Of a stretch of DNA of 64,000 nucleotides, positions 1-64,000 are shown one piece after another. Positions within the stretch are counted from its first letter, which is position 1. Each line of letters begins with the position of its first letter. The translations under genes and the position numbers were made by a program. The notes beneath the pieces were generated by a model, which was not told the DNA's origin, ran no database searches, and saw nothing but the letters and a program-made list of their open reading frames with translations. This DNA is from Neoarius graeffei (lineage: Eukaryota > Chordata > Actinopteri > Siluriformes > Ariidae): the NCBI RefSeq assembly GCF_027579695.1, contig NC_083590.1, positions 16,948,446-17,012,445 of the forward strand, written 5' to 3'.

Positions 1-399
1 TCCTATCCAATAAAGGTGAAAAAAGCCCAAAAAATATCTTGAAAAAAAATAATAAAAGCCAGCGATGAAGAAGAAGAAAGTGTTCAGCCTTGATTTAAAG
101 AACTGAAAGATGCAGCAGACACAAAGTACCAAAGTATTGATTGATTGTGTGAAATGGGTTCAATATAATATGGATTTATTACAAAAACACATGCATGCAT
201 TGATTTGATTTATTTTGAAAACCCACCAGCAGACTGATCTGGCACGTTTTAATTGTGCGACAGTAATGATGTAAATACCAGCGCGGTGAAGTAGGGTCCG
301 AAAGCGTTTTTAGATTTTACCAATGAGCTCACTCTCTCACTATATAGTCCTCTATATAGAATTCCCTAGATAGTGAGTAGTGAGTGATTTTGGACACAG
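1..399 (+). mobile_element. Miniature DNA element B, truncated by window edge
   Basis: Homologous to the right two thirds of the elements at 7231, 18113, 53031 and 60191 (shared words such as gaagaagaaagaaagtgtt and cagactgatctggcacg). It ends with the inverted terminus gtgattttggacacagg. Its left part is outside the window. Confidence 0.7.
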
Positions 400-420
400 G
401 GCTAATCTTACCCAATGCAC

Positions 421-882
421 CTTTTAAGGTAGTATCTCACTTGGCTGCGACAGCCAGCGACTAGTTGGAGACATGACAATTGTGATAAAATATGCGAATT
501 AGCGGCAATTTTCACTTGGAATCGCACTGAATTGATATTCGCATATTTTACCGCAATTGTTGTGTCTCCAACTAGTCGCAGGCTGTCGCAGCCTGGCTTT
601 CCCTCGGCAGGCAGGGAAGTACAGGAAGCCTCACGGAAACTGACTTGAGAAAGGTTCGCGATGGCTTTGCGACACCAGCGACGCATTTGCAGCTATTTTG
701 AGAGAAATTTTGTCGCGCGAGTTTTTTGAACATGTTCAGAATTTCAGCGACAAAGGAGCGACGCTTTGCGACTCATGCGAGGAAATTGAGAAGCCCCGCG
801 AATGTTTCAAAACACTTTTGAAACTCTCTCGCGAATGATGTTCGCAAGCTGTCGCAGCCCAGTGAGATACTGGCTTTAAAAA
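421..882. mobile_element. Inverted-repeat element with TIR around tagtatctcact
   Basis: The ends are inverted copies: aaggtagtatctcacttggc at the left and the complementary cccagtgagatactggcttt at the right. Each is followed inward by the gctgcgacag motif and its complement. An inner inverted repeat (about 466-500 against 535-573, tccaactagtcgc / gcgactagttgga) gives hairpin potential. No clear target duplication and no coding. Lies in the intron upstream of the first cdc27 exon. Confidence 0.6.
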
Positions 883-1096
883 CCGTTGGCTTTGTGTATG
901 ATTTGATTCCTCGTCATTGGCAGACCCGCACCTGCCAACCAGTCAGAAATGATTATTGCTTGTAGCCGTGGTGTAAACTTGGATAGTGTACAATTCATAA
1001 TAACGCATGGCATGTTTGAAAGTGGGCGGCGACCACCTTACAGTCTTGCATCATATACATGTCCATATCCTTCTTGTTCTTCCGTTCACTCTGCAG

Positions 1097-1311
1097 GAAC
1101 TGAACCGGCTCAATCTGGAGTCGTCCAACTCGAAGTACTCGTCTCTAAACACAGACTCGTCCATGTCTTACATCGACTCGTCAGTCATTTCGCCCGATTC
1201 CGCGCCGCTGGGCACGGGCGGCTCTCTGCTCTCCAAGCAGGTGCAGAATAAACCCAAGAGCGGCCGCTGTCTGCTCGGAGGCACAGCCACGCTGAGCCCT
1301 CTCACACCCAG
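1097..1311 (+). CDS. cdc27: cdc27 exon: linker region
   Basis: First coding exon in the window, begins ELNRLNLESS after a ...ctctgcag acceptor and ends at CCCAG|GTACAC. It is 71 codons plus two bases (AG), completed to Ser by the next exon. It encodes the low-complexity Ser-rich linker (SSNSKYSSLNTDSS, SVISPDSAPLG), a likely phosphoregulated loop. The donor is weak beyond GT because an (AC)15 microsatellite starts at donor position +3. Confidence 0.93.
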
Positions 1312-1345
<34 letters not shown>

Positions 1346-4300
1346 GCATGCGCTTTCACTACTAATGGCTTCGTTTCATTTGGATCACTGCTGGTGTTTA
1401 CTGTGAATACTCTGATCTTTTTCATGTGACTGTAATCACCGTAAACACGTTTAGTTTTTGCTGAATGTGCTCGGCGGAGAGCACTAACTACTCGGCATGT
1501 AGCAGTGGGACGATAAATTGTGATACAAATCTGTGTTGATTCGAATTGAAATTTAAAAAACAAACTGTTATCAGGCTGCGTTAATTGTTTTTGCTAGCTG
1601 TAATTGCATGGTTTAGACAGCAGAGGGCGTAGTAACATGCAATAGCAGGAATGCATGTGACTTCACTCTCAGCAGATCCAAAAAAAAGAGCTGTTGTATG
1701 CGTGACTGTACAAATCGATTTAACAAGAAATTAGAGCTTTTTTTTTTACAGTCTGCTGAAAGATAAAGAAAAGAGAAGCAAATGGAGGAAGTACAAATGT
1801 GCATAAGTTTATTAAGAAAACGCCTATTTTTATTTAACTTTTTTTAATTTTTAATAAAGGAATAGTTTAGTTAATAGGCTTTTATATTTTACTGCGAAGA
1901 ATGGCTAAAGAATAGGAAAACACATTTTTCTGCCTTTTTTTTTTTTGCGCTAATAAGTGTTCTTTATTTAATATATTTTCAAACAATATCCTGAACTGAA
2001 TCATGAAAAGGCTCTCTGCAGCTCGAGGCCACATGTTTGGATCCCACATAGCGACGCCATACTGGAGAGCGAGCTTTCAGGTAAACTGAACCCTCGACAA
2101 GGTCGAGCACAAACGTTTCAGCAGTTTACAGCGCTTAATCTCTTTCCTTTTCGAGAACACTCATCAGCGTAGTTTTCGAGTTGTTTTTATAAGGTTTGGC
2201 TAAGATATAAACAATATACTGCGATGATGATGATGACAACACGTACTTGTTACAGCGCATTGATGGCTCATCGATCATTTTATGCAACGTGCTTTTGTTT
2301 TTCTTTCACTGAGAAAAGCGATCTTTTTAGGTGGGGTTTACATTAGACCGTATCAGCGGATCATCAGATTAACATTTTTAAAACGATTAGTGTGCACACA
2401 GCAACGCCAATACACGATTCGCGTGCACATAGCAACGCCAATACACGGATACGCTCGGCTCCGCAGGCATCCTGCGCTCCAAGTCACTCCGCCCTGAACA
2501 GCGAGTGCCCTCTGGAGGGTGCGCACTCCGGCCCTGCGCAGCTCACAGAGCGCGCGAGTGAAGTGCACAAGCCACGATTCGGGACTGAGCCGCTGTGTGT
2601 GTGATCCCAGCGCATATCACTTACCACTTGCAAGTGGAAGGATGGCAAGCCTAAAGACAATCATAACTACACAATGGGCAGTATTTGCATCAGTATTTGC
2701 AGTATTTTCACACTTTTATACTCTTTAATGAAAGGTGATACAAGGCGGAAGTCCGCACCGTTTTTCAGCAGTCGCGTCACATGACCAACGCCAGCGAATC
2801 AGGAAGGTGGATGTCACAGTGACGTTGTCCAATGAGACGCCAGCTAGAGCTCAGCACAGCGTATCCGCGTATCTCAATGTTTACACAGCACCGGAGCTGA
2901 CACGATCTGGATTGAATACGTGGACGCTGGCGGATTCCCGTTTCCCGGCGTTTCCAGGCGGTTTAATGTAAACGGACAGTGCATCCGCGAAGAAAACGAG
3001 ACAGATACGGTCTAATGTAAACTTGGCCTTAGACTGAAAGAATTGCGTTGCTATGACAATGGGGTTGTTTACTCGTAGCCGTGTCGGTACCGCATATCAT
3101 TTATCTCGCTGAGAACGGTTTAAACTTCATCGTAAAAGTGAAGTCTGTTGATTCGTGGATTTTGTTGCTGGTAAAAATCGCACGGTTACAGAATTTCTGA
3201 TGAGATTTTTAGAATTAGAAGCCTTTATCTGTCTCTCACACACACACAGCTGATGAGGAGGAGGGAAGCCGAGCTTTGTGTCGCCACTGCGGTAAATAGT
3301 TCATTTACATCTTCAAGATGTAGCCAAACCTGACAAAAACGGCTCTATACCTTGAAAACTTTTTATTTATTTTTTTTATTATGGAGCTTTGAGCAGTTAG
3401 AATTACAGTAAGTGCGTTTTACAAGGTTTTTTTTTTTGGTGTACATGTATTATATACACACCTAGCGAAGTCACCATGTTGTTTGTCACAAAGATCCAAA
3501 CATCGTCCATTAAAAGTCAAAACCTTTGTGATTAAAATTTTTTTTCCTGTAAAAATGAGTCAAAACTAAACTTAGAAAACTAAATTGACAGTTCTACTCG
3601 AAAAGGAAAGATATTAAAGGAGAACTGAAGGTAAATTTTTTTTAATCAAAATTCTATTTCTCATTTTATTAAATATCGGAATGCATGTTTGATGGCTATT
3701 TTGTCGCTGTGATAGCAAGTTACGAGTGTGTGAAATATGCTCTGTAATATATATTAGTCCATATGGCAAAGCAGTGGCCGTAAACGAGATCCGTTGAGAC
3801 CTGTGCGAGACATCGTAGAACGGAAGTAAAACGTACAGCGGAAATCAAAGTGACCGACCTCTGCCAACGTTGTGAAAAGACGCGCGCGCCCTCTTTTGAA
3901 TGCTGACGTAATCAAGCCGGGAGTTTTTGTTTGTTTTGATAGCAATCAGGAAAGTTTGAAAAAAAGTCGGCAGTAATCATCATTTAAACTCGTTTTTGTG
4001 CAATACTTCGTTTGGAAAACAGTTTTCAAAATGGCGGCACGGACACCTGGCTAATACTTCACGTTTCGAAGTCTCGTGAAGATCGTACGGATAAGCAACG
4101 CCTGCCGTGGACCAAACCAACTAAATTCAACACGGATAAAAACCGAATAGGCCGATAAGGATCATCTCATCTCATTATCTGTAGCCGCTTTATCCTGTTC
4201 TACAGGGTCGCAGGCAAGCTGGAGCCTATCCCAGCTGAGTACGGGCGAAAGGCGGGGTACACCCTGGACAAGTCGCCAGGTCATCACAGGGCTGACACAT

Positions 4301-7300
4301 AGACACAGACAACCATTCACACTCACATTCACACCTACGGTCAATTTAGTGTCACCAGTTAACCTAACCTGCATGTCTTTGGACTGTGGGGGAAACCGGA
4401 GCACCCGGAGGAAACCCACGCGGACACGGGGAGAACATGCAAACTCCGCACAGAAAGGCCCTCGCCGGCCCCGGGGCTCGAACCCAGGACCTTCTTGCTG
4501 TGAGGCGACAGCGCTAACCACTACACCACCGTGCCGCCCTAGGCCGATAAGTCTCATATTTAATTGCATTTAGTTGCCAGTACGAGTCACGATATAAAGT
4601 AAAGTTACGAAAACCGAAAACGTAACTGAATAACACGTTAATTAAGAAATAAAGCAAGTTTAAAAATGACTTCAGTTCTCCTGTAAACTGCTGAAACGTT
4701 TGTGCTTGACCTTGTCGAGGGTTCTGTTCACCTGAAAGCTCGCGCTCCAGTATGGCGTCACTACGTGGGATCCGAGCATGTGACCTCGAGCTGTCTGAAT
4801 TGTCACATGTTTATAAACCACCTTATTTTATATACATGTGCTCCTGGACTCTGACTGCTATGGTTGCTCTCATCTTAAAAGGAGCAAAAGAGTGCGTTTT
4901 GTTTATGTCCTTAGCTATCTTCTTTAACTATAGGAATTCAAGAACTGTTAGTTTCTTGACAACTAAAAATCACATTTTTATCATGCATCACGTTCCTGTC
5001 CAATTTCTTCAGGCGGTCCGTCTGACAGGAGGTGTTTTTATTTACTCGGTTGTCAAAAATGATTTTATTGAAACGAACTAAATGAGAATAGATGGAAGAT
5101 GACCACACACGGACGACTATCTGTCCAAAAGATAACAAAAACGTCACAGATGCTAACACTAGCGCATCCTGTCTCATGTTTTCTTCTCGTTTTATGTCCA
5201 GTTTTGGGATCTTGCCCCTGGAGCCGAGCCCAGGAGACCCCGCCTATCTGCAGAACTACAGTCACAGTGGGACGGGGATGGAGCCGCCTCCACCACCTGG
5301 CCCACCAAAGAAGGTTACTTCCTTAGTCTTGGTTTAATTTGGGTTGTAATCCATGCACATCACCGCATAACCTCACACACTCTCGCACTCCTCTTTGTTC
5401 CTGGTAGACGGTCAGCAGAATCAGTCAGGTGGGGACGAAGTCAGTGTTCGCACAAAGCGGGAACAGCAGAGAGGTTATTCCCAGCCCATTCAATCAGACG
5501 CAGACCACGGCACCACAGACCAGGTGAGCACCTGATTTAAGTGTGATTAAAGTCCATCACTCCGATATTAAACTCTTAAAGCTCCTGGCTGCAAAATGAG
5601 CCGAAGTGCAGTCGATCAAATGACCTGTTTGGGGTTTTTACATTTCCTGATTTGGTTTACACTGGAGCTACGAGGCTAGTGTCGCTAACAAGGCTAATAT
5701 CAGATCTGCTGACGTGACCGAGGACACGGCGTGACTTGATTATTACATAACATGGACGCAAACGGCGCGCCTTTTGGCAGATGCCGCCTTTTTCACGGCT
5801 GTCTGGGGGACTTGTGTGAATCGTGCAGATCCGATGAGTTTTTTTTTTTTTTTGGGGGGTGGGGGGGCGTTGGAGTGTCTGATTATAATTTAATCTGAGT
5901 AAATTCTGTATTAAAATTACTAAATAAGCAAATGCCGTTACAGTCCATGAAACATAGGAAGTATGAGAAGAAAACAGTAAATCAGAAAGCTGCGCACGTA
6001 AAGCCAGTTGGCTGCGCGCCATTATCTGCTGCTGGCTGCACTTCACTGCACGCGCAAGGATTTCCATCAGTCCAACGCAAGTTACGTAATTGGCTTTACG
6101 TGCGCAGCTTTCTGATTTACTGTTTTCTTCTCGTACTTATACTTCCTATGTTTCATGGACTGTAACGGCATTTGCTTATTTAGTAATTTTAATACAGAAT
6201 TTACTCAGATTAAATTATAATCAGACACTCCAACGCCCCCCCCACCCCCCCCCACCCCAAAAAAAAAAAAAAAACCTCATCGGATCTGTGCGATTCACAC
6301 AAGTCCCCCAGACAGCCGTGAAAAAGGCGGCGTCCGCCAAAAGGATGCAAACGGCGCGCCATGACATAAAAATGAACAGAACTTTACTGTGTACAGCAGA
6401 ATGATGCAACCTTACAGGACGGCCATCTTGGACAAACCAGAATCGCGTATTTTTTATTTATTTTTTAATTAAATTTTTTCCCCTGTGGTCTTTTGTGTCA
6501 AAGTTTAAGCTTTAAATATTGAAGGAAAAACTCAAATATCCAGTTTTATGATGTCTGCAAATAAAATTGGATCGAATTGGACTGGGCGTATGAAGAATCG
6601 GTCACGTGTACGAAACGGTTTGACTATTCAGACTTCAGATGCCTTCAGCATGCAGTACTTGTCTTGGCTGTTTGAGTGTGTAGGATAAAATGTATAAACG
6701 AGAGCGTCAGTAACGGTGTATCTCTCTCCGGCCCCGTCGAGTCCAGAAGGAACGATCTAAAGTGCGTGATAAATGTTGGAAGCTATATAGAAGCGATATC
6801 CACCCTAGGAATACCGGCCAGTTTACCAGAAAGAATCCAAAACGGCGAGGAATTGACCAAGAAGAAGTGATTTTTGTTGAACTGCTCATTAAGGCTTAAT
6901 TAGTCCATAACTTCATTAATAATTGTAATGAAGTAAATCTGGGTAGAAGTTCTGTGCACCCGAGGTTCCGCTACCTTCATACCAGAAAGAATCAAAATTG
7001 GTGAAGAACTGAGGGAGAAGAAGCGATCTGTCTGGAAACTGCTCATTAGGGATCGATTAATTACTCTGTATCTTCATTATTAATTGCAGTTATGCAAATT
7101 TGCGTAGAAGCTACGTATATGTAGCAACGACCGGCCTTTTTAAAAGTAGCTGTCGTAGTGTTGTGTAATGTATCAAATTAGAGCGTGAAGATCTGAATTG
7201 GAAGCTTGTTTAATTTTTTGTAAATTTCCCTGCGTCCGAAATCGCTCCCGACTCACTATATAGCGAGGACGCCATTTTGTAGTGCTGTCCGAAACCTTAG

Positions 7301-8282
7301 TGAGGATTATTTGCACCCTATATAGCGCACTCAGAGTATCCCACAATGCATCACGGAAAGTAGTGAACAACGATGGTCACTAACCAAAGCAGTATATCCC
7401 ATCATGCATTGCGGTCACGCTGAAAAAAATCAAATTAAAAGTGTGAAATGTGATTTAATAAAAGTCAGCGGCGAAGAAGAAAGAAAGTGTTGAGGCTTGA
7501 TGTAAAGAAGTGAAAGCTGCAGGTGCTTTGTATTGATTAATGTGGGAAATGTGCTCAGTATAATATGGATTTATCACAGAAACACACGCATGGATTTATT
7601 ATTTTGAAACCCAGCAGCCGACTGATCTGGCACGCTTTAATTGTGCGACAGTAATGACGTAAATACCAGCGCGACGGACGAGTGTCCGAAAGAGGGGTTT
7701 CATTTTACCAACGAGCTCGCTGTATAGTCCTCTATAGAGTAATTCCCTATATAGGGAGGAGTGAACGAGTGAGCGATTTCAGACACGGCGTATTTCTAAG
7801 AAAACCAAAGTTATGAACATTTCAAAAATCCGGTGTTTTTATAAAATTTCCATTTGTCCATTTCCCCGGTCACAAACCAGCAACCATTTTCCATTGGTTT
7901 AATTTTCCATTCATGAGAAGAAAACTTGAGTCGGAAATGAACAGATCAAAACGCCATCAATAGAGATTTAGAGTTTTGAGTATCAGGGTAAGAATTACAG
8001 ATAAAGGTGGCTTCTTCTTGTAGATCACAATTCTGCACCGAGAAGACTTTTTATAAAAGTTAAAACATCGCTGAAATCAGTCCATCCTTTGTGTTTAAAC
8101 CTAAAAACCAGACTTTAGCAGATCTGTTCACTTTAAACTGTGGACACGGAGCATGGTTAATGACGGCGGCGCTCGAATGCGCTGTGTATAAGAGGCTCAA
8201 ACTTTTAATTCTCTTCAAAACACTATCACTGATATTTGTACACCACCTCTTTTTCCTCCATGAAAAAAAAATTAGGAAAATC

Positions 8283-8315
<33 letters not shown>

Positions 8316-11300
8316 GAAGGGTACAGAATTTTCCTCGGTGATCTGATCTTTAACGGATACAAGACGGCAAAGTGTTCAGGCGGTTTTATTGGAAAAAATC
8401 AAGTCAACATGAGAGATTTGATCACTAGGTGGGAATCATGAGTTTCAAGCTGATTGAAGCAATAACAGAGCGCACGGACTGGTGATGAATATCACTCAAA
8501 AATCCAAGATGGCAGCGGCGCCTGTGAGTTTGGTGTATTGCATCACACAACGTTTTAAAAAAAAAAAAGGCTTCAAGTAAAAGATCATCACAATGCTGCA
8601 CAAAATGAACAATATATTCTGTAAATGTTATTTGCTCTTGAATTGACTCCAGATTAAACACCTTTTTTTGAAAATGTCTTTAAAGTAGTGCTGTCAAAAA
8701 TGTCGCGTTATTAACGCGTTAACTTGACTCAATTTTAACGGCGATAATTTTTTTATTGCGAGATTAACGCTCTGTGACATGATGTAGGTTTTTTCATAAG
8801 CTTTTGAAACTGCCAGGAACTTGGAACAGAGACTTTGCTTAGAAAACCGATAGCAGCGCAGCTGTGAGCGCGCAGCGCACAGCACAGCCAGAGTCCTCTA
8901 CCCTCCTCCCTCAAAGAACCAGCGCGGGCAGGGCGCGCTAGTAGAGATGGGATTTATGGCTCTTTGATGGGATCCGTTCTTTGAAAAGAGCCGTTCAAAA
9001 GACTGGCTCATTTGGCTCTTTTTAAATATTTATTCAGTTTTAAGAAGACAGCGTCTAAAGAAGCCAGATCCCTCTGAACTGTAAACTCAATGCTATCCCA
9101 GAAATCCTTCCTGTAATATGCAAATTTGGCCACCTCTGATTGGACAGCGCGACGCATCAACAGGCAGAAAGTGTAAAAGTACAAAATGTGTTAAGTGAGC
9201 TGAAACAGTAAAGATCAGATTCAATGCAATATTTATCAACGAACAACTTAAAGTTAATATAATAGTGTACTTTATATTATAATCAAGCATGTCAAGCCTA
9301 CCGTCACTGTGTAACCTGTCTCTCTGATTAGAGACTAACTCAAGCAGTAGATCACTTCACTCATGGTTGTTAGTCTCGGGATGAAGAGCCACGGTGCTCA
9401 GCTTAGGTTTCAGTTTGCAATAAGAAAAACATTGGTACAAAACAAGCCCATTCACTTTTTTTTATGCTGGTAAGAGAATTACAATGGTTTTTCGTGTGAC
9501 AAAAATGTGCAATTAAATTGCGATTAATCGTGAGTTAACTATGACAGTCGCGACATTAATCGCGATTAAATATTTTAATTGCTTGACAGCGCTACTTTAA
9601 AGGCCAAACAAAAATGCGCTGTTCTCCGATACAAGCGTACGGGAGGTTCAGCGACGCAGCGGCGTGCTGTCAAGCCTGCTGTATGCGCCTCAGGCAGACC
9701 TACCTTCCTGCCAAAAAGAATAAAAATCGGTGAAGAAGCGATTTTTGTGAACTGTGCACGACGGATACGGGTTGTTTTACAATCAGGGTACAAAGTTTGT
9801 GCCACAGGGGTCCAGAATTCAAATTGATTCAAACTGGTTCTTGTACCAGTTTTTAAGTGAAGGACGAGTTAAAGAACAGATTTCAGGTAATTTTTTGATG
9901 TGTGTGTGTGGTAGTTTTGTGTAATCTGCTATAAGATAAAGAAGATTAAGTGTTGCTTTAAGCCGGGCTGGGAGAAACAAATGAAGTGATTCTCGGAGAG
10001 GACTTTTTTTTTTTTTTTTTTGACAATTCAGAATCCACTGCTTCCATAGTGCTTTTAAATATAAGGCTGTAAGCTTTGTGTTAGTTGTCTCTAATATTTA
10101 TGTCCCAATATCTTGACCACATTTTAGGATGAAAATAATCATTTTAGAAATGTTATTTTATATTGAAAAATTAGCTGTCTCGGAGAGGACTTTTTTTTTT
10201 TACACAATTGCATACTAATTTGATCAAAATAGTCTGAAAACAGCGGCACGGTGGTGTAGTGGTTAGCGCTGTCGCCTCACAGCAAGAAGGTCCTGGGTTC
10301 GAGCCCCATGGCCGGCGAGGGCCTTTCTGTGTGGAGTTTGCATGTTCTCCCCGTGTCCGCGTGGGTTTCCTCCGGGTGCTCCGGTTTCCCCCACAGTCCA
10401 AAGACATGCAGGTTAGGTTAACTGGTGACTCTAAATTGACCGTAGGTGTGAATGTGAGTGTGAATGGTTGTCTGTGTCTATGTGTCAGCCCTGTGATGAC
10501 CTGGCGACTTGTCCAGGGTGTACCCCGCCTTTCGCCCGTAGTCAGCTGGGATAGGCTCCAGCTTGCCTGCGACCCTGTAGAACAGGATAAAGCGGCTACA
10601 GATGATGAGATGAGATGAGTAGTCTGAAAACTTACTGGCATTCAGCATTAAAACTTAACTATGTTTCCAATAATACGGAACCAAATATGTGTTTTATGGT
10701 ATAAAGAATGATGTAAGTGCATCCCTTTTGGAGCTACCTGTGGTCAAAAAAGCACTTTTTCTAAATGACACGAGTAATTTTGCTAAATATGACATATATT
10801 GCCATACATTCACCAGAAATAACGTTATCACCACACTTTTTTTTTGCATGGTAAATAGAGCTATCACAGGGCTACAATAAACAACCAAGTTTATTTAGTC
10901 AAGCCTTTTGATATTGAAGATAATAAGTGTTAAATGTGAATTTTAGCTTGCGTACCCTGATTGTAAAACAACCCGTAACACATGATGGCATAAGCTCATA
11001 GCCCATCAGCCAGATGAGCCAATAACCACAGTTAAATGGTTAAAAGGCCGAGTGTGTGTGTGATTTTTGTGCAGTACTACACCTCAAGTGCTGAGTCCCA
11101 CCATCGCTGCTCCACCCAACGTGCAGCCTCGACGGAGCTCCAGGCTTTTCACCAGCGCCAGCTCCACTGCCAAGGTACAGTCCTCCTCCACTACACTCTC
11201 TCACACGGGCCGAGTGAGAACACATCAGACCGCACGACTTCAAAACACTTTAACACCATGATGTAGGGCTGCGTACCTAAACGTAACATCAGGTACCGGT

Positions 11301-14300
11301 ACAGAGGTTTAGGTACAGGTCCGGACCCATACCTGAACAATTTGACAAATTAACATGTGTTGTTCTGAACTTCTTCAATAATGACAGAAACATTAATAAA
11401 CAGTTGACAACTTGTCAGTATGTTTATTCAAAGAAAACCGAACATAACTAGGTTTCCTACCTCACTTCTCAGTCGCCCTCTCAGTCTCACACTTCGTTAA
11501 CTTGGGACAAAAGTCATAAGTTGTCTCACAGCGAGAAGTGACTACACTAGAGTACTACAGACTACACGCAGTCCGCGGCCTTTAACTTACGCGGCAAAAT
11601 TACACAAAGCAGCAAAGACTGCCAATGCCAGCAAAGGAAAAATGGCTGACCTGATTTTGAGTCTTTTTGACCAATCAGAACGCTGGATCAGCCAAGCTCT
11701 CGCAATGTCTCGTGAGACTGTGGCGAGAGGATCTCAAATCAAAGGGCTCTGGTTTCAAGTTTCAGTGCGGCATTTTACGTCTTTTCCAGTGCTAAATTTT
11801 CGTCTTTGTGGTAGGATTTATGCATCTTCAGTCACAAAATAAGCAGATACTTGGTGTAAATTTATATCGGTACAGTACCGGTACTTCATCTCATCTCATT
11901 ATCTCTAGCCGCTTTATCCTGTTCTACAGGGTCGCAGGCAAGCTGGAGCCTATCCCAGCTGACTACGGGCGAAAGGCGGGGTACACCCTGGACAAGTCAC
12001 CAGGTCATCACAGGGCTGACACATAGACACAGACAACCATTCACACTCACATTCACACCTACGGTCAATTTAGAGTCACCAGTTAACCTAACCTGCATGT
12101 CTTTGGACTGTGGGGGAAACCGGAGCACCCGGAGGAAACCCACGCGGACACGGGGAGAACATGCAAACTCCGCACAGAAAGGCCCTCGCCGGCCACGGGG
12201 CTCGAACCCGGACCTTCTTGCTGTGAGGCGACAGCGCTAACCACTACACCACCGTGCCGCCCCGGTACTTCATGATCCGGTATTTTGGACCTGTACCGAA
12301 TCGATTTTCACGGTACAGTACCGGTACTTCATGATCCGGTATTTTGGACCTGTACCGAATCGATTTTCACGGTACAGTACCGGTACTGTGTACCGGTACG
12401 CAGCCCTACCATGATGTGATGGCTACCTCAGTATTTAGCACAACAAACCTTGGTGGGTTTCTTGTTTGGAAACCCCGACCGTTTCTGTGATCTTAGATGA
12501 TCACTGGTGGAGGTACCATCCTTGGATCTCTCTTACCAATACACTCGTTTTATTCCTGACCTTTTTCCTCACAGGAGAACAGTAAGAAGTTAAAAATGAA
12601 GTTTCCTACCAAGATCCCCAACAGGAAGACTAAGACAAAAACAGGAAAAGGAGGAATCACTCCATCCAGCCTGAACGAGAGCATCGAGATCCTGAAACTA
12701 GACTCGTCCCTAACCGAGGGGAAGGGCAACATCAGCTCGCCGCAGTTTCAGGCCTTCACGCTACAGAAAGCTGCTGCAGGTACGCTCTGCCCCGTTCAGA
12801 CCACACACCGTTCCTACCAAGCTGTGTACGTGGCTACTGAAAATAATTAATGTTCCCGTTTATATGCAGCCGCGCACTCTGATTGATTGGTTTGTGTACA
12901 GCGCACAGAGTTGACCGGAATCCGACAAAAACCGCGTATTCCAAACTGCTGTAAAAACCCAAACCCAGGCGCGTGTTCTGATTGCGCTGTGTATATTTCC
13001 AAAAGAGTGCTCTTAAAACCTCAATCCTCAGCAGTATCCCATGTGTCTTAACTGGAAAATGCTGAATTTGGAATATCCAAACCGAATATGCTGTTCACAT
13101 GAGCCGTATCTAATTGTTGTATTCGGAATACTAGTGGAATATTAGTGTACGTGTAAACGTTCTGAATGTGCTGCTTTATCCTCAGCACAGAAAAGGATTT
13201 TTGCTTGTTAGCAATTTATCACAAGCTAATGACTTACTAAAGAATTGTTAGATTCTGAGATTCCGGACGAGCCCCCAAAAACTGTTAGTCTTTAAAGGTC
13301 ATAGGCAAGGGTCGGAGGTGAAACGTAGAATATCAACTTTATTGTCTAGACCCAAAAAGCGAATTAAATCTTCCTGGTGTCTAATCTGCACCCGAAAATT
13401 GAATAAAACGGTTAAAATGTACTGTTTTGCCCAATTTCCGAAGGCTTGTTGACATCTCACTTATGCGCACTTTCACCGCCAGGGGACCGTCGTCGTGACG
13501 TCATTTAAGCCAAACAGACCGGGAGCAGCTCTGTGTTTACCTGCGAACCGAGCACACGTGTACGGACTCTGGTCGTGAGAGGTTGTGTAAAATGTCTGAA
13601 AGCGATTTTGAAGTAGGAACTCTCCAAATTGAATATCGAGAGGTGAAACCGTACATGTCTGACCCTATGGCCGTTGCGAAGTAGTCGGTGAATGTGGCTC
13701 ACTGGTTTGACCGCACGGCCTCGGAATCGGACAGCGACTCAGCCAACTCTGATCACGGTGACCCCGGACCTCAACAAGACTCACGCCCAAACAATTTATC
13801 CTGGTAGTTATGATAAATTCCTACTTTCGGCGTAATACTAATAAGCGCCCTTTGGAAGAATAATTTAACCGCCCTGTCTAGTGGATATAGGGAATGATTA
13901 CTGGACAGCGCGCCGGTCGGCCACACTAGCCTGCCATCCGCGGCATTATACTATTTATAGCCGACTCTAAGCGAGGAAATATCCCTTTGTCTCATTTCCA
14001 CAATGATTGTACAGGATCCCTCAGGGTTCTTGACTTGTCAATTGCAAGCAAAAGTAAAAATGTTTACCTCCAATCTTCTCCTTTTTGCTTGAGCGTTGCT
14101 GCTCCGTTTCTTCTTTGGCTGCTTGATTTTGTTTGACGCGCACAATCCACTCTCTCCGCCTCGTCTCCTCTTCCGGAAAAAAACAACCCTCTGGCTTCAC
14201 GCGCACAATCCACTCTCTCCGCCTCGTCTCCTCTCTCGAAAAAAAGTAAAAACTTCTTCCTGAATCGGTCCCATTGTTACAGTTCACCGCACAACAATAA

Positions 14301-17300
14301 GGCGTGGGGGTTTCTTTGGAAATTCCCGAACGCACGTCTGCACTCAAGCCGAACGGCAATGTCAGTAACCGGAAGTGGACTCAACTCAAGCGGTTTGTTT
14401 GGCTTAAATGACGTTACACGCCGGGTGGTCACAAAAATAGCCGAACAGAAATTCACCGCGATCCGCGCTAACTTTTTATTTTAATTATTACTTATTAACA
14501 ATACTTCTTGGGAGCAGAAGAAAATTACAGAGGGTTTTTTAACATATATAAAGTTTCAAATGTGCATAAAATTAAAACCGTTGCCTATGAGCTTCACGCC
14601 AGACTGCCTTTTAGAGTTTTCAACTGTAGGTCATGAAAAGGATTTTCCTGACACCCGGTTATTTTTGTTTAGTGACTGAAAGCACTACAAAATGGCGTCC
14701 TCACTATATAGCGCCCTGTATAGTGAGTAGGGAGCGATTTTGGACACCGAGCACGCGAATAGTCTTATGAACGCACCAGTGGACGTGCTCGCACCGGTGT
14801 GACCTGAGGAAGGTGACCAAGTTTTATGTTTCATGTAATTTAAAAACGATGTTATTATTTGGCAGTGAGCACACAGGAAAGTGAAAAGTATGAAGTTTCT
14901 GTCAGTATGTTTATCAGGCTGGTATGATTTAAAAAACCCGTGAAGATATTTCTCTCAATAAATGACCACCTCATTCTAAACCTGTCAAGCTTCACCGGTG
15001 AAGCTCTCGACCCCAAAGTACAACCAAATCTACTTGCACATAATGCTGTGAAATAATAGAAATGTGCCATAAAATCAAGATCTATTCCAAGTATTAGATC
15101 TATATTTATTCAACGTGTTACTTGATTGGGAACTGAGAAGCTCGACCAAGAGAACACTGCTTGTTTACTCGCACCGAAAACCCGGAATCAACGACCGTAC
15201 GCCACTTCCGTCCAGCAATGGCTGCTCCCTGTGGTTCTGCCTCCGCGGGTAATTCGCAGAATAAAATTGTCCACAAAAGTGCTTTTACGGTGTTTTTTTG
15301 ACTGAATGTACGCGTCTTTTCTCTGTAAGTAATACATAAAGCACGATTAATGTTGTAAGCATGACCAGTACTGGTACACCTTTTAAATACTTACAGTAGT
15401 ATACTACCGTTCAAAAGTTTGGGGTCACTTTGAAATGTCCTTATTTTTGAAAGAAAAGCACTGTTCTTTTCAATGAAGATCACTTTAAACTAATCAGAAA
15501 TCCACTCTATACATTGCTAATGTGGTAAATGACTATTCTAGCTGCAAATGTGTGGTTTTTGGTGCAATATCTCCATAGGTGTATAGAGGCCCATTTCCAG
15601 CAACTCTCACTCCAGTGTTCTAATGGTGCAATGTGTTTGCTCATTGCCTCAGAAGGCTAATGGATGATTAGAAAACCCTTGTACAATCATGTTAGCACAG
15701 CTGAAAACAGTTGAGCTCTTTAGAGAAGCTATAAAACTGACCTTCCTTTGAGCAGATTGAGTTTCTGGAGCATCACATTTGTGGGGTCGATTAAATGCTC
15801 AAAATGGCCAGAAAAATGTCTTGACTATATTTTCTATTCATTTTACAACTTATGGTGGTAAATAAAAGTGTGACTTTTCATGGAAAACACAAAATTGTCT
15901 GGGTGACCCCAAACTTTTGAACGGTAGTGTAGCTATAAACATTTGTTCCCTCACCAGCCTCTTGTTCTTTTCTCTCCTCTCTCTTTCTCGAAGTATAAAA
16001 ATTCAGCTTGCTGAGAACCCGCAAAGCGGAAACTACGGTCCTGAAAACTTTCCTTATGCCCTTAGTAGTCGTAATAAAAAAAAAAAAAGTGAATTGAAAG
16101 TAGCGACCACCTATTTCTTTACGTGTCTCCCAATCGAGTCTGTTCTGAAATAAAATTGTGTGTTGCAGACGGGTTGATGTCGTTGATGCGGGACATCGGG
16201 CGGGGTTACCTAGCGCTGTGCTCGTATAACTGCAGGGAGGCCATCAGCATCCTCAACCAGCTGCCTGCACACCACTATAACACCGGCTGGGTGCTGGGGC
16301 AGATCGGCCGCGCCCATTTCGAACTGGCGGAGTACATGCAGGTAAGCGACCGCTGTCCAGTACAGTCACATGATGTATCTGTGTTCATCATGTGCTACAC
16401 CTCATCACTACTTTCTCATGAACGGACGACTAGAAATGATTTCCGTGGTGTAATGTAAATAAATGAATAATCAGTACGGCGCATGCTAATCTCTTTATCA
16501 GTTTTGATATAAGTAGATCACCTTTGTGGCACGAGTGCTTGCATTTAGAGCGCCACGGAGAAAACGCACGTCTTGGAAAGGATCATTTTTAACAATGCAC
16601 TCGTACCACAAAGATCAGCACCTCGTTTGCAGGAGTTCCTGGGTGGTGGTGATGTTCCGTGCACCCAAAACGTACTCTTTTCTTCGCCTTGAGTCTTTGA
16701 TTACAAGCCCCGCCCCCAAACAAGCCCAGAATGGGTCTCTAATATCCAAAAGGAAATGTTAAAATGAGGCTCTGATACAGATCCAGTCTCTCGATTTATA
16801 TCCAAACCACTGAATCGCTTCAACTCTGTGATGGAGCAAATTCAGAATTGTCACCCGTCTCCCGTTCCCAGGCGGAGCGGATATTCTCAGAGGTGCGGCG
16901 CATTGAGAGCTACCGGGTGGAGGGGATGGAGATCTACTCTACTACACTATGGCACTTGCAGAAAGACGTGGCCCTTTCTGCGCTCTCTAAAGACCTCACC
17001 GACATGGACAAAAACTCACCAGAGGTAACTGAAGACAGGCTTGATGATTAATCGATGAACAACAGAATGATCAGTGTTGTTTAAAAAAAAAAAAAAAATA
17101 CATGTAACTTTTTTTTTTTTTCCTTTTTTTTAATCCTACAGCCCTGGTGTGTAGCTGGTAACTGTTTCAGTCTGCAGCGCGAGCATGACATCGCCATTAA
17201 GTTCTTCACGCGGGCCATCCAGGTGGACCCGAGCTTCGCCTACGCCTACACGCTGCTGGGTCACGAACTGGTGCTCACCGAGGAGCTGGAGAAAGCACTA

Positions 17301-20300
17301 GGCTGCTTCCGCAACGCTATCCGCCTCAACAAGCGCCACTACAATGCCTGGTACGACTGTTAGCGCGATAACAAGGAAGCGACAAACTCACAGGATGGTG
17401 TTTTCTACTTATAGCAGCACTGACTAACGTAAACGCATCATTAAAAAAAAAAACCTAGCAGGAACAGTCACGGGTACGCTTTTGAGACCGTCAGGTCACG
17501 GCATGACTAGCTTGTACTGGTTTCATTAAGGTTCAGGTTTTAAATCAGTTGTTTCTTTTATCATCTTATGACCTCACGACAGTCTTTTATCCCTTACGTT
17601 ATTTGATTTATTGTTACATTTAACCGGTTATAATTTAGGTGTAAACTCGATCCCATTAACCCGTCAACTAGATTATTTACAGGAGAACTGAAGGCATTTT
17701 TAAACTTGCTTTATTTCTTAATTAACGTTATTCAGTTACGTTTTGGGTTTTAGTACCCTTACTGTATATCGTGACTCGTATTGGCAACTAACTGCAATTA
17801 AATCTGATACTTATCGGCCTATTCGGTTTTTATCCGTGTTGAATTTAGTTGGTTTGGTCCACGGCAGGCGTCGCTTATCCGCGCGATCTTCACGAGACTT
17901 GTGTGAGACTTCGAATCGTGAAGTGTCAACCAGGTGTCAGTGCCGCCATTTTGAAAACTGTTTTCCAAACGAAGTATTGCACAAAAACGAGTTGAAATGA
18001 CGATTACTGCCGACTTTTTTCAAACTTTCCTGATCGTTATCAAAACAAACAAAACTTCCAGCTTGATTACGTCAGCATTCGAAAGATGGCGCGCGCGTCT
18101 TTTGACCACCGCTGCGTCCGAAATCGCTCCCGACTCACTATATAGCGCGGACGCATTTTGTAGCGCTGTCCGAAACCTTAGTGAGGATTATTTCCACCCT
18201 ATATAGTGCACTCAAAGTATCCCACAATGCATCACGGAAACTAGCGAACAACGATGGTCACTAACCAAAGCAGTATATCCCATCATGCATTGCGGTCACG
18301 CTGAAAGAAATCAAATTAAAAGTGTGAAATGTGATTTAATAAAAGTCAGCGGCGAAGAAGAAAGAAAGTGTTGAGGCTTGATGTAAAGAAGTGAAAGCTG
18401 CAGGTGCTTTGTATTGATTAATGTGGGAAATGCGCTCAGTATAATATGGATTTATCACAGAAACACACGCATGGATTTATTATTTTGAAACCCAGCAGCC
18501 GACTGATCTGGCACGCTTTAATTGTGCGACAGTAATGACGTAAATACCAGCGCGACGGACGAGTGTCCGAAAGAGGGGTTTCATTTTACCAACGAGCTCG
18601 CTGTATAGTCCTCTATAGAGTAATTCCCTATATAGGGAGTAGGGAGGAGTGAACGAGTGAGCGATTTCAGACACAGGGAACGTTAGCAGATGTCGGTCAC
18701 TTTGATTGATTTCCGCTGTAGTCCTACGATGTCTCGCACAGGTCTCAACGAATCTCGTTTACAGCCGTTGCTTTGCCATATGGACTGATATATTACAGAA
18801 CGTATTTCACACTCATAACTCGCTGTAGCAGCGACAGAATAGCCATCAAACATGCATTCCGATATTTAATAAAATGAGAGAAATAGAATTTTGAAAATAA
18901 AAAAATGTATATATTTGCCTTCAGTTCTCCTTTAATATGCTAATTAGTCAGTGTGTGTGTGTGATCCTCTTTTTCACTAGGTATGGTTTGGGAATGATCT
19001 ACTACAAGCAGGAAAAGTTTAACCTGGCTGAGATTCACTTTAAGAAGGCTTTGAGCATTAACCCCCAGAGCTCTGTGCTCCTCTGTCACATCGGAGTGGT
19101 GAGTGTAACCTCGTAAACCCACACAACACACCAATCTCTTAATCTCCGAGTGTCTGGGGCTCACACTGGTGTACGGGGACGCTTTGGGTATGAGGTGGAT
19201 CTGGATCAGTGGGTGGGATTAACGCTGAAAACCTTTTAATTTTGGATAATTATGCAGAATGTTGTGATGTCATAGTATCTAGCAGTGCTACGTTCACTGG
19301 CAAGAGAAGGGATGGTAAAATTGATGCTTCAGCAGCTAGATCCATCCTTCTTTCCTTCCCTTTCATCAATCTTTTAATCTTTTTAAAAATCAGCAATAGA
19401 ACTATTGTGTGCTTTTTGGTCATACAGTGGTGCTTGAAAGTTTGTGAACCCTTTAGAATTTTCTATATTTCTGCATAAATATGACCTAAAACATCATCAG
19501 ATTTTCACACAAGTCCTAAAAGTAGATAAAGAGAACCCAGTTAAACAAATGAGACAAAAATATTGTACTTGGTCATTTATTTATTGAGGAAAATGATCCA
19601 ATATTACATATCTGTGAGTGGCAAAAGTATGTGAACCTCTAGGATTAGCAGTTAATTTGAAGGTGAAATTAGAGGCAGGTGTTTTCAATCAATGGGATGA
19701 CAATCAGGTGTGAGTGGGCACCCTGTTTTATTTAAAGAACAGGGATCTATCAAAGTCTGATCTTCACAACACATGTTTGTGGAAGTGTATCATGGCATGA
19801 ACAAAGGAGATTTCTGAGGACCTCAGTAAAAACGTTGTTGATGCTCATCAGGCTGGAAAAGGTTACAAAACCATCTCTAAAGAGTTTGGACTCCACCAAT
19901 CCACAGTCAGACAGATTGTGAACAAATGGAGGAAATTCAAGACCATTGTTACCCTCCCCAGGAGTGGTCAACCAACAAAGATCACTCCAAGAGCAAGGCG
20001 TGTAATAGTCGGCAAGGTCACAAAGGACCCCAGGGTAACTTCTAAGCAACTGAAGGCCTCTCTCACATTGGCTAATGTTAATGTTCATGAGTCCACCATC
20101 AGGAGAACACTGAACAACAATGGTGTGCATGGCAGGGTTGCAAGGAGAAAGCCACTGCTCTCCAAAAAGAACATTGCTGCTCGTTTGCAGTTTGCTAAAG
20201 ATCACGTAGACAAGCCAGAAGGCTATTGGAAAAATGTTTTGTGGACGGATGAGACCAAAATAGAACTTTTTGGTTTAAATGAGAAGCGTTATGTTTGGAG

Positions 20301-21078
20301 AAAGGAAAACACTGCATTCCAGCTTAAGAACCTTATCCCATCTGTGAAACATGGTGGTGGTAGTATCATGGTTTGGGCCTGTTTTGCTGCATCTGGGCCA
20401 GGATGGCTTGCCATCATTGATGGAACAATGAATTCTGAATTATACCAGCGAATTCTAAAGGAAAATGTCAGGACATCTGTCCATGAACTGAATATCCAAG
20501 AGAAGGTGGGTCATGCAGCAAGACAACGACCCTAAGCACACAAGTCGTTCTACCAAAGAATGGTTAAAGAAGAATAAAGTTAATGTTTTGGAATGGCCAA
20601 GTCAAAGTCCTGACCTTAATCCAATCGAAATGTTGTGGAAGGACCTGAAGCGAGCAGTTCATGTGAGGAAACCCACCAGCATCCCAGAGTTGAAGCTGTT
20701 CTGTACGGAGGAATGGGCTAAAATTCCTCCAAGCCGGTGTGCAGGACTGATCAACAGTTACCGCAAACGTTTAGTTGCAGTTATTGCTGCACAAGGGGGT
20801 CACACCAGATACTGAAAACAAAGGTTCACATACTTTTGCCACTCACAGATATGTAATATTGGATCATTTTCCTCAATAAATAAATGACCAAGTATAATAT
20901 TTTTGTCTCATTTGTTTAACTGGGTTCTCTTTATCTACTTTGAGGACTTGTGTGAAAATCTGATGATGTTTTAGGTCATATTTATGCAGAAATACAGAAA
21001 ATTCTAAAGGGTTCACAGACTTTCAAGCACCACTGTATGTGTGACCTAGTGTTCTGGTCACAGATATAAAACATAACC

Positions 21079-21124
<46 letters not shown>

Positions 21125-23008
21125 GTTCAGCATGCACTGAAGAAATCAGAGCACGCTTTAGAGACCCTGAACAGAGCGATCAGCATCGACCCTAAGAACC
21201 CACTATGCAAATTTCACAGGGCCTCCATTCTCTTTGCGAATGAAAAGTACAAGGTCGGCCGGCTCTTTCTGCGCCGCGGTAAATCCTGCCGTGAGAGCTG
21301 ATTGATTTCATGACTGTCGTTCTTCTCCCCATAGGCTGCTCTGCAGGAGCTGGAGGAGCTGAAGCAGATCGTGCCCAAAGAGTCACTTGTTTACTTTTTA
21401 ATAGGAAAGGTAAGAAGGGCTGCGTGTGGATATTGTAATCGCGCCGTGCGGTGGTAGTGAAGGTGGCTTAATGTTTGTCTCTCGCGCGTCTCTGCAGGTC
21501 TATAAGAAGCTCGGTCAGACTCACTTGGCTCTGATGAACTTTTCATGGGCCATGGATTTGGACCCCAAAGGAGCCAACAATCAGATCAAAGAGGCCATAG
21601 ACAAGCGTTACCTCCCCGATGACGAGGAGCCCGTTACCCCTGACGACTACCTCTACTACTCCAGTAAGCACGAGTTAGCTGGACGATGCACAGACGAGCC
21701 GCAGACGCGCTCTAGAGCAGAGCGCCCCGAGTGTTAGTGAGGTTGATTTGCCGTTGTTTAACACGCACCTCCTGTCGCACTGCAGACTAACGCAGAATGT
21801 GTTTGAGTTAAAAATGGCCGTCTGGAGGAGTTCCTGTAGCCCAGCAGACTGGAACGCAGACCCGTGGCTAACTTGTGTTTGACTGACAGCTACGCTCAGC
21901 CATTCCCTACTCGGATTCTGGCGGACTGTTTGACGAGTGACCGATCCATTGACGGTAAACAAGGATGGAGTGGACTTCAGTGGCGACTATGATCTCATCT
22001 CATTATCTGTCACCGCTTTATCCTTCTACAGGGTCGCAGGCAAGCTGGAGCCTATCCCAGCTGACTACGGGCGAAAGGCGGGGTACACCCTGGACAAGTC
22101 GCCAGGTCATCACAGGGCTGATACATAGACACAGACAACCATTCACACTCACATTCACACCTACGCTCAATTTAGAGTCACCAGTTAACCTAACCTGCAT
22201 GTCTTTGGACTGTGGGGGAAACCGGAGCACCCGGAGGAAACCCACGCGGACACGGGGAGAACATGCAAACTCCGCACAGAAAGGCCCTCACTGGCCACGG
22301 GGCTCAAACCCGGACCTTCTTGCTGTGAGGCGACAGCGCTAACCACTACACCACCATGCCGCCGGCGACTATGATACTGAATTAATTCAACAAAGTGTAA
22401 ATTCAATATCATAGTCGCCACTGAAGTCCACTCGATCCTTGTTTACCGTCAATGGATCGGTCACTCGTCAAACAGTCCGCCAGAATCCGAGTAGGGAATG
22501 GCTGAGCGTAGCTGTCAGTCAAACACAAGTTAGCCAATGGGAATGCGTTCCTGGACAGCCCGCCCACACGAGAAGTTTGTGCCAAAACTGCAAGCAAAAA
22601 GTCAGGGAGCGCAAACGAGAAAGCTGGAATCGCAACCAAAATAAATTGCGCCAAACAAAACTGAGAAAGACGCGGAACAAAAATAAAAGGTTTCTGAAGA
22701 GTAATAGACTGATATTTTGCACGATTACACGAATAATTTGTTTGCCAGTCTAAAAAAAAAAATTGACTTTTGTATTTTGATTTGTCGTTTTTGTTTGAGA
22801 TTTCAAAAGTATTGTATGAACATTTTGGCACAAAATTGATTCCATACAGTCCTCCCATTTGTTTGTTATAACAGACACGTGCTGAGAGTTGCGTGTAAAA
22901 CTGTAGTTCCTGTGTGTTCCAGCGGAGATGGAGGAGTCGCAGGAGAGCAGCATGACGGACGCAGACGACACACAGCTCCACACCACGGAGAGCGACGAGG
23001 TCCTGTAA
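1097..23008 (+). CDS. cdc27: Cdc27 / APC3, APC/C TPR subunit (3' part of gene, 13 exons)
   Basis: Partial gene for Cdc27 (APC3), the TPR scaffold subunit of the anaphase-promoting complex, a nuclear E3 ubiquitin ligase. In this family the C-terminal TPR superhelix homodimerises and binds the IR tails of Cdc20/Cdh1 and Apc10. Coding exons read in frame through GT/AG junctions: 1097-1311, 5202-5313, 5408-5523, 11075-11174, 12575-12779, 16169-16341, 16872-17024, 17142-17350, 18981-19098, 21125-21253, 21335-21409, 21498-21663, 22923-23008. They total 1857 nt, 618 residues plus stop. Local residues 1-250 are the Ser/Pro-rich linker (PRRSSRLFTS, KIPNRKTKTKT). Residues ~251-575 are the TPR array (SYNCREAISIL, HYNTGWVLGQIGRAHFELAEYMQ, YGLGMIYYKQEKF, NPLCKFHRAS). 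The tail is acidic (SSMTDADDTQLH). The vertebrate protein is ~825 residues, so about 200 N-terminal residues lie upstream of the window. Identification rests on remembered vertebrate Cdc27 sequence and is very secure. Confidence 0.97.
1314..1343 (+). repeat. (AC)15 microsatellite overlapping a cdc27 donor
   Basis: Pure AC dinucleotide repeat beginning directly after the GT of the donor of the first window exon. Confidence 0.95.
2335..3030. mobile_element. Nested miniature TIR element (tttacattagaccgtatc)
   Basis: Left end gtttacattagaccgtatc at 2336-2355, and its complement gatacggtctaatgtaaac at 3004-3022. The interior has a short tandem block of cacacagcaacgccaatacac at 2393-2450. Non-coding; a clean target duplication was not found. 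Confidence 0.55.
3619..4682 (-). mobile_element. Miniature element A1 (no nested B)
   Basis: One of four copies in the window of a family whose ends read ggagaactgaagg and its complement. It lies in inverse orientation to the copy at 17681. It lacks the element B insertion present in the other three copies, so it shows the empty site (around 3850-3890). It is interrupted by a SINE at 4160-4539. Confidence 0.75.
4160..4539 (-). mobile_element. tRNA-derived SINE (Mermaid-like), full length
   Basis: On the minus strand it starts with a tRNA-like promoter (GGTGTAGTGGTTAGCG as A box, GGTTCGAGCCCC as B box) and ends in GATGAGATGAG repeats. It is flanked by an exact 12-bp duplication taggccgataag at 4148-4159 and 4540-4551. 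The style matches the Mermaid SINE group of fishes. Confidence 0.9.
5202..5313 (+). CDS. cdc27: cdc27 exon: SFGILPLEPSP segment
   Basis: Acceptor tttatgtccag; the first base completes the split Ser codon, then FGILPLEPSPGDPAYLQNY. It ends with a proline run and PPKK before the gttact donor. The segment matches the conserved S-F-G-x-L-P-L-E motif of the vertebrate linker. Phase 0 at the 3' end. Confidence 0.93.
5408..5523 (+). CDS. cdc27: cdc27 exon: TVSRISQVGTKSVFAQSGNSRE segment
   Basis: Separated from the preceding exon by only 94 bp. Reads TVSRISQVGTKSVFAQ, then SGNSREVIPSPF and QTQTTAPQT, ending in a split Ser codon (AG|gtgagc). The VFxQSGNSRE block is characteristic of vertebrate Cdc27. 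Confidence 0.95.
5757..6360. mobile_element. Fold-back element F1 (long inverted repeat)
   Basis: Two arms of roughly 250 bp pair from ccttttggcagatgccgcc (5770) with its complement near 6330. The centre lies near 6005-6095. The arms hold the words ggagtgtctgattataattt and cagtccatgaaacatagg and their complements. Related copies are at 46078-46505 and 63063-63525. No protein coding. Sits in the 5.5-kb cdc27 intron. Confidence 0.8.
6790..7140 (+). repeat. Degenerate repeated block (accagaaagaatc..)
   Basis: Two diverged copies (about 6820-6945 and 6978-7110) share ccagaaagaatccaaaa, ggcgaggaattga and gaactgctcattaggg-like words. A third partial copy lies at 9700-9760 (ccaaaaagaataaaaatcgg). 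Origin unknown; probably an old dispersed repeat. Confidence 0.45.
7231..7787 (+). mobile_element. Miniature DNA element B1 (TIR gtccgaaatcgctc)
   Basis: Stand-alone copy of a ~560-bp element with ends tgcgtccgaaatcgctccc and gagcgatttcagacacgg. Subterminal palindromes around tatatagc / gctatata. Non-coding. The same element is nested inside three copies of element A. Confidence 0.75.
8283..8314 (+). repeat. Poly-T tract
   Basis: Run of about 30 T residues within the cdc27 intron. The surrounding 7.8-8.68 kb shows no recognisable gene or element. Confidence 0.8.
8686..9594. mobile_element. hAT-like element with 8-bp target duplication
   Basis: Ends tagtgctgtcaa and ttgacagcgcta are inverted copies, and an exact 8-bp duplication ctttaaag lies at 8678-8685 and 9595-9602. 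Eight-bp duplications are the mark of hAT transposons. The interior has no intact transposase, so it is a non-autonomous derivative. Confidence 0.85.
9766..10977. mobile_element. Possible inverted-repeat element flanking a SINE
   Basis: The segment gggttgttttacaatcaggg near 9768 recurs inverted at about 10953-10975. The pair encloses 1.2 kb of AT-rich DNA with repeated cggagaggactttttttt at 9995 and 10181 and the SINE at 10242. No target duplication seen, so boundaries are tentative. Confidence 0.45.
10242..10619 (+). mobile_element. tRNA-derived SINE (Mermaid-like), full length
   Basis: tRNA-like head with A and B boxes, body with cccacagtccaaagacatgc, and a gatgagatgagatgag tail. Exact 12-bp duplication tagtctgaaaac at 10230-10241 and 10620-10631. 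Confidence 0.92.
11075..11174 (+). CDS. cdc27: cdc27 exon: TTPQVLSPTIAAPPN..RRSSRLF segment
   Basis: The acceptor tttttgtgcag precedes T, which completes the split Ser. Reads TTPQVLSPTIAAPPNVQP then RRSSRLFTSASSTAK and ends AAG|gtacag in phase 0. Contains several SP/TP sites, the sort phosphorylated in mitosis in known Cdc27. The preceding 5.5-kb intron is packed with transposons. Confidence 0.95.
11264..12408. mobile_element. hAT-like element with nested SINE
   Basis: Inverted ends tagggctgcgtacc and ggtacgcagccctа-type, with exact 8-bp duplication ccatgatg at 11256-11263 and 12409-12416. The interior is rich in the word ggtaccggtac. A 59-bp tandem duplication occurs at 12262-12320 and 12321-12379. 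A SINE interrupts it at 11890-12261. Insertion is in a cdc27 intron about 90 bp after the exon at 11075. Confidence 0.88.
11890..12261 (-). mobile_element. tRNA-derived SINE inside hAT-like element
   Basis: Minus-strand Mermaid-like SINE. Its 12-bp duplication ccggtacttcat is at 11878-11889 and 12262-12273, so it inserted after the hAT-like element. Confidence 0.9.
12575..12779 (+). CDS. cdc27: cdc27 exon: basic linker and start of TPR region
   Basis: Starts ENSKKLKMKFPTKIPNRKTK after ttttcctcacag. A Lys-rich segment with PNRK looks like a nuclear localisation signal (inference). It continues GGITPSSLNESIEILKLDSS and AFTLQKAAA and ends with one base of a split codon (GCA G|gtacgc). Together with the next exon the junction gives Asp where mammals have Glu. 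Confidence 0.95.
13295..14593. mobile_element. DNA element with THAP and P2X7-like remnants
   Basis: Approximate inverted ends ggtcataggcaa and ttgcctatgagc. The + strand at 13592-13684 reads MSESDFEVG.. IEYREVKPYMSDPMA, then stop. That resembles the N-terminal part of P2X7-C-terminal-like proteins carried by fish transposons (from memory, uncertain). The − strand at about 14300-14200 reads CCAVNCNNGTDSGRSFYFFS followed by REWIVRVK, a THAP zinc-finger start, with the ETRRREWIVRVK part duplicated. Inactive remnant. Confidence 0.6.
14021..14359 (-). pseudogene. THAP-domain remnant with internal duplication
   Basis: Within the element at 13295-14593. Shows C-x4-C (CAVNC), SFYFFS and two copies of EETRRREWIVRVK (the DNA word cgcgcacaatccactctctc occurs twice, at 14139 and 14201). 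THAP domains bind DNA through a C2CH zinc site; the downstream C-x2-H half is missing, so this cannot be a complete domain. Confidence 0.55.
14683..14749 (-). mobile_element. Element B terminal fragment
   Basis: gcactacaaaatggcgtcc and gagtagggagcgattttgg match the left terminus of element B in inverse orientation. Only about 65 bp are present. Confidence 0.6.
15412..15929. mobile_element. Tc1/mariner-type miniature element
   Basis: Inverted ends (ctaccgttcaaaagtttgg left; ccaaacttttgaacggtag right), 518 bp, flanked by TA on both sides as for Tc1/mariner targets. The left terminal C has become T. No transposase frame. A widespread fish repeat type. Confidence 0.85.
16169..16341 (+). CDS. cdc27: cdc27 exon: TPR (SYNCREAISIL)
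   Basis: After the gtgttgcag acceptor the reading is (D)GLMSLMRDIGRGYLALC, then SYNCREAISILNQLPAHHYN and TGWVLGQIGRAHFELAEYMQ, ending before gtaagc in phase 0. These are the helical hairpins of the first C-terminal TPR motifs, with the G-x-A-x-F-E-L signature intact. Confidence 0.96.
16872..17024 (+). CDS. cdc27: cdc27 exon: TPR (AERIFSEVRRIESYRVEGM)
   Basis: Exactly 51 codons, phase 0 at both ends. Reads AERIFSEVRRIESYRVEGM, EIYSTTLWHLQKDVALS and ALSKDLTDMDKNSPE before gtaact. Almost identical to the remembered mammalian segment, so strongly constrained. Confidence 0.96.
17142..17350 (+). CDS. cdc27: cdc27 exon: TPR (WCVAGNCFSLQREHD)
   Basis: The acceptor lies after a long T-rich tract (taatcctacag). 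Reads PWCVAGNCFSLQREHDIAI, KFFTRAIQVDPSFAYAYTLL and GHELVLTEELEKALGCFRNA, then HYNAW split (TG|GTACGA). The first residue is Pro (CCC) where mammals have Ala before WC. Pro at a helix start is tolerable in a TPR but is a small oddity. If the intron is retained, translation stops four codons past the boundary. Confidence 0.95.
17681..18931 (+). mobile_element. Composite miniature element A2 (contains B2)
   Basis: Ends aggagaactgaaggca and tgccttcagttctcct; the right flank is TTAA. Internal landmarks include gtgccgccattttgaaaac. Element B2 is nested at 18113-18677. Non-coding; lies in a cdc27 intron. Confidence 0.82.
18113..18677 (+). mobile_element. Element B2 nested in A2
   Basis: tgcgtccgaaatcgctccc ... 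gagcgatttcagacaca, nearly identical to B1 at 7231. Position within A is the same as in the copies at 52599 and 59277. Confidence 0.82.
18981..19098 (+). CDS. cdc27: cdc27 exon: TPR (YGLGMIYYKQEKF)
   Basis: The first G completes Trp, then YGLGMIYYKQEKFNLAEIHF and KKALSINPQSSVLLCHIGV before gtgagt. One canonical TPR with the G-x-x-Y/A-x-F pattern. The upstream intron contains a complete 1.25-kb composite miniature transposon (17681-18931) ending about 50 bp before this exon. Confidence 0.96.
19425..21035 (+). mobile_element. Tc1-like transposon with ~210-bp terminal inverted repeats
   Basis: 1611 bp between TA dinucleotides (19423-19424, 21036-21037). Ends cagtggtgcttgaaag and ctttcaagcaccactg. 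The terminal inverted repeats extend about 210 bp (left to about 19637, right from about 20823) and are nearly identical, the long-TIR arrangement of many fish Tc1 elements. Carries an inactivated transposase on the + strand. The right end is 89 bp from a cdc27 exon. Confidence 0.95.
19792..20815 (+). pseudogene. Tc1 transposase pseudogene
   Basis: Reads M-A-stop at codon 3 (TGA, 19798-19800, probably a CGA Arg codon lost by CpG decay), then TKEISEDLSKNVVDAHQAG with the paired-like helix-turn-helix (STVRQIVNKWRKF). The catalytic region has all three acidic residues: WTDETK, QDNDPKH and SPDLNPIEMLW (DDE type). A one-base frameshift near 20505, between LNIQEK and WVMQQDN, breaks the frame; the downstream part ends in GGHTRY and TGA. 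Only two lesions are visible, so the copy is fairly young but inactive. Confidence 0.93.
21083..21122 (+). repeat. (TC)20 microsatellite forming a polypyrimidine tract
   Basis: Pure TC repeat abutting the AG acceptor (21123-21124) of the exon at 21125. Confidence 0.97.
21125..21253 (+). CDS. cdc27: cdc27 exon: TPR (VQHALKKSEHALETLN)
   Basis: 43 codons in phase 0: VQHALKKSEHALETLNRAIS, IDPKNPLCKFHRAS, ILFANEKYK, then gtcggc. The acceptor AG directly follows a pure (TC)20 microsatellite that forms the whole polypyrimidine tract. The preceding intron hosts a Tc1 element ending only 89 bp upstream of the exon. Confidence 0.96.
21335..21409 (+). CDS. cdc27: cdc27 exon: TPR (AALQELEELKQIVPKES)
   Basis: A 25-codon exon: AALQELEELKQIVPKES then LVYFLIGK before gtaaga. 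The introns on both sides are under 100 bp, compact compared with the rest of the gene. Sequence matches the conserved TPR in APC3. Confidence 0.96.
21498..21663 (+). CDS. cdc27: cdc27 exon: last TPR (VYKKLGQTHLALMNFSWAM)
   Basis: Reads VYKKLGQTHLALMNFSWAM, DLDPKGANNQIKEAIDKRYL, PDDEEPVTPDDYLYYS and one base of a split Thr codon, then GTAAGC. Donor use inside TCCA|GTAAGC keeps the frame into the terminal exon. The DYLYY stretch just before the junction differs from the mammalian QEEQIMG stretch. Confidence 0.93.
21840..22556. mobile_element. Fold-back element interrupted by a SINE
   Basis: The left arm (about 21850-22000, then 22376-22385 after the SINE) is complementary to the right arm (22388-22556). 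Words such as aacttgtgtttgactgacag, ggcggactgtttgacgagtg and ggatcggtcactcgtcaaac occur in opposite orientation. Outer limits are approximate. In a cdc27 intron, between the last two coding exons. Confidence 0.75.
21994..22363 (-). mobile_element. tRNA-derived SINE in fold-back arm
   Basis: Minus-strand Mermaid-like SINE with exact 12-bp duplication ggcgactatgat at 21982-21993 and 22364-22375. Lost a few bases in the tail (tatccttctacaggg lacks the usual gt). Confidence 0.9.
22923..23008 (+). CDS. cdc27: cdc27 terminal coding exon
   Basis: After tgtgtgttccag the frame reads (T)EMEESQESSMTDADDTQ, LHTTESDEVL and TAA at 23006-23008. The acidic ESQESSMTDADDTQLH block is the diagnostic Cdc27 C-terminus. 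The last residues are EVL rather than the mammalian EF. Confidence 0.95.
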
Positions 23009-23550
23009 CACTCCGGCCTCCTGTCTGAACTCGAACACAACAAATACTTATGCCAACCTGGGGCTCCCAGTTCATACGGAGAAGAAAATAAAACCGAAAA
23101 AAGACACAAGCAAGAGGAAGGAGAAGACGAATAAAAAAAGGAAAACAAACTGCTGCTAATACAGTACCTCCTCATTTCTGTTTTTTTTTTTTTTTTTTAA
23201 TTTTTCTGTTTTACTGTGCTTTTTTTTTTTTTTTTTTTCCTCCCCCCCCTTTTTTTTATTTTATTTTGCTCCCATCCTGGTCATTATGCCTTATCACTGG
23301 GTGAATCCTTCTCATCCGGTCTTCATCCACATATTAACACGAGGGATTTTACTGTCAGAAAAAAAAAAAAATCTCTCTCTCCTCCATCCGCACTGCAGAG
23401 ATCCAGTCCTCCTCATGTTCATGAAGATAAAGCAGGAGGAAAAATGCAGACCACAGACCTTCATGGGAAAAGTTCTGTCTTAATGCCTAGGCCTTTTGTG
23501 TTCCTTTTATTCTCATTTAATCAAAATAAAGACCTGTGTAAGAGTTGCAA
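23009..23550 (+). promoter_or_regulatory. cdc27: cdc27 3' UTR with polyadenylation signals
   Basis: Follows the stop codon. AATAAA occurs at 23087-23092 and again at 23525-23530; the second is followed by a GT-rich stretch and looks the better 3' end. Long T and A runs (23180-23260, 23358-23370) lie between. A further AATAAA at about 24286 could serve a longer form. No coding signal is visible here. Confidence 0.65.
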
Positions 23551-23559
23551 GTCCGTTGA

Positions 23560-24700
23560 TTGATTCCTCTCACCTTTTTCAGCACTTTGAGCCGCCGATG
23601 AGAGCGAATCACTCCGGGCGCTTTGGGTTTTTTTTTTTTTTCCCCTCCCTTTCCCAGCAGGTTTTCTGACTTGGGATTTTCTGGAATGCATCTCCTAGAG
23701 AGGAAGTGAAGTATTCATGTGTGTCTGAGAGAGTGAAAGAAACAAATGCATATCATGTGTTAATGGAGCGTAAGGACATGTCTGGAGTTTTTTCACATAA
23801 CCAGCTCCAAATTCACATCAGAAAGGTTTTACTGAGAGAGGATCAGACTTGCTCGGGCAGAATGGATGTTTTTGTTTATTTGATCTGGTGCAGCTCAAGT
23901 GTTTTATCTGGCCTTGTTTCCATTTTAATATCCGAATCGTTATTCGGACATGCTGCAAGGCGGATACTGGCTGTTTTATTCCTACAAAAATTCCTGCACA
24001 TTTTTATAATTTTAGTGCTCACTCATGGAGCTCCAGGAGGAGGAGGAGGAGGAAAGTCGTGGTAAGATATTAAGGTTCAGGGTGGAGACGTGGAACTTCT
24101 TAAAGTTGTGGTGCTTATGTTGACGATGCACATTTTATTTTTATTTTTTTATTATAGTTTTGTTTTGCATAAAGTATCTTTAGAAATCCTTGATTTCCTA
24201 CGGTTTGTGTGTTTTTGATTTAAATATGAAATTTTTGTCTTAGGGTAAACGCTTGTCTATGTATATTTTAAGAAATTAAGACGTAATAAATTACTTTGAA
24301 CTAAAGGGCTGATGTGGTGGTTCACATTGAAAGTGTTTCAGGTAAAATGAGCTGAGATGTTTGGGTTGAGTGGAAGGGAAGGGAAGGGAAGGGGCAGCTG
24401 GATTTATGGCTTGACTTGGATGTTCAGTGCAGAAAACAGGAATGATGTGTAGTAAAGCAGCATGAGGGCAGGTTTGATGAGAATGCAAAGATGATTATTT
24501 TTATTTTTTGGTCAGAAATTGTAGAAGAGGAAATTCTCCTGCATGATTGGACACTTGTTAATGTATTCACCCTGTGAGCAGGCATGAGCCTTGCTGGTGA
24601 AGTGTTCTTTCAGGCTGATTCCCTTCCTTTCCTCCCTGCTCTGCGCCTGTCTGTCTGTCTGTCTGCTTTTCCACTCGGAAACTCTCCCAAAGTTGCACTT
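23560..24700. other. Intergenic stretch, no gene seen
   Basis: Low-complexity DNA after the cdc27 3' end: poly-T at 23629, a GGA repeat near 24042 and four GGGAA repeats at 24375-24390. No coding frame with recognisable content. Confidence 0.5.
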
Positions 24701-24739
24701 TATTTATTTACTTCACCCCAGACAGCCATCTGTACCAAA

Positions 24740-25150
24740 CAAACCCGAGCCAGCCAATCAGCGCGCAGCTTTCCCGACCTGCTCCAATCACAGCCCGGGA
24801 CGCAGCAGCGCTTCCGGTTCATGTCTGGTTGATCCGCTGAGGTGAGTAAATGGCCGTGAATTCTGCACTCCTCGCGAAAACCGGGTTTGTATCCCGTGTA
24901 GTGCGTGCGGCGGGGAGGAAAGGAGCGGGCGGCGAGCGGGCGGTGTCGGGGCTGGAAGGCGGGCTCGGGACACTTTTTAAACGCTTGCGTTTCCGAGGTT
25001 GCGGTGTCAACAGGCCGATAAACCGCACGGGGTTGAAGCAGCGCGCTGTATCCCAAATACACTCCGGCTCAGTGCGGAGTGCACTACACAGCCCGCCGGC
25101 TGCAGCACTCTGTCCACTCTGTAGCGCGCCTAAGGAGGGAGCGCGGCTTT
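24740..25150 (+). promoter_or_regulatory. Putative CpG-island promoter and non-coding first exon
   Basis: Two CCAAT boxes (agccaatcag about 24750 and ctccaatcac about 24782) precede an ETS-like site gcgcttccggttc (24808). A consensus donor CTGAG|gtgagt follows at about 24840. DNA from 24780 to 25150 is CpG rich (gcgggcggcgagcgggcgg). The arrangement is that of a vertebrate promoter with an untranslated first exon for a downstream gene on the + strand. No product can be assigned. Confidence 0.45.
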
Positions 25151-25489
25151 AATAGGGACGCGACCTCTACTATTTAGCTTCCTTGGATACGTCAGACTTG
25201 AGCGTTTTATTCAGCAACATGGACATGAACTGAAGTGTTGAATTGTTTAGGAGGCTTTAGGGAGCGTTTAGAAAGTTTTGCTGGAAACAGACGGAGTTTT
25301 AAGTTTTCAAAAAATATTTAGTGTTTAAAATGAGCAGTGAACTAGCTGGGACCGGTCAGGGAGTCTTAGCTAGCGGCTAGCTTACTGTTTACCGCAGAAT
25401 TTATTATTATCATTATTATTATTATTATTAAAATATTATTTAAAAAATATTTTCATAGGTAAAAAAAAAAAAAACAAGGTGTGTGTGTG

Positions 25490-25515
25490 TGTTTGTGTGT
25501 ACACACACACACACC
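25490..25515 (+). repeat. (GT)n/(AC)n microsatellite
   Basis: Short gtgtgtgtgt stretch followed by acacacacac, giving a small hairpin-like inverted dinucleotide repeat. An ATT repeat lies just upstream at 25399-25440. Confidence 0.7.
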
Positions 25516-25793
25516 TGTGCAAAAGTCTGAATTTCCCTGTTATTGTCTGATTTCTGCATGCTGGAGTCACTAAATTAAATTAAAAAAAAAAAAGTTGATA
25601 TGTCAGTAAAGAAAGCTGTACGCTCGCCGGCCACTTTAATAGGAACCTGTTCTTAATTCTAAAATCCTTGTTCTTGGTTCTGATTCCTGTTCTTGGCTGC
25701 AGGGCCGGAACCCGATGTGTTCTGCTGCTGCATGCTGGGATGCTTTTCTGCTCACCACGGTTGGAAAGAGTGATTTATACAAGTTCTTACACC

Positions 25794-26464
25794 CTGGCCC
25801 GGTGGTGTAGTGGTTAGCGCTGTCGCCTCACAGTAAGAAGGTTCCGGGTTCGAGCCCAGTCGCCGGCGAGGGCCTTACTGTGTGGAGTTTGCATGTTCTC
25901 CCTGTGTCCGCGTGGGTTTCCTCCACAATCCAAAGACATGCGGTTATGTTAATGTGGGGCGGCCTTGGGCTGAGCTGCCCTTGAGCAAGAAGAAACCTTT
26001 ATTCGTCACATGCACAGTGAAATTCATCCTCTGCATTTAACCCATCTGAAGCAGTGAACACACACACACTCAGAGCAGTGGGCAGCCCGGGGAGCAGTCA
26101 GGGGTTCGGTACCTCGCTCAAGGGCACTTCAGCCCAAGGCCGCCCCACGTTGATCTAACTGCACGTCTTTGGACTGTGGAGGAAACCAGAGGACACGGGG
26201 AGAACATACAAACTCCACACAGAAAGGCCCTCGTTGGCCACTGGGCTCAAACCTGGAACCTTCTTGCTGTGAGGCGACCGTGCTGACCACTACCCAAAGT
26301 ACCGAACCCCTGACTGCTCTCCGGGCGCTGTAGTGTGGCTGCCCACTGCTCTGGGTGTGTGCGCGCGCATGTGTGTGTGTTCACTGCTTCAGATGGGTTA
26401 AATGCAGAGGATGAATCTCACTGTGCTTGAAGTGTGCATGTGACGAATAAAGGTTTCTTCTTCC
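25794..26464. mobile_element. Two SINEs in opposite orientation, one inside the other
   Basis: A + strand SINE head (25794-25988, ggtggtgtagtggttagcgc) is interrupted by a minus-strand copy (25989-26296, starting cctttattcgtcacatgcac and ending with the complement of the tRNA-like head). The + strand tail resumes at 26297 and ends gtgacgaataaaggtttc. This subfamily has a different tail from the GATGA-ended SINEs, containing aaatgcagaggatgaatc. Confidence 0.7.
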
Positions 26465-26465
26465 T

Positions 26466-27210
26466 TAGATTAGATTAGATAGAACTTTTATTGATCCCTT
26501 TGGGAGGGTTCCCTCAGGGAAATTAAAATTACAGGAGAATAGAAAATGGAGAACTTCTAGATAAAATTAAATTATTTACGTGTACAAATATAAAAAAGAA
26601 TAAGATATGGAGGGAAAATAAGTCCAGCAGGAGAGGTATTGCACATTGTCCGGTATTGCTTTTTTGTCAGGCTAGGCTACTGCTGCTCCTTCCCGTCCTC
26701 TGTCCTCCTGTCCCCCCCCCCCCCAGAGAGGAGTTGTACAGTCTGATGGCGTGAGGGACAAAGGAGTTTTTGAGTCTGTTAGTCCTGCACTTGGGAAGGA
26801 GCATTCTGTCACTGAACAGGCTCCTCTGGTTGCTGATGATGGTGTGCAGAGGGTGACTGGCATCATCCATGATGTTCAATAGTTTGTCCATAGACCTCTC
26901 TGCCACCGTCACCAGAGAGTCCAGCTTCATGCTGACCACAGAGCCTCCAGCCTGGATGTGTCCTTCTTGGATGTGCTGCCCCCCCAGCACACCACGGTGT
27001 AAAACAGGACACTGGCGACCACAGACTGATAGAACATCCACAGGAGTTTCCTGCAGATGTTTAAGGACCGCAGCCTCCTCAGGAAGTAGAGCCTGCTCTG
27101 TCCCTGGTTGGTGTTGCAAGCCCAGTCCAGCCACAGCCCGAGGTACTTGTAGGAATCCACAGCCTCCACCTCGACGCCCTCGATCAGAACTGGTCCTGAC
27201 CTCCCAGAGG
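26466..27210 (-). mobile_element. 5'-truncated LINE, reverse-transcriptase C-terminus and 3' tail
   Basis: On the minus strand it reads DSYKYLGLWLDWACNTNQGQ, SRLYFLRRLRSLNICRKLL, YQSVVASVLFYTVVCWGGS and, after a frame change, KLDSLVTVAERSMDKLLNIM then RTNRLKNSFVPHAIRLYNSS. This is the C-terminal end of an L2/CR1-type fish non-LTR retrotransposon ORF2 (family from memory). The 3' end is gggatcaataaaagttc followed by a short TCTAA-like repeat at 26466-26480. Truncated and frameshifted. Confidence 0.8.
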
Positions 27211-27402
27211 CCCCCAGGAGATCAGCAGTTTCTGAAATACTCAAACCAGCACCCATACCACAGTGAAAAGAGAGTCACACTTCTTGAGATCACGATTTTT
27301 CCCGTTCTGGTGTTTGAACATTGTAAAGATTTAACCGAAGCTCTTGATTTGTATCTGTACAAGTTTATTAGGGTGTACCTAATAAAGTGGCTGGTGAGTG
27401 TA

Positions 27403-28075
27403 CAAGAGACTTTTTAAAAATAATAATAATAATTTTCAGAGAGCTGGGTTTCGCTCCAGAAACAGGTGACAGTTCAAGTCTCACCAAATACCGACTTTGT
27501 TCCATTTATTCCTCTTTACTGCTCTTTATAGTATTTGTTTAAAAGATAAAATCACTTTTACTTTCGTTACTGTTGAAGGCCTTTTCACATCTGCAGCATT
27601 TCTTTCTCCTTTTTACACCATAACAGTTTCCTCTGTTTCAGTTCTAACATGGGGGGGCGGGAGGAAAACCCCCCACACACATTCAGTGTTTATATATAAT
27701 TATATATATTCCCCCCGAGTCATGTCTTGCTGTGTTGAAGTTTTGACGCCGAACTGATCAAACCTTCCTGTGTCTGTGTTTCTCTGATCCTCAGGTTGAA
27801 TATTTTTGGATAAACGCAAACACACGCAGCCTGTTAGACAGAATGATGGTGTTTCAATCTGGATGCTGTTCATATTTTTCAACGGTGAGACAAAATCTTT
27901 TTTTTTTTTTTTTTAAGCTGCTTAAATTGCTTCTTGTGAACTTGACGAGATTTCTTCATAAAGTTAAATTCTAATAAATACTTGGATAGCGTGCTTTTCA
28001 TACGCAAGGTAGCACAAAGCGCTGGACAGTCGGTCAAACAGGAAAAAAAGATAATGTAGTAAAATGTAATGTAAT
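27403..28075. other. Non-coding stretch, nothing recognised
   Basis: AT-rich DNA with a poly-T run at 27898 and a TATA/ATAT microsatellite at 27690. No gene or repeat family recognised. Confidence 0.4.
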
Positions 28076-28208
28076 CAGCTTAAGGTCGGTCCGTATGGTG
28101 AAATACCGTGACCGAGGTCTTGAAAGAACTGAACAAGGCCCTCTGAGCCGAGGTCAGTATTCAAGGCCGAGGTCACGGTATTTCACCATACGGACCGACC
28201 TTAAGCTG
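28076..28208. repeat. Near-perfect 133-bp palindrome
   Basis: The left arm cagcttaaggtcggtccgta through tggtgaaataccgtgaccga is complementary to the right arm ending gaccgaccttaagctgg. The spacer is about 50 bp and contains a partial second inverted pair (gaggtc/gacctc). Likely the end of a fold-back or DNA element; partner limits not found. Confidence 0.8.
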
Positions 28209-28634
28209 GTAAATAATTATATTTTTTTCTTTACCAAATTCTAACAGAAAACGAGAGCGCCCAAAAGGGAAAACCGAGCCGAGCCGCCATTTTGAATCCT
28301 CACTCATGGCTGTAATGCAAATTGCTTCCTCCTCGGTATACAAGTGCACTTCCATGGCAGGAAAAAAACTACATTTTGCCGCCTATGTAGTTCCCCATTT
28401 ATACAAATAGGAGTCATTCAGGATTCAGCCATGTTTTTGTTCGGCGTTAGCAAGTTAGAGGTTTTAGCTTTCTCCTGAAATGTTTTCTTTTATTTCTTCT
28501 TCCTCAGGGTAGTAAAACTCGCTTTCACTGTGAACACTGTCATTATCGCTATCCATGCTGTAAAATTAATGCTATTCTCCTGAGAAATGCTGGCAAAAAT
28601 TTATAAGGTTTTTGATAATCTTATAAATAAATCT

Positions 28635-29010
28635 GTGGGTGGCATGGTGGTGTAGTGGTTAGCGCTGTCGCCTCACAGCAAGAAGGTCCTGGGTTTGAGC
28701 CCTGGGGCCGGCGAGGGCCTTTCTGTGTGGAGTTTGCATGTTCTCCCCGTGTCCGCGTGGGTTTCCTCCGGGTGCTCCGGTTTCCCCCACAGTCCAAAGA
28801 CATGCAGGTTAGGTTAACTGGTGACTCTAAATTGACCGTAGGTGTGAATGTGAGTGTGAATGGTTGTCTGTGTCTATGTGTCAGCCCTGTGATGACCTGG
28901 CGACTTGTCCAGGGTGTACCCCGCCTTTCACCTGTAGTCAGCTGGGATAGGCTCCAGCTTGCCTGCGACCCTGTAGAACAGGATAAAGCGGCTAGAGATA
29001 ATGAGATGAG
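28635..29010 (+). mobile_element. tRNA-derived SINE (Mermaid-like), full length
   Basis: Exact 12-bp duplication ataaataaatct at 28623-28634 and 29011-29022; tRNA-like head and short gatgagat tail. Confidence 0.9.
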
Positions 29011-29888
29011 ATAAATAAATCTTATTAAAAAAAAGATAAATGTTGACAAAAAATGCTACTATGTTTGTTGTTGTTGTGAATGAGCGAGTCGCTAGAGGTC
29101 CGTAACCGGGGTCTGTATCGTAGGATACGGACCCGCTCGCCAGCCAATCAGAGCGCAGGATTTTGACCGCGAAAAAAATAATTATTCTCCAATATTCACT
29201 GAGCCTGAGGCGGATAATTGTTTTAGTATAAATACACAGGTCGTTATTTAAAAAAAAAACAAACCTAATTTATTTCAGTGTTCAAAAGTGGTATGTAAAT
29301 GTAAGAACTTTGCGGCGCAGACTTGCGTCACTTATCTACGCCGAGTCACATAAAATACTTTGTTTTGAAATCGATAAAATAAATCCCAATCCCACCTTAG
29401 CTTTAAATAGTTTCAGATCAAACTGCAGAGCATCTTTAGTGCTTTTAGGAATGGCGTTTTATTTCATAACCCGGTAATTCTTCCTCATTTACAGCGACGA
29501 AGCGATCAGCCACCGTTTTGCCGAGTCGCTCGAGATGATTATTGAGAAATAGTCCGAATCTCTCGACCAATCAGCACGCACGAGTTTTTATCATCACCGC
29601 CATATTCGTACTAAATATAAATGAGTAAGGAGATTTAAAGAATGTATAAGAAGTAAAGTAGAATAACATGGAGTAAGAGTTAATGTGTTTAGAAAGATAT
29701 ATCAAAGCTGTAAAACCAGAGTGACTTTTAATTTAAAAGGAAGTCGTCGTTTAAATTGAATTAAATTCCTGTAATCGAGAGATGGCACAATGTACCTCAC
29801 GTTTTATGTTATGGATTAAAGCAGCAGAGTTTATTTCTCTGGTTCTTCATTCATGTTTTTTTTTTTTTTTTGAACTATTATTATTTGC

Positions 29889-30267
29889 GGGGCGGCACGG
29901 TGGTGTAGTGGTTAGCGCTGTCGCCTCACAGCAAGAAGGTCCTGGGTTCGAGCCCCGGGGCCGGCGAGGGCCTTTCTGTGCGGAGTTTGCATGTTCTCCC
30001 CGTGTCCGCGTGGGTTTCCTCCGGGTGCTCCGGTTTCCCCCACAGTCCAAAGACATGCAGGTTAGGTTAACTGGTGACTCTAAATTGACCGTAGGTGTGA
30101 ATGTGAGTGTGAATGGTTGTCTGTGTCTATGTGTCAGCCCTGTGATGACCTGGCGACTTGTCCAGGGTGTACCCCGCCTTTCGCCCGTAGTCAGCTGGGA
30201 TAGGCTCCAGCTTGCCTGCGACCCTGTAGAAGGATAAAGCGGCTAGAGATAATGTGATGTGATGTGA
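29889..30267 (+). mobile_element. tRNA-derived SINE (Mermaid-like), full length
   Basis: 13-bp duplication tattattatttgc at 29876-29888 and 30268-30280. The tail is gatgtgatgtgat, a variant of the usual GATGA repeat. Confidence 0.9.
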
Positions 30268-30899
30268 TATTATTATTTGCATTTATTTATTGTACGTGTC
30301 TGAGTTAGAGCAGCTCGTCTCCCGAGCCAGGTGTGTTTCTGATGCACCGGTATGATCAGACCACTTCTTTTCTCTTTAGATTTTTTTTTTTTCTCCAACA
30401 GTTTTTTTTTTTTTTGTAGTAAATGTTTATTCTCGGAGATGAATGATGATCAGCAGATAATGTCATCACTTCCTGTCGCAAAACACGGAAATCATTTTCT
30501 CATCAAATCCTTTTGTGCTTCTCACTCTGACCACCAGGTGGCACAATTCCACCATTCATTAGCTAAAGCGATACTGTGTGTATTACAGTTTAGCTAGGAT
30601 TGTTATTCCTGCTGTTTGTGACCTTTTTTAATTTCTCCTCAGTCTTTATTAAATGATCGAGCAACTTTTAATACAAAACTGAACACAGGTTTATACACAA
30701 CGTTCTTCTTTCTGAACTCTGGAGAGGGGAAAAAACAAAAAAACCGCCCACTTGAGTAGGAATTCCGACTTGGAAAGTCAGGATGGTGTCCTCAACGCCA
30801 ACGTCGTGTCAGCATGTCCGCTCGCACCGTCAGCGTTGAGTAAACTATGACTCTGCTACGTTAAATTATTGTAGAATTTACTTTACGTCCATTAACACT

Positions 30900-31346
30900 G
30901 ACGCGTTCTTTCGAGGACGTCCTTGGCTGTTTTTAAAACTCATCTCAAAAGCCATTTTTATGCCTTGGCTTTTAACTCTGTATAGCTTTTATTTACTTAT
31001 TTATTCATTTTTTGTTTTTCTTTTAATGTTACATGAGTCTTTTTACTTTCTTCATTTATTTATTTTTTAATTATTTGCTCTTAGTTATTTATTATTCTAA
31101 ATTGATTACTATGCCTTGGTGTCTTTTATGACATGATTTCTTGTTTTAAGATTGCACTGACCTGTGTATTGGTCCTTAGTTTCAGGTCATGCTGTCGTTT
31201 CTCTGTGTGTATGGTGTCTTTAAGTTGCGTTGTTTTTGTGTTTTATGGTGTCCAAGTCTTTTTACCTGCTTTTCCAGCACTTTGGTAAGCTGGCTCTGTT
31301 GTATTTTAAAGTGCTTTATACATAAACCTGACTTGACTTGACTTGA
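30900..31346 (+). mobile_element. LINE 3'-end fragment with ACTTG tail
   Basis: Ends in gtgctttatacataaacc followed by a (TGACT/ACTTG)n tail at 31328-31345, a form common to fish non-LTR retrotransposons. Upstream, aaaactcatctcaaaagcc is typical of the C-terminal ORF2/3'UTR boundary. No intact frame. Confidence 0.5.
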
Positions 31347-32490
31347 CCAATCGGACGATTCGACTGACGCGTCGATTTAAAAGGTAACGATTGAAATGAA
31401 CTGAGGATGCAACCAGAAATTGATTAATATAAACAAAAAACTAGTGTGTAGAAAATACTTGTTTTAAACTGATTTATTTTTATAATACTCCTCTCTCTCC
31501 GTCGTCACCTACACTACTGGTTTCAGTCAGATATCGATGCTTTAGGAATCATTAGGTCACCGCAGACTCCGTGATCTCGTCAAGTATCGATTCGTTGCTT
31601 AAAGAATCGCATTGAATCGTAGCAGATTCAGCGATTTATTGAATCGTTGCATTATGAATTGAACTCGTGTAGAAGTTTGAGGTTTACAGCCCGAGTTGCT
31701 GACTACAGTTTACTGGTTTGAGAAACTAAAGACATCATAAAGATCGTTAAGTTAGCTGGCTAGCCTGTTGCTAGCAAAACGCAAACTTTCTTGGAGGCCT
31801 TTTGGTGTTTCGTTCCCTTATCTTGCCCATCATTTATTATTATTATGCACTGTGTGTGTTTTTACTGTTCCTGTGTCCTTTGTCAGGTGCTAAGTTGGAG
31901 ATAATTCATAGCTGAAGCACTGAACATGAGTGTACATCGAGCTCAATATGTCTCTCTCTCTCACACACACACACAGTCCTGTGAGCGCAGACACACTCTG
32001 ATTGCTGCACAATTTTTACATTTCATTGGACGTCCCAGAGGGGGAGAAAACCATGGCTGTGTTTGTCTCTCCACTCGCATCCAGCTGTAGCCCAGCTGTT
32101 TCTCTCTCTTGCACACAACAGACTGAACACACTGACTGCAAGACAAAGCGCTCTTAAACTGTCTGTGGTTTTTCATTTTTATCTGGCTATGACTTTCCCC
32201 CCCCCAGCAGCTGAAATTGTGATGTGTGTAGTTTAACGCTGACGAGCGCTGACGCTCACACTGACCTGTGTGGGTGTGTGGTGGGGGGTGTTTTGACTGT
32301 AGTGAGCATGCAGATGTTTTCGTCTCGGCCCTTTGAGACCCTGAATTAGATTTGTGAAGCTGAGATCTGTTCCTGTTTTTTCAGTCTCGTCTGAACAGGC
32401 TTCAGAGTCGCTCTACACTCACCCTCGGCTTCATTGTAGTTTGCTCTGTGTGTGTGTGTTTTTAGTTGAAGTCCTGTGTGTGTGTTTATG
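31347..32490. other. Non-coding stretch, nothing recognised
   Basis: No conserved coding frame. A (CT)(CA) microsatellite lies at 31950-31977 and a short C run at 32197. Confidence 0.4.
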
Positions 32491-32494
32491 TACT

Positions 32495-32862
32495 TGGGTG
32501 GCACGGTGGTGTAGTGGTTAGCGCTGTCGCCTCACAGTAAGAAGGTCCGGGTTCGAGCCCCGTGGCCGGCGAGGGCCTTTCTGTGTGGAGTTTGCATGTT
32601 CTCCCCGTGTCCGCGTGGGTTTCCTCCGGGTGCTCCAGTTTCCCCCACAGTCCAAAGACATGCAGGTTAGGTTAACATGGGGCAGCTTTAGGCTGAAGTG
32701 CCCTTGAGCGAGGCACAGAATCCTGAACTGCTCCCCAGGCGCTGTAGCATAGCTGCCCTGTCTGTGTGTGTGTGTACACACACGCGTTCACTGCTTCAGA
32801 TGAGTTAAATGCAGAGGACAAATTTCACTGCGCTTGAGTGTGCATGTGACACAGGCTTCTTC
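32495..32862 (+). mobile_element. tRNA-derived SINE, second tail subfamily
   Basis: tRNA-like head (ggcacggtggtgtagtgg, gggttcgagcccc) joined to the body aggctgaagtgcccttgagc and the tail tgcagaggacaaatttcac. The same tail is seen at 26297-26464 and, inverted, at 39540-39620. Clean target duplication not found. Confidence 0.8.
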
Positions 32863-32876
32863 ACGTACAAGTGTGT

Positions 32877-34565
32877 GTTGTGGGTCTGTGGATTAATTTT
32901 AGCTTTGTATTTGTGTGTGGTTTCATTGAAGTGTGTGTGTTAGTTGTCGGTCTGTGGATTAGATTTAGTGGTGTGTGAGAGTTGTCGGTCTGTGGATTAG
33001 ATTTAGCGGTGTGTGTGTGTGAGAGTTGTCGGTCTGTGGATTAGATTTAGCGGTGTGTGTGTGAGAGAGTTGTCGGTCTGTGGATTAGATTTAGCGGTGT
33101 GTGTGTGTGTGAGAGTTGTCGGTCTGTGGATTAGATTTAGCGGTGTGTGTGTGAGAGAGTTGTCGGTCTGTGGATTAGATTTAGCAGCGTGTGTGTGAGT
33201 TGTCGGTCTGTGGATTAGATTTAGCAGCGTGTGTGTGAGAGAGTTGTCGGTCTGTGGATTAGATTTAGCGGTGTGTGTGTGTGTGTGTGAGAGTTGTCGG
33301 TCTGTGGATTAGATTTAGCGGTGTGTGTGTGAGAGAGTTGTCGGTCTGTGGATTAGATTTAGCAGCGTGTGTGTGAGTTGTCGGTCTGTGGATTAGATTT
33401 AGCGGCGTGTGTGAGTTGTCGGTCTGTGGATTAGATTTAGCAGCGTGTGTGTGAGTTGTCGGTCTGTGGATTAGATTTAGCAGCGTGTGTGAGAGTTGTC
33501 GGTCTGTGGATTAGATTTAGCGGTGTGTGTGAGAGTTGTCGGTCTGTGGATTAGATTTAGTGGTGTGTGTGAGTTGTCGGTCTGTGGATTAGATTTAGTG
33601 GTGTGTGTGAGTTGTCGGTCTGTGGATTAGATTTAGCGGCGTGTGTGTGAGTTGTCGGTCTGTGGATTAGATTTAGCGGCGTGTGTGTGAGTTGTCGGTC
33701 TGTGGATTAGATTTAGCGGCGTGTGTGTGAGTTGTCGGTCTGTGGATTAGATTTAGCGGCGTGTGTGTGAGTTGTCGGTCTGTGGATTAGATTTAGCGGC
33801 GTGTGTGTGAGTTGTCGGTCTGTGGATTAGATTTAGCGGCGTGTGTGTGAGTTGTCGGTCTGTGGATTAGATTTAGCGGCGTGTGTGTGAGTTGTCGGTC
33901 TGTGGATTAGATTTAGCGGCGTGTGTGTGAGTTGTCGGTCTGTGGATTAGATTTAGCGGCGTGTGCGTGAGTTGTCGGTCTGTGGATTAGATTTAGCGGC
34001 GTGTGTGTGAGTTGTCGGTCTGTGGATTAGATTTAGCGGCGTGTGTGAGAGTTGTCGGTCTGTGGATTAGATTTAGCGGCGTGTGTGTGAGTTGTCGGTC
34101 TGTGGATTAGATTTAGCGGCGTGTGTGTGTGAGTTGTCGGTCTGTGGATTAGATTTAGCGGCGTGTGTGAGAGTTGTCGGTCTGTGGATTAGATTTAGCG
34201 GCGTGTGTGTGAGTTGTCGGTCTGTGGATTAGATTTAGCGGCATGTGTGAGAGTTGTCGGTCTGTGGATTAGATTTAGCGGCGTGTGTGTGAGTTGTCGG
34301 TCTGTGGATTAGATTTAGCGGCGTGTGTGTGTGAGTTGTCGGTCTGTGGATTAGATTTAGCGGCGTGTGTGAGAGTTGTCGGTCTGTGGATTAGATTTAG
34401 CGGCGTGTGTGAGAGTTGTCGGTCTGTGGATTAGATTTAGCGGCGTGTGTGTGAGTTGTCGGTCTGTGGATTAGATTTAGCGGCGTGTGTGTGTGAGTTG
34501 TCGGTCTGTGGATTAGTGTTAGCGGTGTGTGCGCGCGAGTTGTTGGTCTGTGGATTAGTGTTAAT
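32877..34565 (+). repeat. Minisatellite, ~38-bp unit, about 40 copies
   Basis: Tandem units with the invariant core gttgtcggtctgtggattag atttagcgg followed by a variable (GT)n stretch. Outer units are degenerate (ttaattttagctttg at the left, ttagtgttaattg at the right). From about 33590 to 34100 the unit is a nearly invariant 40 bp. Units vary mainly by GT number and by gcggc/gcggt/gcagc. Confidence 0.97.
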
Positions 34566-34597
34566 TGAAGTCCAGTGTATGCTTTGGATGGTGAGAG

Positions 34598-34605
<8 letters not shown>

Positions 34606-34632
<27 letters not shown>
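34606..34632 (+). repeat. (GA)n microsatellite
   Basis: gagagagaga run directly after the minisatellite. Confidence 0.85.
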
Positions 34633-34635
<3 letters not shown>

Positions 34636-34764
34636 CTTTCTGAGGGCCACAAAGTACAAAATGGACAATTTTCTGAAATAAAGTGGGTTTCTGGCTGTTT
34701 GTGTGGAACAATGGGTGATTAGTGGAAGGGTGATTAGTCAGTGGAAGTTGTGTGAAGAAACCAG

Positions 34765-34935
34765 GTGTGAGGGAGGAGGGGGGGGGAGAGAGGAGAGGGA
34801 GAGGGAGGGGGGGAGAGAGGAGAGGGAGAGGGAGGGGGGGAGAGAGGAGAGGGAGAGGGAGGGGGGGAGAGAGGAGAGGGAGAGGGAGGGGGGGGAGAGA
34901 GGGGAGGGGGGGAGAGAGGAGAGGGGGGGGAACCA
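34765..34935 (+). repeat. Purine-only GGGAGA minisatellite
   Basis: About 170 bases with almost no pyrimidine on the + strand, built from ~33-bp units of ggagagaggagagggagagg plus a run of seven to nine G. Ends about 10 bp before the CpG island. Confidence 0.95.
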
Positions 34936-34939
34936 GCCG

Positions 34940-35515
34940 GGTCTCTCTCAGCTCTGCACCGTGTGCGCGCGTGCTCGTGCCCGCTCCCCGCGCCCCCTGT
35001 CGGTGAGTGTGTGTCAGTAAGAGGAAGCTCCGCTGCGCGCGCGGCTGTTTTCTGTTTTGTCAGAGTTGAGACTCCGCCGAGGCGCCATTTTCCCTCCGAC
35101 CCACTCTCTCTCTCTCACCGCGCCGGAGAGAGACACCCGCACCGCGCCGCGCTCCGCTCAGGCCCACAAACCGCCGCCTGTCCCCGGGAGCAGCCGCTGG
35201 GAGCCGCGCAGAGAGGCGGAGCAGCACCGAGTGCGGGCTCCGGGCCCGGGGCCGCCGCGCTTCCCGCCGCCGCGCTGCCTTTGTGTGATTTCGCTTCTTC
35301 GCCCATTTCGTGACTCCCAGACGGAGCGGATTTACCGGAGCGGGATTCGACCTGCTGCCCTCCCGCTCCCAGCTCTCCGTGCCCCCTGAGGATCCCCGCA
35401 GCACCCCGGAGCCCCGGGCCCCGCGCTCATTACCGCTAATAACGGAGAGAATTAAACAAATACCCAACCTGGAGTGGGATTACTGACCCCCCTCCCCCCG
35501 CCGGATCACGTGGTA
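34940..35515 (+). promoter_or_regulatory. CpG island, probable promoter and 5' UTR exon
   Basis: About 575 bp very rich in CpG (gcgcgcgcggctg, ccgggcccggggccgccgcg, ccgccgccgcgctgcc). Possible donors are tgtcg|gtgagt near 35000 and acgtg|gtaggt near 35511. No ATG-initiated frame with recognisable protein; the long open frames here lack a credible start and overlap in several frames, as GC-rich DNA does. Best read as the promoter and untranslated first exon of a + strand gene whose coding exons lie outside the window or were not recognised. Confidence 0.55.
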
Positions 35516-37626
35516 GGTTCCACCTTTTTTTCTTTGTTACTTTAAACTCGGCGGCAGAAAACGAGTCGGAATTAAATGTTTATTGGTGTTAAAGCGCTGT
35601 GTTCGGGCCCGCCGGGGCCCTCACAGGGGGCCAAAACTTTATGGCGGTTTTTGGTGTCCGTGTGAAGGCGCAGAGCCGGAGCGGCTCCGGGCTTTCTGCC
35701 GTTTTGTTGCAGTCGGAACCGCAAAAGTAGGTCGAGGCTTTAAAAACCGGAGCTTTTGTCCGAAATCAGCCGCGGGGATTAAACTCATAACCACCAGGAT
35801 TATTCCCCGCCACCCAGGGCTCACAGCCCCTGCTCTCACCCCCAGCTCTCCGGCTCCGTGTGCAGGCTATTATTAGGATCACAACACTTATTATTATTGT
35901 TATTATTATTATTGATGAGGTTTTTCCTGTTTCTCCCCTCCTGCCTGAGTCCAGCAGTGTTCTTCATCCCGGGGATTATTTCCCTTCCACACCCTCAGTG
36001 CTGCTGCTCAGGCCCCAATCCTGACCTTTAATCTTTATTTAAAATGACACACAAGGTCAGTATGAGTCATGTATAGAGTTAAAAAAAAAAATCTATGAAT
36101 CATTTTATTTATTATTGCTCCAGCATTAATTCAGAGCACGTCGACGCAACGTTCTGCCTTCTGGACGATTATTAATATATATTTATATTCGTGTGCCTTT
36201 TTTTTTTTTTACCCAGTTTTCGAGCTCATGATGCATTCCAGTCCATCCTCGAGACGGCTTCAGATCATTTTATTTTGAACACGTCCCTGGTGTGTGTGTG
36301 TGTTGCAATCAGTCGGACATTTTGGTTATATATTTTATAAATGATGTAATTTTTTTCCTCCCGAACGATGCTGAGTTGAAACAGGCTGTTACGTAATTTT
36401 TCATATTTTTTTCCCCTTAATTTTGCTCCTTGGCCGTTTTTCTGCTGATGTTCAAACAGGACCGAGTGACCCGATTAAACTCGATTAAATAGACGTGTGT
36501 GTGTGTATAAATTCCATCCCCATGTGCGTGTGCGTTTGTATACGAGTGTAACCTTGTGTGTTTTTGTCCTGTTTTAAACAGCACACATCAGCTCCCAGCT
36601 CCACCTGTGGTTAGTGTTACACACTCTGTACTTTTCCATGCTATAACGTCTTAACGTTGTTTGCACATCCTTGTTTCAGACGCGAGCCCTTTCTCGAGGT
36701 GAAACGTAAAGCTTTTCTTTCCTGAACGGCCACCAGAAACGCTTTTGAAACGTCGTTTGGACGTTGTGTTTACGTCGCTGCACAGCGTTGCCCTCGTGGG
36801 CTTCAGATGGCGTGTCCGTTTTGCTTTATCTGATCACCATCTGAACTTAAACATGTTTTGCGTCTGATTAGTTTTTTCGCCTTCACAGTTTGGCAGGTTA
36901 AAATAAGAGCAAAAAGTTTCCTTTCCTTGGGTTATTTCTCGTTTCTGAAGCTGTTGCTAAAACAGGCCTGTGTGTTTTGTTACATACTACAGTTTGTCGT
37001 GTTTTTTTTTTTCTCTTTTCTTTTAGGCCTCAGCTCCAAGCTGAACTCAATATCCGGAGGTCAGTTAATCGGCCTCGTGTCGATCTCTCAACCTTTAAGC
37101 TTTACCTCGTTCATATTTATTTGACTTTGAACGAACATTGAATGTTGCTTATTACTCTTTTTTTTTTTTTTTTTACACATTCGACTGGTATCTCAACCCC
37201 CCCCTCCCCAAAACCTCTCTAACTAACTTCTACAGCCAGGTCACGCCCTAAAACAGCGGCGTACTCTCTCACACGGTCTTGTGTGATTGTGATTCACGTG
37301 AAACGGAGAGGTTCTCGGTTTGCCGTGTTGCTCTTGTTTAAAGCTCCTCAGATCTTGGCAGGATGTTATGTAACAGGTCAGTGTTGTAATTTCTCTCAGG
37401 GTGGTGCGCTCAAACCGTCTTGGAACGCCGCCTTCACGATGTGTTGGTTTTGGTCTGAAAGTATGATTTGTAAACTCTGTACAGGATTTTTAAATGATGG
37501 CGTCCCAGAGGGGTTTATTATTTTCACTTCTGTATCGCTGTCCTCGCAAGACTTTTCAAATAAATCGGATTTGCTTTTCAGTTGAGGTAATATATATAAT
37601 TAAAAAAAAAAAAAAAACAAACACAC
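35516..37626. other. Probable first-intron DNA, nothing recognised
   Basis: GC content falls steadily from the CpG island into AT-rich DNA. Short ATT repeats (35880-35915) and poly-T runs. No coding exon or mobile element recognised. Confidence 0.4.
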
Positions 37627-37629
37627 ATG

Positions 37630-38205
37630 CTCACGGCCACTTTAATAGGAACCTGTTCTTGATTCTAAGATTCCTGTTCTTGATTCTGATTCCTGTTCAT
37701 GGCAGGATTTGGAGCTCGACGTGTTCTGTTTTCTGTTGCATGCTGAGATGCTTTTCTGCTCACCACGGTTGTCAAGAACGATTATATGAGGTTATTATAT
37801 CCTTCCTGGCGAAGAAAAAAAAAGCTCGAACCGATCTGTCCGTTTTCCTCTGACTTCTCATCAACAAGGCGTTTTGTTTGCTTTCCACCCACAGAGCCGT
37901 CGCTCGCTCGACGTTTTTTTGTTTTTCGCACCATTCTGTCCGACTCGAGACGCTGTTGTGTGTGGAAACCCCGGGAGATCAGCAGTTTCTGAAATACTCA
38001 AACCAGCAGTCCATCTGGCTCCAACCAATACCCATACCACAGTGAAAGAGTCACGCTTTGAGATCATAATGTGTTTCCCCTGTTCTGATGTTTGAAGTAA
38101 GTATTAGTTTTATCTCTCAAGGGAACGGCTGATTTTAGAGAACTGCATCAAACAGCACAGCAGGTACATGTGTGGGCGTTCCTAATAAAGTGTCCGGTTA
38201 GTGTG
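37630..38205. mobile_element. TIR element, second copy (cactttaataggaacc ends)
   Basis: Left end acggccactttaataggaac and right end cctaataaagtgtccgg are inverted copies. The interior word agatcagcagtttctgaaat matches the copy at 25621. About 575 bp, non-coding. Confidence 0.65.
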
Positions 38206-39530
38206 TTTGGTGCTAAAGGTCGTGGACAAATGGCGTCGCCATCACAGGTGTATACAATGTCAGTGGTGTTATGCATGATGTCACCACACCCCCTTTTTTT
38301 TTTTTTTCCTTTTAAAGCTAAATCTTATGTGAAATTCTATCTCTCGCCCCTCCCCCCCAAAAAAAGAAATCTGGATTGGATTCCACTTGCTCTGTAGGTG
38401 TTGACTGATGGATTAATGCACTTGTTCGAATATGTCGTCGTTTCTATAGCAGCGTCAGGGACTTGTACAGCGAGTGCTCCAGATGAACAGATTTTTAAAA
38501 AGTGTGTCGTCATTGATTTTTGTTTAGCATTTATGGAAGGAGTCTCCAGTGTCATCAGTTTATTACTTGGTAACAGAAACGACTAGAAGGCATGAAGACA
38601 GCGGTTTATACCCGCGATACTACCTCGTAGACGCTCCCTAACGTGGACTGTAACTGTAAACGGATAAAAAGTATGACAAGTATGATGTCGTCGATGTCCG
38701 ATTGTGCTAGATTAATTTTAAAAAAAAAACGATTGTAAGTGGCGTTATTGGATAATAGTAATCCGCTCCGCTTCATCGTTGATTATTTTCCTGGAGTAGA
38801 CCAGCACCCCGCACCCTCCAGGTGTCTTATTCCACATTTATAACCTGGAACTCGTGCAGCGTTTTTTGATATTTCTTAGTTCTCGTAATAAATCATCAAC
38901 GGCTGTATTGTCGACTTTGTTTTCGTCCTGTTATTGATTTGTCCTGAGCGCGGATTGTAGACTGTGGATCCGTCTGCCAGCTGCTGAATTGTGTGTAATT
39001 ATTCCTGTCGCTGCCTTTCAAAGCCCATCGAGCTGGAAGTGGGAAATGGATGTTCTATGAATAAGATGCTGGAAGGTGTTTGACTGCAGGCCTTTCTGTC
39101 TTCCTCACACTCCTCCACAGATTCTTTCTTTGGGTGCATGTAGGTTTGAAGAGAGCAGCCTTCAGTGTGTGTGTGTGTGTGTGTGTGTGTGTTGTATAAA
39201 ACTTTCAGTTGCCACAACGTTGTGGAGCTTTTTTTTTCAATTTAAAAGGCCACCATTTTAGGAAGTAAATTGCAATTTAAATGGGGAAAGACTGGAGGTT
39301 GGTGAGACGGTGAGTGAAATTTAAGCGCTGGAGGTTTGTGCAGTGACAGAATTTGCCTGATTCGACAGTGTAGTTGTCGAGTTGCACAAGGTATCCAAAG
39401 TTATGTTTCCTGTACCCCCCTCCACCGACAAGTCCCTGGATAAACAAATCACCCTGCTTGTAAAGACTTCACCCACTCAAGGAAAAAGCGAGTGAGATCC
39501 GGGCGTACGTCATCAATACTCAATATCTAT
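38206..39530. other. Non-coding stretch with a (GT)n microsatellite
   Basis: A (GT)13-type run at 39166-39191 and short homopolymers. No gene recognised. Confidence 0.4.
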
Positions 39531-39532
39531 CT

Positions 39533-39889
39533 AGAAGGAACCTTTATTCGTCACATGCACACTTCAAGCACAGTGAAATTCATCCTCTGCATTTAACCAT
39601 CTGAAGCAGTGAACACGCGCGCGCGCACCCCCCCCAGAGCAGTGGGCAGCCACACCAGAGCGCCTGGGGAGCAGTCAGGGGTTCGGTACCTTGCTCAAGG
39701 GCACCTCAGCCCAAGGCCGCTCCACGTCAACCTAACTGCATGTCTTTGGACTGTGGGGGAAACCCACGCAGACACGGGGAGAACATGCAAACTCCACACG
39801 GAAAGGCCCTCGCCGGCCGCTGGGTTCAAATCCGGAACCTTCTTGCTGTGAGGCGATTTTTGCTAGCCACTACACCACCGTGCCGCCCA
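39533..39889 (-). mobile_element. tRNA-derived SINE, second tail subfamily
   Basis: Inverse orientation: begins cctttattcgtcacatgcac (tail) and ends with the complement of ggcggcacggtggtgtagtgg (head). The B-box region has decayed (gttcaaatcc). Flanks share only atcta, so the target duplication is weak. Confidence 0.8.
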
Positions 39890-39890
39890 T

Positions 39891-40900
39891 CTAACGCCAG
39901 GTTGCTGACAAAAACATGCCCGTTACGGAATCTAAGAATTTAATTGCATGTTTATTCTTTTGTTACAATTTTGCAAAATAAAAACGAACCTGGTCCGACA
40001 TAAAAATGAGCCATAAAGCCAGGACTGGTTTATTTGCCAGCACTCTCCAGCTAATTGATGCGTAAATCTGATGTTCTGATGTTGGCAAACCAGCTAGTGC
40101 TACCAAGATGCGTTTTTCGGTTGTTGCCTTGTTTTGGAGCTTGCTTTTGCTTTGTAATAATTAATAATGTTAATAAATAGGAACATGAAGACTCAGTTCC
40201 TGTGCAACCTGTGTACTATGCGAGGCCTTGGTGAAAGAGCGCTCAACTAGGAACCGAAATGCTACGGAACTGTTGTGTATGTTTTACACAAAAGGGGGCA
40301 ACGAAATTTTTCACATGTTCATCTGCAGGTATCTGGAATTTCACAATTTTTAGCGAAAATGACGTATTGGCAAGTATGTGGAATACAGTCACATTTATCA
40401 AGCACGTCCTAGTCCAAGATTACAAGTGGAATATCATATTATCGAAAGCTATTTCTAGACATTAAAGCTAAAAATAGTTTTATTCTGTTGGTGGACAATT
40501 TGGCTAAACCTGCCAATAGAACAAGAAAAAGTCAAGTTTGAAACATCTAGAAATAGGTTTCTGGTTAATTGTAGTTAAATAATAGAAATTTCCAGATAAA
40601 TTCGACTAGATTAAAGATGTTTTCACTTGCTAAGATGGTTTGCCTGGTAGTACCTTGCTAGTGCGATGTCCACACACACACAACCACTAATGCTAGATTC
40701 AGTGTGTATACAAAACCACCCTCTAAAAAGTAAATGATAAACCCTCCAGGGAAATAGTTTGTGAGTAATAATCACTGGCTTTGTCATAATGAACCAAAGT
40801 GTCTGCTCAAAATCAGATCACTGACTTCTCTATTGAAGACAAAAAAAAAATTCCCACCAGAATGATTTTATTTTGGGTAAATCAAACACGACAAGGAAAG
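39891..40900. other. Non-coding stretch, nothing recognised
   Basis: AT-rich, no coding frame or repeat family recognised before the second minisatellite. Confidence 0.4.
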
Positions 40901-40902
40901 AA

Positions 40903-43900
40903 CCACTATAGGAGCTGAGAGTAGGGACAAATTTTTTGAGCCGGAGACACGTTTTTTGGAGCTGAGAGTAGGGAGACACATTTTTAGGAGCTGAGAGTAG
41001 GGACACATTTTTAGGAGCTGAGAGTAGGGACACATTTTTAGGAGCTGAGAGTAGGGACACATTTTTAGGAGCTGAGAGTAGGGACACATTTTTAGGAGCT
41101 GAGAGTAGGGACACATTTTTAGGAGCTGAGAGTAGGGACACATTTTTAGGAGCTGAGAGTAGGGACACATTTTTAGGAGCTGAGAGTAGGGACACGCTTT
41201 TAGGAGCTGAGAGTAGGGACACGCTTTTAGGAGCTGAGAGTAGGGACACGCTTTTAGGAGCTGAGAGTAGGGACACGCTTTTAGGAGCTGAGAGTAGGGA
41301 CACGCTTTTAGGAGCTGAGAGTAGGGACACGCTTTTAGGAGCTGAGAGTAGGGACACGCTTTTAGGAGCTGAGAGTAGGGACACGCTTTTAGGAGCTGAG
41401 AGTAGGGACACGCTTTTAGGAGCTGAGAGTAGGGACACGCTTTTAGGAGCTGAGAGTAGGGACACGCTTTTAGGAGCTGAGAGTAGGGACACGCTTTTAG
41501 GAGCTGAGAGTAGGGACACGCTTTTAGGAGCTGAGAGTAGGGACACGCTTTTAGGAGCTGAGAGTAGGGACACGCTTTTAGGAGCTGAGAGTAGGGACAC
41601 GCTTTTAGGAGCTGAGAGTAGGGACACGCTTTTAGGAGCTGAGAGTAGGGACACGCTTTTAGGAGCTGAGAGTAGGGACACGCTTTTAGGAGCTGAGAGT
41701 AGGGACACGCTTTTAGGAGCTGAGAGTAGGGACACGCTTTTAGGAGCTGAGAGTAGGGACACGCTTTTAGGAGCTGAGAGTAGGGACACGCTTTTAGGAG
41801 CTGAGAGTAGGGACACGCTTTTAGGAGCTGAGAGTAGGGACACGCTTTTAGGAGCTGAGAGTAGGGACACGCTTTTAGGAGCTGAGAGTAGGGACACGCT
41901 TTTAGGAGCTGAGAGTAGGGACACGCTTTTAGGAGCTGAGAGTAGGGACACGCTTTTAGGAGCTGAGAGTAGGGACACGCTTTTAGGAGCTGAGAGTAGG
42001 GACACGCTTTTAGGAGCTGAGAGTAGGGACACGCTTTTAGGAGCTGAGAGTAGGGACACATTTTTTAGGAGCGGAGAGTAGGGACGCATTTTTTAGGAGC
42101 GGAGAGTAGGGACGCATTTTTTAGGAGCGGAGAGTAGGGACGCATTTTTTAGGAGCGGAGAGTAGGGACGCATTTTTTAGGAGCGGAGAGTAGGGACGCA
42201 TTTTTTAGGAGCGGAGAGTAGGGACGCATTTTTTAGGAGCGGAGAGTAGGGACGCATTTTTTAGGAGCGGAGAGTAGGGACGCATTTTTTAGGAGCGGAG
42301 AGTAGGGACGCATTTTTTAGGAGCGGAGAGTAGGGACGCATTTTTTAGGAGCGGAGAGTAGGGACGCATTTTTTAGGAGCGGAGAGTAGGGACGCATTTT
42401 TTAGGAGCGGAGAGTAGGGACGCATTTTTTAGGAGCGGAGAGTAGGGACGCGTTTTTTAGGAGCGGAGAGTAGGGACGCGTTTTTTAGGAGCGGAGAGTA
42501 GGGACGCGTTTTTTAGGAGCGGAGAGTAGGGACGCGTTTTTTAGGAGCGGAGAGTAGGGACGCGCTTTTTAGGAGCGGAGAGTAGGGACGCGCTTTTTAG
42601 GAGCGGAGAGTAGGGACGCGCTTTTTAGGAGCGGAGAGTAGGGACGCGCTTTTTAGGAGCGGAGAGTAGGGACGCGCTTTTTAGGAGCGGAGAGTAGGGA
42701 CGCGCTTTTAGGAGCGGAGAGTAGGGACGCGCTTTTAGGAGCGGAGAGTAGGGACGCGCGCTTTTAGGAGCGGAGAGTAGGGACGCGCGCTTTTAGGAGC
42801 GGAGAGTAGGGACGCGCGCTTTTAGGAGCGGAGAGTAGGGACGCGCGCTTTTAGGAGCGGAGAGTAGGGACGCGCGCTTTTAGGAGCGGAGAGTAGGGAC
42901 GCGCGCTTTTAGGAGCGGAGAGTAGGGACGCGCGCTTTTAGGAGCGGAGAGTAGGGACGCGCGCTTTTAGGAGCGGAGAGTAGGGACGCGCGCTTTTAGG
43001 AGCGGAGAGTAGGGACGCGCGCTTTTAGGAGCGGAGAGTAGGGACGCGCGCTTTTAGGAGCGGAGAGTAGGGACGCGCGCTTTTAGGAGCGGAGAGTAGG
43101 GACGCGCGCTTTTAGGAGCGGAGAGTAGGGACGCGCGCTTTTAGGAGCGGAGAGTAGGGACGCGCGCTTTTAGGAGCGGAGAGTAGGGACGCGCGCTTTT
43201 AGGAGCGGAGAGTAGGGGGACGCGCGCTTTTAGGAGCGGAGAGTAGGGACGCGCGCTTTTAGGAGCGGAGAGTAGGGACGCGCGCTTTTAGGAGCGGAGA
43301 GTAGGGACGCGCGCTTTTAGGAGCGGAGAGTAGGGACGCGCGCTTTTAGGAGCGGAGAGTAGGGACGCGCGCTTTTAGGAGCGGAGAGTAGGGACGCGCG
43401 CTTTTAGGAGCGGAGAGTAGGGACGCGCGCTTTTAGGAGCGGAGAGTAGGGACGCGCGCTTTTAGGAGCGGAGAGTAGGGACGCGCGCTTTTAGGAGCGG
43501 AGAGTAGGGACGCGCGCTTTTAGGAGCGGAGAGTAGGGGGACGCGCGCTTTTAGGAGCGGAGAGTAGGGGGACGCGCGCTTTTAGGAGCGGAGAGTAGGG
43601 GGACGCGCGCTTTTAGGAGCGGAGAGTAGGGGGACGCGCGCTTTTAGGAGCGGAGAGTAGGGGGACGCGCGCTTTTAGGAGCGGAGAGTAGGGGGACGCG
43701 CGCTTTTAGGAGCGGAGAGTAGGGGGACGCGCGCTTTTAGGAGCGGAGAGTAGGGGGACGCGCGCTTTTAGGAGCGGAGAGTAGGGGGACGCGCGCTTTT
43801 AGGAGCGGAGAGTAGGGGGACGCGCGCTTTTAGGAGCGGAGAGTAGGGGGACGCGCGCTTTTAGGAGCGGAGAGTAGGGGGACGCGCGCTTTTAGGAGCG

Positions 43901-44133
43901 GAGAGTAGGGGGACGCGCGCTTTTAGGAGCGGAGAGTAGGGGGACGCGCGCTTTTAGGAGCGGAGAGTAGGGGGACGCGCGCTTTTAGGAGCGGAGAGTA
44001 GGGGGACGCGCGCTTTTAGGAGCGGAGAGTAGGGGGACGCGCGCTTTTAGGAGCGGAGAGTAGGGGGACGCGCGCTTTTAGGAGCGGAGAGTAGGGGGAC
44101 GCGCGCTTTTAGGAGCGGAGAGTAGGGGGACGC
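40903..44133 (+). repeat. Minisatellite, 27-31-bp unit, about 110 copies in ordered variant blocks
   Basis: Core ttttaggagc[t/g]gagagtaggga. Variants run in order from left to right: acacattttt (40945-41190), acacgctttt (41191-~42052), gacgcatttttt with ctg changed to cgg (42061-42448), gacgcgtttttt (42449-42560), gacgcgcttttt (42561-42700), gacgcgctttt (42701-42752), gacgcgcgctttt (42753-43534) and gggggacgcgcgc (43535-44133). Unit length is 27, then 28, 29 and 31 bp. The 27-bp blocks are open in several frames, so a long apparent reading frame is an artefact. Confidence 0.97.
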
Positions 44134-45685
44134 GTTTTTTTCCCGAACCCCCATCCATTGCCCCCACACTCTCCCCCGTTTCCTGTCCCTCCCTCTGATT
44201 TGCATAAAGCTATAACTGCTGCGGCCCCTCCTCCTTCTGCCGATCTCTGTTATCGAGGATTGGACACTTCTGATCACTTTGAATCATCGCTCTTGGTGTG
44301 AACGGAGGGTTATTATGGGAATATTGTGGATCATAACATTTGAGTTTAATCTGTAACGCTGCGAGCGTATTAGCGCACACAATTCCCTCAGCGTAATTAA
44401 TGCAGTACGATGTTTACGCAAGCGTGGCCACCTTTCGCACTATCTGGGGTAAACTGCGTAGCTGGGGTAGTTTATAGTGTATGTAAACATTGTCACTCAA
44501 AACATGTAGGTTTACATAATTGATGTTCAGTTCTGCATTCTAATGAGTCAGAAGGGGTGGAATAAGTTTGTTTTTTTTTTTTTTTTTTTTTTTTTTAATG
44601 GGAGGAGCTTTGATAGTCGTGCAGCTGCAAATCCCAGGTTTAGGAGCGCTTTCATTTGCAGTTTCTCCCTAACATGACAAGCTGTGGCTTTTTTTTTTTT
44701 TGGGTATGTCGAGAGAGAAAAAAGCGAGGTTGATGAAGGAAAGACTGTTTATAGCTGCTATAACCCAAGCGGGAGCAGGGACTAATTAAATGTTGTGAAA
44801 CGTCCATGAAACTAATGTAGCTATAAACCAATAAAACATGTAATCATTGGCAAGTTGCTGTGGTATCAAAGGAAATCAAGGTATCCTCATCATCGCGCCA
44901 CCTTGTTGTTGATTTTCCCAGATTAGCTCGACGCTGAGTGTTTTTAAGAAACGTCTTCAGTTCAGAGCTGAAAAGCAAAGCATGCTGGGATGGTTCTCGG
45001 GGGCAGTTTAGTGCCGGATTATGGAAATGGTGCGGTGTTTCAGACTCTGTCAGGGGGAATTACAGTTCAGTGTGAGACTGAATGAATCAAATTCATAACT
45101 CGCCCTGTATTTCCTCGGTATTTATTATTCAGCCCATTCCGAATGGCTGATGTATGCGTGCGTGCACACACACCCTTTTCCTTGTTTAAATGTGTCTGTA
45201 TTTTGTGTAATGAAATGGGCGCTTGTGAGTAAAGAGGCTCAGCTGGGAATGTTTCAGGCATGTGGTAGAGATCAGCGTGCGATGGCTGAACAGTCTGCTC
45301 TCCCGTATGCAGATCACATCTCCATTACCTCGCAGGTATCGTTTTAATATTGTGATAGTGCTCGTTCTTTTTCCTTCCTGATTTTAAGGATGAGACGAGC
45401 TGCAGTTCGGATTTCAAAGCGTGTGTGCGCTGATGTAACATGATGATAATCAACTAATATTATCGTCAACTCTTCAGAGAGAGATTCAGCACTGACTGCG
45501 CATGCTGATATTTACAGATGTGCGCTTTGCTTTCATCCTGCTATCTCGGTGTGTGCACCTGGATCAATCTCCTCACTCAACTAACATCTTTTTCGTGACG
45601 TTTTTTGAAAGATGTGATCCTGGACGGCGTCTCCGGTGTCGGTGCTTTAGAGAAGTAAAGCTGTGACTTTAACGCCGTGTTCCAG
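44134..45685. other. Non-coding stretch, nothing recognised
   Basis: Homopolymer T runs (44570-44596, 44689-44701) and no recognisable gene. Confidence 0.4.
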
Positions 45686-46077
45686 TAGATAGTTTTCACT
45701 GACGTCACGGCATTCCGGGGAACGCCCCCAGCCACCATCTTGGGGGTCAAACAAAACGGACCATCGCCACTACCGGCTACGTTATCTCGGACGAATTTAT
45801 GAAGTTATATAGTCAGTTTTCTAAAATAAAGATCAATGTCGGCAAAATCAAGCAAACGAAAGTATATAGATACCTTAGACGACATCTCACGATAACGGTA
45901 TGCAGCCAAACTGGCCTTGATTGGAGGAATTGACCCCTACGAAGTGGACAAAGATGCATTTTCAAGTGACTATGCAGGGCTGCCAAAGCCTGAAACTTCC
46001 AAAGCCTGCTCCAAAGCCTGAAACTGACTTCATCAAACTTTAAAGGCTGTCTGATATATACAACTTTTATATATTCA

Positions 46078-46505
46078 CAGCGTGCCTTTTGGCGGATGCC
46101 GCCTTTTTCACGGCTGAATCGCGCAGATCCAATTTTTTTTTTGGGGGGGGGGGGGTGTTGGAGTGTCTGATTATAATTTCAAAGTAAATTCTGTATTAAA
46201 GTTACTAAATAAGCAAATCCGTTAGTTCATGAAACAGGAAGTATAAGGATGAGAAAAAAAACTGTTTAAATTGGGAAGCTGCGCACATTTGCGCAGCTTC
46301 CCGATTTAAACTGTTTTTTTTTCTCATCCTTATACTTCCTGTTTCATGGACTGTAACGGATTTGCTTATTTAGTAACTTTAATACAGAATTTACTTTGAA
46401 ATTATAATCAGACACTCCAACCCCCCCCCCCCCCCCCCCCCAAAAAAAAATTGGATCTGCGCGATTCAGCCGTGAAAAAGGCGGCATCCGCCAAAAGGCA
46501 CGCTG
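46078..46505. mobile_element. Fold-back element F2, nearly perfect palindrome
   Basis: Arms of about 205 bp run from agcgtgccttttggcgg to its complement at 46480-46503, centred at about 46292. Only a few arm mismatches (for example ttagttcatg against ttacagtcc). Contains G and C runs of more than 12 bases in the two arms. Youngest-looking of the three F copies. Confidence 0.88.
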
Positions 46506-46754
46506 TTTGCATCCCAAACACAAATCAAATCATACAGAATAGACCTAAACTGTTTTTTTCAAAAATGACCCTTGCGTGAGTGAAGTGACAAGTTTCAAAT
46601 AGAAACGTGACAAACGAGCGATATTAAGTGTGCATTACAATGTAAACGTACACTCAGTGGTTCCAGTTAGGCATTCTCCAGAGATTGTTCACATGATGTT
46701 TTGGTTTCCAAAAACAAACTTAAACACAATTGATTGTTTATTTAAACAACTTAC

Positions 46755-46840
46755 CACTGATAAAATGATCGGAGCAGACTTTGCTGTGTTTGGAAGGCTG
46801 ATAATCCTTGCGGTTGATTCTCACAAGCCATAGATTTCTC
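46755..46840 (-). pseudogene. THAP domain C-terminal half exon
   Basis: The minus strand reads [19 protein letters not shown] then VCSDHFISG and a GTAAG donor. The W, P and C-x2-H positions are those of the THAP zinc finger. The N-terminal C-x4-C half is not seen nearby. The donor position directly after CSDHF-x-G is the same as in the element at 59390. Confidence 0.65.
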
Positions 46841-47356
46841 CTTTGTATGCTGAGTTTGTTTGCTCGCCTTCGTGCTCCCGTACAGTGGGAATTCCATAAA
46901 AGCTCCGCTTGACTTCATCATCTGACCTATTACGACAGCTGTGAATACAACAGATGTGCACCATTGCTAGCTTTAAATAGCCTGCTTGGGTTCTTTTGAA
47001 GACTTTATACTCGCGCGTTACAATGTGTGCTCAGTCACCTGTGCGGTAAGCTGGACCCCCAAGATGGCTGCCACTAGGGAATCCCCGACTCTGTGACGTC
47101 ATGTGAAAACTATCTATAGATGATGCAATTCATGATTCCTGAACTTTGACAAGTAACACACACACACCTCCCTTAACTTGTAATTTCTACTCAAGAACTC
47201 AAGATGGTCTCGTCAAGTCCGAGATCGGAAATCTTCCTGAAGTGATGCACCTTCTGACTGTTTTTGAGTCCAGTTGCTCCCAGTTTCGCTTTGATCTCAA
47301 ACGATTAGCCTCCCAAATTATTTCATGGTGTGTAAGGTTGCTTTGTTGTTTGTGGC

Positions 47357-47700
47357 GGCACGGTGGTGTAGTGGTTGGCACTGTCGCCTCACACCTTGAA
47401 CCTCGTGGCTGACGAGGGCCTTTCTGTGTGGAGTTTGCATGCTCTCCCCGTGTCTGTGTGGGTTCCCTCCGGGTGCTCTGGTTTCCCCCATGGTCCAAAG
47501 ACGTGCATGTTCGGTAAAATACCCAGCCACTGGGGTTGTACAAGACTTGGTGCTGCTCCCAAGCCCAGATAGATCAGGGAGGGTTGCGTCAGGAAGAGCA
47601 TCCGGTGTAAAACCTATGCCAAACCTATGTGTGGAACAGGTCCTCTGTGGTGACCCTGAACATACAGGGAAGAAGGTGGTTGCTTTTGTTGGGATGGTTC
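47357..47700 (+). mobile_element. Diverged tRNA-derived SINE, third tail subfamily
   Basis: Head ggcggcacggtggtgtagtgg and body match the other SINEs. The tail instead reads gggttgcgtcaggaagagca tccggtgtaaaac and ctctgtggtgaccctgaac, a common fish SINE tail. The B box is partly deleted. Confidence 0.75.
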
Positions 47701-48607
47701 AGTTGGTTTGAAAAGAACCCTCGTGTATTCTCACCCTCGGTTACCCCCTTTTCCAACCAATAGGGAACCGGTTCTTGGACCAGTTCCATTCGGGGTTGTT
47801 TGAACCTTGGTGCAAAGCAAACCAGCCCACGTTTTCAGCAGTTTTGAATGGAACTCTTGTAATTAAGGATGTGTCCTAAACAAAGTGCGTGGCACAATTC
47901 ACAACAGGAGTAAACGGTAGTCGCAAGATGGCAATGCTCATTGGTGACCTCCGAGCTTTCCTTCTGTTAGTGCAGGTATTTGGTTTTTGATCCGGGTTTT
48001 TTTTTTTTCCCTGAAGATGTCGTCTTTTCCGTTACGTTCTCCATTGCTGTGCTTTGCTGCTTCTCCAGACTAATGACACACCCACTGATGTCACAGTTCG
48101 CGCTGGAAAAACCAGCTAGATAAACCGCTTCCACAGGGACTTGTGTACGGTGTTAATCTTGACATGAATTTTAAATGTAATTTTGGCGTTAATTGTTTTC
48201 TGTAAATTGTAGTTGGTCTAAGTGACATTTTGATCTTATTTTTGGTTTTGTTTTAATTTTTGCCAAAGTTTTGTTCATAATTTTCTAAGACAGTTTCGTT
48301 GTAAAATGTGCTCTGTAACTTTAAGATTGGCGATGATTGATTGACCTGACGCAAGGGATACTGCTAGATGTTTGTTTGATTTATTTATTTATTTATTTAT
48401 TTATTTGATTAAATTAATTTATGGGACACAATCGGTGGTGTTGCAATGCAGGAGTTATGTGGCGTTAGCGCCGACTCTCTTGGTGATCTGCGAGTGAGTT
48501 ACTGCGTGAAGACGGCGTCTTCTACACTGTGATGAGTACTTTCAGATAAAGATGTTTTGAATGAAGCAACCTACGCCGTGTGTCCTGACTCGTAGACCTG
48601 TTAGTAT
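47701..48607. other. Non-coding stretch, nothing recognised
   Basis: Contains a (TTTA)n tract at 48383-48409. No coding frame recognised. Confidence 0.4.
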
Positions 48608-48615
48608 CCAGGAGT

Positions 48616-48953
48616 CAGTGTTGTAGTCGAGTCCAAGTCCAGGCTCGAGTCCCCAGTGTTCAAGTCCGAGTCATTAAAGAAAATTTCGAGTCGAGTCCGA
48701 GAACAAGGCTCCATCCGGACCATTTGACGGTGTCTGTTGCTGTGTTTATGTGAAAGCGTCTCTGCTGCTGCGTTGGACTAACGTTCCTGCTCGACTGCCC
48801 CATTTTAGTTCGTAGGCTACAGATAAAAAGCTTGTTCATCGCTCAGCAAGCCCCGCCCACTGTCAACAGCACGATGAACTTAGCGTGTCACTTCCTTCTC
48901 TGGGTGGAGTCTTACCAAATGACTCGAATCGGACTCGAGTACTACAAGCCTGG
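48616..48953. mobile_element. Small hAT-like element (338 bp)
   Basis: Exact 8-bp duplication ccaggagt at 48608-48615 and 48954-48961. Left end cagtgttgtagtcgagtcc is inverted at the right as ggactcgagtactacaagcc with a small indel. The interior has repeated cgagtcc words. Non-coding. Confidence 0.85.
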
Positions 48954-48961
48954 CCAGGAGT

Positions 48962-51106
48962 GTTGTGAAAGCCGTTCCCAAGCCTAATGGGCCGGATTCC
49001 CATCACTTCCCAACTCCGGTCAGGAATGTGAAACAGGGACGGTAACGTAACGAAGCTACTGTAATGGATTTTGCTGAAGGATATTTCTCTAGGCTGTAAA
49101 AATTCCCTTTAGTAAACTCGGTTGTCTGGTTTACTCATCAGGGCCTAATGAACAGAAATCTCGCCGGAATTTTCCTTGTTAAATATTTCTTCGTTTATGG
49201 ACATCGTCATTCCAGTTTAGTCATGAAGTAAAAGGTGGTCAGTGAAGACTTGACCAGAATGATGAGTGTTTGTATAGCAGACGCACCACGTAATCGAAAC
49301 CTAATAAAAAAAAAACAACGTAAAAACGCGTAGTATAATTTGTGGATATGGGGCGTTTAATGAAGGAGTCTCGAGTGTCCGCGCTTTGTAACAGTCAGTA
49401 TGTTTTTTGCTACGAGAAAATCTTCAGGAGTTTTTGTTTATAGCTACTATAACGAAAGCAAGAAGAGTCTTTTTAACTCATTTCAGTGAAAGCTACGTGT
49501 AGCTATAAACAGAGAAAAACTACGATGTGGTGTTCTTCGTTACTGTGGCGTAAGAGGAATAGAACAATCAGAGACGTGCTTTTTCAGGAAACGACTCGGC
49601 TTCAGGGTGGTGATCGTAACTCCGCCTCATTGCATTACCGGTCTGTCGCTGGTTATTTTCCTTTAACAGCGTGACACGGAGTGTGTTATTCCTCACAGGT
49701 GGTCAGAGTAGGGTCTAGTTTTGGTGGTGCGACGGGAGGGAGGTCATCTCAGTTTTCCTGATTTCATACATTTTCAACTTTTAAAGAATAGAACGAGGTA
49801 CATGCGTTTAAGGACGGGGGGGAATGAACGGGTTTCTAAAGCCTGTAAGCTTTTCGCTAAATATTTATCTTTGTGACTTGAGTTACTAAAACATTCACGT
49901 GTTTACATACCAAACACCTAGTGAGGAAATTTCAGTCAGGAAGACTACTACTCCGCCTGTTCAACAACATTTCTGCTGAAGATCCACCAAGACGATTTGT
50001 TCCTCGTCAGTGTACGAGTTTGGAACTCGTCGATCCTGATACGGAGGTTCGTGGTGGTGATAAAAGGGCGTGTTTTTTTTTTTTTTTTTTTTAGACGTAG
50101 AGCATGAGATGAGCAGACTCGAGCAAAGGAAAGGAGGAGCGCATGGCTCAGTGCTCGCTGAAATGAATTGATCTCCAGGACTGTATCTACACACGCAGTG
50201 ATTCGTTCAGCACGAACGAGGTGAAACTGATGATCTGAATCTCCAAATGTGACACGGGAATCTCTCCGTTCGGCCTACGGAGCCCAGCTGGGTTCATTTA
50301 GCCACGGTTTTTTTAATTCCGTGCAGGATTTGGGTTCATTCTGCTTGTCGAGCAAAAAATTTCTGGTGAAAGAGTTTGTACACTGCTGAAATTTGACACT
50401 GTGTAAAACTCTGGCTCGGAGCTCTGCTTCAAAGCAGCTGCTCGTCCAAAGTTCAGGGATTTGTTCATGGCCTAATGGCCCAGTTTTTTTTACTTACACA
50501 CACACACCCACACACACACACACACACAGCTTGCTGTTATCTGTGCTCTTCGAGAACTTTGATTTGGACCCGTTGTGGTTCTCAGTTCTGCACAAATCTC
50601 TTCCTTGTTTCCACGATGACGGCCTGATTAAGGTGGAGCGATATGATCACTTGATGTATAACGTCGCGATACGTCTTTCCGATGCATCACAGATCTCAGA
50701 ATCTTTGTAATAAAGCTGTTTGTTTTGAACCTGATGGGAAGCAGCTGATTTCATGTGATTTATTTTAGTTTCTTGAGCGTTTCAGTTTAACTGTAAAATA
50801 AACTCCGCACGTTTGCGCCATTCATTTATTTACACATGGACAGTGTTGCTCTCATTAACGCGCCACATATTGGCGTCCGTGTTCAGATTTACACCCAACA
50901 TGGACTTCTGTCTGTCTTTGTTTTTGTTTCTATTTTTGATCTTTTTTTCTTTCTTTGGTATTTTTACTTCTCTCTCTCTGTTCTTTTTGTACTTCTGTCT
51001 ATATTTGTCTGTCTGTAAACATGGCCGCATTCATATTACGAGTCTCGTTGTTCAATTCTGATTTTTTTTTTTTGGCTCAGATCGGACTTGCCCATCTTGA
51101 TGTTAA
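48962..51106. other. Non-coding stretch with microsatellite
   Basis: (CA)n at 50495-50527 and poly-T at 50071-50092. No gene or element recognised. Confidence 0.4.
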
Positions 51107-51116
51107 TAATTACAAG

Positions 51117-52305
51117 TAGGGTATTAGGCAGAAAAAGAAATTTACCAGTCAAAAATAATATTTTATATAATCCTGATAAGCGCCGCAGGTGCGAAGACGA
51201 GCGCCGCAGGCGCGAAGTCCCTCTAGGGGGGTCTGGGGGCATGCCCCCCCAGAAAATTTTTGAAATTTAGACTTCATTTCCTGCATTCTAGGACATTTTC
51301 AGGGTGAAATGGCGTGTAATTTTTGATCAGAAATATTGCATATTTTTACTTTGTATTTTTTTCAGTTTCACTCCTGAATGTATCAGATGTATGTATGGTG
51401 TTTGATTTGGTAACAAAAGTGAAAAGAAAATAAACAACAATGAATTGTATATAATCTTTTGATCTAGTTACAGTATTTAATAAAAAAAAACAACAACAGT
51501 ATTCTATTTTACCATACCCCAATGAACCCCCCTTGTTAATCAATGTATCACACATACCTTTTCTGTCTTTTTGTGGAAAAACGAATCAGTTTTTGTCACA
51601 TTCAATTTGGGGCGTTTGTTGGGATTCATCTTGATCCAGAAGAGTGAGTCAGCAAAAAAAAATGCGGTTCTCCCGCCAAGAAAGAGGAAACTACAACGCA
51701 GGGTGTTTGGCAATTTTCGACCAATCAGAATTCGCGATTTATTCAGTCCGCATGTTACAAGATTCAGTGCGGGCCAAAATGGCGGAAACGATGAAATATT
51801 CTGATTTTTCATTTCAAGTTTTCAGTATTTTTCGTATTAAACTGTGTTTCTTACGATTTGTAAATGATGGCGGAACCACACACGGACTGGCCATCGGGAG
51901 TAGCGGGAGTTTTCCCAGTGGGCCGGTGGTTCAGTGTGGGCCAGCGGAGAAAAAAAAAAAACAGTTGCGCGCTGGCCTTTAATATGATAACAGTTTGTTA
52001 AAGAAACTGTTAACATTGCTTATCATATTAAAGGCCAGCGCGCAACTGTTTTTTTTTTTTTTTTTTTTTCTCCGCCGGCCCACACTGAACCACCAGCCCA
52101 CCGGGAAAACTCCCGCTACTCCCGATGGCCAGTCCGTGTGTGGGCGGAACATAACTGGATTTATCGGATGACATGTGGGAGTATTCATGTGCGAAAATTT
52201 TCGGCATTATCGTCCGTTTCAGTATCCGTCTGTGTGTATACTTGCCCGTTGAAATCGGCAATTGCCCGTCAAATTTACGGGTGGACGGGTCTCTGCCTAA
52301 TACCT
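51117..52305. mobile_element. DNA element with gtattaggcaga ends
   Basis: The left end agggtattaggcagaa and right end ctctgcctaatacc are inverted copies. The duplication taattacaag flanks both (51107-51116, 52306-52315; the exact length, 8-10 bp, is ambiguous). The interior has aggcgcgaagtccctctagg and a C/G-run hairpin (gggggcatgcccccc, 51235-51249). A fold-back element is nested at 51877. No intact transposase. Confidence 0.75.
51877..52142. mobile_element. Fold-back element with exact 8-bp duplication
   Basis: Arms cacacacggactggccatcg and the complementary cgatggccagtccgtgtgtg extend about 115 bp inward, ending at the central attaaaggccagcgcgcaac / complement pair. The 8-bp duplication ggcggaac is exact at 51869-51876 and 52143-52150. 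Non-coding hairpin of hAT-like target behaviour. Confidence 0.85.
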
Positions 52306-52598
52306 TAATTACAAGCGATCTGTATCTAAGTACATCTTGAACTCCTCCGTCTTCCAAAAGGGCACGCACATGCACAAAGATGTTTTTTCATTAATCAACT
52401 GCATCATCACCATCCCCCATCCCACAACAAAAAAATCCCCTCATTTGTCAGACAACTGGTATAAAAACCGACTAAATAGACGCACTAGTAGCTAATGTAC
52501 GCAGGTTTCTCCAGAAAATCTGAAGTAGTCAGCTAACGGTAATGTGCTAAGGCTAATGGGGTCTGGGGGCATGCCACCGCCCCAGAAAACTTTTAAAT

Positions 52599-53834
52599 GG
52601 GAACTGAAGTCATTTTTAAACTTGCTTTATTTCTTAATTAACGTTATTCAGTTACGTTTTGGGTTTTAGTACCCTTACTGTATATCGTGACTCGTATTGG
52701 CAGCTAATAGCAATTAAATCTGATACTTATCGGCCTATTCGGTTTTTATCCGTGTTGAATTTAGTTGGTTTGGTCCACGGCAGGCGTCGCTTATCCGCGC
52801 GATCTTCACGAGACTTGTGCAAGACTTCGAATCGTGATGCGTCAGCCAGGTGTCAGTGCCGCCATTTTGAAAACTGTTTTCCAAACGAAGTATTGCACAA
52901 AAACGAATTTAAATGACTATTACTGCCGACTTTTTTCAAACTTTCCTGATCGTTATCAAAACAAATACAACTTCCGGCTTGATTACATCAGCATTCGAAA
53001 GAGGGCGCGCGCGCGTCTTTTGACCACCGCTGTGTCCGAAATCGCTCCCGACTCACTATATAGCGCGGACGCCATTTTGTAGTGCTGTCCAAAACCTTAG
53101 TGAGGATTATTTCCACCCTATATAGTGCACTCAAAGTATCCCACAATGCATCACGGAAACTAGTGAACACCGATGGTCACTAACTAAAGCAGTATATCCC
53201 ATCATGCATTGCGGTCACGCTGAAAGAAATCAAATTAAAAGTGTGAAATGTGATTTAATAAAAGTCAGCGGCGAAGAAGAAAGAAAGTGTTGAGGCTTGA
53301 TGTAAAGAAGTGAAAGCTGCAGGTGCTTTGTATTGATTAATGTGGGAAATGCGCTCAGTATCATATGGATTTATCACAGAAACACACGCATGGATTTATT
53401 ATTTTGAAACCCAGCAGCCGACTGATCTGGCACGCTTTAATTGTACGACAGTAATGACGTAAATACCAGCGCGACGGACGAGTGTCCGAAAGAGGGGTTT
53501 CATTTTACCAATGAGCTCGCTGTATAGTCCTCTATAGAGTAATTCCCTATATAGGGAGTAGGGAGGAGTGAACGAGTGAGTGATTTCAGACACAGGGAAC
53601 GTTAGTGGATGTCGGTCACTTTGATTGATTTCCGCTGTAGTCCTACGATGTCTCGCACAGGTCTCAACGAATCTCGTTTATAGCCGTTGCTTTGCCATAT
53701 GGACTGATATATTACAGAGCGTATTTCACACTCATAACTCGCTGTAGCAGCGACAGAATAGCCATCAAACATGCATTCCGATATTTAATAAAATGACAGA
53801 GTTTTGATGATAAATTTGCCTTCAGTTCTCTTTT
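52599..53834 (+). mobile_element. Composite miniature element A3 (contains B3)
   Basis: Ends gggaactgaagtcattttt and gccttcagttctctttta, with TTAA at both flanks. Closely similar to A2 throughout. Element B3 is nested at the same internal position. Confidence 0.82.
53031..53597 (+). mobile_element. Element B3 nested in A3
   Basis: tgtgtccgaaatcgctccc ... gagtgatttcagacacag, near identical to B2. Confidence 0.82.
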
Positions 53835-55404
53835 AAATTTACATGCTTTCTGGTGTATTCTCTGCGAATAAGTTACGAACCGTTTCCCTGTAAAATACTT
53901 GCTGAATATGTATGCGGGGTTTCTCAGTTCCTCTCTGTAGTACGCTGCCTGAATCTGTAACATAACCACATACGATACGGTGTGGTCATGTGGTCCGGCT
54001 CAGCCAATCAGAGCATGAGAATCGATCAACAAATACGGCGTCACTTCCGGTGTCGCTAGATCTGAATCGAAGACAATTTTGTGGTGGAATAATTGGATTT
54101 GCAGCAAAGAGGATATGAATCGCTCAGACATTTGAAAATCAGTTTTTGTTTTTTTCTCTTCTGGGATTTTTGTCTGTGAAGATTTTTGTCTCTTTACCGC
54201 CCACAACTTTTTCTGGGATTGAGTAACCGGCGCAGACCAGCTGTGTAGGTGGAGAAAACCACCGGTCGCTGGTGCTTGTGGACATCTGTGTATGCATCAC
54301 ATTTTTGTTCTGGAGGACAAACGGCTCATCAGATGGAGGAGGGGGAGGGGAGCCGGACTGTCGTTCCACTGCGCTGTAGATGACGGCGTACGGACAGAAA
54401 GCCACACGCAGGCTGATCTGACCTCCTTCCTGTCGCACAGCCGTGATTCAGACGTGTATCTGATCCAGGAACACGTATATGAAAGTGATCAGATTTCTGC
54501 CTCCACGCAGCCCTGAAGACATCCAATCTGTGTCACAGGAAGACAAAGAATCAGATTTGAGTCACTTCAGCCTGGTTATGTAACCACAGCTTTTGTTTTT
54601 CTTTCTCTCGCGCGGTCTCTCCAAACCCCTCAAGCTTCATATAGCGTTACAGAATTGAAGCGTTTATTTCCACACGGGAATTCAAGCCGTGAAAGTAGAA
54701 GAACTGGAGACGTAATTCTTCCAAGTCCAGAAACGGACTATACTCGGAACGCGATACGATACAGAGGAGCGACGGCGTGGAACGAGCAAGGAATCAACAG
54801 CCAATAACTTAAACAAACTTGAGCGTTTACTCGCGAAGTTTTGATGTTAGCAGAATAAACTTTGATCCTGCTGTAGCTGTAACTCCACACAGACAACTTG
54901 TACATAGAATTAATGAATTTAAAGGTTTTTTTTTTGGTATTTGTAATTATTTGTATCTGTACATGCACGACCCCGCCCACTCTACTGATCGACTCATCAG
55001 GTCTAAATACCATTCATTCATTCGTTCGCTGTATTTGCCCTCCGTCCCGCGTTTGTATGAGAGAGAGGTAAAGTGAGACGGCCTTTCGATTTCGTAAAAT
55101 CTGTGAAACGTGGTTTCCTTTGAAATGTGCTCACTGTGAGACGTTTGTTTCTGTAATATCTCTCAAAATACCCGGCCATTCTGTTCTGTGGTTGGGAAGT
55201 TATTTAATTTGAGGGGATTAAAGCAAATAATGTGCATGAACTCGCTCAGTCAAGCAGAAAGAGGAAGTCCGTGTGTGCGAGCGCAGGTTTTACCTTTGAG
55301 CGTACACGGACCGTTCCATCATTCTGTCGCTAAACGAACAGCTGATCGCACCAAGGTGCTCGCTGACCGCCGATATTTATTAGTTTGATATTTCCTTCGT
55401 ATTT
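53835..55404. other. Non-coding stretch, nothing recognised
   Basis: No coding exon or repeat family recognised; overlapping short open frames lack conserved motifs. Confidence 0.4.
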
Positions 55405-58191
55405 GAGTGATTCCACGCCAGGCTTTTAGACAGAGGGGCGTCTGGGCGTCTTTTCGACGCCCTGTACTGAAAAAAAACAAGAAATTGGACGCCCTACTTT
55501 TTAGTACGACGCCCTAAAGACGCCCTAATATTTCCGCCCGTGTTATGTCCGGTAACTTAGCTGAATATGTTAAAAAATCGCCGAGTCTGAGCTTTCCGAG
55601 GATCTACAAGCTTTGTTGACACTGCCATTTTGGAAATTTCAGAAGTCTCGCTTTGACAGCTGTCTTTCCCGAAGACGCCCAGGGTTACCATAGCAACAGC
55701 ACGAGCCCAGAGTACAAAATATAGGCACCCGCCGCAGAGCTACAGAAACACGCGTTTCTATGGCTGCACTAATTTCAAAGTTGTGAGAGCCCTCGTTATA
55801 AATAAATGGGTTATTAAATAAATTTGGTGTACAAAGCACTTGTAATATGCGTTCCCAGAGCAGAGGGGGAAAAGATGTATGCCTAGGAGACACTGGCATA
55901 AATATCCAGACAATATAGCCGTAGACTATATTGCCGCAGCTAAATGTGGAATGTAGTCTATAGAAAACCGGCCTTACCTGACATGTTATTTATCCCGAAT
56001 AAATCCTTTTAACAGTAAATAACACATTTTCATGCAGATTTTCCCAACATTACAGGCTACGTAGTGGAGAGTGTGGTAGTCGAGCCGGCGGGTAGTATTT
56101 CTAGTAGGCTAAACAATAATCAAATACGACACGTTCTAAAGGATGCTGGGATTATACCATTATAATGTTTGAAGACTTAGCCATATTTCCTGTGTGTTTT
56201 TTTTCTTTGTTATACTAAATCTTTGGACGCTAGCGGCTTTGAAAGCAAAACTGGTCAGCCGGGGTTGGTTGTCACACTGTGTTCGGGGTTGGTTGTCACA
56301 TGTAATGCAATTGCAATAGGTGCACTACTGACTGAGACAAACACAGCTACAACAAGCTTTATTTATGTAGTATTCTGCGATCAGAAAGCTTTATAGCTAA
56401 TTTGTCATGCTTAATATGCAACTCCAGCTCAAAAAATCCCAGAAATATACCCATTTTAATAATAATATTCATTAAAAATATACGCAGTTTGCAGTGTATT
56501 TTGTTTTGGTGTTCCCAAAGTTGATATTGTATTACCAATCTGTTATACCTACATGTATTTTGAATACATTTTCTTTAACATTTTTACATAATTCTCAAAA
56601 ATATGTATGTATTTTCGGTTCCTGTACCGCCCCATTGAAATAACATTGTGACAACCAACCCTATAGGGTGTCACAATCTGTCAAAGTGTGTTTGACAGCC
56701 CATATCTTTTGAACACAACGACATAAAGTAGAAATACCACCTTCCAGTCGTACCTGAGACTTGCAGCTTCCTTTGTACATTGAAAGGGACCCTATTCATA
56801 CTATTGATACAAGAATGTTGTAACAAAGGCAAAAACACTTGGCTGTATTGCTCAAAATTTGCTGTCAAAATGAAGGAAATAGCATTTGAGAGCATTAGAA
56901 ATTTCAAAATTTTCCGGGGGAGTACCCCCGGAACCCCCTAAAACACTCGTGCCAGCGGCGCTCAACGCGCCGCTACACCTCGCCACATACAGTGACACCT
57001 GCAAAAAAGTTAGACTCCCTAAAAAAAAATCCTGCCTAAAAGCCTGTTCCACGCTTATGGGTACTGAAATGGGGACATGAACTTATTCACCTAAAACCAT
57101 TTCTTTTTTTACCATCAGGTCACAAAACATGTAATCTTTAATGAATGATATGTTAAAAGATAACTTTAATTTTCTGAGATGTAATAAAAACATATTTATA
57201 TGCCAAAGTCAAGCCTATGAGTTCCAAAATGATGTCTGTTCCATTACTTCTGTTACGATTGTCCATCTCGCGGCTGTTACAAATTACCGTATTTTCTGGA
57301 CTATAAGCCGCTACTTTTTTCCTAGGTTTTGAACCATGCGGCTTATACAAAGGTGCGGCTATTCTGTGGATTTTTCTTCCACCGCTAGGGGCGCTCTAAC
57401 CGGAAGTAGAATCAAAAATAAGATAGACGAAAAATCAATGCAAAGAAGAATTAGCAGATCTTTAGCAGATAGAACACGCACGACAAATTACTAACTGGTA
57501 ATTATTTTCAAATCCAGCGAAGATGATTAAAGTGACTTGTGGTTTCAAACACAGGAGAAATGAAGGTAAATAAATACCGGTTATTTTCTCTTGGTTCTGT
57601 TCCGTTTTAATCAGCAAAGTTGCTGCCGTGTTAAAAGGCACTGTTCGGAAAGAATCTGTTCAGGTACATACATGTACATTTACAGTACAAAATCGTTCTG
57701 TACATGCAGTAAATATCTCATTTTTCAACATAGATATCTGCGGCTTATAGCCCGGTGCGGCTTGTATATCTTTTTTTTTTTTTTTAAATAGAGCGGATGC
57801 GGCTTATATACAGGTGCGCTCTATAGTCCAGAAAATACACAATCTAGCTCTATATCATGTTAATCTTATTGAAAGAATGTGTATGTTTATTCTACTACAC
57901 ACGTTTATTAATTATATTTGCTAAAACATCACCTTCCTATGTTTCAAAAAGTAATTCTACATTGTTAAAATTGAGAATATATATGTCCACAACACTTCTG
58001 TTACGTTCTGACTTTGGCATATAAATGTTTTTATTACATCTCAGAAAATTAAAGTTATCTTTTAACATATCATTCATTAAAGATTACATGTTTTGTGACC
58101 TGATGGTAAAAAAAAAAGAAATGGTTTTAGGTGAATTTTTAAAAATAAGTTCATGTCGCCATTTCAGTACCCATAAGCGTGGAATCACTCG
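55405..58191. mobile_element. Possible large TIR element with long inner inverted repeat
   Basis: gagtgattccacgcc at 55405 is inverted at about 58178-58191 (gcgtggaatcactc). Inside, 57045-57260 and about 57985-58180 form a ~200-bp inverted repeat (ttatgggtactgaaatgg, gtaatctttaatgaatgata, tgagatgtaataaaaacata). A short GC-run segment (ttttccgggggagtaccccc, 56908) lies further left. Interpretation as one element is inference. Confidence 0.5.
57289..57838. mobile_element. Miniature element (gtattttctggactata ends)
   Basis: gtattttctggactataagc at the left is inverted at the right as tatagtccagaaaatac. Internal repeats of gcggcttat and its variants. About 550 bp, non-coding, inserted in the loop of the long inverted repeat at 57045-58180. 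Confidence 0.75.
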
Positions 58192-59276
58192 TATAACATA
58201 ACATCTTTTCTTCTTGCTTTCATGTTTCATTTGCACACTCGCGTCCTTTTTTTTTTTCCCCTCTCCTGTTTCAAATTTGTATCTTGCGAACGAGGAACGC
58301 TCACCACGTGACGTGATGCATGATGTAGTATCTTGTATCGCGTCATGGTGAAGCAGGAAAAAACAGCAGAGAATTTAAAGCCATGTGGCCTTAAATTCAT
58401 TAATTGTTCGATTTAAAAAAAAAAAAACTAATAAAATTTGGAAGTCTGTGATTCAAATTCGGTAGCTTTCAGTCCACTAAAAGGGAAAAAAATTGGGTGT
58501 CGGGGGGGGGGGGGGATTCTTTTTATGACCTCCAGTTGAAAACTGTGAAGGCAGTACAGCTTTAAGCTGCTGCTGCTGTGATGGAGATTATTAGTAATGA
58601 AGGGCACTGAGAACAGAGAGTGGGGGCTGAGATTCATTGACTATAATTTTATTTTGAAACCGTCCAAGAGCTAACTGTAAAACGTAAGATGACAACAGTC
58701 GTCCTCTCAAGGTGTGCGTGTGTGAAATGACGTGCCCGAGTGCATTGCGTTCTTCGCCGTGTGTGTCGTTGAACCTCGGCGTGTTCTCCCCTTTCCTCTC
58801 GCTGTCGCAGTGAATTCGGGCGCGGATTCACCCCTGCGTTTCTCACCAGCTCTGAAAAGCAGCTTTGATTGGATTTACTCAACACCTGGTCCACGTTTCT
58901 ACCAATCCAATCGTAATGTGGGCGGGGCAAAGAGAGACACTACAGGTGTGTGTGATGCGAGTGTACGTAAAAAAAAAAAAAAGTGCTGTTACCCGCAAGG
59001 AAGCAGGTTCAAGTGGTGATTCTGATAATCGGAAAAATGCTGAGTAACAGGTCGGGGTAATAATCGGTCGACCCCTAACTGTGACGTTTGTGTGCGTGCG
59101 TGTTTTGGGTCCTGCGTTCTCACACCGAAATGAAACTGTTCCTTTTTGCAGACGTTAAATAAAAACCTCAGGTTATCGTGTCGCGCTGTAATGTGATTTT
59201 GCTCAGGGTTTCTAGGCAAACTTCAATATCCTGATCTAGATCAGGTATCGGAGCAGAATAGTGACCCGAGTCTTAA
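58192..59276. other. Non-coding stretch, nothing recognised
   Basis: Poly-G run at 58502-58514 and poly-A runs. No coding exon recognised. Confidence 0.4.
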
Positions 59277-59530
59277 AGGAGAACTGAAGGCCAATTTGTT
59301 TGTTTTTTTTAATTTTAAAAATTCTATTTCTCTCTTTTTATTAAATATCGGAATGCATTTTTGATCACTATTCTGTCGCTGCTATAGCATGGACCCTTTT
59401 CAGTCACGTGACCTTCGTAAACGTGACCGCCATTTTGGACATGTAGTGGACTTCGGCTCAAATCGGTTTGAATGCGAGGAAGGCGACAAACATAAAAGAA
59501 AAAGGAGCGAGATGCAGAAAACTGTATTTA

Positions 59531-59711
59531 CTAGTTTACTGTAATTATGATCTGGCAGCTATTTACACCGGATCCAGTGTAAATAGCTGCCGGAGCCAAC
59601 GTCCGGCCGGGCCGCGAGCGAGCGCGCTCCGGAACCTCGGACGATGGCTCCGGCGGCTATTTACACTGGATCCGGTGTAAATAGCTGCCAGATCATAATT
59701 ACAGTAAACTA
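59531..59711. repeat. Palindrome with a second palindrome inside each arm
   Basis: tagtttactgtaattatgat at the left is complementary to atcataattacagtaaacta at the right. Each arm itself contains ggcagctatttacaccggat opposite atccagtgtaaatagctgcc. The GC-rich spacer (cgagcgagcgcgctccgg) is about 40 bp. Confidence 0.88.
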
Positions 59712-59767
59712 GAATGGAATGTTAACAGCAATGTAATGCCTTTTCTGGCTAATTTTATTCGTCTTAC

Positions 59768-59915
59768 CTCCAACAAAGTGGTCACTACACAAGCGTTGGT
59801 ATGCCGCTATCCATCTTCTCCGTCGGTCAGCATCTACCGGGATCCGATAAAATGATAACCCTTGCCTTGTTTGTTGATGGTTACTACATCCAGGTGCACA
59901 ACAATATAGTGGCAT
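59768..59915 (-). pseudogene. THAP-domain first exon
   Basis: The minus strand reads MPLYCCAPGCSNHQQ, LSFYRIPVDADRRRRWIAA and LCSDHFVG, then a GTAAG donor at 59767-59763. C-x4-C, the F-x-x-P-P-like stretch, W and C-x2-H positions are those of a THAP zinc finger; the second segment between W and LCSDHF is short, with about ten residues missing (the usual NW-P part). It is the only coding piece left in this element. Confidence 0.7.
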
Positions 59916-60190
59916 GATGGAAGTCTTGCTGAAAATAAACACTTTCTTAGCTGCCGTTCGTCAATGCTGGCTGTGGTAAACTACTGGTAGTACATGTCCA
60001 AAATGGCGGCCGCGTTTGTCGTGACGTCACGTGAAAAGGGTCCATAGCACGTTACGAGTGTGTGAAATATGCTCTGTAATATATCAGTCCATATGGCAAA
60101 GCAACGGCCGTAAACGAGATTCGTTGAGACCTGTGCGAGACATCGTAGGACTACAGCGGAAATCAAAGTGACCGACATCTGCTAACGTTC

Positions 60191-60756
60191 CCTGTGTCCG
60201 AAATCGCTGACTCGTTCACTCCTCCCTACTCCCTATATAGGGAATTACTCTATAGAGGACTCTACAGCGAGCTCGTTGGTAAAATGAAACCCCTCTTTCG
60301 GACACTCGTCCGTCGCGCTGGTATTTACGTCATTACTGTCGCACAATTAAAGCGTGCCAGATCAGTCGGCTGCTGGGTTTCAAAATAATAAATCCATGCG
60401 TGTGTTTCTGTGATAAATCCATATTATACTGAGCGCATTTCCCACATTAATCAATACAAAGCACCTGCAGCTTTCACTTCTTTACATCAAGCCTCAACAC
60501 TTTCTTTCTTCTTCGCCGCTGACTTTTATTAAATCACATTTCACACTTTTAATTTGATTTCTTTCAGCGCGACCGCAATGCATGATGGGATATACTGCTT
60601 TGGTTAGTGACCATCGTTGTTCGCTAGTTTCCGTGATGCATTGTGGGATACTTTGAGTGCGCTATATAGGGTATAAATAATCCTCACGAAGGTTTCGGAT
60701 AGCACTACAAAATGGCGTCCTCGCTATATAGTGAGTAGGGAGCGATTTCGGACGCA
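60191..60756 (-). mobile_element. Element B4 nested in A4
   Basis: Inverse copy: tgtgtccgaaatcgctgac ... gggagcgatttcggacgca. Same location within A as B2 and B3. Confidence 0.82.
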
Positions 60757-61187
60757 GCGGTGATCAAAAGACGCGCGCGCCCTCTTTCGAATGCTGACGT
60801 AATCAAGCCAGAAGTTTTGTTTGTTTTGATAACAATCAGGAAAGTTTGAAAAAAGTCGGCAGTAATTGTCATTTAAACTCATTTTTGTGCAATACTTCGT
60901 TTGGAAAACAGTTTTCAAAATGGCGGCACTGACACCTGGCTGACACTTCACGTTTCAAAGTCTCGCACAAGTCCTGTGAAGATCGCGCGGATAAGCGACG
61001 CCTGCCGTGGACCAAACCAACTAAATTCAACACGGATAAAAACCGAATAGGCCGATAAGTATCATATTTAATTGCTATTAGCTGCCAATACGAGTCACGA
61101 TATACAGTAAGGGTACTAAAACCCAAAACGTAACTGAATAACGTTAATTAAGAAATAAAGCAAGTTTAAAAATGACTTCAGTTCCCA

Positions 61188-62611
61188 TTTAAGGTGATTT
61201 TTATACATGGGACAACCAATTAGAGCAACAGACAATTGACAACAACCAACTTTCAAAAAAAAAAAAAAAATCATGAGCTGCTCATCACTTTTAACTTAAC
61301 GCGAGAGAGCTGATGTTATCCCTGCATAGCTAGCGATTAACTTTTCAGCTAACTATGTTAGCAAAAACCACCGCTAGTTAGTGAAATCCCATTCCGTCTC
61401 TATGGAGCGGTGGTTAGCGAACGCCGGTTTATGTTTAGCTGAAAGAAATCCGTGTCTGTTGGTTTTCTCAGCATTTGCTGAGGTAAATTCACCACTTTGG
61501 GTTTGCACACAACTCACCGGCGTAAAAAGATAGCAGTTTGTCTTTGCTCCGCTGCCGGAGACGCCGCCATCTTTGTTGGAAATTTCAGAAGCTCTCTGGT
61601 CATGTGATTTGCTGCTAGCACTCTGATTGGATGATCTTACACAGTTCAGATTGAGCAACATCATTTCTATTTCAGTGGGAAAGTGTCGAAGCACAGTTAC
61701 CCGGCAACATCGCCCAAAAAGTTGCCCTGTGTCCCATCAGCTTTAGGGATTTTATTCCCAGATCATCACGACAGGTCTGAGCTTAACGCTTCTGTACAGG
61801 ACGCTCCGAATCACGTTTCCTTGTAGCTCTTGTTGATGTCTTTCAGCTCAGAACACTTGACACAGTGATAAAGTGGCGTGCCAGGGTTGATAGGAAATGA
61901 TCTGAGTGATGTCATCGTCATCCAGTGGGAGCAGCGTGTGCTGATGTGGCGGATGATAACGCTGGCAGTTTGTTCAGAGAGTCAGAGCTCCAGCTGAATG
62001 TAATGCCACGCCGGATGCGTTCAGGGTAACGTATACGAGCGCAACGCTGGGGTTCTCGGCCTGAAAGCAGCTTCATGTTTGTGCTTTTCATGAATTGTGA
62101 TTGGTCAGGAGGTGTTGATTAGTTTTCTGTAACGGAGGCTCTGATGGTGGTGACGGATACAAAGGTAACTCGCAGCTTTAACGCTCGAATGCATTACTGT
62201 TCATTCTGTGTCAGAGGTAAAGCTGTAACTCAGGACTGAGGAGGTCGCGTGGTAACACGGCAAGCGAGAACAGGGCGTTGCAGATGTTCCACAGCAGCTA
62301 TAAGTGGACTAAAAAAACCTTTTTTTAAAAATATGTAATATCTTGAAAGTGTGTGTGGTATAAGTGGAATAAAACACTGTGCCATGGGTCGTGCTGTTTA
62401 TAAAAGAAATAACTCTTGATGAAGCGGAGTTATCGCTGCCACTCCGAAGTTGATTAATTTCCCGTAAGGGTGTGACGTAACTTTATAGAGATTTTTATTC
62501 CTTTTCTCAGTGTATCATAAAGCTAAATGCTTTGAAATATCATATTTTTGTCACGTTGCCCACCTTTAGTCTCAAGTCTTTTTTTGTGAAATAAAGAAAC
62601 CTACTATATAG
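61188..62611. other. Non-coding stretch, nothing recognised
   Basis: No coding exon or mobile element recognised in this stretch up to the hAT-like element. Confidence 0.4.
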
Positions 62612-63633
62612 TAGGGATGTTGACCGTTTGACCGGTGGTTGACCGAATCAACGTCAACCGGTTAATTTTTTTTTTTGGTTGTCGGTTAAAAAAAAAAAAA
62701 TCAATCGTTTTGGAGCGGAGGACTTGGAATTCCATGTTGTAAACGCTTGGGGCATGCCATGCGGTGTAAGGACGACAGCTGACAAATCAGAAACACCCAT
62801 TCAGTCATGTCCCGCCCCAGTTAAAGACAGCTGACAAATCAGAAACACCCATTCAGTCATGTCCCGCCCAGCTGCCACTCGGCGAAAGAAAAGTGTAGAC
62901 ACAGGCTTTTTAGCTTACAAATTACTGTGGTTTTTTTTTTTTTTTAATTATTATTAGAAGGCACATGGAGTTTAGTCCTGCCTTGGCCAGTGCATTCTGA
63001 AAGTATGTTTCGGTCTGTAGCCAACAATTCATGTTATTGCAGATCAGATCTCTCCACACAAACTAAAGGCGCAGATGCCGACTTTTTTTTTTAATCGCGC
63101 AGATCCGTTTTGTTTTTTTTTGGGGGGGGGGGGGGCGTTGGAGTGTCTGTGATTTCAAGGTGGACTCTGTATTAAAAGTACTAAATAGGCGGGTGCCGTT
63201 GCAGTCCATGAGGCGTGGGGGGTGTGGGAGGAGGGCAGTGGATCGGGGGGCTGCACGCATTTGCGCGGAAGCTGCGTACATTAAATTTTGCGCGGCTTCG
63301 GTGCAGGCGTGCGCGGCTTTCTGATTTGCTGTTTTTTTCTCGTGCCTGTACTTCCTGTGTTTCGTGGACTGTGGCGGCATGTGGTTGCAGAATTTGCTTT
63401 GATGAAGTTGTGGTCGGACGCTCCAACGCCCCCCCCCCCCCCCCCTTGGGAAAGGAAGGTCGGATCTGCGTGATTCAGCCGTGGAGAGGGCGGCATCCGC
63501 CAAAAGGCGCGCTGCTTGCATCCCTGTAATAATTCCAATTCTAGAATTTTAAACTCGTAGGTTAACCGACTTTAACCAGCTAATGAGGCTCGGTGGTCGG
63601 CAAAGATTTTTTTTTTAGTTTTCGCCATCCCTA
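62612..63633. mobile_element. hAT-like element enclosing fold-back F3
   Basis: The left end tagggatgttgaccg and right end cgccatcccta are inverted copies. Exact 8-bp duplication ctatatag at 62604-62611 and 63634-63641 (the duplicated site is itself palindromic). A 62-bp tandem duplication around agacagctgacaaatcagaa lies at 62772-62868. No transposase. Confidence 0.82.
63063..63525. mobile_element. Fold-back element F3 with strand-specific A-to-G substitutions
   Basis: Third copy of the fold-back family (compare 5757-6360 and 46078-46505). Shared landmarks are ggagtgtctg, cagtccatga, gctttctgattt and ccgccaaaaggcgcgctgc. On the + strand most A residues of both arms are G while T residues are kept. 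At 63210-63254 aligned to 5949-5993, 18 of 23 adenines are G and the other 22 bases are unchanged. Flanking hAT sequence has ordinary A content. Confidence 0.85.
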
Positions 63634-63689
63634 CTATATAGTCACAGTAATTTGCGCTAACTGACCTTTGTCAATTAAAAAAAAAAAAA

Positions 63690-63943
63690 AAGTCCTTCCC
63701 ACACCATGTGGCGCACAGGGCGGCGCCGATCTCCGTTTCCGTAGCTCTCAGCCTCTTGCCTATTGCATAGCTAGGGTTACAGTGGGGGGGGCGTGTCCTC
63801 TGGTAACTGCAAGAGTTTGACTCCCCATTTGCATCTGTATTGCAGCGTGCCATTTTTAGGATGGTCTTTGGTATGACCTGACCGTGAGTAGAACTCGTGA
63901 TCTCCCGATCGAGAGGCAGACACGCTAACCACTCGGCCAGTTT
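63690..63943 (-). mobile_element. tRNA-derived SINE of a different family
   Basis: The minus strand begins aactggccgagtggttagcg tgtctgcctctcgatcggga, a tRNA-Leu-like A-box head, with gatcacgagttctactc at the B-box position. It is followed by ggtcataccaaagaccatcc, as in common fish SINEs. Not an intact tRNA gene: the acceptor stem and B-box consensus (GGTTCGA) are lost. Confidence 0.65.
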
Positions 63944-64000
63944 GTCAAGGAAAAGTTGCGCCCTGCCGACCTGAACCCAAAAAACAAAACCTGATTTGAA

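Follow-up and report, generated by a model that had tools for sequence, protein, structure and literature searches.

A fold-back hairpin at the core of a hAT-type MITE has undergone near-pure A-to-G substitution on one strand. The change depends on base pairing and on the 5' neighbour of each adenosine, is confined to the hairpin, is missing from unedited copies that bear the same deletion, and was followed by spread of the element with ordinary decay. We consider it probable (roughly 0.78) that a folded transcript of this MITE was hyperedited by an ADAR and copied back into DNA, and that the edited MITE was then multiplied by transposition.

The window copy of the hairpin, F3 (63063-63525; the window is the whole stretch of 64,000 nucleotides analyzed here), lies within a MITE of 1022 bp (1.02 kb) at 62612-63633 on the plus strand. 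This MITE has short terminal inverted repeats, TAGGGATG on the left and CATCCCTA on the right, and is bordered by an 8-bp target-site duplication, CTATATAG, at 62604-62611 and 63634-63641; on the basis of the duplication and the ends we take it to belong to the hAT superfamily. The left arm of F3 occupies 63063-63271 and the right arm 63286-63525, both on the plus strand. The right arm has a 12-nt deletion, which is further altered in the window copy, and the left-arm segment that it would have paired with (63173-63184, plus strand; TAAAATTACTAA in the founder) is therefore unpaired. The sole listed stop-to-stop frame of at least 120 amino acids in the MITE crosses the hairpin (63063-63548, minus strand). 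Two further fold-backs of the same hairpin family, F1 (5757-6360) and F2 (46078-46505), are unedited, and the hAT part of the MITE has no match around either of them. The ends of F1 (5757-5774 and 6343-6360) form a direct repeat, exact over 14 bp and about 18 bp long by eye; in F2 and F3 the right end has the inverted form, as if the right terminal segment of F1 had been flipped.

For the alignment of F3 with F1 and F2, A and G were treated as one letter, which kept an A-to-G change from biasing the result. Over 282 aligned columns, F3 departs from the F1/F2 majority by A>G at 44/91 positions, compared with T>C at 2/79, C>T at 1/60 and G>A at 0/52 (Fisher test of A>G against T>C, p = 9e-13), and the two arms behave alike (left 23/46, right 21/45). 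The A-to-G sites with F1/F2 support, 50 in number, span 63149-63488 on the plus strand. The original prediction had reported 18 of 23 A changed to G in 63210-63254 with no other difference from F1, and, for the 70 bases starting at 63311, eight A>G together with single C>T and T>C changes; both counts are confirmed in the alignment. Its wider claim of a near-pure, strand-specific change also holds, T>C being almost absent in F3 and in the larger set of copies described below. Each new G had furthermore been said to face the T of the opposite arm: the arm-to-arm pairs of F3 include 59 G.T and 4 A.C, whereas the 24 other inverted-repeat pairs in the window, F1 and F2 arms included, give a total of 33 G.T and 21 A.C. 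In predicted folds of the plus-strand RNA, G:U pairs number 59 in F3, 7 in F1 and 3 in F2.

A strand-asymmetry scan of the window (509 intervals) placed two of its 15 top values on F3 and 13 in two minisatellites, and no other hyperedited hairpin appeared among these 15. The minisatellites, at 33015-34558 (38 copies of 40 bp) and 40946-42500 (57 copies of 27 bp), both have a strong strand bias in predicted RNA folding. Two pairs of inverted-repeat arms at 25807-26293 display a mild G.T excess (12 G.T vs 5 A.C) that is too weak for them to be called edited. Elsewhere in the window, inverted repeats of 218 nt at 19421-21039 enclose a reading frame (19801-20535) that, by eye, presumably resembles a Tc1/mariner transposase, and another reading frame is one that we take to be CDC27.

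To collect copies, we searched the genome (2.34 Gb, 38 contigs) with F3. This search gave 1327 candidates, of which the best 40, F3 among them, were scored; being the top matches to an edited query, these cannot be used to deduce what share of the family is edited. The other 39 match all or nearly all of F3 with 87-91% identity, and all 39, once fetched, proved to have the hAT sequence of the MITE around the hairpin, a few of them being rearranged or incomplete. Their consensus has G at 47 of the 50 changed sites of F3 and A at 47 of the 47 unchanged ones, while each single copy has G at 42-49 of the 50 sites. Since the 39 other copies share the A-to-G state, the change was already present in their founder. 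Collecting the copies and building a consensus, as the original prediction had proposed, thus yielded 40 loci that agree on the A-to-G state; its ADAR-type reading is supported by these data, except that the event is not private to the F3 locus. Only two A>G sites of F3, 63151 and 63384, are private to the window copy, and a third, 63233, is split among the copies (19 G, 19 A). Hairpins and long G/C runs are hard to sequence, which would speak for an artefact of sequencing, base calling or assembly, but here 40 loci, found in both orientations of the genome, agree at the level of single sites, and unedited hairpins of this family, 35 in number, have just 1-9 plus-strand G:U pairs. We regard such an artefact as extremely improbable.

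Target-site duplications of 8 bp matching at 7-8 of 8 positions flank 30 of the 40 edited copies, the window copy included, and duplications matching at 7/8 or better flank 15 of the 27 unedited MITE copies presented below; these counts come from an automatic cut, except for the window copy, which was delimited by hand, and the remaining copies are truncated, degenerate or unparsed. The divergence of the edited copies, the window copy again included, from their consensus is 2.5% for the hairpin and 2.4% for the flanks. Later changes per site in the hairpin amount to 2.6% for C>T, 2.7% for G>A, 0.44% for A>G and 0.55% for T>C, and in the flanks to 1.0% for A>G and 0.8% for T>C. The shared G state, followed by decay without an excess of A>G, indicates that the change preceded the amplification and then ceased. 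When the founder hairpin is compared with F1/F2 over 318 chosen columns (single-base runs, the apex and the outer left end being excluded), the substitutions are A>G 49/99, T>C 0/91, C>T 0/64 and G>A 1/64, with four further changes of other kinds, all near indels. Three additional copies (L070-L072), called edited from their G:U count and MITE match and not by site comparison, have 52-56 G:U pairs on the plus strand and 4-9 on the other.

The edited copies fall into two partly linked sub-lineages of similar size, which differ at the three sites 63233, 63309 and 63518, where the window copy has G, as well as in a column inserted ahead of 63148. We prefer one event with later mutations to two events as the origin of these sub-lineages, because two separate events would need to have 47 sites in common. 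In the outer left arm of the edited consensus, T's have replaced a CACGGC block at MITE consensus positions 492-497 (roughly 63080-63092 in the window) and so form a stretch of some 12 T; the right-arm partner of the block is unchanged apart from A-to-G. A-to-G editing does not explain this block.

We then used the inferred unedited hairpin as a query, which led to 7 copies of this MITE whose hairpin is unedited. An unedited copy, L061, also served as a query; 40 places were scored and 20 of them fetched. The resulting unedited set of 27 (7+20) includes L060, which is without its right end, and L062, L063 and L066, which are without much of the left, and excludes the rearranged MITEs L057 and L065 as well as L064, L067-L069, L073 and L074, which consist of the hairpin only. 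Each of the 27 has G at 0-3 of the 56 sites that are changed in the edited copies. Between the edited and unedited consensus sequences the hairpin differs by A>G at 56/121, T>C at 1/115, C>T at 3/89 and G>A at 0/83, along with 11 other changes, 6 of which make up the CACGGC-to-T block. This comparison drops 99 of 1035 columns, 71 for having fewer than 10 copies and 28 for less than 70% agreement. In the two hAT flanks combined, A>G occurs at 4/144 and T>C at 1/165, and 3 of the 4 flank A>G fall in an indel-rich block (284-295). Restricted to the first 7 unedited copies, with more masking, the analysis gives A>G 51/109 and T>C 1/99 in the hairpin, A>G 2/87 and T>C 1/89 in the left flank, and A>G 0/24 in the right flank. 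With A>G near nil in the flanks, the change stops at the hairpin, as had been predicted, and does so by comparison with unedited copies of the very same MITE.

The direction of the change follows from the same set. Two findings would have spoken for another history, a G ancestral to all copies or T-to-C changes in equal number. F1, F2 and the 27 unedited MITEs all have A, and the opposite hairpin arm has T, which led us to reject an ancestral G; in the full comparison hardly any T>C is seen.

The copies form two classes, edited or unedited, with no intermediate among the 67 compared by site. Nine unedited copies (L085-L090 and L061-L063) are, like the founder, without the 12-nt segment of the right arm, and its left-arm partner is exact in 8 of them and altered by one base in the ninth. 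The deletion thus existed without the A-to-G change. A tree built on the flanks of edited and unedited copies left their branching order unresolved.

These data also bear on the idea that ordinary mutations accumulated stepwise under selection for a foldable plus-strand RNA, A:U to G:U being tolerated. Such selection would accommodate the fact that 43 of the 50 changed sites are paired, every one with T, when the reverted window copy is folded, and that the plus-strand RNA of the founder is predicted still to fold (-297 kcal/mol, compared with -169 kcal/mol for the minus strand). It would equally permit C>T (G:C to G:U), which is found at 0/64 sites against F1/F2 and at 3/89 against the unedited consensus, all three within one replaced block; moreover, the 67 copies include no intermediates, and A>G has little part in the later decay, which runs through C>T and G>A. 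We judge this explanation very unlikely.

The dependence of the change on structure was analyzed with the consensus of the 9 deletion-bearing unedited copies, which approximates the pre-edit sequence; it is not the exact substrate, as it retains a 6-nt left-arm segment that is missing from the founder and that F1 retains too. This consensus contains 135 A, of which 127 are comparable and 60 became G. On its fold, 58 of 105 paired A were changed compared with 2 of 22 unpaired ones (p = 9e-5), and the bulge facing the 12-nt deletion had 0/7 A changed. Sorted by 5' neighbour, the paired A changed are 17/23 after T, 28/44 after A, 10/20 after C and 3/18 after G (rank permutation p = 2e-4). The original prediction had noted fewer changes after a 5' G in a block of 45 bases, and this is borne out by the larger data (3/18 vs 55/87 for the rest, p = 4e-4). 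By 3' neighbour the counts are 12/18 before G, 11/15 before C, 23/42 before A and 12/30 before T, a preference that is not clearly ADAR-like.

With the founder's own reverted sequence the effect of pairing is weaker (paired 47/85 vs unpaired 2/14, p = 0.008), and one of the two changed unpaired A's sits in a right-arm bulge created by the 6-nt gap. The 12-nt bulge is again spared (0/7, compared with 45/71 for the core), and A's preceded by G are again changed less often (4/13 vs 41/58 for the others, p = 0.01). When the 12-nt partner is restored in silico, the bulge would pair. For the window copy, the contrast between paired and unpaired A's has p = 0.03, and 0/9 A are changed in its larger loop vs 46/67. 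Along the hairpin, A>G is sparsest in the outer arms (0/10 on the left, 3/16 on the right), and the inner left arm and apex are densely changed (25/34).

ADAR edits long hairpin RNA up to a ceiling of about 50% and favours 5' neighbours in the order U>A>C>G. The restriction to one strand, the dependence on pairing, a spared bulge specific to this molecule, the change of roughly 50% of the paired A's and the order of 5' neighbours together match the expected action of ADAR on a long hairpin RNA. A 5' T or A would also be favoured by error-prone DNA synthesis during repair, if a polymerase made A>G at WA hotspots on one strand. This is a very unlikely source of the pattern: about 50% of the paired A's and almost nothing else changed, and unpaired bulge A's that follow T or A were spared. 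For the reasons given with each, artefact, stepwise drift under structural selection and polymerase error were all set aside.

Direct deamination of dA on one DNA strand, either by ADAR on an RNA:DNA hybrid or by an enzyme on an extruded single-stranded DNA hairpin, would, once fixed by replication, likewise yield one-strand A>G. Two reports describe ADARs as deaminating dA in the DNA strand of a hybrid (PMC12599245) and ADAR2 as active at DNA:RNA hybrids near breaks (PMC8448848). In a hybrid, however, the segment of the 12-nt bulge would be as paired as the remainder, yet none of its 7 A changed, and the contrast between unpaired (2/22) and paired (58/105) A's would not be expected. A cruciform would expose both strands equally, which is at odds with T>C at 1/115, and to our knowledge no enzyme deaminates dA in such a DNA hairpin. 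We therefore consider direct deamination of DNA unlikely; the unedited bulge points to an RNA folded on itself rather than to an RNA:DNA hybrid.

Under the proposed editing of a folded transcript, a MITE with a fold-back whose arms measure about 200 bases would have been transcribed from its plus strand. The transcript of a copy lacking the 12 nt in its right arm would have formed a hairpin interrupted by a 12-nt bulge; in what was probably a single burst, ADAR would have deaminated some 50% of the paired adenosines, sparing the bulge and most unpaired A's. For the change to become heritable, the edited RNA must have passed into DNA. This could have happened by retrocopying of a surrounding transcript, in which case the whole MITE would have been inside, its hAT ends carried along and its mobility kept, or by use of the edited RNA as a template for repair at the locus, as in RNA-templated break repair. 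Because its hAT ends lie outside the hairpin and are unedited, the edited MITE could still have been moved by a hAT transposase, and would thus have founded a subfamily of many copies of which the window copy is one member. We found no retrocopy scar (poly-A, LINE-type duplication or lost intron), and the founder locus was not located; spread by transposition would have left behind that locus, where retrocopy marks would lie. Around F3 the only repeat of at least 7 is AAAGGCGC, whose left copy is also present in unedited MITEs, so that it is not a mark of hairpin insertion.

More tentatively, a class II lineage may have passed through RNA, with an ADAR-edited MITE transcript returned to the germline genome; with some 50-60 A:T pairs of its hairpin converted to G.T mismatches, it may have lost the near-perfect double-stranded structure of DNA and antisense RNA, escaped silencing or instability triggered by the hairpin and been amplified for that reason. 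If true, RNA editing would be a source of new transposon subfamilies. A-to-I editing is generally regarded as confined to RNA, retroviruses excepted. Here a deamination imprint bearing most of the checkable marks of ADAR is present in chromosomal DNA, is inherited and belonged to the founder of a transposon subfamily. As a single genome holds the edited copies, the unedited copies with the deletion and the predicted substrate, a flow from RNA to DNA in a class II element becomes testable.

Among the matches listed in searches of open-licence literature, we found no report of a genomic A-to-I imprint in a DNA transposon family. Rfam gave nothing at gathering scores, one exact pattern searched in each of the viral and prokaryote collections had 0 matches, and a protein search with an F1 reading frame gave none at E 0.01.

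Several known systems share parts of this picture. RNA-templated repair of double-strand breaks offers a possible route for transcript sequence into a chromosome; PMC12065846 demonstrates it by means of reporters and intron loss in human cells, not of edited transposon hairpins. Clustered A-to-G hypermutation, linked to ADAR in PMC8586724, is known from the retroviruses RAV-1 (Felder et al. 1994) and avian leukosis virus (Hajjar and Linial 1995), both cited there. These viruses have their own reverse transcriptase, whereas the MITE has none, is part of the host genome and multiplied later. The RAV-1 case is said to concern a hairpin region. APOBEC-edited retrotransposons likewise preserve the imprint of a deaminase in genomic repeats; in PMC2873906 the enzyme is a cytidine deaminase causing G-to-A on retroelement cDNA, while the MITE is a DNA transposon with a pairing-dependent A-to-G change. 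In zebrafish, where repeat editing among six adult tissues is highest in ovary and testis and where depletion of a 5' G at edited sites is stated, the RNA of one copy of ANGEL, a palindromic hAT element, is edited at 62 of 63 A (PMC8096273). ANGEL thus resembles the present element in being a palindromic repeat of hAT type, and heavy editing of its transcript is documented; unlike here, the change is reported there in RNA, whereas in the MITE it is found in the DNA of a whole subfamily.
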